Of a DNA stretch of 63,880 nt, positions 1 through 63,880 are shown piece by piece. A program made the position numbers and the translations under genes. Source of the DNA: Acidobacteriota bacterium (GTDB lineage: Bacteria; Acidobacteriota; UBA6911); NCBI GenBank assembly GCA_031271905.1, contig JAISUT010000034.1, positions 1-63,880 of the forward strand, in the 5' to 3' direction. The first letter of the stretch is position 1, and each line of letters begins with the position of its first letter. The notes under the pieces were generated by a model. That model was not told where the DNA came from and did no database searches. It was given only the letters and a program-made list of their open reading frames with translations.

Positions 1-1
1 G

Positions 2-427
2 GGCATAATAACGACCGACGCCTTATATGGGGCGACGCCCGCCGGGTTTTCCGCCCACGCCAACAGCAGATACGACACCGCAGACATCATCGCGTCGCAA
101 CTGCAAAGCGGAGTCAACCCTTTCCTCGGCAATGGGGGGAGCCGGTACGACGCCGTCGATCCATCCGCCTATGCGAGCCACGGGTATGCGCATTTCTCGT
201 CCTATGGTTCGTTCATCGGAACCGTCACGTCGTTGGCGGATGGCGGCCGTCGCCCGCCGCACGCTCCCCAGCATGTCCGCGAACAGGTACGTCGTCCCCG
301 TCGCCGCCGCGCCGTCCTTATTGTGCTGGAGGGCAACTGGAGTCGTAGCGGATGTCGCCGCCGTCTGGGCGACAAAGGCGACACCCTACCGTCATATCTC
401 GTCATATCGATTAGATCATCATGCTGA
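2..427 (+). pseudogene. alkaline phosphatase (PhoA family) fragment, 5' cut by window edge and 3' decayed
   Basis: The frame is open from base 2 to a TGA at 425-427. Its first ~75 codons read like the middle of a PhoA-type alkaline phosphatase: GIITTDALYGATPAGFSAHA resembles the family's TTxxxxxATPAxxxAH stretch, then an SRYDTADIIASQL segment and FLGNGG, the usual LGGG position. After about codon 75 the translation becomes Arg-rich and unlike the family. The C-terminal metal-site motifs (the EGxxxDxxxH and TADH type) are absent in all three forward frames before the tRNA. I read it as a remnant that lost its 3' third, or a boundary left by an old rearrangement. The 5' part lies outside the window, so an intact frameshifted gene cannot be fully excluded. 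Confidence 0.5.
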
Positions 428-555
428 AGCTGTCGGCTGGACGCCGAGGGTTTTGCCCCTCCCAAAGAGTGACGATAAACGAACCCATCGGGAAATATCG
501 GAAATTTCCAGGCGTTGGACGATTGTCGATGATTTGGAACCGTCCCTTTTAAGCA

Positions 556-583
556 TTGATTTTACGCGGCAATCGACTATCAT
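556..583 (+). promoter_or_regulatory. sigma70-type promoter of tRNA-Arg
   Basis: A -35 box TTGATT (556-561) and a -10 box TATCAT (578-583) are separated by 16 bases and lie 14 bases before the tRNA 5' end. The region from about 430 to 597 is AT-richer than its surroundings and holds no credible gene. Confidence 0.55.
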
Positions 584-597
584 TCTTGCCGTTGTGT

Positions 598-674
598 GCG
601 CCCGTAGCTCAGATGGATAGAGCGTCTGCCTCCGGAGCAGAAGGTCGCAGGTTCGAATCCTGCCGGGCGTACCA
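598..674 (+). tRNA. tRNA-Arg (anticodon CCG)
   Basis: A complete cloverleaf is visible. Acceptor GCGCCCG pairs with CGGGCGT (one G-U pair), the D-arm has GCTC/GAGC, the anticodon stem is TCTGC/GCAGA with loop CTCCGGA giving anticodon CCG, and the T-arm is GCAGG-TTCGAAT-CCTGC. The encoded 3' end is ACCA. It reads CGG arginine codons. Confidence 0.97.
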
Positions 675-824
675 CCCCACCGTCCAAAGCAATCCCAAAG
701 CACCGGGAACGACCAATAAAAACGCGGTTCTCGCGCATTCCCGCTGTACGACGCCGTCCAAAACGGCACAACGGAAGCCCCCAGGGAAGGCGCGCCCACC
801 CCTAGCTTCGCCGCATCGCGACGT

Positions 825-908
825 CCCTGCGATAAACGGCGGTTTGGCGGACGGCGGTTGAAACTTTGATCGTTTACGAACAGGCTCCGCGAGGAACCGG
901 AGCCGTTA
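825..908. repeat. dispersed intergenic repeat, family 2, copy A
   Basis: This stretch shares its first ~55 bases with a segment at 17258-17320 and shorter parts with 62266-62302. All three carry a GCGAyAAmCGGCGG core, and copies A and B continue with CGGCGGTTGA and a TTTGAT-GTTT stretch. The 3' part holds a 7-bp hairpin. No coding potential is seen between the tRNA and carB (675-941). Confidence 0.5.
883..904 (-). terminator. possible hairpin terminator downstream of carB
   Basis: GGCTCCG (883-889) and CGGAGCC (898-904) form a perfect 7-bp stem with an 8-base loop, 38 bases past the carB stop. There is no T-run, so it is only a weak intrinsic terminator candidate. It also lies inside the repeat copy A. 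Confidence 0.35.
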
Positions 909-941
909 CCCGGAGGACATCGCCGCAGGCGTCGTCCGCGC

Positions 942-4190
<3,249 letters not shown>

Positions 4191-4196
4191 GGGTCT

Positions 4197-5288
<1,092 letters not shown>

Positions 5289-5304
5289 CTTGCCCCTAAA
5301 TCTT

Positions 5305-5426
5305 GGGAACCTCTAAAAACCCCGGACACTGCGTTGCGCCTTGACCGAAAATGCTCATTTGCCTTGGCAAACTCCGCTTTTCGACCTGCGGCAGACGCCT
5401 TGTCTGCGAGCTTTTTAGAAGTCCCC
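5305..5426 (-). repeat. long-form inverted-repeat element, family 1 (copy 1)
   Basis: About 122 bp bounded by imperfect inverted ends GGGAACCTCTAAAAA and CTTTTTAGAAGTCCCC. It is in the opposite orientation to copies 2-5. Internally GACCGAAAA faces TTTTCGACC, and two GCCTTG direct repeats flank that inner hairpin. It lies in the lepB-carA gap, 17 bases upstream of the carA start. Confidence 0.85.
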
Positions 5427-5441
5427 GGATCCCCTTAGTTC

Positions 5442-6134
5442 CTATCTCACCGCGCCGAAGTTCGCCATCGGCCAGTAGCCGAAAAACGCCTTGCCGTAGA
5501 TCAGGCGCTTCTCCACGAACCCCCAGTTGCGGCTGTCGTTGCTGGAGTTGCGATGGTCGCCCAGCACGAAGTAGCTGTCGGGCGGCACGACGGTCCGGGG
5601 AAACGAGCGGTTGTCCCAGAACTCCGGCGGCACGTAAGGCTCATCGACCCGCGCCCCGTTCAGGTAGACCATCCCCGCGCGGATCTCCACCACGTCGCCG
5701 GGCAGGGCCAGCACCCTTTTGATGAACGACTTGTTGACGTCTTTGGGATACTTGAACACCACCACGTCCCCACGCTCGACGTCGGCGAAGCGGTAGACGA
5801 AGCGGTTGACGAAGATGCGCTCCTGATCCATCAGCTCCGGCTGCATGCTCGTCCCCTCGACCTTGACCGGCTGCACGACGAAGATGACGATGAAGACCGC
5901 GATGACGCAGGCGACGAGGATGTCCCGCAACCAACACCTGACGGACGGGGCGATGAGACGGTCGGACTGCGCGGGGAACGGCTCGGCCAGGGAAGGTTCC
6001 CCCCCAGCGTCGAAAGACCCCTCCGTCGCATGGGGGCTGGTTTCAAATTCGCGCTCGTTTATCATCGTCAAACCGTCGTCAAACCATTCGCCGAACGCAT
6101 TCCTTCCGTGGCGGGGCATTCGTTGACATCGCAT
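5442..6134 (-). CDS. lepB: signal peptidase I
   Basis: A membrane-anchored serine/lysine protease that removes signal peptides from exported proteins. The reading is 230 residues. One transmembrane segment (DILVACVIAVFIVIFVV) follows a ~65-residue hydrophilic N-terminus. The catalytic Ser is in EGTSMQPEL, the general-base Lys in SFIKRVLALPGD, and the family box in FVLGDHRNSSNDSRNWGFV. A second ATG at 6065 (MINEREFE) would give 207 residues, closer to the one-TM form of the family. Neither start has a strong Shine-Dalgarno sequence. It is the first gene of the minus-strand run into carA-carB. Confidence 0.95.
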   Translation of the reverse strand: MRCQRMPRHGRNAFGEWFDDGLTMINEREFETSPHATEGSFDAGGEPSLAEPFPAQSDRLIAPSVRCWLRDILVACVIAVFIVIFVVQPVKVEGTSMQPELMDQERIFVNRFVYRFADVERGDVVVFKYPKDVNKSFIKRVLALPGDVVEIRAGMVYLNGARVDEPYVPPEFWDNRSFPRTVVPPDSYFVLGDHRNSSNDSRNWGFVEKRLIYGKAFFGYWPMANFGAVR

Positions 6135-6365
6135 CCGGTCGCAGGGTGCGGCTCACACTTATGCTCGACATGGCACCGGGACAAGAAAGCAATAAAGTAC
6201 CAATTCACCCGGAAAAACTCAACATGGTTTTCGGACACTTCGGGCGGACGATTCGAGGGGACGATTCGGGGGGCGTGAAGGCGTCGGACTCGGCGCCGGG
6301 GAGGCGGCGGCGATTCCCGGCTACTGCCCTCGCCATCGGTCTGCTATCCTAAGGGCGTCAGATAC

Positions 6366-6489
6366 GGGAGCCTCTAAAAAAGCTCGCAGACAAGGCGTCG
6401 CCGCAGGTCGAAAAGCGGGGTTTGTCGAGGCGAATGGGCATTTTCGGCCAAGGCGCCGACCCTGTCATCCGGGGTTTTTAGAGGCTCCC
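6366..6489 (+). repeat. long-form inverted-repeat element, family 1 (copy 2)
   Basis: 124 bp from GGGAGCCTCTAAAAA to GTTTTTAGAGGCTCCC, 22 bases before the next gene. It has the family order: CTCGCAGACAAGGCG, GGTCGAAAAGCGG, then ATTTTCGGCCAAGGCG and CCGGGG. The surrounding non-coding stretch 6135-6511 otherwise holds only the unmapped lepB promoter region. Confidence 0.88.
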
Positions 6490-6511
6490 ACAACTCACAA
6501 GGGGTGGAAAC

Positions 6512-7657
6512 ATGCTGTTCCTGTTCGTGTTGTCCTGCGCGCTCGTCGCCTACGGCACGCTGTACCCGTTCGATTTCACCCCCGGGGCGCCTGCAGGGGG
6601 CGTCCTCGGCGCCTTGGCGTCGTCGCTGGGCGGGGGCGCCGGCGTCGGCGACACCTTCTCCAACGTCGTCCTGTTCCTGCCGGTGGGATTTTTCGCCATG
6701 CAGAGCCTGTTGCGCCGCGCGCCCCGGGTCCTCGGCATCGCCTGCGCGACGCTCTTGGGGGCGCTTTTCTCCTTCGGCATCGAATTCGCCCAATGCTACC
6801 TGCCCGACAGGGTGCCCAGCGGCAACGACCTCGCCCTGAACACGGCGGGCGCCTTCCTGGGCGCCTTGGCGGGATGCCCGGATTGGCGCGCGCGGCTGTC
6901 GCAACTGCGCCCCGGCCGCCCCGCCGCGCTGTCCCCCCTGCTGCTGGTCGGGGCGTGGCTGGGCTACCGCCTGTTCCCTTACGTCCCCACCTTGGACGTC
7001 CAGCAAGTCAAAGACGCCCTCAAGCCGCTGCTGTCGGCGGGACTCCCGCCGCTGGACATCGTCCGGCATCTCATCGTCACGCTCGCCGCAGGACGGTTGC
7101 TCGCGGCGCTCACCGAATCCAGCCGAGCCTTCCCGGCGATATTGGCGCTGCCCCTCGGCGTCATCGCCGCCAAGCCGTTCATCATGACCAAGACCATCCA
7201 ACCCGCCGAGGCCGTCGGCGTGGCGTTGGGCGTCCTGGCGTGTTGGATCCTCTTCTCCCGGCTGTGCCTGGAGGCGAATGGCGCCATCGCCCTCCTGTTG
7301 GCGCTGCAGATCGCCATCCAAGGGGTGTTCCCCTTCGCCGTCCGCGACACGCCGCAGATGTTCTCGCTCATCCCCTTCGTCGGCTTCGAAGGCGGCTCGA
7401 TGGCGCTCAACCTGCAATCGTTCTTTGAAAAGACCTTCCTCTATGGTGCGATGGTCTGGCTTGCGGTGGAAAGCGGGTGGAGCCTGCTGCTCGCGGTGCT
7501 TTCCGGCGTGTTCCTGTTGACGGCGATCGAATTCCTGCAAACGTTCATGGACGGCAGGGTCTCGGAGGTCACCGATCCGCTGATCGCGGTCATCCTGGGC
7601 GCGGTGTTCTACTTCTGCGACCTGCGGGCGCGGGACGACGCCCGCGACGCATGGTGA
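6512..7657 (+). CDS. tandem VanZ-like integral membrane protein
   Basis: A polytopic inner-membrane protein of 381 residues with about ten hydrophobic segments. Two VanZ-like units are visible. One is near residues 5-130 (YPFDF, then DTFSNVVLFLPVGF and GIEFAQCYLPDRVPSGNDL). The other is near 270-375 (SLIPFVGFEGG, FEKTFLYGAMVWL and AIEFLQTFMDGRVSEVTDP). The typical VanZ signature, a hydrophobic P-x-G-F pattern plus E(F/L)xQxxxxxRxxxxxD, is present in both halves. VanZ proteins are linked to low-level teicoplanin resistance, but most homologues have no known role. The start is preceded by AAGGGG. It is monocistronic, in convergent orientation to the DUF1015 gene. Confidence 0.75.
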   Translation: MLFLFVLSCALVAYGTLYPFDFTPGAPAGGVLGALASSLGGGAGVGDTFSNVVLFLPVGFFAMQSLLRRAPRVLGIACATLLGALFSFGIEFAQCYLPDRVPSGNDLALNTAGAFLGALAGCPDWRARLSQLRPGRPAALSPLLLVGAWLGYRLFPYVPTLDVQQVKDALKPLLSAGLPPLDIVRHLIVTLAAGRLLAALTESSRAFPAILALPLGVIAAKPFIMTKTIQPAEAVGVALGVLACWILFSRLCLEANGAIALLLALQIAIQGVFPFAVRDTPQMFSLIPFVGFEGGSMALNLQSFFEKTFLYGAMVWLAVESGWSLLLAVLSGVFLLTAIEFLQTFMDGRVSEVTDPLIAVILGAVFYFCDLRARDDARDAW

Positions 7658-7759
7658 CGCCAGGTTTTCGGGCGGACCCGCCCCCCTCGGGCGCGCCGCG
7701 CGGCAGGGCGCGGTGAAACCGTGCGTCCCTCCAAGCGGGGGGCTCCGCCGAAGGGGCGG

Positions 7760-9070
7760 CTACTTCTTGATTTTCATCTGCATGAACACCAGCCCCGTGA
7801 GCAGCTTGGGGAAGAAGTCGGTCGATTTCTGCGGCATCCGCTCGCCCGCCAGCGAGACGCGCTGCAACTGCTGCGAAGTCGTCGGGTTCAGGAAGAACGC
7901 CGCCTGGTACTTCCCCGCGTCCACCCGCTCGACGCAGGCTTCGCGGCTGCGGGCGTAGTCGATGTTGGACTGCTCCGCCAGCTTCCTCTCGTCGATGCCC
8001 AGCAGCCGCCCCAGCAGCAGGGTGTGCAGGATGCTGACGTCCAGCTCGCGCCACGGCCCGGAATGGCCTTGCAACGCCGCGTCACCGAGCGCCTCCGGCT
8101 TCAGGCGCAGCAAGTGGAAGCCGCCGCCGTCGCCGCCGTTTCCGGCGTAGAAGCCGAAGACGTGCCCGTCGCGCCCCTCGGCCATCTTGCGCCAAAGCTC
8201 CTCTGCCGTCGCCGCGCTCTCGACCGCGAAACGCTCCCCGGCCTTGCCGAGGAAGGCCGCCGCGTCGAATCCGGCGAGGTCGCGCAACAGGCGGTGCGTC
8301 GCCAAGATCGTCACCCCGGCGGCGATGTTGAAGCAGGTGACCATGCGCCGGTTGAACGACTCCGCGCCGCCGGGCGCCCAGCCCTTCGCGCGGCACTCGC
8401 GCATGAAGTTGACCGCCGTCTCGAAGCGGTGGTGCCCGTCGGCGATGAAAAGGTCCCGCGCCTTCATCGCCGCCTGCATCTCCTCCAGCGCCGCCGGGTC
8501 GGAGAGCGCCCAGACGCGGTGCGTCGCGCCGAACTCGTCGGTCACCTCGACGGCGGGGGGCTTCGAGGCGACGTGCCTGTCCATCAACTTGTCGATGGCG
8601 AGCGCCTCGTCGGAGTAGAGCATGTATATGAGGTCCTCGTTGCCTTCGACGCTGCGCAGGAGCTGCAGGCGGTCCTGCTTGGGCGCGGCCAGCGTGTTCT
8701 CGTGCGGGATGACGGCGGAGCCGGGGTCTTCCAGGTCGAGCAGGGCGATGAACCCCCGCTGGAGGCGCTTTTCACCATCCACGGCGTATTCCTGGTAGTA
8801 GGGGAAGACGGCGGGGCGGCTTTCCTGCGCGAGGACCCCTTCGGCTATCCATTTGCGGAAGGTGGCGCCGGCGTCGGGGTAGGACGTGCCCGCGTCCTCG
8901 CGCTTCTCCTTGTTCAGCGTGACGCGCACGACGTTGTAGGGCGAGCGGGCGTAGTATTCGTCCTGCATGGCCGGGGATGTCTTGTCATACGGCTGCGCGA
9001 CGACGTTTTTCGGGTCGCCTGCGACGGCTTGGTTGTAAAGGAAGCCTTGGAACGGATATATCTGCGCCAT
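7760..9070 (-). CDS. DUF1015 family protein
   Basis: A cytoplasmic protein of 436 residues in the DUF1015 family, whose function is not established. The family's best conserved stretch, FIADGHHRFETAVNF, is near residue 210. The N-terminal AQPYDKTSPAM and the PHENTLAAPKQDR segments also match the family pattern. The His-rich DGHHR box suggests a metal or phosphate site, but that is inference. The gene starts 21 bases after the dapA stop, so it is the last gene of lysC-dapB-dapA-DUF1015. In other genomes DUF1015 is often near amino-acid or serine genes. Its place here hints at a link to aspartate-family metabolism. Confidence 0.85.
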   Translation of the reverse strand: MAQIYPFQGFLYNQAVAGDPKNVVAQPYDKTSPAMQDEYYARSPYNVVRVTLNKEKREDAGTSYPDAGATFRKWIAEGVLAQESRPAVFPYYQEYAVDGEKRLQRGFIALLDLEDPGSAVIPHENTLAAPKQDRLQLLRSVEGNEDLIYMLYSDEALAIDKLMDRHVASKPPAVEVTDEFGATHRVWALSDPAALEEMQAAMKARDLFIADGHHRFETAVNFMRECRAKGWAPGGAESFNRRMVTCFNIAAGVTILATHRLLRDLAGFDAAAFLGKAGERFAVESAATAEELWRKMAEGRDGHVFGFYAGNGGDGGGFHLLRLKPEALGDAALQGHSGPWRELDVSILHTLLLGRLLGIDERKLAEQSNIDYARSREACVERVDAGKYQAAFFLNPTTSQQLQRVSLAGERMPQKSTDFFPKLLTGLVFMQMKIKK

Positions 9071-9091
9071 AATCTCCTCGAAATCGCCGGT

Positions 9092-9973
9092 TTATACGCC
9101 TAGCGCTTTCAGCGCGGCGGCTATCTTGGCCTTGTTCGCCTCGGAGACCGGGACGAGCGGCAGCCGGTAGACCTCCTCGATCTTCCCCATCAGCGCCAGC
9201 GCCGCCTTGACCGGCACGGGGTTGGCCTCCACGAAGTTGACCTTCATCAACGGGTAGAGCTTCCGATTCCAGTCGCGCGCCTCGTCCCAACGCCCCTCGA
9301 GGCACGCCGAGGCGAAAGGCGCCATCATGCCGGGAACCTCGTTGGACGCCACGGAGATCACGCCGCAGCCGCCGAGCGCGACGACCGGCAGGGTCATCGC
9401 GTCGTCGCCCGACAGGACGGCGAACCCCTCCGGCGCGCGCGTGCAGATCTCGCCGACCTGCGAGATGTCGCCGCTCGCCTCCTTGACCCCGGCGATGCCC
9501 GGCAACTCCGCAAGGCGCATCAGGGTGTCGGGCAGGACGTTCGAACCGGTTCGCCCGGGGACGTTGTAGACGATGACGGGCAGGTCGGTCGATTCCGCGA
9601 TGGCGCGGTAGTGACGGTAGATCCCCTCCTGCGACGGCTTGTTGTAATAGGGGGAGGCGGACAGGATGCCGTCCGCACCCAGCTTCTTCAACTCCGCGAC
9701 CAGGGCGACGACCTTCGCCGTGTCGTTGCCCCCCGCGCCCGCCAGCACCGGGACGCGCCCCGCCGCCGCCTGGACGACCGTGCGCACCACGCCGAGGTAT
9801 TCGTCATGGCCCAAGGTCGGACTCTCCCCCGTGGTGCCGCAGGGGACTAGGAAATGCACCCCCTCGGCGACCTGCCATTCGACCAATGCCGCCAGCGCCT
9901 TCTCATCGACGGCGCCGTCCGCCCGGAACGGCGTGACCAGAGCCGTCCCGCACCCCCTGAACTTCGTACCCAT
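9092..9973 (-). CDS. dapA: 4-hydroxy-tetrahydrodipicolinate synthase
   Basis: Condenses pyruvate with aspartate semialdehyde, the first committed step to diaminopimelate and lysine. It has 293 residues in a TIM barrel. The Schiff-base Lys is in AGVKEASGDISQ, the Tyr in PVIVYNVPGRTG, and the pyruvate-binding GTTGESPT near residue 45. The start MGTKFRGCGTALVTPF is chosen because an AGGGGG Shine-Dalgarno precedes it. The frame runs on upstream to 10576, but that extension crosses a dispersed repeat and dapB in another frame, so it is spurious. It is downstream of dapB, with a repeat copy in the 140-base gap. Confidence 0.97.
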   Translation of the reverse strand: MGTKFRGCGTALVTPFRADGAVDEKALAALVEWQVAEGVHFLVPCGTTGESPTLGHDEYLGVVRTVVQAAAGRVPVLAGAGGNDTAKVVALVAELKKLGADGILSASPYYNKPSQEGIYRHYRAIAESTDLPVIVYNVPGRTGSNVLPDTLMRLAELPGIAGVKEASGDISQVGEICTRAPEGFAVLSGDDAMTLPVVALGGCGVISVASNEVPGMMAPFASACLEGRWDEARDWNRKLYPLMKVNFVEANPVPVKAALALMGKIEEVYRLPLVPVSEANKAKIAAALKALGV

Positions 9974-9987
9974 GTCGTCCCCCTTAT

Positions 9988-10114
9988 GGAAGCCCCTGAA
10001 CCCTCGCAGACAAGGCGTCGCCGCAGGTCGAAAAGCGGAGTTTGCCGAAGTGAGGCAACTGAGTGTTTTCGACCAAGGCGCCGGCGCTGTCATCCGGGGT
10101 TTTAGAGGAGCCCC
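9988..10114 (+). repeat. long-form inverted-repeat element, family 1 (copy 3)
   Basis: About 127 bp, more diverged at its left end (GGAAGCCCCTGAACC) but clear at the right (GGGGTTTTAGAGGAGCCCC). It carries CTCGCAGACAAGGCGTCGCC and the GGTCGAAAA/GTTTTCGACC inner pair. It fills the dapB-dapA gap completely and its right end touches the dapB stop codon. Confidence 0.85.
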
Positions 10115-10818
10115 TATCTCATTGCCAACACTTCGCGGAAGATCGTCCGGAAGTCGTACATCCCTTTCTTGCCCGCGACCCAGCGCGCCGCCAGCACCGC
10201 CCCCTCGGCAAACCCCTGTCGGCTGCGCGCCCGGTGCTCCAAGAGGATGGTGTCGGCGGGGCTGTCGAAGCCGATGACGTGCGTCCCCGGAATCGAACCG
10301 GCGCGGATGCAGGCGACGCCCGGCTCCCTGCCCCCGAGGTGCGGCCTCATCGTCTCCAACAGGTTCAGCGCCGTCCCCGAAGGCGCGTCTTTCTTGGCGC
10401 GGTGATGCTCTTCGGAGAGGAACGGGTCGTATTGCGGCGCCTTGCCGACCAGCGACGACGCATAATCGACGATCTCGAAAAAGAGGTTCATCCCGACCGA
10501 GAAGTTCGCGCCGTAGACCAAGCCGATGCCCGACTCGCGCACGACCTGCCAGACCTCGGCATGCCGGTCGCCCCATCCGGTGGTGCCGACCACCAGCGAC
10601 ACGCCGGCACGCGCCGCCGCCCGGATGTTGTCGATGACCGCCGAGGGCTGGCTGAACTCGATGGCGGCGTCCACCCCCGCCATCGACTCGCGGGTGACGC
10701 CCGCCCCGCCCTCGTTGTCGGCGACATCGAGCTTGGGGCCGACCTCCATCCCTTCGCGGAGCGCGATCTCCTCCACCAGGCGCCCCATCTTGCCGTAACC
10801 CAGAATCGCGATTCTCAT
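10114..10818 (-). CDS. dapB: 4-hydroxy-tetrahydrodipicolinate reductase
   Basis: The NAD(P)H-dependent step after DapA in the diaminopimelate pathway. It has 234 residues, shorter than the ~270 of the E. coli enzyme but within the range of the short bacterial form. The Rossmann motif ILGYGKMG is at the N-terminus, VGTTGWGD at the cofactor loop, and the catalytic box EEHHRAKKDAPSGTA near residue 140 holds the His-His-x-x-Lys residues. It starts 11 bases after the lysC stop. The frame stays open upstream inside lysC, but ATG 10818 is the natural start. Confidence 0.96.
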   Translation of the reverse strand: MRIAILGYGKMGRLVEEIALREGMEVGPKLDVADNEGGAGVTRESMAGVDAAIEFSQPSAVIDNIRAAARAGVSLVVGTTGWGDRHAEVWQVVRESGIGLVYGANFSVGMNLFFEIVDYASSLVGKAPQYDPFLSEEHHRAKKDAPSGTALNLLETMRPHLGGREPGVACIRAGSIPGTHVIGFDSPADTILLEHRARSRQGFAEGAVLAARWVAGKKGMYDFRTIFREVLAMR

Positions 10819-10829
10819 ATCCAATTTCC

Positions 10830-12212
10830 TTATTCGAAGACCCTGGAATCGACGTCTTTGAAGAACGCGGCGTGCAGCCGCTTGACCGCCTCCGGCATGT
10901 TCTCCTCGTCGATGACGAAGGTGATGTTGATGGCCGACGCCCCTTGGGAGATCATGTGTATCTTGATGTCCTTGAACGCGCCCATCGCCGTGTAGAGCGC
11001 CCGCGTGACGTTCTTCAGGTTCTCCCCCACGCAACAGACCAGCGCCTTGTCCCGCTCGACCGCGACCTCGGCGATCTTCTCCAGGTCCGCGGCTATCGGC
11101 CCGATGTCCACCCCCCCGTCCACCGTCAGCGAGACGGAGACCTCGGAGGTCGAGACCACGTCCACCGGCACCTTGTAGCGGGCGAAGGTCGCGAAGATCT
11201 CCTGCAAGAAGCCGTAGGCCATCAGCATGCGCGTCGAGATGACGTTCACCACCGTGACGCCGCCTTTGAAGGATATCGCCTTGACCGGGTTGTCGCAGGG
11301 CGGGGCGGCCTCGGTGATGATGGTCCCCTCCTTCTCCGGGCGGTAGCTGTTCAGGACGCGCACCGGGATGTTCTTCTTCACCGCCGGGATGATGGTGGCG
11401 GGGTGCAGCACCTTCGCGCCGAAGTAGGACAGCTCGGCCGCCTCCTCGAACGAGATCGCGCGGATGCGCCGCGCCTCGGGGACCATGCGCGGGTCGGTGG
11501 TCAGCACGCCGTCCACGTCGGTCCATATCTGGATGTCCTCCGCGCCCAGGGCCGCGCCCACGATGGCGGCGCTGTAGTCGGAGCCGCCGCGCCCGATGGT
11601 GGTGGTGACGCCGCCACGGGAGCGCCCGATGAAGCCCTGGAAGACGGGGACCCTCCCCGCGTCCAGCACGGGCTGCAGGTGCTTCACGATGGCCGGGTTG
11701 GTCAGCTCGAAGACCGGCGCGGCGCGCGTGAAGTCCTCGTCGGTTATGATGCAGTCGCGGGCGTCCATCAGCTCCGCGTCCACGCCGTTGCGGCGCAGCG
11801 CCTCGGTCAGGATCACGGTCGAGAGGCGCTCGCCGAAGCTGGCGACGGCGTCGGTGATGCGCGGCGTCAGCTCGCCCAGCGCCGACAGCCCCTTGACCAG
11901 GTCGCGCAACTGCTTGAAGTAGGCTTGGAGCGTGTCGTAGACCCAGTCCTTGCCCTCGCCGTCGAAGGCGAAGCCCAGCTTGCGCGCCTCCCCGAGGTGC
12001 GAATCCTCCAAGGCGCGGACGGCCTCCACCGCCTTCTGCCGCTCCCCGCGCGCCGCCAGCCGCGCCGCGTCCAGCAGCTTGTTGGTGGTCTTGCCCATGG
12101 CCGACGCCACCACCACCGGCTTGCGGTCGAGCCGCGCCTTGACGATCCCCGCCAGGCGCGTCATGGCCTCCGCGTCCTGGACTGACGTGCCGCCGAATTT
12201 ACAGACGATCAT
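10830..12212 (-). CDS. lysC: aspartate kinase
   Basis: Phosphorylates aspartate, the first step of the lysine, threonine and methionine branch. It has 460 residues, the size of monofunctional class III enzymes. The N-terminal KFGGTSV, the SFGERLS substrate loop and the TIGRGGSDYSAA nucleotide segment are intact. Two ACT domains cover roughly residues 310-460 (KAISFKGGVTVVNV and ALVCCVGENLK), so feedback inhibition is expected. It is the first gene of lysC-dapB-dapA-DUF1015. A good ribosome site (AGGATTCGGGAAAGG) precedes ATG 12212. Confidence 0.96.
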   Translation of the reverse strand: MIVCKFGGTSVQDAEAMTRLAGIVKARLDRKPVVVASAMGKTTNKLLDAARLAARGERQKAVEAVRALEDSHLGEARKLGFAFDGEGKDWVYDTLQAYFKQLRDLVKGLSALGELTPRITDAVASFGERLSTVILTEALRRNGVDAELMDARDCIITDEDFTRAAPVFELTNPAIVKHLQPVLDAGRVPVFQGFIGRSRGGVTTTIGRGGSDYSAAIVGAALGAEDIQIWTDVDGVLTTDPRMVPEARRIRAISFEEAAELSYFGAKVLHPATIIPAVKKNIPVRVLNSYRPEKEGTIITEAAPPCDNPVKAISFKGGVTVVNVISTRMLMAYGFLQEIFATFARYKVPVDVVSTSEVSVSLTVDGGVDIGPIAADLEKIAEVAVERDKALVCCVGENLKNVTRALYTAMGAFKDIKIHMISQGASAINITFVIDEENMPEAVKRLHAAFFKDVDSRVFE

Positions 12213-12463
12213 AGCCTTTCCCGAATCCTCTCAGAAAGTGAACCCGCACACCATCGATGAACAAAACGCATATTTTCCCATAACGTGCGCGGGGCGACAA
12301 GCGGCTTCGGGGGCGGTGCGGGAAATTCGCCGGGGGGCGCCCCGTCCGCCGCCTCAGGCGGCAAACCCGTCGAACCGCCCATCAAGTTGTTAATGCGACT
12401 GCGGCCGCCCGCCGATATGGATGACGATTTTGTACGTGTCGCCGCATTTCTTTAGCGGCCATC
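12213..12463. other. intergenic region upstream of lysC, no gene seen
   Basis: This part of a 456-base gap holds the lysC leader and a GC-rich stretch with a short CCGCCTCAGGCGG palindrome near 12349-12361. I see no lysine riboswitch fold, no convincing -10/-35 pair and no protein-like frame. The rest of the gap is the inverted-repeat element listed next. Confidence 0.4.
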
Positions 12464-12628
12464 GACTAGCCTGTAACATCTAGATATTGCCTAACTGGCG
12501 AGGATTTTTTCATCAGACAAGGTCGGAGGAACGAGGCGTAGTGGTGCTACGGCGAGTGACGACAACGCAGCATGGCGGAAAAAAGACCGTCGGGGAGGCG
12601 AAGTTTTCGATGTTACAGGGCGCTAGAC
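12464..12628. mobile_element. 165-bp MITE-like inverted-repeat element (single copy here)
   Basis: The ends are GACTAGCCTGTAACATC (12464-12480) and GATGTTACAGGGCGCTAGAC (12609-12628), with an 11-bp perfect core CCTGTAACATC/GATGTTACAGG. Inside, CGTAG-TGGTG-CTACG forms a perfect hairpin in the centre, and GGATTTTTTCATC on the left loosely opposes GCGGAAAAAAGACC on the right. There is no open frame of note. The layout, long terminal inverted repeats with a hairpin centre, is that of a non-autonomous mobile element. It lies 40 bases before a sensor kinase gene and may hold or replace its promoter. Confidence 0.6.
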
Positions 12629-12668
12629 AGCTACGACAGCTTGGTGCAGTGCGTTGACAGGATCATCC

Positions 12669-14936
<2,268 letters not shown>

Positions 14937-14949
14937 GGAGGTTGACGTG

Positions 14950-15915
14950 ATGCAGGAATACGAGATGGTCTCCGATGCCAAGAACACGGTTTTGCTGGTG
15001 GACGACGAAAGCGCCAATCTGCTGTCGCTCAACAAGCTTCTCGCGCCGGACTACGCCGTCTTCATGGCGAAGTCGGGCGAACAGGCGCTGCAACTCGTTT
15101 CCGCCAACAAACCCGACATCATCCTGCTGGACGTGCTGATGCCGGAGATGGACGGCTTCGAGACGCTAGCCCGCTTGAAGGCGGATCCGGAGACGAAGGA
15201 GATCCCCGTGATCATCGTCACCGGCATCACCAACGAAAGCGACGAGATCACGGGTTTCGCCCTAGGCGCCGCCGACTACGTCAAAAAGCCTTTCAAGGGC
15301 GAGGTCATACGCGCGCGCGTCTCGACGCAGGTGCAGTTGCTGCGCCAGATGCGCATGAACGAGACACTCATCCGCACCGACCTCCTGACCAGCATCCCCA
15401 ACCGCCGCCGCTTCAACGAGCACCTCGCCATGGAATGGCGGCGCGCCGTCCGCGAGCGCACGCCGATCTCGCTGCTGATGATGGACGTGGACCAGTTCAA
15501 GGTCTACAACGACACCTGGGGGCATCCCCAGGGGGACATCCTGCTCAAGACGGTCGCGGCGGTCTTCTCGTCGTCCATCAACCGCCCCAGCGACCTGGTG
15601 GCGCGCCTCGGCGGGGAGGAGTTCGCCGTGCTGCTGCCGAACACGGAGCTGGAGGGGGCGCGGATGATCGCCGAGACCATCCGCAGGAACGTGGAGGCGG
15701 TGCGCATCCCCGCCATGCACGCATGCCTGACGGAGGGGAAGGACGCTGGCGGCGAGGAGGACTCGGGGCGCGCCCTGACATCGACGACGATCAGCATCGG
15801 AGTGACCTGCACCATCCCGGAGGTGACCGACATGATCGCCGACTTCATCGCACGCGCCGACGCCAACCTCTACATCGCCAAGGAGTCGGGCCGCAACCAG
15901 GTCTGCGCCGCCTAG
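14950..15915 (+). CDS. response regulator with GGDEF domain (diguanylate cyclase)
   Basis: A PleD/WspR-like response regulator of 321 residues that makes c-di-GMP. The N-terminal receiver has the acidic pair in LLVDDES, phospho-acceptor Asp61 in IILLDVLMPEMDGFE and Lys in YVKKPF. The GGDEF domain has an intact active site GGEEF (residues 221-225) and the product-inhibition I-site RPSD exactly five residues before it. An unusual ~10-residue Gly/Glu-rich insert (AGGEEDSG) sits in the GGDEF domain. ATG 14950 lies 8 bases after AGGGAGG; the GTG three bases earlier is less well spaced. It is co-transcribed with the hybrid kinase upstream. Confidence 0.95.
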   Translation: MQEYEMVSDAKNTVLLVDDESANLLSLNKLLAPDYAVFMAKSGEQALQLVSANKPDIILLDVLMPEMDGFETLARLKADPETKEIPVIIVTGITNESDEITGFALGAADYVKKPFKGEVIRARVSTQVQLLRQMRMNETLIRTDLLTSIPNRRRFNEHLAMEWRRAVRERTPISLLMMDVDQFKVYNDTWGHPQGDILLKTVAAVFSSSINRPSDLVARLGGEEFAVLLPNTELEGARMIAETIRRNVEAVRIPAMHACLTEGKDAGGEEDSGRALTSTTISIGVTCTIPEVTDMIADFIARADANLYIAKESGRNQVCAA

Positions 15916-15983
15916 CCCGCCCGCCCCCCCCCAGGCCGGTTGGGGATGTTGCTTTCCCCGCGCTCTTTCGCAATAATGTCGCT

Positions 15984-16015
15984 GCCCGCCGGGACGGCTG
16001 ATCCCTGCGGCGGGC
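15984..16015 (+). other. strong hairpin in the ddl leader
   Basis: GCCCGCCG (15984-15991) pairs perfectly with CGGCGGGC (16008-16015). GGA and TCC extend the helix inside, with loop CGGCTGA. There is no T-run after it. It lies 33 bases before the ddl start, so it could be the terminator of the upstream operon or a leader structure. Confidence 0.45.
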
Positions 16016-16048
16016 GTCGCACTTACGGCAAATCGAGGCGGGGGGCGC

Positions 16049-17191
16049 ATGGAAGGCAACGGGAAGAAGACGCGGCTCGGCATCCTGTTCGGCGGGCGGT
16101 CGGGGGAGCACGAGGTTTCGCTGGCCTCGGCGGCATCGGTCATGGAGGCGCTCCTGAGGGACGCGCCGGACGAGTACGAGATCGTCGCCATCGGCATCAC
16201 CCAGGCGGGCCGGTTGGCGGGCGAGGAGGAGCTGCGCGCCATGCTCCCCGCCCCGCTGCTCGGCAAGGTCAAGCCCTGCCCGGTGATCGAGGCCGCAGGT
16301 TGCGGCATGAGGATCGTCCCCGGCGCGCTCGGGGCGGGGGGCGAGGCGCCCGTCATGCCGGAGATCATATTCCCCCTGTTGCACGGGCCCTATGGCGAGG
16401 ACGGCACCGTCCAAGGGCTGTTCGAGGTCGCCGACATCCCCTACGTCGGCTGCGGCGTCCTGGCGTCGGCGGTCGCCATGGACAAGGACGTGGCGAAGAG
16501 GCTCTGGGCGTACGAGGGGTTGCCGGTCACGCCGTGGATGACCGTGCGCGCGGGCGACGTCCTGGCGTCCGCTGGCGGGGCGTCCAACGGAAAGCTCAAG
16601 GAAATCCGCCTCCGCGCCGAAGAACAGTTCGGGTACCCGATGTTCTCCAAGCCGGCGAACCTCGGCTCCTCGGTCGGCGTGCGCAAAATCCATGACGCCG
16701 GGGAGTTCGACGCCGCGCTGGCGGAGGCGGCGCGCTACGACAAGAAGGTGGTGGTCGAGAAAGGGCTCGACGCCCGCGAGATCGAGTGCGCCGTCTTGGG
16801 GAACGACGAGCCCGCCGCCTCCGTTCCGGGGGAGGTGATCCCCGGCGCGGAGTTCTACGACTTCGCGGACAAGTACCGCGACGCGAAGAGCCGCACGGAG
16901 ATCCCCGCCGACATCCCCGCCGCGAGCGCGGAGGAGATCCGCGCCTTCGCCCTGCGGGCGTTCCGCGCCATCGACGGGGCGGGCCTCGGGCGCGTCGATT
17001 TCTTCGTCGAGAAGGCGACGGGGAAGGTCTGGCTCAACGAGGTCAACACCATGCCGGGGTTCACCCCCATCAGCATGTACGCCCGGCTTTGGGAGGCGAG
17101 CGGCGTCCCGTTCCCGGAGTTGGTGCGCCGCCTCGTCCGCCTCGGCAGGGAGCGCTTCCGGGAGAAGGGGGCGCGACAGGTCGCGAGGTAG
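16049..17191 (+). CDS. ddl: D-alanine--D-alanine ligase
   Basis: Joins two D-alanines with ATP for the peptidoglycan stem peptide. It has 380 residues, the longer DdlA/VanA-type length. Visible motifs are FGGRSGEHEVSLASA at the N-terminus, LHGPYGEDGTVQG, the ATP-grasp segments FSKPANLGSSVGV and GLDAREIECAVLG, and the metal-binding VWLNEVNTMPGFTP at the C-terminus. The usual Ser in the GSSVG loop and the Glu/Asn pair in the NEVNT box are all there. It stands alone, between the signalling pair and the lipid genes. Confidence 0.96.
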   Translation: MEGNGKKTRLGILFGGRSGEHEVSLASAASVMEALLRDAPDEYEIVAIGITQAGRLAGEEELRAMLPAPLLGKVKPCPVIEAAGCGMRIVPGALGAGGEAPVMPEIIFPLLHGPYGEDGTVQGLFEVADIPYVGCGVLASAVAMDKDVAKRLWAYEGLPVTPWMTVRAGDVLASAGGASNGKLKEIRLRAEEQFGYPMFSKPANLGSSVGVRKIHDAGEFDAALAEAARYDKKVVVEKGLDAREIECAVLGNDEPAASVPGEVIPGAEFYDFADKYRDAKSRTEIPADIPAASAEEIRAFALRAFRAIDGAGLGRVDFFVEKATGKVWLNEVNTMPGFTPISMYARLWEASGVPFPELVRRLVRLGRERFREKGARQVAR

Positions 17192-17196
17192 GGGCG

Positions 17197-17225
17197 GACT
17201 GCGGCGGCGGCGGTTCGCCGCAGTC
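17197..17225 (+). terminator. hairpin immediately after ddl
   Basis: GACTGCGGCG (17197-17206) and CGCCGCAGTC (17216-17225) make a perfect 10-bp stem with a 9-base loop, starting 5 bases after the ddl stop. No T-run follows, so termination would need help. The position and strength still favour a transcript-end role. Confidence 0.5.
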
Positions 17226-17257
17226 GGCGGTTGGCGGCGGTCCGTTGGCTGCAGGCC

Positions 17258-17320
17258 CCCTGCGACAACCGGCGGGTCGGCGCACCGGCGGTTGAGAATT
17301 TGATGGTTTGTGGACAGTCT
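17258..17320. repeat. dispersed intergenic repeat, family 2, copy B
   Basis: This segment has CCTGCGACAACCGGCGG, then CGGCGGTTGAGAATTTGATG. It matches copy A (825-908) over about 55 bases with few changes. It lies between ddl and the ydcH promoter and carries no gene. Confidence 0.5.
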
Positions 17321-17342
17321 CTGAATAATTTGATTTAATGGG

Positions 17343-17370
17343 TTCGGAAAACGCGCGGCGCGGTTATAAT
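17343..17370 (+). promoter_or_regulatory. promoter of the ydcH-psd-pssA run
   Basis: A perfect -10 box TATAAT (17365-17370) is preceded by a weak -35 TTCGGA (17343-17348) at 16 bases. It lies 74 bases before the YdcH-like start. Confidence 0.5.
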
Positions 17371-17444
17371 GGCTCGTCAAACGCGCGCGGCGCTTGGCGC
17401 ATGCAAACGGGAACGACGGCCAGTCGAATTCAAGGAGGGGACAC

Positions 17445-17678
17445 ATGGGCATGACGGATTCCGAGATCCGGGAAAGACTGATGCAGGACGACGCGGAATT
17501 CCGCAAGGTCGCGGCAGAGCACCAGACCTACGACCAGCAGTTGACGACCTTGGACTCCAAGCATTTCCTGACCGAGGAGGAGACGCTGGAACTGAAGACC
17601 TTGAAGAAGAAGAAGCTGGCGTTGAAAGACCAGTTGTACGCCATGGTGCAGAAATATCGTAAGCAGTTGGAAGGTTAG
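17445..17678 (+). CDS. YdcH-like (DUF465) small helical protein
   Basis: A 77-residue, highly charged helical protein. The stretch EFRKVAAEHQTYDQQLTTLD followed by LKTLKKKKLALKDQLYAM matches the DUF465/YdcH pattern, whose members are small helical-hairpin proteins of unknown role. ATG 17445 is chosen over an earlier in-frame ATG at 17394 because AAGGAGGGG stands 4 bases before it. It is followed by a degenerate repeat copy and then psd. Confidence 0.85.
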   Translation: MGMTDSEIRERLMQDDAEFRKVAAEHQTYDQQLTTLDSKHFLTEEETLELKTLKKKKLALKDQLYAMVQKYRKQLEG

Positions 17679-17683
17679 GCCAA

Positions 17684-17746
17684 GGCACCCCTCGAAACCC
17701 CAGGCGGTGCCCCCTGCCTGCGAAGTCCGGGGTCTTCCGGTGTGCC
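17684..17746 (-). repeat. diverged short-form element, family 1 (copy 9)
   Basis: 63 bp, the same length as the clear short copies. The ends GGCACCCCTCGAAACCCC and GGGGTCTTCCGGTGTGCC are imperfect inverted repeats, and the middle GCCTGCGAAG matches the family's CTTGTCTGCGAG. It is the most diverged copy and lies between the ydcH-like gene and psd. Confidence 0.5.
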
Positions 17747-17773
17747 CACCAGTTCTTGTGATTGTGAGAGGTT

Positions 17774-18388
17774 ATGGCGCGCGACGGATATAGGTTCGTT
17801 CTTCCATTGGTGGTGCTGATCGGCGCCGCGGCTTTGCTCCATCTGCCGGTCGTCACGGCGCTCCTCATCGTGCTCGCGGCTTTCATCGTATTCTTCTTCC
17901 GCAACCCGTCGCGCGCCATCCCCGGGGACGGCCCCGACGGCAGGCATTTGGTCGTCTCCCCCGCCGACGGCAAGGTCGTGAAGATATCGCAGGCGCCCGA
18001 CGGGGAGCAGACGCTCTGCATCTTCCTCAACATCTTCAACGTGCATGTGACCCGCGCGCCCATTGCGGGCACGGTGGAGCGCTTCGAGTACAAGAGGGGG
18101 AGGTTCAAGGTCGCCTTCGACGAGGAGGCGTCCCGGGTCAACGAGCAGAACATCGTGACGTTCGCCGGCGACGGCGTGAGCTTGGTCGTCAAGCAGGTGG
18201 CGGGCCTTATCGCGAGGCGCGTCGTCTGCTGGAAGAAGCCGGGGGACGCCGTCGAGCGCGGACAGCTCTTCGGCCTGATCCGGTTCGGCTCCCGCGTGGA
18301 CGTGGTCATGCCCGCGCAGGTGGGCATCCGGGTCAAGGTCGGGGACAAGGTGCGCGGCGGAAGTTCCATCATCGGAGACTACCCATGA
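17774..18388 (+). CDS. psd: phosphatidylserine decarboxylase (short type)
   Basis: Makes phosphatidylethanolamine from phosphatidylserine at the inner membrane. It has 204 residues, the short type found in many non-enteric bacteria. Two hydrophobic segments lie at residues 8-45. FFRNPSR and VSPADGKVV follow, then NIFNVHVTRAPIAG. The self-cleavage Gly-Ser that forms the pyruvoyl group is in IRFGSRVDV near residue 174. Its last four bases overlap pssA as ATGA, so the two steps of the pathway are translationally coupled. Confidence 0.96.
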   Translation: MARDGYRFVLPLVVLIGAAALLHLPVVTALLIVLAAFIVFFFRNPSRAIPGDGPDGRHLVVSPADGKVVKISQAPDGEQTLCIFLNIFNVHVTRAPIAGTVERFEYKRGRFKVAFDEEASRVNEQNIVTFAGDGVSLVVKQVAGLIARRVVCWKKPGDAVERGQLFGLIRFGSRVDVVMPAQVGIRVKVGDKVRGGSSIIGDYP

Positions 18389-19227
18389 GCGATACGACGA
18401 CAAAGCCGGATTCGACAGTCCCGGCGGAAGCGCCCGCAGGCGCAGACGCTCCCGTCACGGCGCGCCCCAGGCGCTTGCGCCGCAGCGTGTTCGTGCTGCC
18501 CAGCCTGCTGACCGTCACCAACATCTTCTGCGGCTACTACGCCATCGTCTCGACGATGGACGGCCGCTACCGCGCCGCCGCCGTCGCCATCGCCATCGCC
18601 ATCGTGCTCGACTCCCTGGACGGCTTCGTCGCGCGCCTGACCAACACCGCGTCGGAGTTCGGCCTGCAACTCGACTCGCTCGCCGACGTCATCTCCTTCG
18701 GCGTCGCGCCGTCGATACTGGCGATGGTCTGGGTGCTGCGGGACGTGGACACCCGCCTGGCATGCGCCGCCGCATTCACCTTCACCATCTGCGGCGCCAT
18801 GCGCCTGGCGCGTTTCAACATCCAGTCGGGCGGGCACAAGTATTTCGTCGGGCTGCCCATCCCCGCAGCCGGGGGGACGATCGCCGCCATCGTGTTCTTT
18901 TTCGACACGCCCAGGCTGGACGTGGTGGTCTCGCACCCGTTCTTCGCGGAAAGCATGTTCGCCGTGACCTTCGTCCTGGCGTTCCTGATGGTCAGCACCC
19001 TGCGCTACGACAGCCTGAAGGGGGTGACCCTGGGCAAGAAGTCGCATCTGGCGGTGCTGGTCATCGCCCTCATGTTCGTCCTGATCTTCTTCCTGCCGCG
19101 CCCGACGCTGCTGACCCTCGCCGTCGTCTACACCCTCTCGGGCCCCGCCCAAAAGCTCCTCGCCCTGCTGCGGAGGAAAAAGCCGGGGGAGGGGGCGGAG
19201 GACGCCGTGCCCGCAGAAAACCCCTGA
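18385..19227 (+). CDS. pssA: CDP-diacylglycerol--serine O-phosphatidyltransferase
   Basis: Makes phosphatidylserine from CDP-diacylglycerol and serine, feeding Psd. It has 280 residues and about eight membrane segments. The CDP-alcohol phosphotransferase signature is complete: DSLDGFVARLTNTASEFG, then LQLDSLADVISFG (D-x2-DG-x2-AR-x8-G-x3-D-x3-D). Residues 1-35 are hydrophilic and Ala/Pro-rich. The start overlaps the psd stop. The order psd-pssA with ATGA overlap is common in bacteria with the short Psd. Confidence 0.96.
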   Translation: MSDTTTKPDSTVPAEAPAGADAPVTARPRRLRRSVFVLPSLLTVTNIFCGYYAIVSTMDGRYRAAAVAIAIAIVLDSLDGFVARLTNTASEFGLQLDSLADVISFGVAPSILAMVWVLRDVDTRLACAAAFTFTICGAMRLARFNIQSGGHKYFVGLPIPAAGGTIAAIVFFFDTPRLDVVVSHPFFAESMFAVTFVLAFLMVSTLRYDSLKGVTLGKKSHLAVLVIALMFVLIFFLPRPTLLTLAVVYTLSGPAQKLLALLRRKKPGEGAEDAVPAENP

Positions 19228-19328
19228 ACGCGCCGCCGCGCCTTGCGCCGGGCGCGCAGGCGCGCATCGGTCCGCCATATAAGCGCGGCGGTGGCAGTCC
19301 GACCGCCGCAGGTGTAACATTCCCGGCC

Positions 19329-21782
19329 ATGAACGACAGGACTTTCACGACGCTGGAACTTTCAGACTTCCTGGAACTCGCCGCCGGACGCGCGCAGACA
19401 CCGCCGGGGCGCGCCCGCATGTTGCGGCTCCGCCCCCGCACCGCCGCCGGCGAGGTGAGGCGCGAGCTGGAGCTGACCGGCGAGTGCGTCGCCTGGCAGC
19501 GCCTCCGCGGCCGCTTCGGGCTCGGCGGCGTCCAAGACCTCTCCGGCGCGATCGGACGGCTCCACATCGAGGGCGCCGCCTTGGAGCCGCTGGAGATCCT
19601 CGCCTTCGAGCGGCTGTTGCTGACCGCCAAGGAGTTGCGCGCCGCCATATCCGGGACGCCCCCCCTCGGAGGGGTGCCGGCCGGCACCCTTCCTGCCGCG
19701 CCCCTGGCGGCGATCTCCCACCTGCGGGGGATCGCCGCTGGCATCCCGGACCCGCGCCCCGTCCTCGACGCCATCTGCGGCAAGATACTTCCGGGCGGGG
19801 AGATCGACGACAACGCCAGCCCCGGCCTGCGCGAGGTGCGCAAGGAGCTGGCGGAGCGCCGCCACCGCATCAACCGCACGCTGGAATCCATCCTCCGGGA
19901 GTCGCCTCAGGCGATGCAGGACGAGATCGTCACCTTCCGCAACGGGCGCTTCGTCATCCCCGTCCGCACCGATTCGCGCAACCAGGTGCCGGGGGTCATG
20001 CACGGCCTGTCATCGAGCGGCCAGACGACCTACGTCGAGCCGATGCCGGTCATCGACCAGAACAACGACCTGGTGCGCCTGCAGGAGCGGGAGGGGCGGG
20101 AGGTCGCGAAAATCCTGCTCGGCATCACCGGGGAGTTGCGCAGGCGCCGCGCCGCGGTGCAGGGCGCCTTCGACGCGGTCGTGGAGCTGGACGTGGCGCA
20201 GGCGCGCGCCCTGCTCTGCATGGAGTTCGACTGTGTGCCGCCGACGATCTCCGAGTCGGGGGGGTACGCGCTCAAGGAGGCGCGCCACATCCTGCTGGAG
20301 GACAAGCTGCGCAAGGCCGGCGGCGGCGCGGTGCCGATCTCCTTCGAACTCGGCGCGGGGGGCGCGGCGCTGGTCATCAGCGGGCCGAACGCCGGGGGCA
20401 AGACCGTGGCGCTCAAGACGGCGGGGCTGGTTTCGCTGATGGCGCAGATGGGCTTCCACGTCCCGGCGCGCGAGGCGGTGCTGCCGGTGTTCGGGCAGGT
20501 GTTCGCCGACATCGGCGACCAGCAGTCGATAGCGGCGAACCTGTCCACCTTCACGGCGCACATGCGCAACATCGCCGAGATGGCGGCGGAGCTGCGCCCC
20601 CCGGCGCTGATCCTGTTGGACGAGGTGGGCGCGGGGACCGACCCCGACGAGGGCGCCGCGCTCGCCGTCGCCGTCATCGACGCCTTCCGCCGCGCCGGCG
20701 CGGTCACGCTGGCGTCCACCCACCACCCGCGGCTGAAGATGTGGGCCGCCGAGGTCGACGGCGTCCGCAGCGCCTCGGTGGAGTTCGACGAGCGCACGTT
20801 GCGCCCCACCTACCGCCTCCTGCTGGACGTCGCGGGCGCCTCCTCCGGCATTGAGATCGCCCGCCGCATGAACGTCCCCGAGGACATCCTGCGTGAGGCG
20901 GCGGCGCTGGTGGCGCCCGATCACGCCGCCGCGCGCGAGTACCTGCGGCGGCTGAAGGAGTCCACCGACGAGGTCGGGCGGCTGCGCGCCGGCTTGGAGG
21001 AGGAGCGCCGCACGGTCGCGCAGGAACGCGCCAGCCTCGACGCCCGCTACGCCGAGCGGCACGCCCGTCGCGAGGCGGAGCGGCAGGCGGCGTTCGAGGA
21101 GGCGCTCGGGCGCGCCCTCGGCGAATTCCGGCGAGAGGGGGAGCGCGCCCTCCGGGAGATACGCGACCGCGCCGAGGCGGCGCGCGCCCGTCGGGCGGCG
21201 GAAAGACTGGAGGCGGGGCTGCGGCGCAAGTCGGAGCGGTTGCGCGAGGCGGCCGCCGAGCCCCCGGACGCCGCAGACGCCCCGGCGCACGGGGACGCCC
21301 CGGCGCACGGGGACGGCGCCATCGGCGTGGGCGACGTCGTGGCGGTCGCCTCGCTTGGGCGGGAGGGGGTGGTGGAAAGGGCGCAAGACGGGACGTTCAC
21401 CGTAGCCATCGGCGTGCTCCGCTACCGCGCCGGACAGGGGGACCTGTCGAAAGTCGAAGGCCGCAAGAAGCCCGCCGCCCCCCATGCGGGGCGCGGGGCG
21501 CAGGCGTCCCCGGCGTCGCCGGACGACGTGGAGTTCGAGGCGGAGTTGAAGGTGATCGGCCTGGGCGCCGAGGAGGCGCTGGAGCGGGTGGACCGCTTCA
21601 TCGACCAGGCGTTCCTGGCGGGCGCGGAGAGCGTCCGCATCGTCCACGGCCACGGCAAGGGGATATTGCGCAACGCCATCGCGCGCTTCCTGGAGCATCA
21701 CGGGCAGGTGGGGAGCTTCGCCGCAGCCCCGCCGGAGAAGGGGGGCGGCGGCGCCACGGTGGTGTTCCTGAAAGGCGGGTGA
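19329..21782 (+). CDS. mutS2: MutS2 ATPase with Smr nuclease domain
   Basis: A DNA-structure-binding ATPase of 817 residues. In other bacteria MutS2 suppresses recombination or rescues collided ribosomes. A core domain leads to Walker A SGPNAGGKTVALKT, Walker B LILLDEVGAGTDPDEG and STHHPRLK. A long charged coiled-coil (about 540-640) follows, then a linker, a KOW-like segment and a C-terminal Smr domain with the HGHGKG motif. The mismatch-recognition domain of MutS1 is absent. ATG 19329 starts at MNDRTFTTLELSDFLELA; the frame is open further upstream inside pssA but not as a gene. The linker contains an exact 18-bp tandem duplication. Confidence 0.93.
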   Translation: MNDRTFTTLELSDFLELAAGRAQTPPGRARMLRLRPRTAAGEVRRELELTGECVAWQRLRGRFGLGGVQDLSGAIGRLHIEGAALEPLEILAFERLLLTAKELRAAISGTPPLGGVPAGTLPAAPLAAISHLRGIAAGIPDPRPVLDAICGKILPGGEIDDNASPGLREVRKELAERRHRINRTLESILRESPQAMQDEIVTFRNGRFVIPVRTDSRNQVPGVMHGLSSSGQTTYVEPMPVIDQNNDLVRLQEREGREVAKILLGITGELRRRRAAVQGAFDAVVELDVAQARALLCMEFDCVPPTISESGGYALKEARHILLEDKLRKAGGGAVPISFELGAGGAALVISGPNAGGKTVALKTAGLVSLMAQMGFHVPAREAVLPVFGQVFADIGDQQSIAANLSTFTAHMRNIAEMAAELRPPALILLDEVGAGTDPDEGAALAVAVIDAFRRAGAVTLASTHHPRLKMWAAEVDGVRSASVEFDERTLRPTYRLLLDVAGASSGIEIARRMNVPEDILREAAALVAPDHAAAREYLRRLKESTDEVGRLRAGLEEERRTVAQERASLDARYAERHARREAERQAAFEEALGRALGEFRREGERALREIRDRAEAARARRAAERLEAGLRRKSERLREAAAEPPDAADAPAHGDAPAHGDGAIGVGDVVAVASLGREGVVERAQDGTFTVAIGVLRYRAGQGDLSKVEGRKKPAAPHAGRGAQASPASPDDVEFEAELKVIGLGAEEALERVDRFIDQAFLAGAESVRIVHGHGKGILRNAIARFLEHHGQVGSFAAAPPEKGGGGATVVFLKGG
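21276..21311 (+). repeat. exact 18-bp tandem duplication inside mutS2
   Basis: GACGCCCCGGCGCACGGG occurs twice head to tail (21276-21293, 21294-21311), encoding two copies of a six-residue Asp-Ala-Pro-Ala-His-Gly unit in the flexible linker before the KOW/Smr part. Confidence 0.9.
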
Positions 21783-21842
21783 GCCGGACGGCGCGTGGCG
21801 CCCGCGCGCGCCACGGGTCGCGAAAGGGCCCGCCGACGCGCG

Positions 21843-24221
21843 TCAGTCGATCTCCAGGCGGATGCCCGAGAAGTCCATCGGGTCGAGGCGGTGCGCGTTG
21901 CAATAATCCACCGGCTCCGTCCCCGCGACGAACACCTCCTCGCGCACGGAAGGGCATTCCTCGCGCGCCAGCAGCAACGTGTCCGTGTCGATGCTGACCG
22001 TGACGATCCCCTCGGGGACCGAGAAAGGCTGCATGTCCGAAAAGGCGGGGAGTTGCGCCGCCCGCTTCATGAACTCGCCCCAGATCAGCCCTGCGGACGC
22101 GCCACCGGTCAAATGCAAGTCCCGGTTGTCGTCGAAGCCGACCCAGACGACGCACAGGAGGTTCGAGGTGAAGCCCGCGAACCAGCCGTCGCGCGAAGAG
22201 CCGGTCTTGCCCGCCGCCGGGGCGCGGAACCCCCGCGAGCGCACCCCCGCGCCGGTGCCCCGGTTCAGCACCTCCTCCATCAGGTTGGTGACCAGGTAGG
22301 CGATGCGTTGGTCGAGCACCACGGGGCGGCGGCGTCCCGCCTTGCCGCCATCGACCAGCCGCCCGTCGCGGGTGACGACGCGCTCGAACAGCTCCGGCTC
22401 GCAAAGGACGCCGTAGTTGGCGAACGCCGTATAGCCCTTGGCGACCTCCAGCGGCGTCATCTCGTAGGAGCCGAGCGCCATGGCGGGGGTGGGCTGGATG
22501 TCGGACTTGATCCCCAGCCGCTTGCAGAAGTCGGCGATGCGCTTGTAGCCGACGTTCTCCGCCAGCTTCACCGTCGCTATGTTGAGCGACCGCTTGAGGG
22601 CCTCGCGCAAGGTCACCGTGCCGTAGAAGTCCTGGCCGTAGTTGTTGGGGGTGTACGGCCGCCCGCCGAAATAGAACGTGGTCGGCTCGTCCACCAGCGT
22701 GGTGACGGGGGTGTAGACCTGCGTGTTCGCGTCCGGCGTCAGCGCGGTCTCCAGCGCCGCCGCGTAGACGAAGGGCTTGAACACCGAGCCCGGCTGCCGG
22801 TTCGCCAAGGCGTGGTTCAACTGGCTCTGCGCGTAGTCGCGCCCGCCCACCAGGGCCTTGACCTCGCCCGTGTGCGGATCCAGCGCCACCAGCGCGACCT
22901 GCGGCGTCGGCACCGCCCCCCCCTCCCTGCGCCAGCGCTCGTAGGTCTTCTCCAGCTTTTTATCGACCTCGCCCATCCCCCATTCGGCGGCCTCGATGGC
23001 GACGCGCTGCAGGTCGGTGTCCAGCGAGGTGTAGATGCGGTAGTTCCGCTCGACGAGGTCGGCCTCGGAGAACTTCTCCGACAAGGCGTCCCGGACCATG
23101 TCCACGAAATGCCCCGAGGGGTTGGAGCCCTGGTTGCCGCGCACCAGCTCGATGGGCGCGCCCTTGGCGCGGCGGTACTCCCTGTCCGTGATGGCGCCGT
23201 TCTCCCGCATCTGCCCGAGCACGCGGTCGCGGGCCTCGGCGGCGCGCTCCGGGTGGCGCTCGGCGGAGGAGTAGCGGTTCGGGGCGCGGATGATCCCGCC
23301 CAGGAACGCGACCTGGCCCAGCGACAGCTCGCTCAGGTCTTTGCCGAAATATGCCTGCGCCGCCTCGCCGAAGCCGTGGATGGCGAAGGTTCCCCGGTTG
23401 CCGAGGTAGACCTCGTTGGCGTACAGCTCGAAGATCTCCTCCTTGGAGAAGCGGTGCTCCAGGAGCAGCGCCATGAAGGTCTCCTTCACCTTGCGCCGCC
23501 ATTCGCGCCTCGTGTCGAAGAAGAAGCTGCGCGCCACCTGCATGGTGATGGTGCTGGCGCCTTGCGCCTTCGCCCCCTTCTGCACGTCGTGCCACGCCGC
23601 GCCCAGCGCCCGGACGGGGTCCAGGCCGGGGTGGTCGAAGAACCTCTTGTCCTCGGCGCTGAGGATGGCGTTGACGAAGGTTTCGGGGAACTCCGCGTAA
23701 CGCAACGGCCGGCGCTTCTCCCGGTCGCGCCCGAAAAGATTGGTGATGAGCTCCGGCTCGATCTCCGCCGACAAGAGCCTCTCGCCCGAGTCCAGCGCGG
23801 TCAGTTGACGGATGACGCCCCCCGCGAACTCGATGCGCACGCCGTTCTTGCCGCCGAAATAGGATTTGACGCCCGGCTGGATCTGGAAGGTCGAGCCCGT
23901 GCGCGTGACGCGCCCGGTCCCGTCGCCCCCCGTGGCGGAGTACCCCGAGTTCTTCAGGTGGGTCGCGAGCCAGTCCGGATCCACCTCCTGCCCGACCGAG
24001 ACGCGTTTGGGCCTGGTGAAAAGGAGCGATTCGCCCTGGATGTGCTTCCCGGACAGCCAGTCGTCGATCTTCTCGGAGTAGGAGCGGTAATAATAGCCCA
24101 CGAACCCCGCCGCCACGAAGGCGACGCAGAGGACGGCCACCAGAAGCGCGCGGAGGAAGGCGAACCTCCTACCTCCCCGTTTTTTCGCCTGCACCCGCCT
24201 TGCGCCCACCCGCGTCACCAT
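21843..24221 (-). CDS. bifunctional class A penicillin-binding protein (PBP1B-like)
   Basis: Polymerises glycan strands and cross-links peptides in the periplasm. It has 792 residues from ATG 24221, which follows GGAAAGGG. A longer frame to 24389 would run into a dispersed repeat and is rejected. One membrane segment (about 22-44) is followed by a UB2H-like domain (FTRPKRVSVGQEV, IQPGVK) as in E. coli PBP1B. The glycosyltransferase domain has EDKRFFDHPGLD, GASTITMQVARSFF and NEVYLG. The transpeptidase has the Ser in PGSVFKPF, SLN in KRSLNIATV, and KTG in GKTGSSRDGW. UB2H binds lipoprotein activators in E. coli; no activator gene is seen here. Confidence 0.93.
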   Translation of the reverse strand: MVTRVGARRVQAKKRGGRRFAFLRALLVAVLCVAFVAAGFVGYYYRSYSEKIDDWLSGKHIQGESLLFTRPKRVSVGQEVDPDWLATHLKNSGYSATGGDGTGRVTRTGSTFQIQPGVKSYFGGKNGVRIEFAGGVIRQLTALDSGERLLSAEIEPELITNLFGRDREKRRPLRYAEFPETFVNAILSAEDKRFFDHPGLDPVRALGAAWHDVQKGAKAQGASTITMQVARSFFFDTRREWRRKVKETFMALLLEHRFSKEEIFELYANEVYLGNRGTFAIHGFGEAAQAYFGKDLSELSLGQVAFLGGIIRAPNRYSSAERHPERAAEARDRVLGQMRENGAITDREYRRAKGAPIELVRGNQGSNPSGHFVDMVRDALSEKFSEADLVERNYRIYTSLDTDLQRVAIEAAEWGMGEVDKKLEKTYERWRREGGAVPTPQVALVALDPHTGEVKALVGGRDYAQSQLNHALANRQPGSVFKPFVYAAALETALTPDANTQVYTPVTTLVDEPTTFYFGGRPYTPNNYGQDFYGTVTLREALKRSLNIATVKLAENVGYKRIADFCKRLGIKSDIQPTPAMALGSYEMTPLEVAKGYTAFANYGVLCEPELFERVVTRDGRLVDGGKAGRRRPVVLDQRIAYLVTNLMEEVLNRGTGAGVRSRGFRAPAAGKTGSSRDGWFAGFTSNLLCVVWVGFDDNRDLHLTGGASAGLIWGEFMKRAAQLPAFSDMQPFSVPEGIVTVSIDTDTLLLAREECPSVREEVFVAGTEPVDYCNAHRLDPMDFSGIRLEID

Positions 24222-24239
24222 CCCTTTCCGAGACAGTTT

Positions 24240-24268
24240 ATTTAAGCACAGCGGACCCGCCGCTGCAA
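24240..24268 (-). promoter_or_regulatory. promoter of the class A PBP gene
   Basis: On the minus strand TTGCAG (24263-24268) and TTAAAT (24240-24245) are spaced by 17 bases, upstream of the GGAAAGGG ribosome site. It is back-to-back with the greA promoter. Confidence 0.5.
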
Positions 24269-24283
24269 CGGATGTAAAAATCT

Positions 24284-24313
24284 TTGACAGGACGGGAACC
24301 CTGCCACTAAGAT
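24284..24313 (+). promoter_or_regulatory. promoter of greA
   Basis: A consensus -35 TTGACA (24284-24289) and TAAGAT (24308-24313) are spaced by 18 bases. Transcription would start near 24320, which puts a full repeat element in the ~200-base greA leader. Confidence 0.6.
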
Positions 24314-24362
24314 TCGACGTAGCTTTCGGGTTCGCAGAGGGGATTCGCGCCGGGGAGTTTAT

Positions 24363-24485
24363 GGGAACCTCTGAAAACCTCGCAGACAAGGCGTCGCCGC
24401 AGGTCGAAAAGCGGCGTGTATTAAGGCGAATGGGCGTTTTCGACCAAGGTGCCGGCGCTGCTATCCGGGTTTTCCAGAGGCTCCC
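24363..24485 (+). repeat. long-form inverted-repeat element, family 1 (copy 4)
   Basis: 123 bp from GGGAACCTCTGAAAA to TTTTCCAGAGGCTCCC. The inner pair GGTCGAAAA/TTTTCGACC is perfect over nine bases. It lies between the greA promoter and the greA start, so it is transcribed as part of the leader. Confidence 0.88.
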
Positions 24486-24517
24486 CCATGTTTGGGGAAT
24501 TCATGTTGGAGTAGGGG

Positions 24518-24988
24518 ATGATCGACGTACGCAAAAAATTGCAGGATGAGCTCGCCACCTTGGAGCACGAGTTGCGGGTGGAGCTGCCGAAGGAGATTCT
24601 GAAGGCCAGGGAGCACGGCGACCTGAGCGAGAACGCGGAGTACAAGTCCGCCAAGGAGCGGCAGGCGTTCCTGGAAGGGAGGAAGGCGCAACTCCAACAG
24701 CGGCTCGCCGCCCTTTCCCTGGTGAACATGGACAAGATCCCCGCCGACCGGGCGGCATACGGCTCGAAGGTGACGCTCCGCGAATACGACACGGGGAAGG
24801 ATGTCGTCTACCGGCTGGTCTCTCCGGAGGAGTCGGACATCTCCAAGGGGCTGATCTCCATATCGTCCCCCATCGGGCGCAGCATCTCGGGCAAGCAGGT
24901 GGGCGAGGTTGTGGAGATAAAAACCCCGTCCGGCAGCAAGGAATACGAGTTGCGCGCGTTGCTGACCATCCACGACGCCGATGAATAG
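24518..24988 (+). CDS. greA: transcription elongation factor GreA
   Basis: Stimulates RNA polymerase to cleave backtracked transcripts. It has 156 residues, the usual length. The N-terminal coiled-coil hairpin carries the catalytic-loop acidic residues in REHGDLSENAEYKSAKERQ. The C-terminal FKBP-like domain has SPIGRSISGKQVGEVVEIKTP, the family signature. ATG 24518 follows GGAGTAGGGG. In many proteobacteria greA is next to carB; here it is 20 kb away and next to the ATP synthase genes. Confidence 0.97.
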   Translation: MIDVRKKLQDELATLEHELRVELPKEILKAREHGDLSENAEYKSAKERQAFLEGRKAQLQQRLAALSLVNMDKIPADRAAYGSKVTLREYDTGKDVVYRLVSPEESDISKGLISISSPIGRSISGKQVGEVVEIKTPSGSKEYELRALLTIHDADE

Positions 24989-25016
24989 ATGAATAATTTC
25001 GCTTTTTCGCACTTCC

Positions 25017-25050
25017 GTCCCGGTCCGGTCTTTAATTCGCCGGGACGTTT
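25017..25050 (+). terminator. probable greA terminator
   Basis: GTCCCGG (25017-25023) pairs with CCGGGAC (25040-25046) and is followed by GTTT. The short T-run makes it a weak intrinsic terminator. It overlaps the promoter of the next operon. Confidence 0.4.
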
Positions 25051-25058
25051 GCTATAAT
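25030..25058 (+). promoter_or_regulatory. promoter of the F0 ATP synthase operon
   Basis: A perfect -10 TATAAT (25053-25058) lies 30 bases before atpZ. The candidate -35 near 25030-25036 (CTTTAAT) is poor, and it sits inside the loop of the preceding hairpin. Confidence 0.5.
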
Positions 25059-25088
25059 TTGTCAGTTTCTGATGAGGGCGCGACGCGG

Positions 25089-25388
25089 ATGTCGGACGAA
25101 AGCCCGATGCATGACCATAAGGAAAGCCCCCATGAAGACCCGGCGGGCGACGCGGCACCGGAAGCGTTCCTGGCCAGAGCCTTGCAACAGACGCAGGAGA
25201 ACCTTCGCCGGGCGGGTCCGGCGGCGACGGCGGGGTACACGCTGGTCGGCGCCATCCTGATGCTGGGCGGCGGCGGGTATGTCGCGGACAAGCGGTTCGG
25301 GACGTCCCCGTGGCTCCTGCTGACGGGGCTGGTCTTGGGGATCGCCGTCGGGTTTGTGGAACTGGCGAAGATCGTCTGGCGCAAATGA
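25089..25388 (+). CDS. atpZ: AtpZ/ATPase gene 1-type protein of the ATP synthase operon
   Basis: A small inner-membrane protein of 99 residues. A ~45-residue hydrophilic head precedes two membrane segments (AATAGYTLVGAILMLGGGGY and LLLTGLVLGIAVGFVELAKI). This matches the AtpZ family that precedes atpI-atpB in many bacteria and is thought to help Mg/Ca handling or rotor assembly with AtpI. ATG 25089 has GAGGG upstream; a TTG at 25059 is less likely because it overlaps the -10 box. Its stop overlaps the atpI start as ATGA. Confidence 0.8.
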   Translation: MSDESPMHDHKESPHEDPAGDAAPEAFLARALQQTQENLRRAGPAATAGYTLVGAILMLGGGGYVADKRFGTSPWLLLTGLVLGIAVGFVELAKIVWRK

Positions 25389-25813
25389 GACTGGTACTTT
25401 GGATGACGGTCGGCTCGGTCGCGGCGGCGACGCTCGCAACCGCCGGCGCGGCGTTGGGCGGCGCGCACGCCGGGGCGGAGGTCTGGCTCGGCATGGCGGG
25501 TCCGCTCCTGTCGGCGGTGGCGTTCTGGACGGCGCTGGCGCGCCGCGCGCGGAAGGCGGCGCAAGGGCTGACAAGGCTCGTGGTCGCGGCGTTCGCGGTG
25601 AAGTTCGTCTTTTTCGCCGCATATGTCGTCGCGGTCTTGCAAAGCGGCTGGGTGCGCCCGAAACCGTTCGTCGCCTGTTTCGCCGTTTTCTATGTCGCGT
25701 TGCACTTGGTGGAGACGTCCGGCTTGCGCAGGATGGGAAGTGAGACTTTCGGGAGGGGCGCCCGCACCGGGCGCCTCGGAGAGACGGGATCGCCTCGGAG
25801 ATGGGACCAATGA
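25385..25813 (+). CDS. atpI: ATP synthase subunit I
   Basis: An inner-membrane protein of 142 residues with four hydrophobic stretches, in the AtpI family that assists c-ring assembly. Its ATG overlaps the atpZ stop. The C-terminal ~25 residues are Arg/Gly-rich and their coding DNA holds a very strong hairpin (25757-25775). The stop lies beyond the likely atpB start, so the genes overlap. Assignment rests on size, topology and operon place more than on sequence motifs. Confidence 0.75.
   Translation: MRLVLWMTVGSVAAATLATAGAALGGAHAGAEVWLGMAGPLLSAVAFWTALARRARKAAQGLTRLVVAAFAVKFVFFAAYVVAVLQSGWVRPKPFVACFAVFYVALHLVETSGLRRMGSETFGRGARTGRLGETGSPRRWDQ
25757..25775 (+). other. perfect 8-bp hairpin at the atpI-atpB junction
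   Basis: GGCGCCCG (25757-25764) and CGGGCGCC (25768-25775) enclose a 3-base loop CAC. It is inside the end of atpI, about 35 bases before the atpB start, and its GC content makes it very stable. Confidence 0.6.
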
Positions 25814-26760
25814 CGTGGGTTTTAGCCGCAACTGAAAACGTCGGCGCCGCCGCAGGGCACGCGGCAGGGGCGGGTGAGCCGTTCGACGCCGGGAAGACGA
25901 TCATCGAGCATGTCGCCAACGACCCCTCGAACCCGATCATCCGCCTGCCGGAGGTGTTCGGCATAGACTTTTCCATCACCAAGCACGTCTTCATGCTCTG
26001 GGTGGTCGCGCTGGTCGTATTCGTCGCCATCACCTGGATCGTGCGCCGCCACCAGAGGGCGGGGAACGTCCCGACGCGCGCCGGGGTCGGCCTGGAGATG
26101 GTCGTGACATACATCCGCGACTCCATAGTCCTGCCCAACGTCGGGGCGAAATGGGTGAGGACCTGGGCGCCGCTGGTGCTCACGCTGTTCTTCTTCATCT
26201 TCACCGCGAACCTGATCGGCCTGCTTCCGGTCTTCGACCTGCTCAAGCTGGCGAACCACTACCTGATCCACGCCGACATGCACCATTCCGTCTTCGGGCG
26301 GTTGCTGGAGGGCGGGACGACGGCGACGGCGAATTTCAACGTCACCGTGGGGCTGGCGCTCATAACCTTCTTCGCAATCATCATCGCGGGGTCGAAGGCG
26401 AACGGATTCATCAACCATTGGAAGAACATCGTGCCGCATGGCCTTCCTTGGCCGATTTACATCATCTTGGTGCCCATCGAGATCATGGGCATGCTGGTGA
26501 AGCCCTTCGCCTTGACCATGCGTCTTGCGGCGAACATGACCGGCGGGCATATCGCCATACTGGCGCTGCTCTCCCTCATATTCCTGTTGGCGGAGATGGC
26601 GAAGAACGCCTTGGTCGGCATCGCGGTGGGCTTGGTGGTCGCCACGCCCCTCGCCGTCGGCATCTCCGGGTTGGAACTGATTGTAGTGTTGGTGCAGGCT
26701 TATGTGTTCACGCTGCTCACGGCGGTGTTCATCGGCCTGGTCATCCATGTGCATCACTAA
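25810..26760 (+). CDS. atpB: F0F1 ATP synthase subunit a
   Basis: The membrane stator subunit that forms the proton half-channels against the c-ring. It has 316 residues from ATG 25810, which has CGGAG nine bases upstream; ATG 25801 (three more residues) is the alternative. The essential Arg is in KPFALTMRLAANMTGGHI. Six to seven membrane segments are visible, and FFFIFTANLIGLLPVF is the family signature. A His-rich external loop (HADMHHSVFGR) lies in the middle. A dispersed repeat separates it from atpE. Confidence 0.95.
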   Translation: MTWVLAATENVGAAAGHAAGAGEPFDAGKTIIEHVANDPSNPIIRLPEVFGIDFSITKHVFMLWVVALVVFVAITWIVRRHQRAGNVPTRAGVGLEMVVTYIRDSIVLPNVGAKWVRTWAPLVLTLFFFIFTANLIGLLPVFDLLKLANHYLIHADMHHSVFGRLLEGGTTATANFNVTVGLALITFFAIIIAGSKANGFINHWKNIVPHGLPWPIYIILVPIEIMGMLVKPFALTMRLAANMTGGHIAILALLSLIFLLAEMAKNALVGIAVGLVVATPLAVGISGLELIVVLVQAYVFTLLTAVFIGLVIHVHH

Positions 26761-26762
26761 AA

Positions 26763-26885
26763 GGGAGCCTCTGAAAAGCTCGCCGACAAGGCGTCACCGC
26801 AAATCGAAAAGCGGGGTTTACTAAAATAAACGGGCGTTTTCGACCAAGGCGCCGGCGCTGTCGTCCGGGTTTTTTAGAGGTTCCC
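26763..26885 (+). repeat. long-form inverted-repeat element, family 1 (copy 5)
   Basis: 123 bp from GGGAGCCTCTGAAAA to TTTTTTAGAGGTTCCC, beginning 2 bases after the atpB stop and ending 30 bases before atpE. It thus lies inside the ATP synthase operon. The central part (GGGGTTTACTAAAATAAACG) is more AT-rich than in other copies. Confidence 0.88.
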
Positions 26886-26915
26886 TAAACGAACGCTCAT
26901 CGAAAGGACATTGTA

Positions 26916-27260
26916 ATGACGAAGACAGGTTTTCTCCGTTGCGGCGTGATGGCCGCTCTCGTGCTCGTTGCGCTCTCACTGGGCAGTGCCACGGCTTTCG
27001 CCCAAGCCGAAGGCGCGGAGGCTTCCCCGGCCGCGACGCCGGTCTGGCATTACCTGGGCGCGGCATTGGGACTGGGGCTGATCGCCATCGGCGCGGCGTT
27101 GGGCATCGGCAAGGCGACGGCGGCGGCGGCGGACGGCATCGCGCGGCAGCCTTCGGCGGCCTCGCAGATCACCGGCGCGGTCAACCTTCCGATCTTCCTG
27201 ATGGAAGGCGTGGCGATCCTCGCGGAAGTGTTCGTCCTGCTCATCATTTTGCTGAAGTAG
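26916..27260 (+). CDS. atpE: F0F1 ATP synthase subunit c
   Basis: The rotor-ring subunit. It has 114 residues, longer than the usual ~80 because of an N-terminal signal-like segment (about 1-29, ending ATAFAQA). Helix 1 has the Gly-rich face GAALGLGLIAIGAALGIG and the loop ARQP is intact. Counting from RQP, the conserved ion-binding carboxylate is Glu97 (FLMEGVAIL). A second Glu104 lies two helical turns further (AILAEVFVL), which is not usual. A clear GAAAGGA ribosome site precedes it. Confidence 0.93.
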   Translation: MTKTGFLRCGVMAALVLVALSLGSATAFAQAEGAEASPAATPVWHYLGAALGLGLIAIGAALGIGKATAAAADGIARQPSAASQITGAVNLPIFLMEGVAILAEVFVLLIILLK

Positions 27261-27278
27261 CGGCAAGGGACGTCAGAT

Positions 27279-27791
27279 ATGGATAACCCGTTAGTTCAAC
27301 CCGATCCCGGGTTGGCGATCTGGACCATCGTCACCTTCCTGGTGCTCCTGTGGCTCTTGGCGAAGTTCGCGTGGCGTCCGCTCCTGCGGGCGCTCGACGC
27401 CCGCCAGGACGCCATCAGGAAGTCGCTGGAGGACGCCGAGGCCGCCCGCAAGGCGGCCGAGGACGCCAACAAGGACTCGGCGCAGATCCTGCAGGAGGCG
27501 CGCGCCGAGGCGGAGGGCATCGTGTCGGCGAGTCGCGCGGAGGCGGAGAGGCTGCGGGACGAGATCCGGCAGCACGCCCGTTCCGAGGCGGAGGGCATCG
27601 TGAAGGACGCGCGCGCCCAGATCGACCTGGAGACGAGCCGCGCCCTGCGGCAGATCCGCGGGGAGATCGCGGATCTGTCGGTAGGCATCGCCGAGAAGCT
27701 GATCCGGCGCAACTGCTCCCAAGAGGCGAACCGCGACCTGATCGAGGAGACGCTGAAACAGATCGAGGCGACCGCCCCCCGTCCCAACTGA
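27279..27791 (+). CDS. atpF: F0F1 ATP synthase subunit b
   Basis: The peripheral-stalk subunit, 170 residues. One N-terminal membrane anchor (AIWTIVTFLVLLWLLAKFAW) is followed by WRPLLRALDARQDAIRKSLE and a long Ala/Glu/Arg-rich helix, as is normal for b. Only one b-type gene is present, with no b' copy. The operon ends here: no atpH, A, G, D or C follows, so the F1 genes must lie elsewhere. Confidence 0.93.
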   Translation: MDNPLVQPDPGLAIWTIVTFLVLLWLLAKFAWRPLLRALDARQDAIRKSLEDAEAARKAAEDANKDSAQILQEARAEAEGIVSASRAEAERLRDEIRQHARSEAEGIVKDARAQIDLETSRALRQIRGEIADLSVGIAEKLIRRNCSQEANRDLIEETLKQIEATAPRPN

Positions 27792-27847
27792 GCGGGCGGC
27801 GGCGGAGCGAAGCGCCGTAGGGCGCCTGCGGGATGCGACACTCCACG

Positions 27848-27870
27848 GATGGGGGTTCTACGCCCCCATC
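27848..27870 (+). terminator. hairpin after the F0 operon
   Basis: GATGGGGG (27848-27855) and CCCCCATC (27863-27870) form a perfect 8-bp stem with loop TTCTACG. It resembles a tRNA T-arm but no cloverleaf can be built around it. It is the first strong hairpin after atpF. Confidence 0.4.
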
Positions 27871-27910
27871 ACGCCATCTTTGCAAAGCGCGCCCCGCAGA
27901 ACGGGCGCCT

Positions 27911-27933
27911 CGGCGGAGCGAAAAATTCCGCCG
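27911..27933 (+). terminator. second hairpin between atpF and tRNA-Ser
   Basis: CGGCGGA (27911-27917) pairs with TCCGCCG (27927-27933), with a 9-base A-rich loop and GCGTTTG after it. Together with the hairpin at 27848 it may insulate the tRNA from the ATP synthase operon. Confidence 0.35.
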
Positions 27934-27998
27934 GCGTTTGCTGTTGGCGGGCGCGGCGCCGTCTGGTAAACTTCGCCGGTCGTTTGAGCGGTTCTCGC

Positions 27999-28092
27999 GG
28001 AGAGGTACCGAAGAGGTCGTAACGGGCTCGACTCGAAATCGAGTTACGGGCCAAAAGCCTGTACGTGGGTTCGAATCCCACCCTCTCCGCCA
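27999..28092 (+). tRNA. tRNA-Ser (anticodon CGA)
   Basis: 94 bases with the long variable arm of serine tRNAs. Acceptor GGAGAGG pairs with CCTCTCC, the anticodon loop CTCGAAA gives CGA, and the variable arm is built around TTACGGGCCAAAAGCCTGTA. The T-arm is GTGGG-TTCGAAT-CCCAC and the encoded end GCCA. It reads UCG serine codons. Confidence 0.95.
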
Positions 28093-28187
28093 CCCGCCTT
28101 GCGAATTTCAACCTGGATTCCACATTTCCCCGCATGTTCGCGGATTCGTCGTTAAACAGAGCCTGAGGTTCCAAGGAGGAATGAGAC

Positions 28188-28931
28188 ATGGCCGCGATCG
28201 ATCTGGATGAATTGTCAAAACATGACGGCAAGGACGGCAACACCGCGTATGTGGCGGCGAACGGCAAGGTCTACGACGTCAGCGCCAGCCGGCTCTGGAA
28301 GGACGGCGCGCACATGGGGCAGCATCACGCGGGCGCAGACCTGACCCAGTCGCTCGGGCGCGCGCCGCACGGCCCCGAGGTGTTGGAACGTTTCAAGGAT
28401 GTGGGCGAGCTGGCGGCATCCGCCGCGTCGCAAGAGGGCGACGCGGCTGCGGACGCCACGGCCCCGCCCCCGCCCCGCGCCTCCGAAACACCGTGGTGGG
28501 CGCGGCTCATGCTCGCCATGAAGTCGCATCCGATCACCATCCATTTCCCGCAGGCGCTGTTCGTGTTCGCACCAGTGTTCCTGACGCTCTACTACGTCAC
28601 GGACGGCACCGCGTTCAGCCAACCCGCGTTCGAGCGGACGGCGCTCTTCCTGCTGGTCGCGGCGCTCCTGACCGCCATCCCCGCCACCGCCACCGGCGTC
28701 GTCCATTGGTGGTTCAAGTACGGCGGCAAGTCCCGCCCGGTGTTCAAGCTCAAGATGCTCCTGTCCCCGCTCCTGGTCATCTTGGCGGCGGGAACCGTCG
28801 GCGTCCACATCGGCAAAGGCGAGCTCCCCGCAGATGCGCCGAGCGTGGGGCTGCTGATCCTCTACTGGCTGCACTTCCCCATCGTCACGGTGCTGGGGAA
28901 GGCGGGCGGCAACATCGTGTTCGGGAAATGA
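28188..28931 (+). CDS. cytochrome b5-like heme domain fused to a DUF2231 membrane domain
   Basis: A 247-residue inner-membrane protein. Residues 1-75 fit the bacterial cytochrome b5 heme/steroid-binding fold: an FxxxxLxxxxGxxG-type start, AYVAANGKVYDVSASRLWKDG, and His-rich heme loops (HMGQHHAGADL and APHG). An Ala/Pro linker (about 76-100) leads to a DUF2231 domain with four membrane helices (HPITIHFPQALFVFAPVFL and onwards). DUF2231 proteins are predicted redox membrane proteins with conserved His. The fusion suggests heme-based electron transfer at the membrane. It stands alone behind the tRNA, with AAGGAGG before its ATG. Confidence 0.8.
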   Translation: MAAIDLDELSKHDGKDGNTAYVAANGKVYDVSASRLWKDGAHMGQHHAGADLTQSLGRAPHGPEVLERFKDVGELAASAASQEGDAAADATAPPPPRASETPWWARLMLAMKSHPITIHFPQALFVFAPVFLTLYYVTDGTAFSQPAFERTALFLLVAALLTAIPATATGVVHWWFKYGGKSRPVFKLKMLLSPLLVILAAGTVGVHIGKGELPADAPSVGLLILYWLHFPIVTVLGKAGGNIVFGK

Positions 28932-29025
28932 CCCGCCATTTGTCCGTTTGTCCGCCAACGGGCTCCCCCGCCCCCGGGAGGTGTGGTATCATTCGCTTTT
29001 TTATTTCAGGGCGAGAGCGTGTCCT

Positions 29026-29980
<955 letters not shown>

Positions 29981-30000
<20 letters not shown>

Positions 30001-30613
30001 GGTCGCAGCCGGCGCCGATCTGCAACAACTCCCGGTAGACCGCCTCGACCTGCGCCCGCGTGGCGTCGAACGTCCCCGACGTGTCGATCACGTAGTCGGC
30101 GAAGCGGACTTTCTCCTCCATCGGCATCTGCGCGGCGATGCGGGATCTCGCGGCGGCCTCCGACAGGCGGTCGCGCGCCATCAACCTGCCGAGCTGCTGC
30201 TCCGCGCCGCAAGCGACGACGATCAGGCGGTCGTATCGCCTGTACCCCCCCGTCTCGACCAGCAACGCGGCGTCGATGATGACGACGCCTCCGGGCGCGA
30301 CGGCGTCCCTGGCGGCGACCTTGCCGGCGATGGCGTCGCGCACCGCCGGGTGCGCGATGCCGTTCAAGAGCAGGCGCTTCTCCTCCGAGGCGAACACGAT
30401 GTCCCCCAGGCGGCGGCGGTCTATCTCCCCGTCCTCGCCCAGGACGCCCTCGCCGAAGGCTTCCACCACGCGCCGATACGTCGGCGCGCCGCGCTCGAAC
30501 AGCCCGTGCGCGACGCGGTCGGCGTCGATGACGAAGGCGCCGAGCCGCGCGAAATGCGCGGATGCGCAACTTTTCCCGACGGCGATGTTTCCAGTCAGCC
30601 CGACATGCGGCAT
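29981..30613 (-). CDS. coaE: dephospho-CoA kinase
   Basis: Phosphorylates dephospho-CoA, the last step of coenzyme A synthesis. It has 210 residues, the usual size. The P-loop is VGLTGNIAVGKS at the very N-terminus. DADRVAHGLFERG (the family's DAD motif) and the HPAVRD lid region follow. The start MPHVGLTG is clear; the frame is open upstream to 30817 but that crosses a repeat. It is convergent with the prenyl synthase, and the two stops cross by 20 bases. Confidence 0.95.
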
Positions 30614-30721
30614 AGGTGTGACGCCAACGGTTCGGCGGCGCGAACACGCCGCAGAAGGAATCAAGGGATCACCGGGCGCCTGCGCCCGCAAAGGCGCGGC
30701 GGGAGCCCGAGTCCGCCATCG

Positions 30722-30786
30722 GGGACCCCCTGAAAACCCCGGATAACGGCGCCAGCGCCTTGTCTGCGAGGTTTTTAGAGGTTCCC
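30722..30786 (-). repeat. short-form inverted-repeat element, family 1 (copy 6)
   Basis: 65 bp from GGGACCCCCTGAAAACCCC to GAGGTTTTTAGAGGTTCCC. It keeps both ends and GCGCCTTGTCTGCGAG but lacks the inner ~60 bp of the long form. It lies between the parvulin gene and coaE. Confidence 0.8.
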
Positions 30787-30813
30787 ATCTTTTAACGGGG
30801 GGGGCGGCGCCGG

Positions 30814-31821
30814 TCACAGCCCGCTGGGGATCAGCACCTCGACCTTCGCCTGCTCCCGGAGCGTCTGGATGAGGTTGTCGAGCTCTGACTGCGCCTTGCT
30901 CTGCCTCAGGAGCGCCGTCAACTCGTCCCGGATCTCATCGAGCGTGGAGACCCCTTCAGGCTTCTTGTCCGTCAGCTTGATGACATGGTAGCCGTGGCGG
31001 GTCTTGACCAGGCGGACGTCCCCCACTTTCATGGAGAACGCCGCCGCCGCGAAATCGTTGTCGAGGGCGTCCTTGGCGGCATAGCCGATGTCGCCGCCGA
31101 CGGACGCCGTGTTGTCCACGGAATTCTCCCGTGCGAGCTTGGCGAAGTCCTCCCCCTTTTGCGCCCGCGCCAACAGCGCCTCCGCCCGCGCTTTCGCCTC
31201 GGCGTCGAGGTCGGGCTTCTCGTCTCCGCGCAACAAGATGTGGCTGGCGCGGATGATCTCCGGGTGCGCGAATGCGTCGGGATGCTCCGCGTAGTATTTG
31301 GAGACCTCCTCGGGCACCACCGCGACCGCCTCCGCCAGCTTGTTGACATACTTCCGGATCGTCAGCTCCTGCTCCGCCCTCTGCCGCAACGTGTCGCGGG
31401 TCAGGAACTGCCGTGCGAGCGCCGCGTTCAGCTCGGCGTCGCTGGCATAGTTCTTCGCCACCGTGGCGACCGCCTCGTCCACCTCCGCAGGCGTGGCCCT
31501 GACGTCTGCGGCGAGCGCCTTCTCGAAGAGCAGCCGGGAGTCGATGATCGACAGCACCCCGGCGTATGCCAACTGGTTGCGGTACTCCGGTTGCAGGTCG
31601 TTCCACGCCGGGTTGTCGAGCGCCGCCAGCTCGCGGCGGATGACGGGTTCCAACTCGCTCCCGGAGACGGGCTGGCCGTTCACACGCGCCACCACGTCGG
31701 GGAACATGGCGCCGGAAGCCTGCGCGGCATCCGCAGTCCAGTACGACGAAAGGCAAGAAATCAGCAACACCATCGGCAAAGCCGTCCGCACGACACACAT
31801 ACAAGTCTTCACGATGACCAT
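30814..31821 (-). CDS. periplasmic peptidyl-prolyl isomerase (SurA/PpiC type)
   Basis: A predicted periplasmic folding factor of 335 residues. The signal peptide spans about 1-35 (LPMVLLISCLSSYWTADAAQA) and may be lipoprotein-like at its Cys. A SurA-like N-terminal chaperone region precedes one parvulin domain (about residues 195-285: RASHILLRGDEKP, SVGGDIGYAAK, TRHGYHVIKLTD). A helical tail ends in QSELDNLIQTLREQ. ATG 31821 has GAGGAGACG upstream. It is likely to help outer-membrane protein maturation, by family. Confidence 0.88.
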   Translation of the reverse strand: MVIVKTCMCVVRTALPMVLLISCLSSYWTADAAQASGAMFPDVVARVNGQPVSGSELEPVIRRELAALDNPAWNDLQPEYRNQLAYAGVLSIIDSRLLFEKALAADVRATPAEVDEAVATVAKNYASDAELNAALARQFLTRDTLRQRAEQELTIRKYVNKLAEAVAVVPEEVSKYYAEHPDAFAHPEIIRASHILLRGDEKPDLDAEAKARAEALLARAQKGEDFAKLARENSVDNTASVGGDIGYAAKDALDNDFAAAAFSMKVGDVRLVKTRHGYHVIKLTDKKPEGVSTLDEIRDELTALLRQSKAQSELDNLIQTLREQAKVEVLIPSGL

Positions 31822-32053
31822 CGTCTCCTCATGTGCGGCCTGCGGCCGACCGCGCCGCAGACCGGTAAAAAATCGAAGGGGAAAGCTTAACACGACTCCC
31901 CCCCGTCCATGAAAACCATTTTCGCGCGAACGCCCCCCCGGTTTTCCCCCGGGTGGGGCGGGACGCCTGCGACGCCCGCCCTCGGCGCGTCCGGCTTGGC
32001 AACGGCGCGGAGGGGACATTTCTATCGAGGCTTGGCGCGGCGCAGTTCCGGGG

Positions 32054-32082
32054 TTGTCAATTCGCGGCCGTTAGTCTACTGT
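32054..32082 (+). promoter_or_regulatory. promoter of the sodium:solute symporter gene
   Basis: TTGTCA (32054-32059) and TACTGT (32077-32082) are spaced by 17 bases. The rest of the 355-base gap 31822-32176 holds the divergent parvulin leader and no gene. Confidence 0.5.
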
Positions 32083-32176
32083 AGGTGCGTCGCCCCGCGA
32101 CGGTTCGCCGCACGGCGGGCGGCGGGGGACGTCCCCTTCAATGCGTTTCGCGGGTCTTTTTTTAGAAGGCTGGGGC

Positions 32177-33619
32177 ATGGGTTTCGACTGGCTGGACTGG
32201 AGCATCGTCATCGCGTACCTGTGCGGCATCACGCTTTTCGGCGTCTGGTTCCGCAAAAAGCAGGACTCCATGCGCACCTACTTCCTGGGCGGCAAGAACA
32301 TCCCCGCCTGGGCGCTGGCGCTCTCCATCGTCGGGACGGAGACCAGCACCCTGACCGTCATCGGCACCCCCGGCATCGCCTTCGCCGGCGACATGAGCTT
32401 CCTGCAACTGATCCTGGGCTACATCGTGGGGCGCGTCGTCATCTCCCTGGTGCTGATCCCCGCCTACCACAAGGGGGAGATGTACACCGCCTACGAGCTG
32501 ATGCAACGGCGTTTCGGCGCTTGGATAAAGCATGCGACCGCCAGCCTGTTCCTCGTCACGCGCGCCTTGGCGGAGGGGGTGCGGGTCTTCGCCATCGCCA
32601 TCGTCGTCGGCATCGTGCTCGGCTTCGCCGATGCGTGGGGCGACGTCTGGTCGATACTGATCATCGCGGCGCTGACCCTCGTCTACACCTTCGAGGGGGG
32701 GCTCACGGCGGTCATCTGGACCGACGTCATCCAGCTCTGCATCTACATCGGCTGCACGCTCGTCACCTTCTTCGTGATCTTGGGGTTGATCCCGGGAGGT
32801 TGGGACGGGGTGACGGCGGTCGCCGCCCCGAAGTTCGCGGTCTGGAACTTCGCGCTCGACTTCCACGTCCCTTACACGTTCTGGGGAGGCATCATCGGCG
32901 GCGCGTTCCTGACCACGGCCAGCCACGGCGTGGACCAGCTCATCGTGCAGCGCCTCCTCGCCGCCCGCAACGCGCGCGACGGCAAGGTCGCCCTCCTTTC
33001 CAGCGGCGTCATCGTGTTCTTCCAGTTCGCGCTCTTCCTCCTGATCGGCGTCATGCTGTACAGCTACTACCACTACAACCCGCAACTGGCGCCCCCGGCG
33101 GCGGGCGACCGCATCTTCCCGACGTTCATCGTCCAGCACCTGCCGCACGGCGTGCGCGGCATCATGGTGGCGGCGATCCTGGCGGCCGCGATGTCGAACC
33201 TCTCCAGCGCCTTGAACTCGATGGCGTCCACCACGGTCGTGGACTTCGTCCGCACCTTCTGCAGACGCGGGCTGTCCGCGAAGTCCGAGCTGCGGCTCTC
33301 CCGCTGGATGACGGTGGCGTGGGGCTTGGCGCTGGTGGTCTTGGCGATCCTGTCGCGGAACGTGGGCTCGGTGCTGGAGGCGGGGCTGACGATCACGTCG
33401 ATAACCTACGGCAGCATGTTGGGCGCGTTCCTGCTGGGGGTGTTGACCAAGGGCGCGAACGGCGCGGGGACTTTCTGCGGCATGGCGGTGGGGCTGGCGG
33501 CGATGCTGGCGTTGGCGTGGTCGGGCGCGGTCGCCTACACCTGGTACGTGCTGATAGGGACTTGCATCACCTTCGGCGTCGGCTACGCCGCCAGCCAGCT
33601 CGTCGGCGGGCGGCGCTGA
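32177..33619 (+). CDS. sodium:solute symporter family transporter
   Basis: An inner-membrane secondary transporter of 480 residues with about 13 helices, in the SSS family. Visible family features are DWSIVIAYLCGITLFGVW at helix 1, the TETSTLTVIGTPGIAF stretch at helix 2, and the Na2-site segment AMSNLSSALNSMASTTVVDF near residue 360. The central SHGVDQLIVQRLLAARN matches the family signature. ATG 32177 follows GAAGGCTGGGG; an earlier ATG at 32141 lacks a ribosome site. The substrate cannot be inferred, since no metabolic neighbour points to one. Confidence 0.9.
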   Translation: MGFDWLDWSIVIAYLCGITLFGVWFRKKQDSMRTYFLGGKNIPAWALALSIVGTETSTLTVIGTPGIAFAGDMSFLQLILGYIVGRVVISLVLIPAYHKGEMYTAYELMQRRFGAWIKHATASLFLVTRALAEGVRVFAIAIVVGIVLGFADAWGDVWSILIIAALTLVYTFEGGLTAVIWTDVIQLCIYIGCTLVTFFVILGLIPGGWDGVTAVAAPKFAVWNFALDFHVPYTFWGGIIGGAFLTTASHGVDQLIVQRLLAARNARDGKVALLSSGVIVFFQFALFLLIGVMLYSYYHYNPQLAPPAAGDRIFPTFIVQHLPHGVRGIMVAAILAAAMSNLSSALNSMASTTVVDFVRTFCRRGLSAKSELRLSRWMTVAWGLALVVLAILSRNVGSVLEAGLTITSITYGSMLGAFLLGVLTKGANGAGTFCGMAVGLAAMLALAWSGAVAYTWYVLIGTCITFGVGYAASQLVGGRR

Positions 33620-33664
33620 GCCGCGTCCCCCCGCCCCCTTCAGGGGGCCTTTCAGGGGTTCCCT

Positions 33665-34117
33665 CTATCCATTCGCCAGGCCGCTTTTGACCAGCTCGCT
33701 GACCTTGGCGCCATCCACGGGGCGTCCGGCGAACTTCGCCATGCAGGCTTTCATGACCTTGCCCATGTCCTTGACCGAGGCGGCACCCGTCTCCGCGATG
33801 GCGGCGGCGACGGTCGCGGCGATCTCCTCCTCGCCGACGGCGGCTGGCAGGTACTCCTCGATGACCGTGATCTCCGCGGCCTCCTTCGCAGCCAACTCCG
33901 GCCGCCCGCCTTTGGTGAACTGCTCGATGGAGTCCTTCCGCTGCTTGATCATCGACACCAGCACCTGCAAGACCTCGGCGTCCTCCAACTCCTTGATTTT
34001 CTCGATCTCCTTGTTCTTGACCGCCGTCTTCATCAGGCGCAGCACGCCGAGGCGCTCCACCGCCTTCGCCTTCATCGCCGCCGTCAAATCCTCGTTGATC
34101 TGGTCGCGCAACCTCAT
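33665..34117 (-). CDS. yqeY: GatB/YqeY domain protein
   Basis: A soluble 150-residue protein of the YqeY family, which shares the tail domain of the tRNA amidotransferase subunit GatB. MRLRDQINEDLTAAMKAKA leads to LKTAVKNKEIE-like helices. ITVIEEYLPAAVGEEEI and KDMGKVMKACMAKFAGRPVD are the family's signature blocks. ATG 34117 follows AAGGAGGGGG, so the upstream extension is not used. It is the last gene of the ileS-lspA-suhB-lolA-yqeY run, 39 bases after lolA. Confidence 0.92.
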   Translation of the reverse strand: MRLRDQINEDLTAAMKAKAVERLGVLRLMKTAVKNKEIEKIKELEDAEVLQVLVSMIKQRKDSIEQFTKGGRPELAAKEAAEITVIEEYLPAAVGEEEIAATVAAAIAETGAASVKDMGKVMKACMAKFAGRPVDGAKVSELVKSGLANG

Positions 34118-34156
34118 ATCCCCCTCCTTGGCAAGATCCACACTCCGTCCCCGGCG

Positions 34157-34831
34157 CTAGTCGTTGACGCGCACGACCTCGACGCCGCGCGGCACCTTGA
34201 ACTGAAAGTCCTTCGCCGACGCATTCCGGCCCGTCACCACGTCCGAGAGCAGGAATTCCGAGGTGTTGCCGCTCCGCTCGCGGATGACCACGCGCCGGAT
34301 GTCGTGCGTCCCCGCGTCCAGCTCCAGCACGACGAACCGGTATTCCTCCTCGCGGCGGAGCGGCGTGAGGCGCGCAAGCACCGTCCCCGCCCGCGACGCC
34401 TTGTATTCCGCCTCCGCCGTCACCCGGTAGTCGCGGCGGGCGCCCCCCCCGCCCAACAGGAACGACAGCGGCGTGCGCTTGATGTCCGCCGGCGTCAACG
34501 GATGCACCGTGACCTGCCGGTCGCGCGGCACGTAGAGGAAGCACTCCTTGCCGTCGGCGACGAACAGCTTCTCCTCCGGCGTCCGGTACTCCCAGCGCAT
34601 CAGCCCCGGGCGCTTGAGCTTGAACACCCCCGACTCCTCCTGCACCATGCCGGGGGCGCGGTAGACCTGCCGGAACGCCCCCGACGCCGTCTCCGCCTGC
34701 GCGTAGCGCCGCTCCATGCCCGCGACCGCCGCCGCGGCGTCCGCATCCGCGTCGGCGGGGGCGATGGCGGGCGGATGCGCCAAGAGCAACGCCAGCGCCA
34801 CCGCCATCCCGACCGCATACCGTCTGCCCAT
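34157..34831 (-). CDS. lolA: outer-membrane lipoprotein carrier protein LolA
   Basis: The periplasmic carrier that moves lipoproteins from LolCDE to the outer membrane. It has 224 residues. The signal peptide is about 1-25. FRQVYRAPGMVQEESGVFKLKRPGLMRWEY is here described by its ends only: FRQVY and RPGLMRWEY, a hallmark of LolA, followed by ADGKECFLYVP. No LolB is seen. A short repeat lies directly upstream of its start, so the RNA from suhB crosses that structure before lolA. Confidence 0.92.
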   Translation of the reverse strand: MGRRYAVGMAVALALLLAHPPAIAPADADADAAAAVAGMERRYAQAETASGAFRQVYRAPGMVQEESGVFKLKRPGLMRWEYRTPEEKLFVADGKECFLYVPRDRQVTVHPLTPADIKRTPLSFLLGGGGARRDYRVTAEAEYKASRAGTVLARLTPLRREEEYRFVVLELDAGTHDIRRVVIRERSGNTSEFLLSDVVTGRNASAKDFQFKVPRGVEVVRVND

Positions 34832-34832
34832 A

Positions 34833-34895
34833 GGGAACCTCTAGAAACCCCGGATGCTGCGTTGCGCCTTGTCTGCGGGCTTTATCAGAGGCGCC
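34833..34895 (-). repeat. short-form inverted-repeat element, family 1 (copy 7)
   Basis: 63 bp from GGGAACCTCTAGAAACCCC to GGCTTTATCAGAGGCGCC, with GCGTTGCGCCTTGTCTGCG in the middle. It abuts the lolA start codon (1 base away), so it contains the lolA ribosome-binding region. Confidence 0.82.
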
Positions 34896-35058
34896 GCACA
34901 GCCTGTCCGCCCGCGCCGTCCACGCCCCCCTGACCGGCTCCGCCGCGCCGCGCCCCGGAGTCCGCGTAAATTCTACCAGACCGGGCCCCGCGCGCAGGAC
35001 GCCTGTTCTTCGCGGCGCGAAGCGCCCTCACGCAATCGCGTCGAAGCGCGGCGGCGCC

Positions 35059-35847
35059 TCATTCCCGGACCTGGGCGAGCACCGCCATCATCTCCCCGTG
35101 TATGAGCCCGTTGGACGCCAGCGCCTCCCCGCCGTAAACCGAACCGCGCCCGCCGGCGTAATCGGTCACGCGCCCCCCCGCCTCGCGGACGGCGAGGTAG
35201 CCCGCCGCGCAATCCCACGGCTTCAACTGCCGCTCCCAGAAGCCGTCGAGCCGCCCCGCCGCGACCTGGCAGAGGTCGAGCGCCGCCGAGCCGCTGCGCC
35301 GCACCCCCTGCGTGCGGACGGCGAACGCCGCGTACGCCGCCAAGTTCTTGCGCGGGCTGGTGCGGATGTCATACGGGAACCCGGTCACGAGCAGGCTGTC
35401 GTCGAGCGTCGCCGTCGCCGAAACCCGCAAAGGGGCCTGGTTGCACCACGCCCCCGCCCCTCGGCGCGCCGTGAACAGCTCGTCGCCGACGGGATGGTAG
35501 ACCGCGCCCCATTCCACCTCCCCGTCGACCTCCACCGCGATGGAGACCGCGAACCACGGGTAACCGTGCGCGTAGTTCGTCGTTCCGTCCAGCGGATCGA
35601 CGATCCAGCGGATGGCGCCCCCCGCCGCGTTGCCGTGCCCCTCCTCGGCGAGGACGGCGTGCGCGGGGAAGGCTTGCCCGAGGCGGGAGACGATCAGCTT
35701 TTCCGCCGCCACGTCGGCCTCCGTCACCAGGTCGATGGCGCTTTTACGCTCCACCGCGATGCGGGTGCGGAACTTCCCGAGCAGCAGCGCCCCCGCCTCG
35801 CGCGCGACCGCCTCGCCCGCCTCGGCGAACTTGTCAATGTGGTCCAC
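35059..35847 (-). CDS. suhB: inositol monophosphatase family protein
   Basis: A Mg-dependent sugar-phosphate phosphatase of 262 residues. Metal-site motifs are EEGHG, then WIVDPLDGTTNYAHGYPWF, and WDCAAGYLAVREAGG near the C-terminus, all typical of the IMPase/SuhB family. No ATG fits; GTG 35847 (then DHIDKFAEAGE) is preceded by AAGGGGGG at nine bases. It lies 56 bases after lspA, in the ileS run. Substrate may be inositol phosphate or another sugar phosphate, and a SuhB-like role in rRNA antitermination is possible but not shown. Confidence 0.9.
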   Translation of the reverse strand: MDHIDKFAEAGEAVAREAGALLLGKFRTRIAVERKSAIDLVTEADVAAEKLIVSRLGQAFPAHAVLAEEGHGNAAGGAIRWIVDPLDGTTNYAHGYPWFAVSIAVEVDGEVEWGAVYHPVGDELFTARRGAGAWCNQAPLRVSATATLDDSLLVTGFPYDIRTSPRKNLAAYAAFAVRTQGVRRSGSAALDLCQVAAGRLDGFWERQLKPWDCAAGYLAVREAGGRVTDYAGGRGSVYGGEALASNGLIHGEMMAVLAQVRE

Positions 35848-35903
35848 GGCCTCCCATCCCCCCTTGGAACCTTGGGACGCGCCCGCCTGGGGCGCGTCCG
35901 GCG

Positions 35904-36398
35904 TCACCCCCGCCTGCCGGACGGGTCTACAAAAGCGTCGATGACCAGCAGCGCGATCCCCACGGTGATCGCCGAGTCGGCGACGTTGAAGTTGGGCCAG
36001 TAATAAACGTCGCGCCAATGGACCAGGATGAAGTCCACGACGTAGCCGCGCCACACCCGGTCCGTGAGGTTGCCGACGATGCCGCCCGCCGTGAGGGCGA
36101 GCGCGGCGTGGAGCACCCGGCGCCCGGAGGGGCTCTTCCAGTAGTAGGCGCAGATCACCGCGACCGCGACGACGCCGACCGCCGCCAATATCCAAGGCTT
36201 CCACGCCGATTCCACCGAATCGAAGACGCCGAAGGCGACGCCGGTGTTCTCCGCGTAGGCGAGGTCGAAATAGCCCGCGACGACTTCGATGGAACGCCCC
36301 GGGGCGTCCAGCGCCTCCCGCGCCCACGCCTTCGTGAAGTAGTCGAGCAGCCACACGGCGGGGGCGGCGAGCATCCAGAGCCATTTGCGACTTTGCAT
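35904..36398 (-). CDS. lspA: lipoprotein signal peptidase
   Basis: The inner-membrane aspartyl peptidase that cleaves prolipoproteins after lipidation. It has 164 residues and four membrane helices. The family blocks are NTGVAFGVFDS, GGIVGNLTDRVWRGYVVDFI with the first catalytic Asp region, and FNVADSAITVG with the second. It begins 5 bases after the ileS stop, the classic ileS-lspA pair of proteobacteria. A much longer frame covers it upstream, but that is only an overlap with ileS. Confidence 0.96.
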   Translation of the reverse strand: MQSRKWLWMLAAPAVWLLDYFTKAWAREALDAPGRSIEVVAGYFDLAYAENTGVAFGVFDSVESAWKPWILAAVGVVAVAVICAYYWKSPSGRRVLHAALALTAGGIVGNLTDRVWRGYVVDFILVHWRDVYYWPNFNVADSAITVGIALLVIDAFVDPSGRRG

Positions 36399-36403
36399 GC
36401 CGG

Positions 36404-39262
36404 TCACTTCCCAGCCGCTCCGGGAGCGTCCCGGAGCATCGCCTGCACCTCCGGGACGCAGCGCTCGCAGAGGGTCGGGAACTCCGCGTCCCGTCCCACA
36501 GCCGGGCTGTAGTTCCAGCAGCGCTCGCATTTCTCTCCCCCGGCCTTGGAGACCTCGACGGCAAGGCTGCCCAGCACGGCGGCGTCCTTCCGCACCTCGG
36601 CCCGCGAGACGATGAAGATGTAGCGCAGGTCGTCCTTGTGCCGCGACAGCAGCGCCGCCGTCTCCTTGGACGCGCGCAGGACCACCTCGGCTTCGAGCGC
36701 ATTGCCGATCTCCCCCTCCTTGCGCTTCTCCTCCAGCGCCTTCAGGACGGTCTCGCGCACGACGCGGATCTGCTCCCATTCCGCAAGCAACGCCTCGTCG
36801 TCGGGCCGCGCCTCCGGCTTGGGGAAAAGGAGCAGATGCACCGACTCGGCTTTGCGCGCCCCCGCGTCCGGCGTGGCGGGCAGACCTTCGTACATCGCCG
36901 AGTATGCTTCCTCGCTCGTGAAGGACAGCACCGGCGCCAGGAGGCGCACCAGCGCGTCCAAGACGTCCCAGAGCGCCGTCTGCGCCGAGCGCCGCGCCCG
37001 CGAATGCGTCGCCGCCGTGTAGAGCCGGTCTTTCAGGATGTCGAGGTAGAACGCCGACATCTCCACGGTGCAGAAGTTGTAGAGCGCGCTGTAGACGCGG
37101 TGGAACTGGTAGTCCTCGTACCCCTTGACGCATTCGCGCACCAGACGCCCCGTGCGCGTCACCGCCCAGCGGTCGATCTCCAGCATCTCCTCGAAAGGCA
37201 CCCGGTCCGTGGCCGGGTCGAAGCGCGGATGCGCGGCGTCCTGGGCGTTGCCGAGGTTCCCCAGCATGAAGCGGCAGGTGTTGCGTATCTTGCGGTACGC
37301 CTCGCCCAGCCGGTCGAGCAGCTCGTCGAAGATGCGCACGTCCTCCACGTAGCTGACCGAGCTGACTAAGAGGCGCGCGATCTCCGCGCCCCGCGCCTTC
37401 ACCAGGTCGTTGGGGTCGATGCCTATCCCTTTGGACTTGGACATGGCGCGCCCCTTCTCGTCCAGCGTCCAGCCGTGCGTGACCGCCCCCCGGTACGGGG
37501 CCTGGCCGCGCAACGCCACGGCGATCAGCAACGAGCTTTGGAACCAGCCGCGGTACTGGTCGCCCCCCTCCAGATAGAGGTCGGCGGGCCAGGGGAGGTC
37601 CTTGCGCCGTCCCAAGGCCGCCAAATGGCTGCTGCCGGAGTCGAACCAGACGTCCAGGATGTCGAACTCCTGCTGGAAATCCTTGCCGCCGCACTTGGGG
37701 CATGCCGTCCCGCCGGGCAGCAGATCCCCGGTCGGGCGCAGGTACCAGGCGTCCGCCCCCTCCTTCTCGAAGATGTCGGCGACGTGCGCCACCACCTTGC
37801 CGTCCAGCAGCGTCTCGCCGCAGCCCTTGCAGTAGAAGGCGATGATCGGCACGCCCCAGGCGCGCTGGCGCGAGATGCACCAGTCGGGGCGGTCCTTGAC
37901 CATGTTGCGGATGCGCTCCTCGCCCCAGGCGGGGATCCAGCGCACGTTCTTTATGGCCTCCAAGGCGTTCTCGCGCAGGCCCGCGTTGTCCATCGCGATG
38001 AACCACTGGGGCGTGGCGCGGAAGATCACCGGGCGGTGGCAGCGCCAGCAGTGCGGGTAGGAGTGCTCGAAATCCTCGCTTTGCAGGAGCGAGCCCCCCT
38101 CGCGCAGGAGCTCCACGATCTTCGCGTTGGCCTCGAAGACCGACTCCCCGGCGAAACGCCCGACGTTTTTCAGGAACCTCCCGGCGTTGTCCACCGGGCA
38201 GTAGATGTCGAGCTTGTAGTTCACGCCGGTGACGTAGTCGTCGTAGCCGTGGCCGGGCGCGGTGTGGACGCAGCCGGTGCCGGCGTCGAGCGTGACGTAG
38301 TTGGCCAGCACCAGGAGCGACTCGCGGTCGATGAAGGGGTGCCGCGCCTTGCGCAGCTCCAGCTCCCTCCCCTTGAAGCGCGCGATTTCCTCGCACTCGC
38401 CCCAGCCGACCTTCGCGGCGACCGCCCCGAGCAGCTCCGCCGCGACGATGTAGCCCTTGCCCGCCCCCGCCGGGCGCACCGCGACGTACTCGTACTCGGG
38501 ATGCAGGGCGATGGCGAGGTTCGCGGGGAGCGTCCACGGGGTCGTGGTCCAGATCACCACCGACAAGTCCCGCCCCGCGAGCTTGGGGTCGATGTCCGAG
38601 AGATCCGACTCCAGCGGGAAGGCGACGTAGACCGACGGGCTGGAGTGCGGCTCGTACTCGACCTCGGCCTCGGCCAGCGCCGTCTGGCAGGAGACGCACC
38701 AATGCACCGGCTTCTGCCCCTTGTAGACCAGCCCCTTGTCCACGCAGCCGCCGAAGGCGCGGGCGATGTCGGCCTCGTAGCCGTAGTTCATGGTGAGGTA
38801 GGGGGCGGCCCACTCGCCGAACACCTCCAGCCGCTTGAAGCCCTGGCGCTGCACCTCGATGAACTTCTCGGCGTACTTGCGGCACTCGCGGCGGATGGCG
38901 GCCTTGGACATGCCCGCCTTCTTCTCGCCCAGCTTCTCCTCGACCTTGATCTCGATCGGCAGGCCGTGGCAGTCCCAGCCGGGGAGGTAGGGGGCGTCGT
39001 AGCCCATCATCGAGCGCGACTTGACGATGATGTCCTTGATGACCTTGTTGATCGCCGTCCCCATGTGGATCATGCCGTTGGCGTAAGGGGGGCCGTCGTG
39101 CAGCACGTAGGGCGGGCAGCCCGCGCGCGCGGCGCGGATCTTCCCGTAGACGTCGATCTCCTCCCAACGGCGCAGCATCTCCGGCTCGCGCTGCGGCAGG
39201 TTGGCCTTCATGCCGAACGAGGTCTTGGGCAGGTTGAGGGTGTTCTTCAGTTCGATGCTCAC
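36404..39262 (-). CDS. ileS: isoleucyl-tRNA synthetase
   Basis: Charges tRNA-Ile. It has 952 residues, class I with editing. The HIGH-type motif is GPPYANGMIHMG and the editing site includes WTTTPWTLPANLAI and HTAPGHGYDDY. The KMSKS-type loop reads GRAMSKSKGIG, with Ala at the first Lys position. The C-terminal zinc finger CERCWNYSP and CERC is intact. The start is GTG 39262, supported by AGGAGAGG seven bases upstream and by the typical beginning SIELKNTLNLPKTSF. It heads the ileS-lspA-suhB-lolA-yqeY run. Confidence 0.97.
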   Translation of the reverse strand: MSIELKNTLNLPKTSFGMKANLPQREPEMLRRWEEIDVYGKIRAARAGCPPYVLHDGPPYANGMIHMGTAINKVIKDIIVKSRSMMGYDAPYLPGWDCHGLPIEIKVEEKLGEKKAGMSKAAIRRECRKYAEKFIEVQRQGFKRLEVFGEWAAPYLTMNYGYEADIARAFGGCVDKGLVYKGQKPVHWCVSCQTALAEAEVEYEPHSSPSVYVAFPLESDLSDIDPKLAGRDLSVVIWTTTPWTLPANLAIALHPEYEYVAVRPAGAGKGYIVAAELLGAVAAKVGWGECEEIARFKGRELELRKARHPFIDRESLLVLANYVTLDAGTGCVHTAPGHGYDDYVTGVNYKLDIYCPVDNAGRFLKNVGRFAGESVFEANAKIVELLREGGSLLQSEDFEHSYPHCWRCHRPVIFRATPQWFIAMDNAGLRENALEAIKNVRWIPAWGEERIRNMVKDRPDWCISRQRAWGVPIIAFYCKGCGETLLDGKVVAHVADIFEKEGADAWYLRPTGDLLPGGTACPKCGGKDFQQEFDILDVWFDSGSSHLAALGRRKDLPWPADLYLEGGDQYRGWFQSSLLIAVALRGQAPYRGAVTHGWTLDEKGRAMSKSKGIGIDPNDLVKARGAEIARLLVSSVSYVEDVRIFDELLDRLGEAYRKIRNTCRFMLGNLGNAQDAAHPRFDPATDRVPFEEMLEIDRWAVTRTGRLVRECVKGYEDYQFHRVYSALYNFCTVEMSAFYLDILKDRLYTAATHSRARRSAQTALWDVLDALVRLLAPVLSFTSEEAYSAMYEGLPATPDAGARKAESVHLLLFPKPEARPDDEALLAEWEQIRVVRETVLKALEEKRKEGEIGNALEAEVVLRASKETAALLSRHKDDLRYIFIVSRAEVRKDAAVLGSLAVEVSKAGGEKCERCWNYSPAVGRDAEFPTLCERCVPEVQAMLRDAPGAAGK

Positions 39263-39464
39263 GGTCGCGCCTCTCCTATGGAAAAACTGGGATTTTACCA
39301 CAAGGGATGGCGCGGCGGGGCGTTTTGCGGGGATTTCCGAGGGGATTTTCATGGCGGACGCCAGCGGGCGGGCGCGGGCGGGCGGGTGACGGCGCGGTTG
39401 ACGCGCCGGACGGCAGAATATATGATGCGCCCCGGAGTGTATGGAAAATGACGGTTGCCGCCCT

Positions 39465-40667
39465 ATGATCATCGCCATCGACCAAGCCCTGCCTTACTGG
39501 GAGGAGTGCTTCTCGGATCTGGGCGAGGTGCGCCCGTTCGCAGGCCGGGAGTTGCGGGCGGAGGCGCTCCGCGACGTGGACGCGCTCGTCGTGCGCACCG
39601 TCACCGCCGTGGACGCCTCGCTCTTGGAAGGCACGGCCGTGCGCTTCGTCGGCGCCGCCAGCGCAGGCATGGACCATGTGGACAGGGGCTACCTCGAACG
39701 GAGGGGGATACACTTCCGCCACGCCGCCGGGTGCAACGCCGACGCGGTCTCGGAATACGTCCTGGCTGCGCTGCACGTCCTCGCCCGACGCAAGGGCTGG
39801 ACGCTCTCCAGCAAGTCGCTCGCCGTCGTCGGCGTCGGCAACGTCGGCTCGCGCGTCGCCCGCAAGGCGGCCGCCCTCGGCATGGAGACGCTGCTCTGCG
39901 ACCCGCCGCTGCGGGAGGCGGCGGAGAAGGCCGTCTCGGCGGGCGGCGCGGCGTCGGACGCAGCGCGGTACCTGCCGTTCGAGGAGGTGCTGGGCGCGGA
40001 CATACTGACCTTCCATGTGCCGCTCGCCGCCTCGGGCCCCCATCCGACGTGGCACATGCTGGGGCGCGAGGCGTTGGGCAGCCTCGCCCCGCACCAGCTC
40101 GTCGTCAACGCTTCGCGGGGGGAGGTCTGCGACCGCCTGGAGCTCGCCCGCGCTTTGCGGGAAAAGCGCATCCTCGGCGCGGTGCTCGACGTGTGGGAGA
40201 GCGAGCCGGAGATCGACTACCCGTTGCTGGAGCTGGCGGACATCGGGACGCCGCACGTCGCCGGCACCACCCTGGACGGGAAAATCAAGGCGGTCACGAT
40301 GATCCGCGAGCGCCTGTGCGAGTTCCTGGGGGTCTCGCGCCCGCTCGACACCGCGCCGTTCTACCCCGAGACGCGGCGCATCCGCCTGCGGGGGGGCGGG
40401 ACGGCGCAGGAGGCGGTCGCCGAGGCGGTGCGCGCCGTCTACGACATCGAGGCGGACGACGCCGGCCTGCGGGCGCTCGCGCTGCTGGAAAAAGACGGCC
40501 GCGGGAAAAGTTTCGAGCAGTTGCGCACCAGGCACGCGCTGAGGCCGGAGTTCCCCCACTTCGTGGTCGAGCCGCCCGCGCCGCCGCCGTCATCCCCGCC
40601 GTCCGCAGGGGACGCGGCGCGGCGACGGCTGGCGGGCATCGGCTTCCAAGTGGACGCGGCGCCCTGA
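39465..40667 (+). CDS. pdxB: erythronate-4-phosphate dehydrogenase
   Basis: Oxidises 4-phosphoerythronate in the DXP-dependent route to pyridoxal 5'-phosphate. It has 400 residues, a little longer than the ~380 of E. coli. The NAD-binding VVGVGNVGSRVARKAAALG and the catalytic triad Arg in VNASRGEVCD, Glu in LDVWESEPEID and His in IGTPHVAGTT are present. A dimerisation tail extends to the C-terminus, ending in a Pro/Ser-rich segment. ATG 39465 fits homologous starts; ATG 39441 has GGAG but at only three bases. It is divergent from ileS. Confidence 0.9.
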   Translation: MIIAIDQALPYWEECFSDLGEVRPFAGRELRAEALRDVDALVVRTVTAVDASLLEGTAVRFVGAASAGMDHVDRGYLERRGIHFRHAAGCNADAVSEYVLAALHVLARRKGWTLSSKSLAVVGVGNVGSRVARKAAALGMETLLCDPPLREAAEKAVSAGGAASDAARYLPFEEVLGADILTFHVPLAASGPHPTWHMLGREALGSLAPHQLVVNASRGEVCDRLELARALREKRILGAVLDVWESEPEIDYPLLELADIGTPHVAGTTLDGKIKAVTMIRERLCEFLGVSRPLDTAPFYPETRRIRLRGGGTAQEAVAEAVRAVYDIEADDAGLRALALLEKDGRGKSFEQLRTRHALRPEFPHFVVEPPAPPPSSPPSAGDAARRRLAGIGFQVDAAP

Positions 40668-40868
40668 CCCGCCCGCCCCCCCGCCCCCCCCGGCCGCTGA
40701 CGACGATCTGGCGCGAACAGCCCGCGAACAGGCTGATTCCACTTGTGCAAACCTCCGCGACATGGAAAAGTATTTGTTTTTCGACGGAAGGCGAACCGGC
40801 GCAGACCGGATTTGACCGAGGGGCGAGGGGACGCGGCAGACGCGTCCGGGAGGGGCGGCGAAACGAAC

Positions 40869-42068
40869 ATGGCGACCATATTGAGGCACACGCTGGAATG
40901 GCTGTTCCTAGTCCCCGTCATCGGCGGCTCGGTCTACGCGCTCCTGTGCCTGTGGGCGGTCTTGCGCTTCCGCTTGCAGGCGCGGGCGCGCAAAGCCGCA
41001 AACGCCGCCGCCGGCGCAGACGCCGCGCCCTGGCCGCCGGTCACGATCCTGAAGCCGATATGCGGCATGGAGAAACGGCAGGAGGAGAACCTGCGCAGCG
41101 CCTGCACGCAGGACTATCCCGACTACCAAGTCGTCTTCTCCGTGCAGTCGGACGGCGATCCGGCGCTCCCCCTGCTGCGCAAGCTGCGGCAGGAGTTCGG
41201 CGACGACCGCGTCTCCGTAGCCGTGGAGAGCTTCCGCACGGGGACTAACGGCAAGGTCAACAACATGATCGGCGGCCTGCGCCACGCGCGCCACGACGTG
41301 CTGGTCATCAGCGACAGCGACGTCCTGCTCAAGCCCGACTACCTGAAGGCCATCGTCGCGCCCCTGGACGACCCCGGCGTCGGTTGCGCCTGCACCTTCT
41401 ACAAGGCCGCCCACGCGGACGCCTGGTACGAGAAGGTCGAGCTGCTGACCCTGAACGCCGACTTCATCACCAACGTCCTTTTCGCCCACGCCAGCGGCGC
41501 GTCGAAGTTCTGCCTCGGCGCCTCGGCCGCCATCCGCCGCTCGACGCTGGAGGAGATCGGCGGGCTGGAGGGGTTGTCCGACTACCTGGTGGAGGACTAC
41601 GAGATGGGGCGGCGCGTCTGGGAGCATGGCAAGAAGGTGGTCACCGTCCCCTATTTCGTCGACACGGTCGTGGACTTGAAAAGCCCCTCCGCTTGGTGGA
41701 ACCACCAGGTCTACTGGGATCAGAACACCCGTGCCGCCCGCCCCTACGCCTTCCTCTCCACCGCGCTCATCCGCTCGGTGCCGTTCGCGTTCCTCTTCGC
41801 CGCCTTGCGGCTCGCCGACCCGGCGGGCCTCGCCGTCCTGGGCGGGGCGATGGCGTTGCGCCTCCTGACGGCGGCGGGCGTGCTGGGCTGGGGCTTGCGC
41901 GACCGCGAGGGGTTGCGCGCGCTCTGGCTGCTCCCCTTCCGCGACCTGTCCTCGCTCGGGACCTGGCTGCTGGCGTTCACCCGGAGGACCACCGTCTGGC
42001 GCGGCGCGAGCTTCGTCCTGACCAAGGACGGGCGGCTCGTGGACACGGAACGCGAGCCGGTCTTGTGA
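40869..42068 (+). CDS. hpnI: HpnI-like glycosyltransferase (GT21/ceramide glucosyltransferase type)
   Basis: A membrane glycosyltransferase of 399 residues. HpnI in hopanoid producers adds N-acetylglucosamine to bacteriohopanetetrol. An N-terminal membrane anchor is followed by VTILKPICGMEKRQEENL and FSVQSDGDPA. The metal site is in ISDSDVLLKPDYL, and the acceptor region is LVEDYEMGRRVWEHG with HQVYWDQNTR after it. Two or three C-terminal membrane helices end the protein. Start ATG 40869 has a GGGAGGGG site. It is followed 2 bases later by hpnK, so the two act together. Confidence 0.82.
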   Translation: MATILRHTLEWLFLVPVIGGSVYALLCLWAVLRFRLQARARKAANAAAGADAAPWPPVTILKPICGMEKRQEENLRSACTQDYPDYQVVFSVQSDGDPALPLLRKLRQEFGDDRVSVAVESFRTGTNGKVNNMIGGLRHARHDVLVISDSDVLLKPDYLKAIVAPLDDPGVGCACTFYKAAHADAWYEKVELLTLNADFITNVLFAHASGASKFCLGASAAIRRSTLEEIGGLEGLSDYLVEDYEMGRRVWEHGKKVVTVPYFVDTVVDLKSPSAWWNHQVYWDQNTRAARPYAFLSTALIRSVPFAFLFAALRLADPAGLAVLGGAMALRLLTAAGVLGWGLRDREGLRALWLLPFRDLSSLGTWLLAFTRRTTVWRGASFVLTKDGRLVDTEREPVL

Positions 42069-42070
42069 CG

Positions 42071-42955
42071 ATGGCGGACTTAGGGCGCGCCCCCGCGCGG
42101 GGTTCTAAAAAAGTCATCGTCACCGGCGACGACTTCGGGCTGGCGGCGGCGGTGAACGAGGCCGTCGTCCTCGCACACGCGGGCGGCATCCTGACCTCCG
42201 CCAGCCTCATGACCGGCGCGGGGCATTGCGCCGACGCGGTGGAGAAGGCGCGCAGGCACCCGACCCTGCGCGTGGGGTTGCACCTGACGCTGGTGGAGGG
42301 GCGCCCGGTCTCGCCGCCCGGCGAGGTGCCGGACCTGGTGGACGCCGGCGGCGAGTTCTCCACGCGGTTGGTGCGCTCCGGATTCCGCTTCTTCTTCCTC
42401 CCCGGCGTGCGCCGCCAGCTCGAACGGGAGATACGCGCCCAGTTCGAGGCGTTCGCGCGCACGGGCCTCGCCCTCGACCACGCCGACGCGCACAACCACA
42501 TGCACCTGCACCCCACGGTGCTCGGCCTGATGCTGGACGTGGGGCGGGAATACGGGCTGCCGGCGGTGCGCCTGCCCAAGGAGCCTCCCGTGCGCTCTTG
42601 GCGGGCGGCGGGCGGGAGCCTGGCGCCGCGCCTAGCCTCGGCGGCGTTCCTCGCCCCGTGGACGTTCCTGATGAAGCGGCGGCTCGGGCAGGCCGGCGTC
42701 AAATGCAACGACCACCTTTTCGGCATGTCCACCAGCGGCGCGATGACCGAGGGGACGTTGCAAAGGATATTGCGGAACCTCCCCGACGGGGTCACGGAGC
42801 TGTGCTGCCACCCCGCCACGCGGCGGTCGCCGGAGACGGATCGCACGATGCCCGCCTACCGCCACGAGGAGGAGTTCCAGGCGCTCACCGGCGACGCGTT
42901 GCGCCGGACTTTGCGGGAGGTCGGAGCCGACGCCGTCGCCTTCGGCGACCTGTGA
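42071..42955 (+). CDS. hpnK: HpnK-like YdjC-family deacetylase
   Basis: A soluble carbohydrate deacetylase of 294 residues in the YdjC/ChbG family. In hopanoid synthesis HpnK removes the acetyl group left by HpnI. The metal-binding Asp pair is in VTGDDFGLAAAVNEAV, and DHADAHNHMHLHP gives the His residues. ELCCHPATRR matches the C-terminal block. It begins 2 bases after the hpnI stop. The third enzyme of the known cyclitol-ether route, radical SAM HpnJ, is not in the window. Confidence 0.82.
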   Translation: MADLGRAPARGSKKVIVTGDDFGLAAAVNEAVVLAHAGGILTSASLMTGAGHCADAVEKARRHPTLRVGLHLTLVEGRPVSPPGEVPDLVDAGGEFSTRLVRSGFRFFFLPGVRRQLEREIRAQFEAFARTGLALDHADAHNHMHLHPTVLGLMLDVGREYGLPAVRLPKEPPVRSWRAAGGSLAPRLASAAFLAPWTFLMKRRLGQAGVKCNDHLFGMSTSGAMTEGTLQRILRNLPDGVTELCCHPATRRSPETDRTMPAYRHEEEFQALTGDALRRTLREVGADAVAFGDL

Positions 42956-43001
42956 CGGTCGGCCCCGCCCGCCGGGACGCCGTTTTGAAAGGAGGCAACA
43001 G

Positions 43002-43385
43002 ATGCTACGAGTCGTCATCGCCATGGTCATCGCCACCGGCGCGGCAGCCCTCGGACAGATACTGGTCAGCAAGGGGATGAAGGAGGTGGGGAGCTTGGAG
43101 ACCTACGCGCCGCTGGCGCTGGCGTCCTATTTCTGGCACGCCTTGTGCAACCCCTACGTCATCGGCGGCACCATCCTGAACGCCGTGTTCTACTTCCTGT
43201 TCCTCGCGGCGCTGTCGTGGACAAACGTCACGGTGGCGTTGCCCATGACCGCCATCGAGTACGGCTTCGCGGCGGTGCTGGCGGTGCTGATCCTGAAAGA
43301 GGGCGTGCCCCCGGTGCGCTGGATGGGCATAGCGATGGTCATCGTCGGGGTGATCCTCATCGCCAGGGGCGGAGGGGACGACTAG
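43002..43385 (+). CDS. small EamA/DMT-type membrane transporter
   Basis: A 127-residue inner-membrane protein with four helices, the size of SMR-like or half-EamA proteins. The segment TNVTVALPMTAIEYGFAAVLAVLI and the terminal GIAMVIVGVILIARG are typical. A very good ribosome site (AAAGGAGGCAACAG) precedes it, 46 bases after hpnK. By analogy with ArnE/ArnF, which flip a lipid-linked aminosugar, it could move the HpnI/HpnK product or its lipid. That role is inference from context. Confidence 0.75.
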   Translation: MLRVVIAMVIATGAAALGQILVSKGMKEVGSLETYAPLALASYFWHALCNPYVIGGTILNAVFYFLFLAALSWTNVTVALPMTAIEYGFAAVLAVLILKEGVPPVRWMGIAMVIVGVILIARGGGDD

Positions 43386-43455
43386 GCGGCGCGTCTCCGC
43401 CCGCGACGCGACAGGCGCGCGGCGCCCCCGCCCGGGCGGCGCGCCGCGACCGCGG

Positions 43456-46400
43456 TCACGATGCGGAGGAGAACACCTCCACGCGCGGGAGGTAGACCAC
43501 GAAGACGTTGCCCTTCTTCGGGTCGTTGGTGGTCGCCAACCAGCCTCCCAGCCGGTCCACCGCCGAGCGGACGGAGGCGTTCCGCCGTTCGGGTTGCGCC
43601 GCGACCCCGTCGATGCCGAAGCTGGCGCGCACATAGGTCCCCGAGGGCAGGTCCGGGGGCTCGTCCTCGCCACCGCCCGCCGTCTCCACGTTGGCGGTCT
43701 CGATGGTGAGTATCCCGCCGAGCGGCAGCGACTCCCGCGCCGAGGTCATGATGTTGCCGACCAGTTGGATCGCCTCGCTCCGTTCGGCGGCGATCCACCC
43801 CAACTGCGGCTCCAGCGCCATTTGCAGGTCGATGTCCTCTCCCGTCAGGTTGTGCAGCAACGCGCCGTTGTCCGTGATGACCTCGTTGAAGTTCAGCAAC
43901 GAGGGGGTTTTCTCGGTCTTATGCGACGCGGAGATGAAGCGGTTCGCGTACTTGATGCCGCGGCTCGCCTTGAGCCTGATCGCCTCCGCCAGCCTCTTCA
44001 CCTCGTTGTCCCCGGCGGTCGCCAGCAACTGCTCCGAGGATTGAGTCAAGGAGGCGCACAGGTCTTGGAAGCTCTGGATGGTGGCGAGCGCCAGGTCCCC
44101 GGCCGATTCCAGCTTGCGCATGTGCCGGATCTCCTCGCCGCGCAAGTGCGACTGCGAGATGTCCATAAGGATGCGCTCCACGACCGGCTCGCCACCGCCC
44201 GCCTGCGGCACCAGCGTGGCGTACTCCTGTATCTGGATCAACCTGCCGTCGGCGGCCTGGAAGGTCCAGCCGACGCCTTCGAGCTTCCCCTCCTCCTCCA
44301 GCCGCCTGCCGAGCGACCCGGTGAAGGCGTAGAGCCGGAAGCGCTCCTTGCCGGTCCGGCCGAGCGCATCCTCGGCACCCTCGTAACCGAACATCCGCGC
44401 GGCGATGTCGTTGCACTCGATGACGAAGCCGTTGCGGTCCGCCAACGCCATCCCGACGGCGGTGTACTGCGACAGGCGCTGGCAGCGCAGGTTGCCCGCC
44501 ACGGAGACGGCGGCGGTGCTCTCGGCCTCGGCCTGCTCCCGCTCCAGTTCCGCGCGCGCCGCCTCGGCGGCGTCGTATTTGCGCGACAGCTCCTCTATCC
44601 GCACCTTGGCGTCCTGGAGCTCGGCATGGAGGCTGGCGCGCATCCGCTCCGCCTCCTGGAGCCGCTGCTCCGCCTTCTTCTGCGCCGCCTCCAGATCGGA
44701 TATCTCCACCACGTACTTCTCGGTGAGCTGCGAGACGTTGTTCTCCGTGCTGCGCAAGGCGTCGGCGAGCGCCGAGTGCTGCTTTTCGATCGAGTCCTGC
44801 AACGCCGCCTGCACCGCGTTCTTCTGCGCCTCGGCAGCCTGCAACTTCAGCTCCAAGTCCCGCCGGGCCTTCAACTGCTCGCCCTTCTCGCCGTTGTACT
44901 TCTCGATCAGCTCCGCCAGGCGGCTCTCCGTGTCCTTGAGCGCGGCTTGCAGGGTCGCCCGCTGCTCGTCCACCGCGCGGTACTTGGACTCCAGCTCGGC
45001 GTCGGCGCCGTCCGCGTCGGAGGAGCGCCGGATGGAAAGCTCCGCCACGCGGTTCTCCGCGTCTTTCAAGGCTATCTGCGCGGCGAGGCGCTGCGCCTCG
45101 ACGTTGCGCACCTTCTCCTCCAGTTCGCGGATGGTCCGCCTCTGCTCGACGCGTTCCGTCTCGTACTTCTCCGCCAGCTTGCGCGCCTGCGCCCCGTCCA
45201 TCTGCGCCGCGCCCCCGTCCAACCGCTCCTGGAGCCGTCGCAACTCGTTGCCCAGCCCGTCGCGCTCCGCCTCCGCCTCGGCGCACTCCTCCTCGGCGGC
45301 CTTGCAACGCCGCTCCAGCTCCGCAAGGCGCTTCTCGTACTTCGCCTCGACGGCGGCGACGTCGTCGGGGCGCCGCTTCCGCGCGGAGTCCGCCCCGGTC
45401 AGCGAAGCCGCCAACGTGTTGCGCTCCTTCTCCACGGCGCGGAGCTTCCCCTCGAGCTCCCTCTTCTCCTCCGCCCATCCCCCGGCGTCCCCGCCGGCGG
45501 CGTCGGACATCGATTGCAGGATCTGCCCCCTGGCTTCGTCCAGCTCGCCTTGGAGCGCGAGCGCCTGCTCCTCGGCGGCCTGCGCCCGCCGCTCCAGCTC
45601 CACCCTGAGGGCCTCCCACTTCAGGCGCTCCGACTCCGACCCCTTGTCGGATTCGGCGCTCTCCAGCGCCTGCGCCAGGGAGTCGCGCTCCTCCTTCGCG
45701 GCGGAGAGCTTCTGCCCGTATTCCGCGTGCAGCTCCTCCTCCTTCTGCGCGAGCCTCGCCTCGGCCTGGTCCAGCGCCTCCTGGGAGATCGCCAACTGCT
45801 CGTCCCTCTCCTTCAGGCGCGACTCCAGCTCGCCCTTGGCCTGCTCGGCGGACTGCAGCCTCTCGCGCGCGGAGCGCAGCTCGGCGAGCTCGGCTTCGGA
45901 CGCGCGGGCCGGGCCTCCGTCCTGCTGCGCCAGCTCCAAGGCGCGGCACCGTTGGTCGGCGGCGGCGAACCGCTGCTGCAAATCCTTGAACTGCGCCTCG
46001 TATACTTTCAACGACTGCGTCAAGGCGTCGCACTTCTGCTGCAAATCCTCGTTCTTGCTGGGAGAGGCGACGACGCTGGAAGTCAGGTGGATGGTGGTGA
46101 GCACGCACGCCGCGCCGCCGGGGTCGCGCAACAACGGTGTCCCGCGCAACTCCAAAGAGGCGGAGGAGCCGTTCAGCCCCTTCCAGGCGATGCGGATGGA
46201 CGCGCCCGCCCAGCCGGTGACGGTCGAGAGGAACGCCAATATCTTCTCGCGCTCGTCCGGCGGCGCCAGTTGCAACAGGTTCTTCCCCGCCACCTGGTTG
46301 AGGTTGTTGGCGCCCAAGATGCGCAAGCCCGCCTGGTTGATCGCCAAGATGGTGCCGCTCGGCGCGATCTGCGCCACGCCCACCGGCAGCGATTCCACGA

Positions 46401-47310
46401 TCTGCCGCAGGCGGGAGCCGCGGGTCTTGAATATCTCCTTCTCCCGCGCCAGATCCCGCACCATGACCTCCTTCTCGATCACCGGGATCAGCTTCTGGAA
46501 GTAGTTCCCCGCCTTGACGACGCTGACCGCCGCCCCCGCGCGGGCTGCGCGCGTGGGGGTGTCCTCGTCCCCGACGCGGGTCAGGAGCACGACCGGGGTG
46601 TCGGGGGCCTTCAACAGGGCGCTTTTGACGGCGCCCAGGGTCTGCGCGCCCAACGCCTCGGCGTCGATGACCACCAAGTCCCCGGCGGGCGCGTCGCCGC
46701 GCTCGGGGAGGTTCAACGACCCGTCGGGGGACGTCTGCACCTGCGCCAAGACCAGGTTCTGGGTCTGGGCGACGTGCCCGCCCAGCTCCGAAGCCTCGTC
46801 GCCGACGTAAAGCACCCGGACTTTCCTGACCGGCTTGCCGACCGCGCCTGCGGCGGCCATAGCAGGGGCATGCGCCGAGGCCGCACCCACACTCGCGCCT
46901 GCGCCCGCGCCGGTTGGGGCAGGCGCGGCGGCGGCGGGGCGCGGCGCCTCGACCGCCTGTTGCAACGACTCCGCCAAGACGGCGCCGTAGCCGGGCCGCT
47001 TGGTGACGAACCGGTCGATGCCCAGGTCGTTCAACGCCCTGGGGATCTCCTTCGTGTCCGGCTCCAGCAGGAACAGGATGTGCGCGCGGCGGTTCACCTG
47101 CCTGGCGGCGTCCGTCAAGATGGAGCAATCGCCGCGGGACACGGAGCTGTCGAAGATGATCGCCCCGAAACCGCTCGACTCGTGCAACTCCTTCAGCGCG
47201 TCCTGGGTGTCGAACACCGTCTGGAGCTGCACGGTCGGCATGTTCTTGGTCAACTCGAAAGCGAGTATGGTCGCTTCACGGGAGTTGTTGCTAACAAATA
47301 GAATATTCAT
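43456..47310 (-). CDS. double receiver-PAS-coiled coil-PAS protein with degenerate histidine kinase core
   Basis: A cytoplasmic protein of 1,284 residues. A receiver-like domain (about 1-125) lacks the N-terminal acidic pair (ILFVSNNS). A second one (about 165-290) keeps GDE, VVIDAEAL and VVKAG. Then come PAS (about 300-420), roughly 500 residues of uninterrupted Ala/Glu/Lys/Gln heptads, and a second PAS (about 945-1055). The end resembles a NtrB-type kinase, but the phospho-acceptor His is missing: the usual AHDFNN position reads IQSFQD. The N-box Asn is Ser (TSARESLP) and G1 reads ASFGIDG. It is thus a likely pseudokinase scaffold. ATG 47310 follows AGGATATG. It is 110 bases after a PilZ gene. 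Confidence 0.85.
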   Translation of the reverse strand: MNILFVSNNSREATILAFELTKNMPTVQLQTVFDTQDALKELHESSGFGAIIFDSSVSRGDCSILTDAARQVNRRAHILFLLEPDTKEIPRALNDLGIDRFVTKRPGYGAVLAESLQQAVEAPRPAAAAPAPTGAGAGASVGAASAHAPAMAAAGAVGKPVRKVRVLYVGDEASELGGHVAQTQNLVLAQVQTSPDGSLNLPERGDAPAGDLVVIDAEALGAQTLGAVKSALLKAPDTPVVLLTRVGDEDTPTRAARAGAAVSVVKAGNYFQKLIPVIEKEVMVRDLAREKEIFKTRGSRLRQIVESLPVGVAQIAPSGTILAINQAGLRILGANNLNQVAGKNLLQLAPPDEREKILAFLSTVTGWAGASIRIAWKGLNGSSASLELRGTPLLRDPGGAACVLTTIHLTSSVVASPSKNEDLQQKCDALTQSLKVYEAQFKDLQQRFAAADQRCRALELAQQDGGPARASEAELAELRSARERLQSAEQAKGELESRLKERDEQLAISQEALDQAEARLAQKEEELHAEYGQKLSAAKEERDSLAQALESAESDKGSESERLKWEALRVELERRAQAAEEQALALQGELDEARGQILQSMSDAAGGDAGGWAEEKRELEGKLRAVEKERNTLAASLTGADSARKRRPDDVAAVEAKYEKRLAELERRCKAAEEECAEAEAERDGLGNELRRLQERLDGGAAQMDGAQARKLAEKYETERVEQRRTIRELEEKVRNVEAQRLAAQIALKDAENRVAELSIRRSSDADGADAELESKYRAVDEQRATLQAALKDTESRLAELIEKYNGEKGEQLKARRDLELKLQAAEAQKNAVQAALQDSIEKQHSALADALRSTENNVSQLTEKYVVEISDLEAAQKKAEQRLQEAERMRASLHAELQDAKVRIEELSRKYDAAEAARAELEREQAEAESTAAVSVAGNLRCQRLSQYTAVGMALADRNGFVIECNDIAARMFGYEGAEDALGRTGKERFRLYAFTGSLGRRLEEEGKLEGVGWTFQAADGRLIQIQEYATLVPQAGGGEPVVERILMDISQSHLRGEEIRHMRKLESAGDLALATIQSFQDLCASLTQSSEQLLATAGDNEVKRLAEAIRLKASRGIKYANRFISASHKTEKTPSLLNFNEVITDNGALLHNLTGEDIDLQMALEPQLGWIAAERSEAIQLVGNIMTSARESLPLGGILTIETANVETAGGGEDEPPDLPSGTYVRASFGIDGVAAQPERRNASVRSAVDRLGGWLATTNDPKKGNVFVVYLPRVEVFSSAS

Positions 47311-47420
47311 CATATCCTGCTTAGATTCGGTTGCCGCAAGCATATTGACCCAACCCCTCGATGCCACATGATTGGAGACCTGTTGAGAACCGCGGTCTCC
47401 CGCCAGACCCTATATCGACC

Positions 47421-48278
47421 CTACCAGTCGTTCAATGCGTCGTTGGCGTCAAAAGAAACCCCGAAGCCGTCCGGCGCGAGGACGTTGAACACAAGCGCGT
47501 CCTCGTGCTTCATCGCCGGGCCGAGCTCCTCGTCCTCGGAGCGCCCCGTCGAGGCGTGGGCGGCGGTTTCGAAAATATCGGGGGTTTCAAACACGGGCGG
47601 CGGCGCGGGCGGCGCCCACGACGTCGGCGCCTCCTGCCGCGACGGTGACGCGACGGTCTGCTTGGGCTCCGTCACAGCCCTGTCGTTACCCCCCATGGCC
47701 ACGGTCAACGCCGCAGCCACATCCAACTCCGCCTCCTCCACAGGTCTCACTTCCACAGCCTTCTCCACTTTGTCGGTTGTCGCCATCGCCGCCGCAGGGG
47801 CGGGCGCATCCAGCTTCGGCGCCGCAGCCGCCACCGGGGCGGGCGCCACAGTCTCCGCCTCCGCCTCCGCGCCCTCGTCCGCGGCGACGTCGATGGCGGC
47901 CTCCTCGGCGGCGTCGGCGTCGGCGTCGGAGGCGGTCGCAGCGGGCGGCTCAAGGTCGTCCAACATGGTCAAAGGATTCTCGAAAACGATTGCAGACTGG
48001 TAGATGGGGGTTCCCTGCAAGGACTTGATGGAAGACCGGAGCACGGAGCCGGTGATCCTGAAAGTCCCCTGGGTCGTGATCACCTTGAACACGATCTTCA
48101 TCTGCGGCCGCAGTCGGACATCCGTTTCTATCAAGGCGCCGCCACGGGAGATGTCGACGACATGCGCCTCGTTCCCCTGGTTGAGCGTGATCCCTTTCAA
48201 GAAAGGGATGTTTTCAGGATTGAGCCGGGGCCATTGCCGTCTGGCTACCGCATCGGAATCATCTTTCGTCTTTTTCAT
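47421..48278 (-). CDS. PilZ domain c-di-GMP receptor with acidic Ala-rich tail
   Basis: A 285-residue cytoplasmic protein. The N-terminal ~105 residues are a PilZ domain with both c-di-GMP motifs: RxxxR in RRQWPRLN and D-x-S-x-x-G in VVDISRGGALIET. Residues ~110-240 are a low-complexity Asp/Ala/Glu/Pro linker. The last ~45 residues (RSEDEELGPAMKHEDALVF to the end) look structured and acidic, perhaps a docking tail. It precedes the pseudokinase gene on the same strand by 110 bases, so the two are probably one operon and may bind each other. No other domain is recognised. Confidence 0.9.
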   Translation of the reverse strand: MKKTKDDSDAVARRQWPRLNPENIPFLKGITLNQGNEAHVVDISRGGALIETDVRLRPQMKIVFKVITTQGTFRITGSVLRSSIKSLQGTPIYQSAIVFENPLTMLDDLEPPAATASDADADAAEEAAIDVAADEGAEAEAETVAPAPVAAAAPKLDAPAPAAAMATTDKVEKAVEVRPVEEAELDVAAALTVAMGGNDRAVTEPKQTVASPSRQEAPTSWAPPAPPPVFETPDIFETAAHASTGRSEDEELGPAMKHEDALVFNVLAPDGFGVSFDANDALNDW

Positions 48279-48405
48279 CGCACTCGTTTTTCCATGTCAA
48301 TCCAGTCGGTCATGTGCCATACCAAAACCTTCTGTTGGTACACTCAAATAATCGGCGGAGCGTGCAGAAAGTTTAGATTCTATTCGCTTCGGAGAGCTTT
48401 TATTG

Positions 48406-48424
48406 CCCCGCGCCAATCGCGGGG
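48406..48424. other. hairpin between the UbiD-family gene and the PilZ gene
   Basis: CCCCGCG (48406-48412) and CGCGGGG (48418-48424) form a perfect 7-bp stem with loop CCAAT. The 280-base gap around it holds the PilZ leader and no gene. It may mark the transcript end of the upstream UbiD-family gene, though no T-run is present on the minus strand. Confidence 0.35.
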
Positions 48425-48558
48425 TTTGCGGGGCATGCGGGCGCGACGTCATAGGACCGTTGTTAAACACGCCCCGCGAAGCCCGCGGCGGCGGCGGTTT
48501 TTAGCACTATCCCCTTAGTCCGCGCCTTCGCATTTGGCGGAAGGGGGGTGCCGCCCGG

Positions 48559-50355
48559 CTAGAGCGAGGCGGGGAAGAACTCCTTCCACCGGGCGTCCAC
48601 GGCGGCGACCGTCTCCGGCGCGGGGAGCGCCAACGGCGGGTACCAGGGCTTCATGCGGCAGTCGAGCACCAGGGGCGCCTCGAAGCCGGGGTGGAGCCTT
48701 TTCAAGGACACCTCCCGGGAATGGATGTCTGCGGCGGGGTCGAAGCGGGTGAACACGGTCCAGAGGAACGCCTCGTCGCCGCCCGCGCAATCGGCGGCCA
48801 GGCCGCGGTCCACCATGACGGCGAGGCGGAACGGGCGCACGGCGCCCTCGGCGGCCAACCGGGAGCAGAGCGCGGCGGGGTCGCCCCCCCAGGCGGGCCC
48901 CTCGACGACCACGACCCCGGGGGCGTAGACGCGGGGGTTGCCGAAACGCCCGTCGCGGAACCCCCCCCCCGCCTCCCGCGCCAGCTCGAAGCGCCTCCCC
49001 CCGAGCCCCATCAAGATCGCCTTCCCCCCCTCGTTCAGCCGCCCCCCGGTGTAATCGAGGGTGTCCTCCGCGACGGGGGAGAATATGAAAAGGTCGGTGG
49101 CGAAGTCAGCCCGCTCCAATATGTGCGTCAGCAGGGGCCGGAACTCGCGCAAGGGCAGCGGCGCGTCGGTCAGGAGCAGGAACTTGGTCAGCGACAACTG
49201 CCCCTCGCCCAAGATGCGCAGCCCCGCCATGAACGCCTCCCGGGGGTAGCGTTCCGAGACGACCGCCGCCGCCAGCGGGTGCATCCCCGCGTCGTCGTAG
49301 GCGCGCACCGCCCGCACGCCGTTCATGACCAGCGGGTAGAGCGGCGCGAACAGCTCCTGCAGGTAGTCGCCGATGTAGTGGTCCTCCTGTCGCGGACGCC
49401 CGACCACGGTGGCGGGGAAGATGGCGTCCTTGCGGTGGAACATCCGCCGCAGGGAGAAGACCGGGAAGGGGTGGCGCAGGGAGTAATAGCCGTAGTGGTC
49501 GCCGAACGGCCCCTCTTCGCGGCGCACGTCCGGCGGCATCTCGCCGCAGAGGGCGAACTCCGCCTCGGCGACGACGGGCATCCCCCCGTCGGGGCGGACG
49601 ACGCCTATCCGCCCCCCCATCACGAGCGAGGCGAACACCGCCTCGGGGACGTCCTCCGGCAGCGGCGCGACGGCGGCGAGCGTGAGCGCGGGCGGCCCGC
49701 CCAGGAATATGTTCACCGGCAGGGGCTCGCCGCGCAGCTCGGCCTCGTGGTGGTGGAAGCCGAGCCCCCGGTGGATCTGGACGTGCATCCCCAGTTGCGC
49801 CGCATCCCCCGGCGCAGGGTCGGGGAATATCTGGTTGCGGTACATGCCGATGTTCGCCCGCCCCGTCGCCGGGTGCTCGGAATACGCCAGGGGGAGGGTC
49901 AGGAAGGCGCCGCCGTCCAGCGGCCACGACTTCACCTGCGGCAGGAGCGAGAGGCGCGGCGAGGGCGGGGAGCATTCGAGCACGGGGGCGGAGCGGCGCG
50001 TGCGCCACCCCAGGCGCAACAGGCGGCGCGCCACCCCGCGGCATCTCCAGAGGGAGCGCGCGCGGAGGTCGTGCATGACCTCCGCCGCCTCGGCGACTTG
50101 GCGGAAGAAGCGCACCGGCTCCCGCCCGAACGCCAGCTCGACGCGGCGCGGCGTGCCGTAGAGGTTGGTCGCGACCGGGAAGCGCGTCCCCTTTACGCAG
50201 GTGAAAAGGAGCGCGGGACCCTGCGCGGCGACGACGCGGCGCTGTATCTCCGCGAGTTCGAGCGCGGGGTCCACGGGGGCGTCGACGACTCGCAACTCCC
50301 CCTCCCTCCCCAGGAGGTCCAAGAGGCTGCGCAAGCTGACCAGGTGCGCACTCAT
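48559..50355 (-). CDS. UbiD-family prenyl-FMN decarboxylase, long form
   Basis: A 598-residue decarboxylase of the UbiD family, about 100 residues longer than E. coli UbiD. Its length is like the long UbiD homologues proposed in menaquinone (futalosine) synthesis. The fold begins with SLLDLLGREGELRVVDAPVD, GPALLF and TNLYGTPRRVELAFG. The active-site pieces are Arg in NIGMYRNQIF and the Glu residues in CGEMPPDVRREEGPFGDHYGYYS, the expected E-R-E set. The partner flavin prenyltransferase UbiX is not in the window. It follows the ArnT-like gene by 22 bases. Whether it serves ubiquinone, menaquinone or another acid is not decided here. Confidence 0.88.
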   Translation of the reverse strand: MSAHLVSLRSLLDLLGREGELRVVDAPVDPALELAEIQRRVVAAQGPALLFTCVKGTRFPVATNLYGTPRRVELAFGREPVRFFRQVAEAAEVMHDLRARSLWRCRGVARRLLRLGWRTRRSAPVLECSPPSPRLSLLPQVKSWPLDGGAFLTLPLAYSEHPATGRANIGMYRNQIFPDPAPGDAAQLGMHVQIHRGLGFHHHEAELRGEPLPVNIFLGGPPALTLAAVAPLPEDVPEAVFASLVMGGRIGVVRPDGGMPVVAEAEFALCGEMPPDVRREEGPFGDHYGYYSLRHPFPVFSLRRMFHRKDAIFPATVVGRPRQEDHYIGDYLQELFAPLYPLVMNGVRAVRAYDDAGMHPLAAAVVSERYPREAFMAGLRILGEGQLSLTKFLLLTDAPLPLREFRPLLTHILERADFATDLFIFSPVAEDTLDYTGGRLNEGGKAILMGLGGRRFELAREAGGGFRDGRFGNPRVYAPGVVVVEGPAWGGDPAALCSRLAAEGAVRPFRLAVMVDRGLAADCAGGDEAFLWTVFTRFDPAADIHSREVSLKRLHPGFEAPLVLDCRMKPWYPPLALPAPETVAAVDARWKEFFPASL

Positions 50356-50377
50356 AGCGGTGGGAGTATAGCACGCG

Positions 50378-52054
50378 CTACGGCAGGTTGGACACCAGCA
50401 GCAGCTCCCTGCCCCGCACCTCCTCGTCGGAAAGCAACTGCTTGAACCTGATGGAGAACAGAGGCCTGCGCCCCAAGATGTGCAGCGTCAGCCCGTCCTG
50501 GGAGAACCTGTCGTAGTCGCGACGGTCGAGGATGCAGAACACCCGCCCCCCGGAGCGCAGACGCTCCCGCATCCTGCCGTAGTCGTCCTCCTCGAAGATG
50601 CGCCGCCCCAGATAGAACGCCATGCTCGGAAACGCCGTGCGGAAGTACCCCGCCTGCACGTCGCCCGCGCCGCCTGCCGCAGTCCGCTCCCCTATCGTCC
50701 GGCAAAAGTCCTTGACGGGGCGGAAGCGCTCGAGCGCGGGGATGTAGATCAGCGCCCCGGAAAGGAACAGCGCCCACAGGGAGAACGACAGGACGGCGAA
50801 GCACCGCCGGAAGTCCCCGCGCCAGCCGCACCACGCCAACGCGCCCGCGCCGGCGAGCAGGACGAGCGACGGCCCGTGGCGCAAGGCGAAGCCGACGTCG
50901 GGCATGAGCAGGTCCATGATGAACGGCAGGGCGGACGCCATGACGAGCAGGACGAACACCAGGAAGCCGCAGAGCCACCTCCACCCGCCCCCGACGCGCC
51001 GCGCCCCCGCGCCCACCTCCTCCAACATGCCGGCGACCAGGACGGCGGCCGCCGGGTACATCGGCGCGATGTAGTATTCCTGCTTGTTCTTCGACGCCGA
51101 GAACAGGAGGAACACCAGGGCGCACCAGAGGAGGGGGATGCCGAAGGCGGGGTCTTTCAAACGCCCCCGCAACCCCCGGCGGAGGGAGAGCAACGCACCC
51201 ACGCCCACGAACGCCCACGGGAAGAAGTCCGAGAACCAGACCGGGACGTAGTAGAAGAGGCCGCGCGAGGGGCCGTAGGACTCCGAGGCGAAGCGCCCCA
51301 GGTTGTCGCGCAGGAAGAAGGGGGCGATGTACGCCCAGCCGTGCGCGCGGTAGCTCAGGATGTAATACGGGAGCGCGATGCAGAGGAATATCAGCGCACC
51401 CCGCCACAGGCGCATGCCGCCCAGGCGCACCCCCACGGCCCCGTCCCGCGCGCGCCACGCCGCCCACGCCGCCCACGCCAGCAGCACCCCGGCGGGGATG
51501 AGCGCCGCGACCGGCCCCTTGGTCAAGAAACCGAGGGCGGCGCAGGCGTAGAAGCCGTACCAGTCCGCCGACCTCCCCGTGGCGACCGCCCCCGTCAGGA
51601 AGAAGAACGCCCCCGTCAGGAAGAAGAGCAGCAGGACGTCGATGGGCAGGCGGTGCTCAAGGATGAAGATGCGCGGCGTGGTCGCCACGACGACCGCCGC
51701 CGCGAGCGCCGCCTGCGGCCCGAAGAGCCTCCACGCGCAACGCCAGGAGAAGAGCAGCACCCCCACCGTCGCCAACGCCCCCGGCAGCCGGACGGCGAAC
51801 TCCCCGACCCCCGCGACCTTGTAGGCGAGCAGCACCGCCCAGTAGGTGAGGGGGGGCTTGTTCACCCTCGGCTCGAAATTGAAGCGCGGCGAAAGCCAGT
51901 CGCCGCCGGCGAGCATCTCGCGCGGGGTCTCCGCGTAGAACGCCTCGCTCCCGTCCCAGATGGACGATGCGCCCAGGTTGATGAAATACGGGAGCGCCAG
52001 GCAGGCCAGGACGGCGGCGTGAAGCCAGGGGGAATCGAGACGTGGCTGGGACAT
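50378..52054 (-). CDS. ArnT/PMT-type membrane glycosyltransferase (GT83/39)
   Basis: A polytopic inner-membrane protein of 558 residues with about 12 helices. The first periplasmic loop has the catalytic-type acidic residue and pattern DGSEAFYAETPREMLAGGDW, then FNFEPRVNKPPLTYW, as in ArnT. SASKNKQEYYIAPMYPA is the second conserved loop. ArnT moves aminoarabinose from undecaprenyl phosphate to lipid A. No arnBCAD genes are nearby, so the donor sugar is unknown. It shares the minus strand with an LpxL-like acyltransferase upstream, with a short repeat in the gap. Confidence 0.85.
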   Translation of the reverse strand: MSQPRLDSPWLHAAVLACLALPYFINLGASSIWDGSEAFYAETPREMLAGGDWLSPRFNFEPRVNKPPLTYWAVLLAYKVAGVGEFAVRLPGALATVGVLLFSWRCAWRLFGPQAALAAAVVVATTPRIFILEHRLPIDVLLLFFLTGAFFFLTGAVATGRSADWYGFYACAALGFLTKGPVAALIPAGVLLAWAAWAAWRARDGAVGVRLGGMRLWRGALIFLCIALPYYILSYRAHGWAYIAPFFLRDNLGRFASESYGPSRGLFYYVPVWFSDFFPWAFVGVGALLSLRRGLRGRLKDPAFGIPLLWCALVFLLFSASKNKQEYYIAPMYPAAAVLVAGMLEEVGAGARRVGGGWRWLCGFLVFVLLVMASALPFIMDLLMPDVGFALRHGPSLVLLAGAGALAWCGWRGDFRRCFAVLSFSLWALFLSGALIYIPALERFRPVKDFCRTIGERTAAGGAGDVQAGYFRTAFPSMAFYLGRRIFEEDDYGRMRERLRSGGRVFCILDRRDYDRFSQDGLTLHILGRRPLFSIRFKQLLSDEEVRGRELLLVSNLP

Positions 52055-52101
52055 GCCGTTTTCGCAGTCCTTTCACAATCGGGCGTTGGACACATTCACA
52101 A

Positions 52102-52164
52102 GGGAGCCTCAAAAACCCCGGACGCTGCGGCGACGCCTTGTCTGCGTGCTTTTTAGAGGCCCCC
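52102..52164 (-). repeat. short-form inverted-repeat element, family 1 (copy 8)
   Basis: 63 bp from GGGAGCCTCAAAAACCCC to GCTTTTTAGAGGCCCCC, with GACGCCTTGTCTGCG in the middle. It lies in the 183-base gap between the LpxL-like and ArnT-like genes. Confidence 0.82.
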
Positions 52165-52237
52165 ACAAGGATGTTGATTTTACTGCGGAAGCCCCCGGGA
52201 TGGTACCGCATTTTCCCATCGCGCGGGCGTCGCGCGG

Positions 52238-53158
52238 TCAGGCGTACAGGTCGCGGGGGTCGTCCGGGGGGCGAGCCTTCCAGCGCTTGTGCCCCCAGAG
52301 CCACGCCTCGGGCTGCTCCCGGACGATGCGCTCCAGCACGCCGTTCAGGCGCAGGGTGTTGACGCGCAGGTCTTCGGCGGTGTCGCCGGTGCGCACCATG
52401 TCCACGGGCTCCAGGAATTTTATGGTGTAACGCCCCTTGCGCAGCGGCGTCAGGTACCCGGGCAGCACCGGCGCGCCGGTGCGCAGCGCCAGCAGCGCCA
52501 CGCCGGTGGAGGTCGCGGCGGGGACTCCGAAGAAATCGACGAACACCCCCTCGGACGGCCGGACGTTCTGATCCATCAGGACGCCGGTCGTGCGCCCCGC
52601 CTTCAGCTCCCGCAGGATGTGGCGCGCCGAATCCTTCTTGTAGACCACGGTGTTGCCCTTGGATTCGCGGACCGCGCGCAGGTACCGCTCCAGCCGCGCG
52701 TTGTCCAAAGGGCGCGTCGTGAAGCTCAGCGGGTGCCCGTGCAAGGCGTGCGCGGTCGGCAGCAGCTCCCACGAGCTGAAATGACCGGTCAGGTAGAGGA
52801 CGCCCTTCCCCTTGGAGAGGGCGGCGCGGTAGTTCCGCAAGCCGTCCACAGGGTCATAGTCCGCCAGACGGCCGATGTTCGCCGGCGTCAGCGAGGGCAG
52901 GCGGCTGACCTCCAAGAGGTTCATCCCCACGTTCTGGAAGCTCCGGCGCGCGACCTGGCGGCGGCGGCGCGGCGCCATCTCCGGGAAGGCGATCTTCAAG
53001 TTCACGTCGGCGATGCGGCGGTGCCTGCCGTCCAGGCAGTAAAACGCCGCCGCCAGGGCGCGGACGACCCAGACGCCGACCGGGCGCGGCACGACGCGGA
53101 AGAACGCGATCACCAGCCGCGCCAGCATGTACACGGGCAACGAATCCAACCTATCCAC
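52238..53158 (-). CDS. LpxL/HtrB-family lipid A acyltransferase
   Basis: A membrane-anchored late acyltransferase of 306 residues. One N-terminal hydrophobic segment is followed by a DVNLKIAFPEM block. The catalytic HX4E motif is TGHFSSWELLP near residue 125. MDQNVRPSEGVFVDFFG and VLPGYLTPLRKGRYTI match the family. It probably adds a secondary acyl chain to lipid A or a related lipid. It starts close to the divergent gene at 53220, and the ArnT-like gene follows on the same strand. Confidence 0.9.
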   Translation of the reverse strand: MDRLDSLPVYMLARLVIAFFRVVPRPVGVWVVRALAAAFYCLDGRHRRIADVNLKIAFPEMAPRRRRQVARRSFQNVGMNLLEVSRLPSLTPANIGRLADYDPVDGLRNYRAALSKGKGVLYLTGHFSSWELLPTAHALHGHPLSFTTRPLDNARLERYLRAVRESKGNTVVYKKDSARHILRELKAGRTTGVLMDQNVRPSEGVFVDFFGVPAATSTGVALLALRTGAPVLPGYLTPLRKGRYTIKFLEPVDMVRTGDTAEDLRVNTLRLNGVLERIVREQPEAWLWGHKRWKARPPDDPRDLYA

Positions 53159-53169
53159 CTCCCACGCCC

Positions 53170-53198
53170 CTTACGCCGCAAAGGAGACGTGCTATACT
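53170..53198 (+). promoter_or_regulatory. promoter of the exported unknown protein
   Basis: A TATACT -10 box (53193-53198) lies 22 bases before ATG 53220. The -35 near 53171-53176 (TTACGC) is weak. It is back-to-back with the acyltransferase start. Confidence 0.45.
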
Positions 53199-53219
53199 GT
53201 GCGTTCACGGAAACGCCGC

Positions 53220-53912
53220 ATGGAAATGAAGACACGAGACCGCATCCGCTTCGCAACCGCAACCGTCGCCCCGGCGCTCGCGCTGGCGCTCCTGCTCGCC
53301 GCCGCCGCGCCCGCATGGGCGCGCTACAAGGCCCCCGGCTGGGAGGCGGGCCCGAGGGAGGGCTATCCGGCGTCCCTGTCGAGCGAAGGGGTCACCATCG
53401 CCGTCGAGCCGCTTTACACGGACGAGCTCGCCGCGCGCGCCTTCGACAAGAAAGACCTGGTGACACGCGGGATTATGCCGTTCGGCGTGGTCATTTTCAA
53501 CGACAACGACTTCCCGGTCGAGGTGGACGGCCTCAGCATCGAGCTGATCCACAAGGAGCGGGGGGACGTCCACGTCAAGACGATGCCGCCGAGCGAGGTG
53601 GTGTGGCGCGTCTCCCGGCGCGACAAGACGTGGCGGACGCAACGGATCCCGCGCCTGGAGCCGGACGGGTTCGACAAGGACATGCTGGAGGACTTCGACG
53701 GCAAGTTCCTGATGGACGCGACCGCCCCCCCGCACGGCAAGGCGGGCGGGTTCCTCTACCTGCACCTGCCGCTGGGCGAAGCGCCGTCGGCGGAGGAGGT
53801 CGCCGCCTTCCTCTCCGGCGCGCTGCTGTACATCCCGAAAATCTACCGCCAAGACGACGGCAGCCGCATGATCTACTTCGAGGTGGACCTGGCGCCCGCC
53901 GTGAAAAGATAG
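53220..53912 (+). CDS. exported protein of unknown function
   Basis: I do not recognise a family. It has 230 residues with a clear Sec signal (about 13-38, ending PAWARY). The mature part is soluble, with a beta-rich segment LVTRGIMPFGVVIFNDNDFPVEVDG... seen in short pieces: GIMPFGVVIFNDND and FPVEVDGLSIEL. FGVVIFNDNDFPVEV resembles the strand pattern of immunoglobulin-like periplasmic domains. There are no membrane helices after the signal and no Cys pairs. ATG 53220 is chosen over upstream starts because those lie before the -10 box. It sits between lipid genes and hisS with no operon partner. Confidence 0.6.
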   Translation: MEMKTRDRIRFATATVAPALALALLLAAAAPAWARYKAPGWEAGPREGYPASLSSEGVTIAVEPLYTDELAARAFDKKDLVTRGIMPFGVVIFNDNDFPVEVDGLSIELIHKERGDVHVKTMPPSEVVWRVSRRDKTWRTQRIPRLEPDGFDKDMLEDFDGKFLMDATAPPHGKAGGFLYLHLPLGEAPSAEEVAAFLSGALLYIPKIYRQDDGSRMIYFEVDLAPAVKR

Positions 53913-54033
53913 CCGCGCCCGCCGGACGCCCGGCGCGCATCCCCGTCCCGACCGCATCCCCCCGCAGCGCCCGATGGCAATCGCCGCCGAAGACTGCTAT
54001 CATTGGCGTCTTTGCGAAAGAGGTTTTACAGAC

Positions 54034-55293
54034 ATGGGCGAATTCACACTGGGGAACCTGCCGGGGACGCGCGACCTGCTGCCGGAGGACACGGCGCTCT
54101 GGCAATCCATCGAATCCGCGGCGCGCGACGTCTTCGGCAGGTACGGCTTCGCCGAGATACGGACCCCGATCATCGAGCCGACGGAGCTGTTCGCGCGCGG
54201 CATCGGCGCGGACACCGACATCGTCGGCAAGGAGATGTACACCTTCCGGGACCAGAGCGGCCGCTCGGTGACGCTCCGCCCCGAGGGGACCGCCTCGGTG
54301 GTGCGCGCCTACATCCAGGGCGCGATGCACCGCGAGGGGGGGGTGCGCAAGCTCTATTACCACGGTCCCATGTTCCGCCACGAGAAGAAGCAGAAGGGGC
54401 GTTGGCGGCAGTTCTACCAGGTCGGCGCGGAGGCGATCGGCTCGGAGCACCCGGCGGTGGACGCCGAGATCATCGAGATGGCGCTCGGGCTGCTCGACGC
54501 GCTCGGCGTCAAGGCGCGCCTCTGCGTCAACTCCGTCGGCTGCCGCGACTGCCGCCCCCGCTACGTGGAGCTGCTGCGCGCGGAGCTGCAAAAGTCCCCC
54601 GGCGGCCTTTGCGAGGACTGCCGCCGCCGCGCGGAGACCAACCCCCTGCGCGTCCTCGATTGCAAGGTCGAGGGGTGCCAGCCGCTGGTCGCCGCCCTGC
54701 CCGCCATCACCGACCACCTGTGCGCAGGCTGCGCCGGACACTTCGCCCAGTTGCGCGCGCACCTCGACGACGCCGGCATCGCCTACGAGGTGGCGCCCCG
54801 CCTGGTGCGCGGCCTCGACTACTACGTGCGCACCGCGTTCGAGGTCGTCAGCGGCGACCTCGGCTCGCAGAACGCCCTGGCGGGGGGCGGGCGCTACGAC
54901 GGGCTCTCGGAGGTGCTGGGCGGCCCGGCGGCGCCCGCGATCGGCTTCGCCATCGGCCTGGACCGGCTGGCGATGATCCTCGGCGAGTCGCGCGGGGACG
55001 CCGACCGGCGCGGGCCGGAGCTGTTCCTGGCGTGGATGGGGGATGCGGCGTTCGTCAAGGCGCTGGAGATCGCGCGCCACCTGCGGCGGAGGGGGCGGCG
55101 CTGCCACGTCGATTTCGGCGAGGGGCGGCTGAAGGGCCAGTTGCGCCTCGCGGGCAAGCTGGGGGCGCGCCATGTGCTGATCATCGGCGAGGACGAGCTG
55201 GCGCGCGGGAGATACTCCATCAAGCGGTTCGCGGACTCCCGGCAGTGGGAGGTGACGATGGAGGAGTTGGAGGCGTACCTCGAAACGACGTAG
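54034..55293 (+). CDS. hisS: histidyl-tRNA synthetase
   Basis: Charges tRNA-His. It has 419 residues, class II. Motif 2 is MFRHEKKQKGRWRQFYQ, the His-A site RGLDYYVRTAFEV, and motif 3 GFAIGLDRLAMILG. A Cys-rich insert (about 185-255) has C-x2-C pairs in GCRDC, LCEDC and LCAGC, suggesting a zinc site as in several non-enteric HisS. The C-terminal anticodon domain is complete. ATG 54034 follows AGAGGT; an earlier frame start at 53974 is not used. It is followed by mutL 42 bases on. Confidence 0.96.
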   Translation: MGEFTLGNLPGTRDLLPEDTALWQSIESAARDVFGRYGFAEIRTPIIEPTELFARGIGADTDIVGKEMYTFRDQSGRSVTLRPEGTASVVRAYIQGAMHREGGVRKLYYHGPMFRHEKKQKGRWRQFYQVGAEAIGSEHPAVDAEIIEMALGLLDALGVKARLCVNSVGCRDCRPRYVELLRAELQKSPGGLCEDCRRRAETNPLRVLDCKVEGCQPLVAALPAITDHLCAGCAGHFAQLRAHLDDAGIAYEVAPRLVRGLDYYVRTAFEVVSGDLGSQNALAGGGRYDGLSEVLGGPAAPAIGFAIGLDRLAMILGESRGDADRRGPELFLAWMGDAAFVKALEIARHLRRRGRRCHVDFGEGRLKGQLRLAGKLGARHVLIIGEDELARGRYSIKRFADSRQWEVTMEELEAYLETT

Positions 55294-55335
55294 GGGCGGC
55301 GCCCCGCGCACCCGCATTTGAGGGTCGATGAGACT

Positions 55336-57231
55336 ATGAACAAGATCCAGGTGCTGCCGGAGATACTGGCGAACAAGATCGCCGCCGGCGAGATCGTCGA
55401 GCGTCCGGCGTCCGCCGTGAAAGAGATGGTGGAGAACTCCCTGGACGCGGGGAGCCGCGCCATCCACGTCGAGGTGCGCGCGGGCGGCAAGCGCTCCATC
55501 CTGGTGCGCGACGACGGCGAGGGGATGGGGGCGGACGACGCGCTGCTGGCGTTCGAACATCATGCGACCAGCAAGTTGCGCTCCGCCGACGACCTCGCCT
55601 CCATCGCGACGCTCGGTTTCCGGGGCGAGGCGCTCCCGTCCATCGCCTCGGTCTCGCGCCTGGTGTTGCGCACCCGCCGCGCGGAGGACGCCGCCGGGAC
55701 GGAGGTCGAGATACACGGCGGCGTGATGCGCTCGGTCAAGTCCATCCCCTGGGACAGGGGGACGGAGATCGAGGCGCGCGACCTTTTCCACAACATCCCC
55801 GCGCGCCGGAAGTTCCTCCGCGCCAACGACACGGAGTTGGGGCATGTCGCGCGCCTGGTGACGCACTACGCGCTGGCGCACCCCGAGACGCGCTTCACGC
55901 TCGTGAGCGAGGGGCGCACCCTCATGGACGCCACCGCAGTCCCCGACATCGGGGATCGCGTGTTCCAGGTCTTCGGCGACGGCTTCATGGACGCCCTCAT
56001 CCCGTTCGACGGGCGGGACGGGGCGGCGCGGGCGCATGGCTTCACCTCCCTGCCGCAGGAGCAGCGGACGAACGCCTACTCGCAGTACATCTTCGTGAAC
56101 GGGCGGATGGTGCGCGACAAGGTGCTCATCGGCGCCATCCGCCAGGCGTACCGCAACTACATGCCTGCGGCGTCCTACCCGGTGACGATCCTGTTCCTGG
56201 ACCTGCCGTTCGAGGAGGTCGACGTCAACGCGCACCCGGCCAAGACCGAGATCCGCTTCCGCGAGCAGAACGCCGTGCACCGGCTGGTCGCCGACGCCAT
56301 CGACCGCGCCCTGAAGGAGAACGTCGCCATCCCCTCCTACGCGCACCGCCCAGTCCCGCCCTTTCCCGCCGCCCCCGCAGGCGATGACGGCGCCCCACGC
56401 GCCTTCGAGGATGCGGGGCGGCACGCGCCCCCGGCGTCCGCGCCCTCGGTCGCCGACGCCGAGGCGCAGTGGAACCTGCGCCCGCCGCCGGGCCTTGCGC
56501 AACCCTCTTTGAACTACCCGTTGCCGGCCGGCCACGCGCCGTACACGGCGCGCCCCATGCCAGACCCCGCGATCATGCGGCAGGCGCCGTCCGGCGGCGC
56601 GGCGGGCGGGCTGGGGGCGGCGGCGGGCTTGGACCTTTCCGGCGCGCGCATCCTCGGGCAGATGCACGACAGCTACATCATCGCCTCGGACGCCAAGGGG
56701 CTCTTGATCGTAGACCAGCACGTCGCGCACGAGCGCATCCTGTACGAGAAGTTCGCCGCCGAGGCGGGGAGCGGGCGCGTGGAGACGCAGGGGCTCCTGA
56801 TCCCGCTGGCGCTGGAGCTGACGCCGCCGCAGATGGCGCTCGCCCAGCGGCTGCTGCCGGAGCTGGAGCGCAACGGCTTCGAGGTGGAGCCGTTCGGGGG
56901 GGCGTCCATCCTCATCCGCTCGGTGCCCGCGCTGGCGGGGACGGCGGACGGGGCGGACAGCCGCGCGCTCGTGGCGGAGATCCTCGAAGGGTTCGGCGGG
57001 GGCGAAGGCGGCGGGGACGGCATGGACGTGGAGAAGCTGCGCGACCGCATCGCCATCAAATCCGCCTGCCACGCGGCGATCAAGGTCAACACCCCCCTCG
57101 GCATGGAGAAGATGCGCTGGCTGCTGGACGAGCTGTCGCGCACGGACGTCCCGACGAACTGCCCGCACGGCCGCCCCATCATCCTGCGCTTCTCCCTGCG
57201 CGAGATCGAAAAGAACTTCGGCAGGGCGTGA
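55336..57231 (+). CDS. mutL: DNA mismatch repair protein MutL (endonuclease type)
   Basis: The coordinating ATPase of mismatch repair, 631 residues. The GHKL ATPase has ENSLDAG, DDGEGM, and GFRGEALPSIASVS. A Pro/Ala linker (about 335-430) joins the C-terminal dimer domain. That domain has the endonuclease motif DQHVAHERILYE, plus SACHAAIK and NCPHGRPIILRF, which together mark nicking MutL as in Bacillus, not the E. coli type that relies on MutH. Strand discrimination is therefore probably MutH-independent. ATG 55336 is taken; the TTG at 55318 is less likely. Confidence 0.95.
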   Translation: MNKIQVLPEILANKIAAGEIVERPASAVKEMVENSLDAGSRAIHVEVRAGGKRSILVRDDGEGMGADDALLAFEHHATSKLRSADDLASIATLGFRGEALPSIASVSRLVLRTRRAEDAAGTEVEIHGGVMRSVKSIPWDRGTEIEARDLFHNIPARRKFLRANDTELGHVARLVTHYALAHPETRFTLVSEGRTLMDATAVPDIGDRVFQVFGDGFMDALIPFDGRDGAARAHGFTSLPQEQRTNAYSQYIFVNGRMVRDKVLIGAIRQAYRNYMPAASYPVTILFLDLPFEEVDVNAHPAKTEIRFREQNAVHRLVADAIDRALKENVAIPSYAHRPVPPFPAAPAGDDGAPRAFEDAGRHAPPASAPSVADAEAQWNLRPPPGLAQPSLNYPLPAGHAPYTARPMPDPAIMRQAPSGGAAGGLGAAAGLDLSGARILGQMHDSYIIASDAKGLLIVDQHVAHERILYEKFAAEAGSGRVETQGLLIPLALELTPPQMALAQRLLPELERNGFEVEPFGGASILIRSVPALAGTADGADSRALVAEILEGFGGGEGGGDGMDVEKLRDRIAIKSACHAAIKVNTPLGMEKMRWLLDELSRTDVPTNCPHGRPIILRFSLREIEKNFGRA

Positions 57232-57295
57232 CGGGGCGGGCGGGGGCATCCGGATTCCGGGGGGCGTCGGAAGGGGGGGCATGGGAGGGGCGAGC

Positions 57296-58336
57296 ATGGC
57301 AACCATCGAAGCGCGCGATTTCAAGATACTCGTGACCGGCGGGGCGGGCTACATCGGCTCGCACACCGTCGTCGAGCTGCAACAGCAGGGGTTCCCCGTC
57401 GTGGTCATCGACGACCTCTCCAACTCGCGGGCGTCGGTCATCGGGCGCATCGGGGAGATCACCGGCGTCGAACCGGAGTTCCACAGGTTCGACTTGACCG
57501 ACCGCAGCCGGACGGCCGCGTTTTTCGCCGACCATCCGGGGCTGGGCGCGGTCATCCATTTCGCGGCGTTCAAGGCGGTGGGCGAGTCGATGGGGGCGCC
57601 GCTGAAATACTACCGCAACAACCTGGCGTCGCTGGTCAACGTCCTGGAAGGGATGCGCGACGCGCGCGTCGGGAACCTGGTGTTCTCCTCCTCCTGCACC
57701 GTCTACGGCCAGCCGGACGAGCTGCCGGTGCGGGAGACCTCGCCGGTGAAAGACGCCTGGTCCCCCTACGGCAACACCAAGCAGATGTCCGAGCAGATCA
57801 TCCGCTTCTCGACCGCCGCCTGCGGCATCCGCGCCATCGCCCTGCGCTACTTCAACCCCGTGGGGGCGCACGGGTCGGCGTTGATCGGCGAACTGCCCCT
57901 GGGCGTCCCCGCCAACCTGGTCCCCTTCATCACGCAGACCGCCGCCGGGAGGCGCGAGTGCCTGAGCGTCTTCGGCACCGACTACCCGACGCCGGACGGC
58001 ACCGCCATCCGCGACTACATCCATGTCGTGGACTTGGCGAAGGCCCACGTCGCCGCCGTGTGCCGGATGGCGGACGGCAGGGCGCAGGCGGATTTTGAGG
58101 TCTTCAACGTGGGGACCGGCGACGGCCACAGCGTGCGCGAGGTGGTGCAGGCGTTTGAAAGGGTCTCCGGGCGGAAGCTGCCGGTGCGGTACGTCGGGCG
58201 CCGGCCGGGCGACATCGTGGAGGTGTGGGCGGACACCTCGCTCGCGGGCGAAGCCCTCGGTTGGAAGGCGGAAAAGACGCTGGACGAGATGATGCTCTCC
58301 GCCTGGAGATGGCAACAGGCGCTCGAAGGTCAGTGA
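57296..58336 (+). CDS. galE: UDP-glucose 4-epimerase
   Basis: Interconverts UDP-glucose and UDP-galactose. It has 346 residues. The NAD-binding TGGAGYIGSH is at the N-terminus, the catalytic Ser/Thr region is FSSSCTVYG, and the Tyr-x3-Lys is in YGNTKQMSE. ALRYFNPVGAHGS and GTAIRDYIHVVDLA are the classic GalE blocks. ATG 57296 has GGGAGGGG five bases upstream; ATG 57281 is an alternative. It is not in an obvious sugar operon; it follows mutL by 64 bases. Confidence 0.95.
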   Translation: MATIEARDFKILVTGGAGYIGSHTVVELQQQGFPVVVIDDLSNSRASVIGRIGEITGVEPEFHRFDLTDRSRTAAFFADHPGLGAVIHFAAFKAVGESMGAPLKYYRNNLASLVNVLEGMRDARVGNLVFSSSCTVYGQPDELPVRETSPVKDAWSPYGNTKQMSEQIIRFSTAACGIRAIALRYFNPVGAHGSALIGELPLGVPANLVPFITQTAAGRRECLSVFGTDYPTPDGTAIRDYIHVVDLAKAHVAAVCRMADGRAQADFEVFNVGTGDGHSVREVVQAFERVSGRKLPVRYVGRRPGDIVEVWADTSLAGEALGWKAEKTLDEMMLSAWRWQQALEGQ

Positions 58337-58352
58337 CGCCCTCCGATCCCGC

Positions 58353-58382
58353 GATCGAATCTTCGAAATTGGTAATCGAATC
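58353..58382 (+). promoter_or_regulatory. direct repeat upstream of the large sensor gene, possible regulator site
   Basis: GATCGAATC (58353-58361) and AATCGAATC (58374-58382) repeat ATCGAATC exactly, 21 bases apart (two helical turns), 88 bases before the sensor gene. TTCGAA lies between them. Confidence 0.4.
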
Positions 58383-58400
58383 CCCGCGAACTGCCGAAAC

Positions 58401-58425
58401 GGGACGGGTAGGGGTTTTCCGTCCC
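58401..58425 (+). other. hairpin between galE and the sensor gene
   Basis: GGGACGG (58401-58407) pairs with CCGTCCC (58419-58425) with an 11-base loop ending TTTT. It may end galE transcripts, although no T-run follows the stem. Confidence 0.35.
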
Positions 58426-58469
58426 ATCCGCCGGTGCGAGCATGACGGGCTCCTGCGCCGGGGCGAGCC

Positions 58470-61400
58470 ATGTTGAAAAAAACGAGTCTGAAAACCAAGC
58501 TGTTCTTCATCGTCGCGACGGTGGCGGCGCTGTCCTTCCTCGCGGTCTCGTGGATCGTCTCCACCCGCACCGCCGCCATGGCGCGGGAAGAGGCGTTCAG
58601 CCTCGCCCAGGAGACGGCGGACAAGTACAAGAACGAGATCAAGGCGGAGCTGCAAGGGGCGCGCATCACCGCCGAGACGCTGGCGACGGTTTTCGAGACG
58701 CTGAAAAGCCACGACCTGACCGACCGCGAGATGATGAACGACATCCTGCGGGGCGCATTGGCGAAAAAGGAGTACATAACCGCCTTCTGCATCGCCTACG
58801 ACCCGGACGCGCTGGACGGCAAGGACAAGGAGTTCGCGGGCGTGGCGCCCGCCTACGACGCCACCGGGCGCTACGCCCCCTACTGGAACAAGCTGGGGGA
58901 CGACATCGCGGTCGAGCCGCTGTACGACATCGACATCGCCGACTGGTACATCGTCCCCAAGAACGAGCGGCACGAGTACATCACCGACCCCTACCCGTAC
59001 CACGTCCAAGGGCGCGAGGTCATGCTGGCGAGCCTGATCTTCCCCATCGTCCACAAGGGCGACTTCATCGGCATCATCTCCTCGGACATCGTCCTGGACA
59101 AGTTGCAGGACATGGTCACGCGCGTGAACCCCCGCGACCAGGGGGGCTACACGGAGATATTCTCGAACGCCGGCGCCATCGTGGCGCACCCGGACAAGGC
59201 GCACCTCGGCAAAGACCTCGCCGAGTCGCTGGCGGTCGCGATGTTGCAGGGCGCCCCCGCCAGCGCCCCGGCGGCGTTACGACGCGCGCAAGGCTACCTG
59301 GAGGCGCACCCGCCCGGAGAGGGGGACGGCGAGGAGCAGGCGAAGCGGCGGCGCGGCATGGAGAAGTTCGTGAGGGAGCTGGAGGCGTATGCCGTCCGCG
59401 GCGGGCGGCTGCCCGACCTAGGGTTGCTGTCCCCCGAGATGGCGGCGGAGATGCTTCAGGCGGACCCCGCATTCCAGCGCCACGCGGCGGAGGCGAAGGC
59501 CGCCATCCGGAAGGGCGAGCAGTACGTCTTGAAAGGCGGCGACTTCTACACCGTCTACGTCCCCATCCGCTTCAGCGACGTCACCAACCCCTGGTCGGTG
59601 GCGGTCAGCATCCCTATGGACCGGGTGCTGGCAAACGCCGCCTCCATGCGCAACTTCGTACTGGCGGTGTCCGTCGTCGCGATAGGCGTCCTCGCCGTCA
59701 TCCTCTACCTGATCGCGGGGAACTTCACGCGCCCCATCCTCGGGCTGTCGCAAGCGGCCAGATCCATCGGCGAGGGGGACTTCGACGCGGAGATACCCGT
59801 CATCCGCAGCGACGACGAGATCGGCGCCCTGTCCAATGCGTTCCGCTTCATGGAGGAGAAGATCGACGCCCTCGTCCGCGAGTTGCAGGAGCGCGCCCGC
59901 GAGTTGGAGGAGAAGAACAGGAACCTGAACCGCCTGAGCGAGCTGAAGGACGAGTTCCTCGCCAACACGTCGCACGAGTTGCGCACGCCCATCAACGGCA
60001 TCATCGGCATCGCCGAGTCGATGGTGGACGGCGCGACCGGCCCCTTGACCGACGAGCAGAAATACAACCTCGCCATCGTCTCCAACAGCGGCAAGCGGCT
60101 GTCCAACATGATCAACGACATCCTGGACTTCACGAAGCTTAAAAACCAGGAGATCGCGCTGCAAATCAAGCCCGTCGACCTGAAGACCATCGTAGACACC
60201 GTCCTGATCCTGTCCAAGCCCCTGGTCAAGGGGAAGGATCTGCGGCTGTCGGACGAGATCGACGCCTCCCTGCCCGCCGCCAGCGCCGACGAGAACAGGA
60301 TGCAGCAGATATTGTACAACCTGGTCGGCAACGCCATAAAGTTCACCGAGAAGGGGGTGGTCTCCATCTCCGCCGAGGTGCGGGGCGGCTACGTCGCGGT
60401 CACGGTCGCAGACACCGGCATCGGCATCCCGGAGGGCGAGTTCGACAGGATATTCGAATCCTTCGCGCAGGTTGACGGCTCCACCGCGCGGGAATACGGC
60501 GGCACGGGGCTTGGGCTCTCGATCACCAAGAAGCTCGTCGAGCTGCACGGCGGACAGATCCGCGTCGAGTCCCGGCAGGGCGCGGGATCCCGCTTCACCT
60601 TCACGGTCCCGGTGGCGCAGGCGCAAGCGGCGCCGGCGGACGGCGCGGCGGCGCAGACGGTCCTGGACATCGAGGACTACGCCCAAGGCGCCGGCGCTGG
60701 CGGTGCGGTCGCCGCCCCCCCCGGCGCCCCCAGGATATTGGTGGTCGATGACGAGCCGATAAACATCCAGGTGCTGAAGAACCTCCTTTCGATACGCGAC
60801 TATTCCGTGACCACGGCGTACAACGGCGCCGAGGCGCTGGATCTGTTCGCCCAAGGGGCGGAGTTCGACATCATCCTGCTCGACGTCATGATGCCCAAGA
60901 TGTCGGGGTACGAGGTCTGCCGCCGACTGCGCGAGGACTATTCCCTGTTCGAGCTGCCCATCCTGATGCTCACGGCGAAGAACCAGGTGCAAGACGTCGT
61001 GCTGGGCTTCCAGTCCGGCGCGAACGACTACGTGCAAAAGCCCTTCGACAAGGACGAGCTGCTGGCGCGCGTGCGGACGCTGCTCTCGCTGCGCAAGGCG
61101 GTGAGCGACGCCATCGAGACCGAGAAGCAGTTCGAGAACGAGAAGCAGAAGCGGATGTTCGAGGAGACCCTGCGTGAGGTCACCCGGGCGATAACATCGA
61201 CGCTCGACCTGAAGGAGGTCTTGGAGAAGATATTGGAGGCGATGTCGCAATTCATAGACTTCGACAAGTCGGCGGTGCTCCTGAGCGAAGGCGACAACTT
61301 CGTCGTCAAGTCGAACAACGGCTTCGGCGCCTCCCGCGTCGCGGAAGGGATGCCCGTTGACGTCGTCCGCGACAAGTTCGTCAACAAGATCACCCTGACC

Positions 61401-62153
61401 AGGGAGGCGGTCATCAGCAACGACCTCGACACCTGTTTCAGGGAGGACGCCCCGGCGGGGGGCGACGGCGGCGGCGTGCTGGCGGGCATCCCCGTGATCT
61501 ACCGGGACGACCTGCTGGGGGTCATCGTCATGAGCTGCCGCGACAAGGCGGTCTCCAAAGAGCTGCTGTTCACGCTGGCGGGGCAGGCGGGGGTCGCCAT
61601 CCAGAACGCGCGCCTGTTCGAGAAGATCAACACGATGGCGACGCGGGACGGCCTGACGGGGCTGTACAACCGCCGCTACTTCTTCGAGCTGGCGGAGATG
61701 GAGTTCGCCCGCTACAAACGCTACGGCTCGCCGCTGTCGGTACTCATGATGGACATCGACCACTTCAAGGGCATCAACGACAAGTACGGCCACGCCATCG
61801 GCGACCGGGTGCTGACGCATCTGGCGCGGAAGCTGGACACGCTGCTCCGGGAAAGCGACATCGTCGGCAGGTACGGCGGCGAGGAGTTCGCGGTGCTGCT
61901 GCCGGAGACGCAGCCGGATGTCGCGAGCGTCATCGCCGAGCGCATACGGAAAGCCATCGAGGACGACGTGGTGTGGACGGACGGCTTCGGGGTGGTCCGG
62001 TACACCCTGAGCATCGGCGTCGGGGCGTTCGCCCGGGAGTCCGAATCGGTCGCCGAAGTCTTCAACGCCGCCGACAAGCGGCTGTACGAGGCGAAGGAGG
62101 CGGGGCGCAACCGGGTGATGGTGCAAGAGGCCGCCGACGGGATGCGGGCGTAA
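58470..62153 (+). CDS. membrane hybrid histidine kinase/diguanylate cyclase (dCache-HAMP-HisKA-HATPase-REC-GAF-GGDEF)
   Basis: A 1,227-residue inner-membrane sensor. Two membrane helices (about 12-31 and 392-415) enclose a periplasmic dCache-like domain containing the [10 protein letters not shown]-type fold (read as DIADWYIVP). This domain carries a ~90-residue charged insert (about 255-345). HAMP follows, then HisKA with His502 in [13 protein letters not shown]. HATPase has [19 protein letters not shown] and [13 protein letters not shown]. The receiver has Asp805 in [18 protein letters not shown]-like domain (about 900-1050) and a GGDEF end the protein, with GGEEF at 1136-1140 and I-site RESD five residues before it. 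All catalytic residues look intact. It likely couples phosphorelay to c-di-GMP synthesis in one chain. Confidence 0.93.
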
Positions 62154-62265
62154 TACGACCCGAAGGAACGGGGGATGGGAAATAACCCAACCCTGTAGGC
62201 GTATAGGGACATACGTCGAGCACGCCCGCCCAAGCAGCAACGCAGCAGACGCGCCGTCATGCGCC

Positions 62266-62302
62266 CGTGCGACAAACGGCGGGTTGGCGCGGAGCCGTTA
62301 CA
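62266..62302. repeat. dispersed intergenic repeat, family 2, partial copy C
   Basis: TGCGACAAACGGCGGGTTGG is followed directly by CGCGGAGCCGTTACATACC. It joins the first ~20 bases of copy A to the last ~10 (GGAGCCGTTA), as if the middle had been lost. The rest of the gap 62154-62382 holds no gene. Confidence 0.4.
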
Positions 62303-62382
62303 TACCGCCCCCCCTGCGGGCAGTAGATTTCCTTAACCTGGACTTCTAGGGAAGCCGATAGGTCTCGCCAGAGAAGGACTGG

Positions 62383-62787
62383 ATGGAAATGACAAGTCAA
62401 GCAGAATCTTATCGGGCGGTCGTTGAAAGTTTCGCGCAAGCCGACAGATGGGTGTTCGCCCAAGACATCTCCGATCACCAAGCATTCGTTGCCGGGCGGA
62501 CGGCAAAGATGCAGGCGCCGCTCGAGCTGGCCGACAGGATGTTGGCGGACTCCTCGCCCGGAGGGCAATCCGGCGGCTATGACTGGTCGGCGAGGATAAA
62601 GGTCGAGCTCCAGACGGAGCGGGTGCTGTCTGCCCTTCTCGATGAAATCGCCCTCGGAACGTCCCAGCCCCTCGGTCAAATGAGAGAACTTTTCGTCACA
62701 GTGCAAAAAGCCCAGTTTTTCTCCACCTGTTCCCGTGTCTACAAGTACATAGTCTGGTTGGGCCAGGGGAGTGTGTTAAAGAAATAG
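62383..62787 (+). CDS. small protein of unknown function, 3' end probably altered by the adjacent IS
   Basis: I do not recognise this 134-residue protein. It is hydrophilic and helical in its first ~110 residues (MTSQAESYRAVVESFAQ, ELADRMLADSSPG, VLSALLDEIALG). The last five codons (SVLKK-stop) fall in what looks like the IS left end at 62772, so the original C-terminus may have been longer. ATG 62383 or 62389 could start it; GAAGGAC lies upstream. The 62154-62382 leader contains a dispersed repeat. It has no clear operon partner. Confidence 0.45.
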   Translation: MEMTSQAESYRAVVESFAQADRWVFAQDISDHQAFVAGRTAKMQAPLELADRMLADSSPGGQSGGYDWSARIKVELQTERVLSALLDEIALGTSQPLGQMRELFVTVQKAQFFSTCSRVYKYIVWLGQGSVLKK

Positions 62788-62843
62788 ACAGTTTGCCTAG
62801 ACAAAAAAGGGTATAACCCTTTGGAAACGCAAGGAGGCAAACG

Positions 62844-63125
62844 ATGACTGTGACGAGGCAGAAATACGACGAGGAATTCAAGAAGAACGCGGTGAAGCTG
62901 TCGTACGCGAGCCCGAAGGGGGTGGCGGAGATCGCGAAAGACCTCGGGGTGAACGCGAACCTGCTGTACCGGTGGCGGCAGCGGTGGACGTCCGGCGGGG
63001 ACAAGACGAGGTACGCGACGCTGGAGCAGGAGCTTCGCGCGACGCAGCGGGAGCTGGCGGAAGTGCGCATGGAGCGCGACATGTTAAAAAAAGCGGCGGC
63101 CTACTTCGCGAGTCTGCACAAGTGA
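62844..63125 (+). CDS. IS3-family transposase OrfA
   Basis: A 93-residue helix-turn-helix and leucine-zipper protein that binds the IS ends. The N-terminal RQKYDEEFKKNAVKLSYASP and VAEIAKDLGVNANLLYRWRQRW are typical of the IS3 OrfA HTH_Tnp_1 domain. A charged zipper (ATLEQELRATQRELAEVRME) and the conserved DMLKKAAAYFA end follow. AAGGAGGCAAACG precedes ATG 62844. Near its end an A7 run in the right frame allows a -1 shift to orfB. Confidence 0.93.
   Translation: MTVTRQKYDEEFKKNAVKLSYASPKGVAEIAKDLGVNANLLYRWRQRWTSGGDKTRYATLEQELRATQRELAEVRMERDMLKKAAAYFASLHK
63086..63092 (+). promoter_or_regulatory. programmed -1 frameshift heptamer of the IS3-type element
   Basis: Seven A's read as A-AAA-AAA in the orfA frame (TTA AAA AAA). 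After a -1 slip the frame stays open through AGCGGCGGCCTACTTCGCG into orfB with no stop, giving the OrfAB fusion transposase. Confidence 0.7.
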
Positions 63126-63880
63126 AATACGCATTCATACTGGGGCATCCCGAGCATCCGGTGGCGAGGTGGGCCGAGAGGTTGCAGATAGAGAGGACGG
63201 GTTATTACGCATGGCTGAAGTGCCGCGACGAGCGTCTGGAGCGCCTGGAGCGGTTGCGGAGGCGCATCCGGGAGGAGTTCGACAGGAGCCGCGGCACGTA
63301 CGGGCCGGACCGCGTGGCGGCGGAGTTGCGCAAGGCCGGGGAGAAGGTGGGGCGTCGGCGGTGCGCGGCGGAGATGGCGGGGATGGGGCTGAAGTCAATC
63401 CACCGGCGGCAGAGGGCGCGGAGCCTGACCGACAGCCGGAAGGCGCGCGGCGACGAGGGGCGCCCGAACATCCTGAGGGCGGAAGGCGTGCCGTCGGTGC
63501 CGAGGACGGCGCTGGCCGGCGACATCACGTATCTGAAGACCGGGGAGGGTTTCGTGTACTACTGCGCGGTCAGGGACCTGGCGACCGGGGAGGTGCTGGG
63601 CGACTCGATGTCCGACCGTATGACGGCGGAGCTGGCGGTCGACGCCATGCGCGCGGCCGTGTCGCGCCACCGGCTCGCGGAAGGGTGCGTCTTCCACAGC
63701 GACCGGGGCAGCCAATACACGTCCGAGGCGTACAGGGGGCTCCTGTCGCGAAGCGGCGTCCGGCAGAGCTTCTCGCGCGTGGGAATGCCCGGCGACAACG
63801 CATGGTCGGAGAGCTTCTTCGCCACGTTGAAGAAGGAGCTGACCCACTGGCGGCATTACGAGACGAGGGAATCGGTCCGG
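63122..63880 (+). CDS. IS3-family transposase OrfB (partial, runs off the window)
   Basis: The catalytic DDE integrase part, 253 codons visible. GTG 63122 overlaps the orfA stop in the -1 frame. An HTH_21-type region (RLRRRIREEFDRSRGTYGPDRV) comes first. The integrase core has the first Asp in LAGDITYLKT, the second in CVFHSDRGSQYTS, and the Glu in NAWSESFFATLKKEL. All three are intact, so the element may be active if its right end is complete. The normal length is about 270-290 residues, so little is missing. Confidence 0.93.
   Translation, partial: MKYAFILGHPEHPVARWAERLQIERTGYYAWLKCRDERLERLERLRRRIREEFDRSRGTYGPDRVAAELRKAGEKVGRRRCAAEMAGMGLKSIHRRQRARSLTDSRKARGDEGRPNILRAEGVPSVPRTALAGDITYLKTGEGFVYYCAVRDLATGEVLGDSMSDRMTAELAVDAMRAAVSRHRLAEGCVFHSDRGSQYTSEAYRGLLSRSGVRQSFSRVGMPGDNAWSESFFATLKKELTHWRHYETRESVR

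Follow-up and report, generated by a model that had tools for sequence, protein, structure and literature searches.

A conserved gene pair of a tailed PilZ protein and a predicted pseudo-histidine kinase in Acidobacteriota as a candidate c-di-GMP relay

PilZ adaptors acting on signalling partners are already known from the pairs HapZ-SagS and MapZ-CheR1 (PMC10912698, PMC12564702), in which contact with the partner is enhanced by c-di-GMP (PMC10912698). Besides, DivL provides a precedent for a histidine kinase fold that has been turned into a sensor (PMC4211667). HisKA domains without the phospho-acceptor His represent about 0.9% of those sampled, and receivers are called pseudo-receivers when one of their five active-site residues is missing (PMC12632262). 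A literature search retrieved no work joining PilZ, pseudokinase, histidine kinase and coiled coil, and no case of a PilZ protein that has a dedicated tail and is paired with one fixed pseudokinase. Judged by title and abstract, the literature on PilZ, Acidobacteria and c-di-GMP contains no report concerning such a PilZ-pseudokinase system, and c-di-GMP receptors appear little studied in this phylum as far as the search shows.

The window, the whole stretch of 63,880 nucleotides analyzed here, originates from a member of the Acidobacteriota and carries a PilZ gene followed by a large gene (Table 1). Both open reading frames are real and lie adjacent on the minus strand, as proposed in the initial annotation; an artefact of overlapping high-GC reading frames was rejected, since homologues settle the strand. 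The large reading frame as listed is counted from a GTG. Because its orthologues begin with M-N-[VIL]-, the equivalent methionine being residue 20, and a ribosome-binding-like AGGAT stands just 5' of that position, the true start is most likely 47310 and not the GTG, which leaves a gap of 110 bases between the two genes. The encoded protein is organized as REC-REC-PAS-coiled coil-PAS-DHp/CA. Pfam recognizes PAS in two stretches (E 3.6e-16) and a receiver below threshold only, and residues 941-1249 match the PAS-DHp-CA part of CckA in NCBIfam (E 4.9e-20), a match far below the equivalog cut-off. The two receiver-like domains, the two PAS domains and the long coiled coil of the initial annotation are all retained.

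Table 1. Coordinates of the two genes and their domains in the window.
Feature	Position	Strand	Basis
PilZ protein gene, 285 aa	47421..48278	(-)	ORF, Pfam PilZ, orthologues
PilZ domain with RxxxR (R14-R18) and DxSxxG (D42-G47)	47964..48242	(-)	Pfam; motifs
Variable Ala/Pro/Asp/Glu-rich linker of the PilZ protein	47499..47963	(-)	Sequence
Conserved C-terminal PilZ tail, about 25 residues, ending N-D-W	47424..47498	(-)	14/14 paired orthologues end N-x-W
Large pseudokinase gene (predicted)	43456..47310	(-)	Probable start = residue 20 of the 1303-residue ORF 43456-47367
REC1, pseudo-receiver by sequence (Asp73 kept, acidic pair lost)	46948..47310	(-)	AlphaFold2, Foldseek, residues
REC2, pseudo-receiver by sequence (Asp235 kept)	46468..46833	(-)	Sub-threshold Pfam match; profile against solved receivers
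PAS1	46078..46413	(-)	Pfam
Coiled-coil region, about 510 residues	44527..46065	(-)	Charged, Pro/Gly-poor, weak SMC-like matches
PAS2	44143..44478	(-)	NCBIfam sensory_box, 965-1074
DHp-like segment, phospho-acceptor His replaced by Gln1098 (44074-44076)	43798..44142	(-)	Sequence comparison
CA-like segment without F box and G2 box; N-box Asn = Ser1209	43459..43797	(-)	Sequence comparison

The N-terminal profile of the large protein matches many solved receivers. REC1 adopts a receiver fold in the AlphaFold2 model (pLDDT about 76-89 per block), which resembles solved single receivers with TM values of 0.7-0.79 in Foldseek, while the models of REC2 and PAS1 are less confident. The first acidic active-site residue is missing from REC1 and REC2 in all aligned rows with letters there, so that both domains, as judged by their residues, are pseudo-receivers according to the definition given above (PMC12632262). 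REC2 keeps the phospho-Asp throughout the aligned rows; in REC1, G050 alone lacks it among the rows with letters at that position. The orthologue of G006 has no REC2.

Among solved kinases, the C-terminal profile matches CckA and DivL (E 4.3e-20), yet the catalytic elements have gone. The phospho-acceptor site reads QSFQD in the window versus HDFNN in active relatives, the G1 box is degenerate, and a stretch of about 20 residues that would contain the F and G2 boxes is absent, and with it the ATP lid. His and lid are lost in all orthologue ends read (G003-G008, G012, G050, G060 and G087), the ends of the G014, G078 and G090 orthologues being unreadable at contig ends or masked bases; the shorter pseudokinases of G075, G087 and G097 show the same losses. 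The His-site residue itself varies between Q, T, K, R, A, D and P. The initial annotation had described the loss of both the His and the N-box Asn. Indeed, no orthologue with an intact His was seen among the ends read; the Asn, however, is retained in G004, G005 and G006, and its loss was therefore rejected as a family trait. Judged by its sequence, the kinase end is dead, a predicted pseudo-histidine kinase. LP-x-GG and similar features are still conserved, which argues for selection on the fold, and recent gene decay was rejected because the losses are common to several families and the reading frames are long and open. The derived state is probably the pseudokinase, as G042 and G272 encode REC-REC kinases whose motifs are intact.

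The PilZ match exceeds the curated Pfam cut-off (E 5.3e-5; 23.9 bits against 22.5). Both c-di-GMP motifs, RxxxR and [DN]xSxxG, were correctly recognized before and are intact in the paired PilZ orthologues, from which the domain is predicted to bind c-di-GMP. The region behind it had been described as an acidic tail. It is acidic, with 38 D+E versus 9 K+R in the last 180 residues of the protein, but it is in fact a linker of very different length among orthologues, followed by a conserved C-terminal motif in which a strand-like LTV or similar leads by a short run to the terminal N-[DNKS]-W. All 14 paired PilZ proteins carry this N-x-W tail at their C-terminus. It is absent from about 25 other PilZ reading frames in six of the pair-bearing genomes, and weaker PilZ matches across the phylum have no such tail, with one exception ending PPGW.

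Some genomes depart from the common arrangement. A lone second PilZ protein with an LNDW tail and no adjoining large gene is found in G007 (L111:4604-5101(+)), and in G075 a tailed PilZ protein precedes a seeming large-gene remnant and a metallophosphoesterase-like gene (L179:4870-6900). In G002 the PilZ reading frame lacks the tail at its stop and runs into a gene resembling those of penicillin-binding proteins; no large gene was detected in this genome, which is only 76% complete. G299 encodes a REC-PAS-coil protein ending in its own PilZ domain (L101:1246-3084(+), the same as L112:5626-7464(+)), which by its domain content is a natural fusion of both halves of the system, and which adjoins a divergent two-PilZ gene ending AEW.

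Orthologues of the large gene with the receiver-PAS head occur in 14 genomes from four families: the window, G003-G008 of the same genus, G012 and G014 of a second genus of the same family, G050 and G060, G078 and G090, and G087. In 14/14 the next gene upstream is the PilZ gene, on the same strand, at 12-179 bases from the large reading frame in the 13 genomes other than the window, and is never missing beside the large gene. The conserved co-occurrence anticipated by the initial annotation thus holds, and the pairing is far beyond chance. The trees of both proteins agree in grouping G004, G005 and G006, these with the window, the genus, and G050 with G060, with mixed support. Because most of the 396 genomes sampled from the phylum lack a strong match, the distribution of the pair is scattered, wide but thin. 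N-terminal profile matches in G272, G042, G402 and G358 were rejected as orthologues, the kinase ends that were read (G272, G042 and G358) being intact; no PilZ match was present in the stretches read.

The coil, which in the window spans about residues 435-947 and is highly charged, varies. The total length of the large protein reaches 1618-1763 residues in G005, G012 and G060, and the coil of G005 is partly a tandem array of a 96-base unit (7.4 copies, 93% identity; L034:6266-6976). Similar repeats may be the cause of several metagenome-assembled contigs ending inside the large gene. Coil-less pseudokinases of 486 and 478 residues directly follow a PilZ gene in G087 (L085:1663-4267) and G097 (L183:5036-7003), the long version being present in the same genomes or family. 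The long coil is thus not the invariant part. Since its length varies and coil-less versions exist, the more constant parts are the PilZ, receiver-like and pseudokinase parts, and the coil looks like a spacer.

The flanking genes vary between genomes, with neither a conserved motility neighbour nor a partner gene linked to the pair. In the window, a family 21 glycosyltransferase and a YdjC-like protein (40743-42955 (+)) are followed by an EamA-type small membrane protein (43002-43385), which together look like a lipid glycosylation set. A 261-residue reading frame (53127-53912 (+)) matches nothing in Pfam at E 0.001. The gene at 58470-62153 (+), some 10 kb away from the pair, encodes a 1227-residue sensor that combines Cache, HAMP, HisKA, HATPase, receiver, GAF and GGDEF domains and looks like an active hybrid kinase and diguanylate cyclase.

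We propose, with a probability of roughly 0.6, that the pair is a two-gene c-di-GMP relay without phosphotransfer, in which the PilZ protein docks with its tail on a pseudokinase hub that catalyses nothing. The PilZ domain would bind c-di-GMP, in line with its intact motifs. The conserved N-x-W peptide, carried on a flexible linker, would tether PilZ to the large protein, and c-di-GMP would alter this contact; linkage, conservation of the tail and co-loss point to this step. The large protein would phosphorylate nothing. Instead, it would serve as a hub, either allosteric or tethering, that binds other signalling proteins through its receiver-like, PAS and DHp/CA-like surfaces and passes the signal on by shape or by gathering partners, with the coil as an adjustable spacer or oligomeriser. 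Here, the lack of catalysis is supported by sequence, and we infer its consequence. The downstream partner most likely belongs to the two-component proteins. As the genome encodes about 15 GGDEF domains, the host makes c-di-GMP. In support of this relay stand the linkage in 14/14 genomes of four families, the agreement of the trees on well-supported groups, the loss of His and lid, the specificity of the tail, the tailless PilZ of G002 with no detected large gene, the REC-PAS-coil-PilZ fusion of G299 and these GGDEF domains. The lone LNDW-tailed PilZ of G007 and the tailed PilZ beside a seeming large-gene remnant in G075 count against it, as do the incomplete G002 genome and the fact that we infer the contact between PilZ and the large protein from genomes. 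Moreover, because the AlphaFold model of PilZ, built from three alignment rows, is unusable, the tail could have its function within the PilZ protein.

The relay has a special case with a specific target, in which the DHp/CA-like end would bind and switch an active kinase of the CckA type, or that kinase's response regulator, in a DivL-like manner, its state being set by PilZ and c-di-GMP. The profile match to both solved CckA and DivL, the active relatives of the same kinase type in the genome and the precedent of DivL itself are consistent with such a trans-regulator; the variable flanks and the lack of a linked partner gene speak against it, and we regard it as a tentative option only. Any residual ATP binding or unusual kinase activity of the same end is very improbable, given that His and ATP lid are absent in all ends read and G1 is degenerate, even if the N-box Asn of G004, G005 and G006 would fit it.

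The initial annotation had favored a c-di-GMP-controlled polar or filament scaffold and pointed to the motility scaffolds FrzS and AglZ. In such a surface motility scaffold, the coil would organize a cluster and c-di-GMP would control type IV pili. Control by c-di-GMP is probable and is kept in the relay, but the motility scaffold is unlikely: PAS and kinase-like ends are not reported for FrzS-like proteins, no motility gene adjoins the pair, and the versions in G087 and G097 do without the coil, against which stand the combination of pseudo-receiver and long coil and the PilB/PilT-type ATPases in the genome. A part in motility is possible with such pilus-type ATPases present, yet nothing found points to it. 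It is equally doubtful that the genes are merely co-transcribed, with a tail that binds a different partner or packs against the domain of its own protein. The lone tailed PilZ of G007 would suit this explanation. Linkage in 14/14 genomes, agreeing trees, tail specificity and G002, which has neither a tail nor a detected large gene, speak against it.

We hold even odds on the wider claim that the relay constitutes an undescribed Acidobacteriota module, in which a tail-docked PilZ adaptor lets c-di-GMP control a large non-catalytic two-component fossil, composed of pseudo-receivers and a pseudokinase, as a hub. If true, it would offer a route from a second messenger into a two-component fold without phosphotransfer. 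Usually a PilZ adaptor stands by itself and screening is needed to find its partner, whereas in the present case the partner is suggested by genome linkage and the way in which both meet by a short peptide at the C-terminus. With its fixed pseudokinase partner, the pair would allow a direct test of c-di-GMP steering a two-component fold without phosphorylation.

A kinship to FrzS and AglZ of Myxococcus, as once suggested, is not supported beyond general architecture and was rejected. To our knowledge, these proteins have no PilZ partner gene, no PAS domain and no kinase-like end, and their layout of pseudo-receiver and long coil differs from that of the large protein, which has PAS and DHp/CA-like parts. 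In them, a pseudo-receiver (PMC1974792 for the FrzS receiver) precedes a long coiled coil, similar to the large protein, but the FrzS receiver is without the phospho-Asp that is mostly kept in REC1 and REC2. The CckA-type hybrid kinases with two front receivers in G042 and G272 share the REC-REC-PAS-DHp/CA arrangement with related receivers and kinase end; unlike in the pseudokinase, their His, N, G1, F and G2 boxes are intact, and no PilZ match was present in the stretches read. DivL of the Caulobacter CckA pathway likewise combines PAS with a degenerate CckA-type DHp/CA, the kinase fold serving as an interface without phosphotransfer (PMC4211667). However, DivL has a Tyr at the site (PMC4211667) and an ATP lid, while here the residue varies, no end read has either Tyr or lid, and pseudo-receivers and a long coil stand in front, with a PilZ partner gene. 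Similar to HapZ-SagS and MapZ-CheR1 of Pseudomonas, the PilZ protein would work via a protein partner, in one of those cases a histidine kinase; their partners are active enzymes, whereas here the gene pair itself supplies a predicted pseudokinase as partner, and a dedicated C-terminal tail is part of the PilZ protein. PilZ adaptors and pseudo-histidine kinases are thus both known kinds, of which the pair, with its fixed pseudokinase and PilZ tail, would be a variant.
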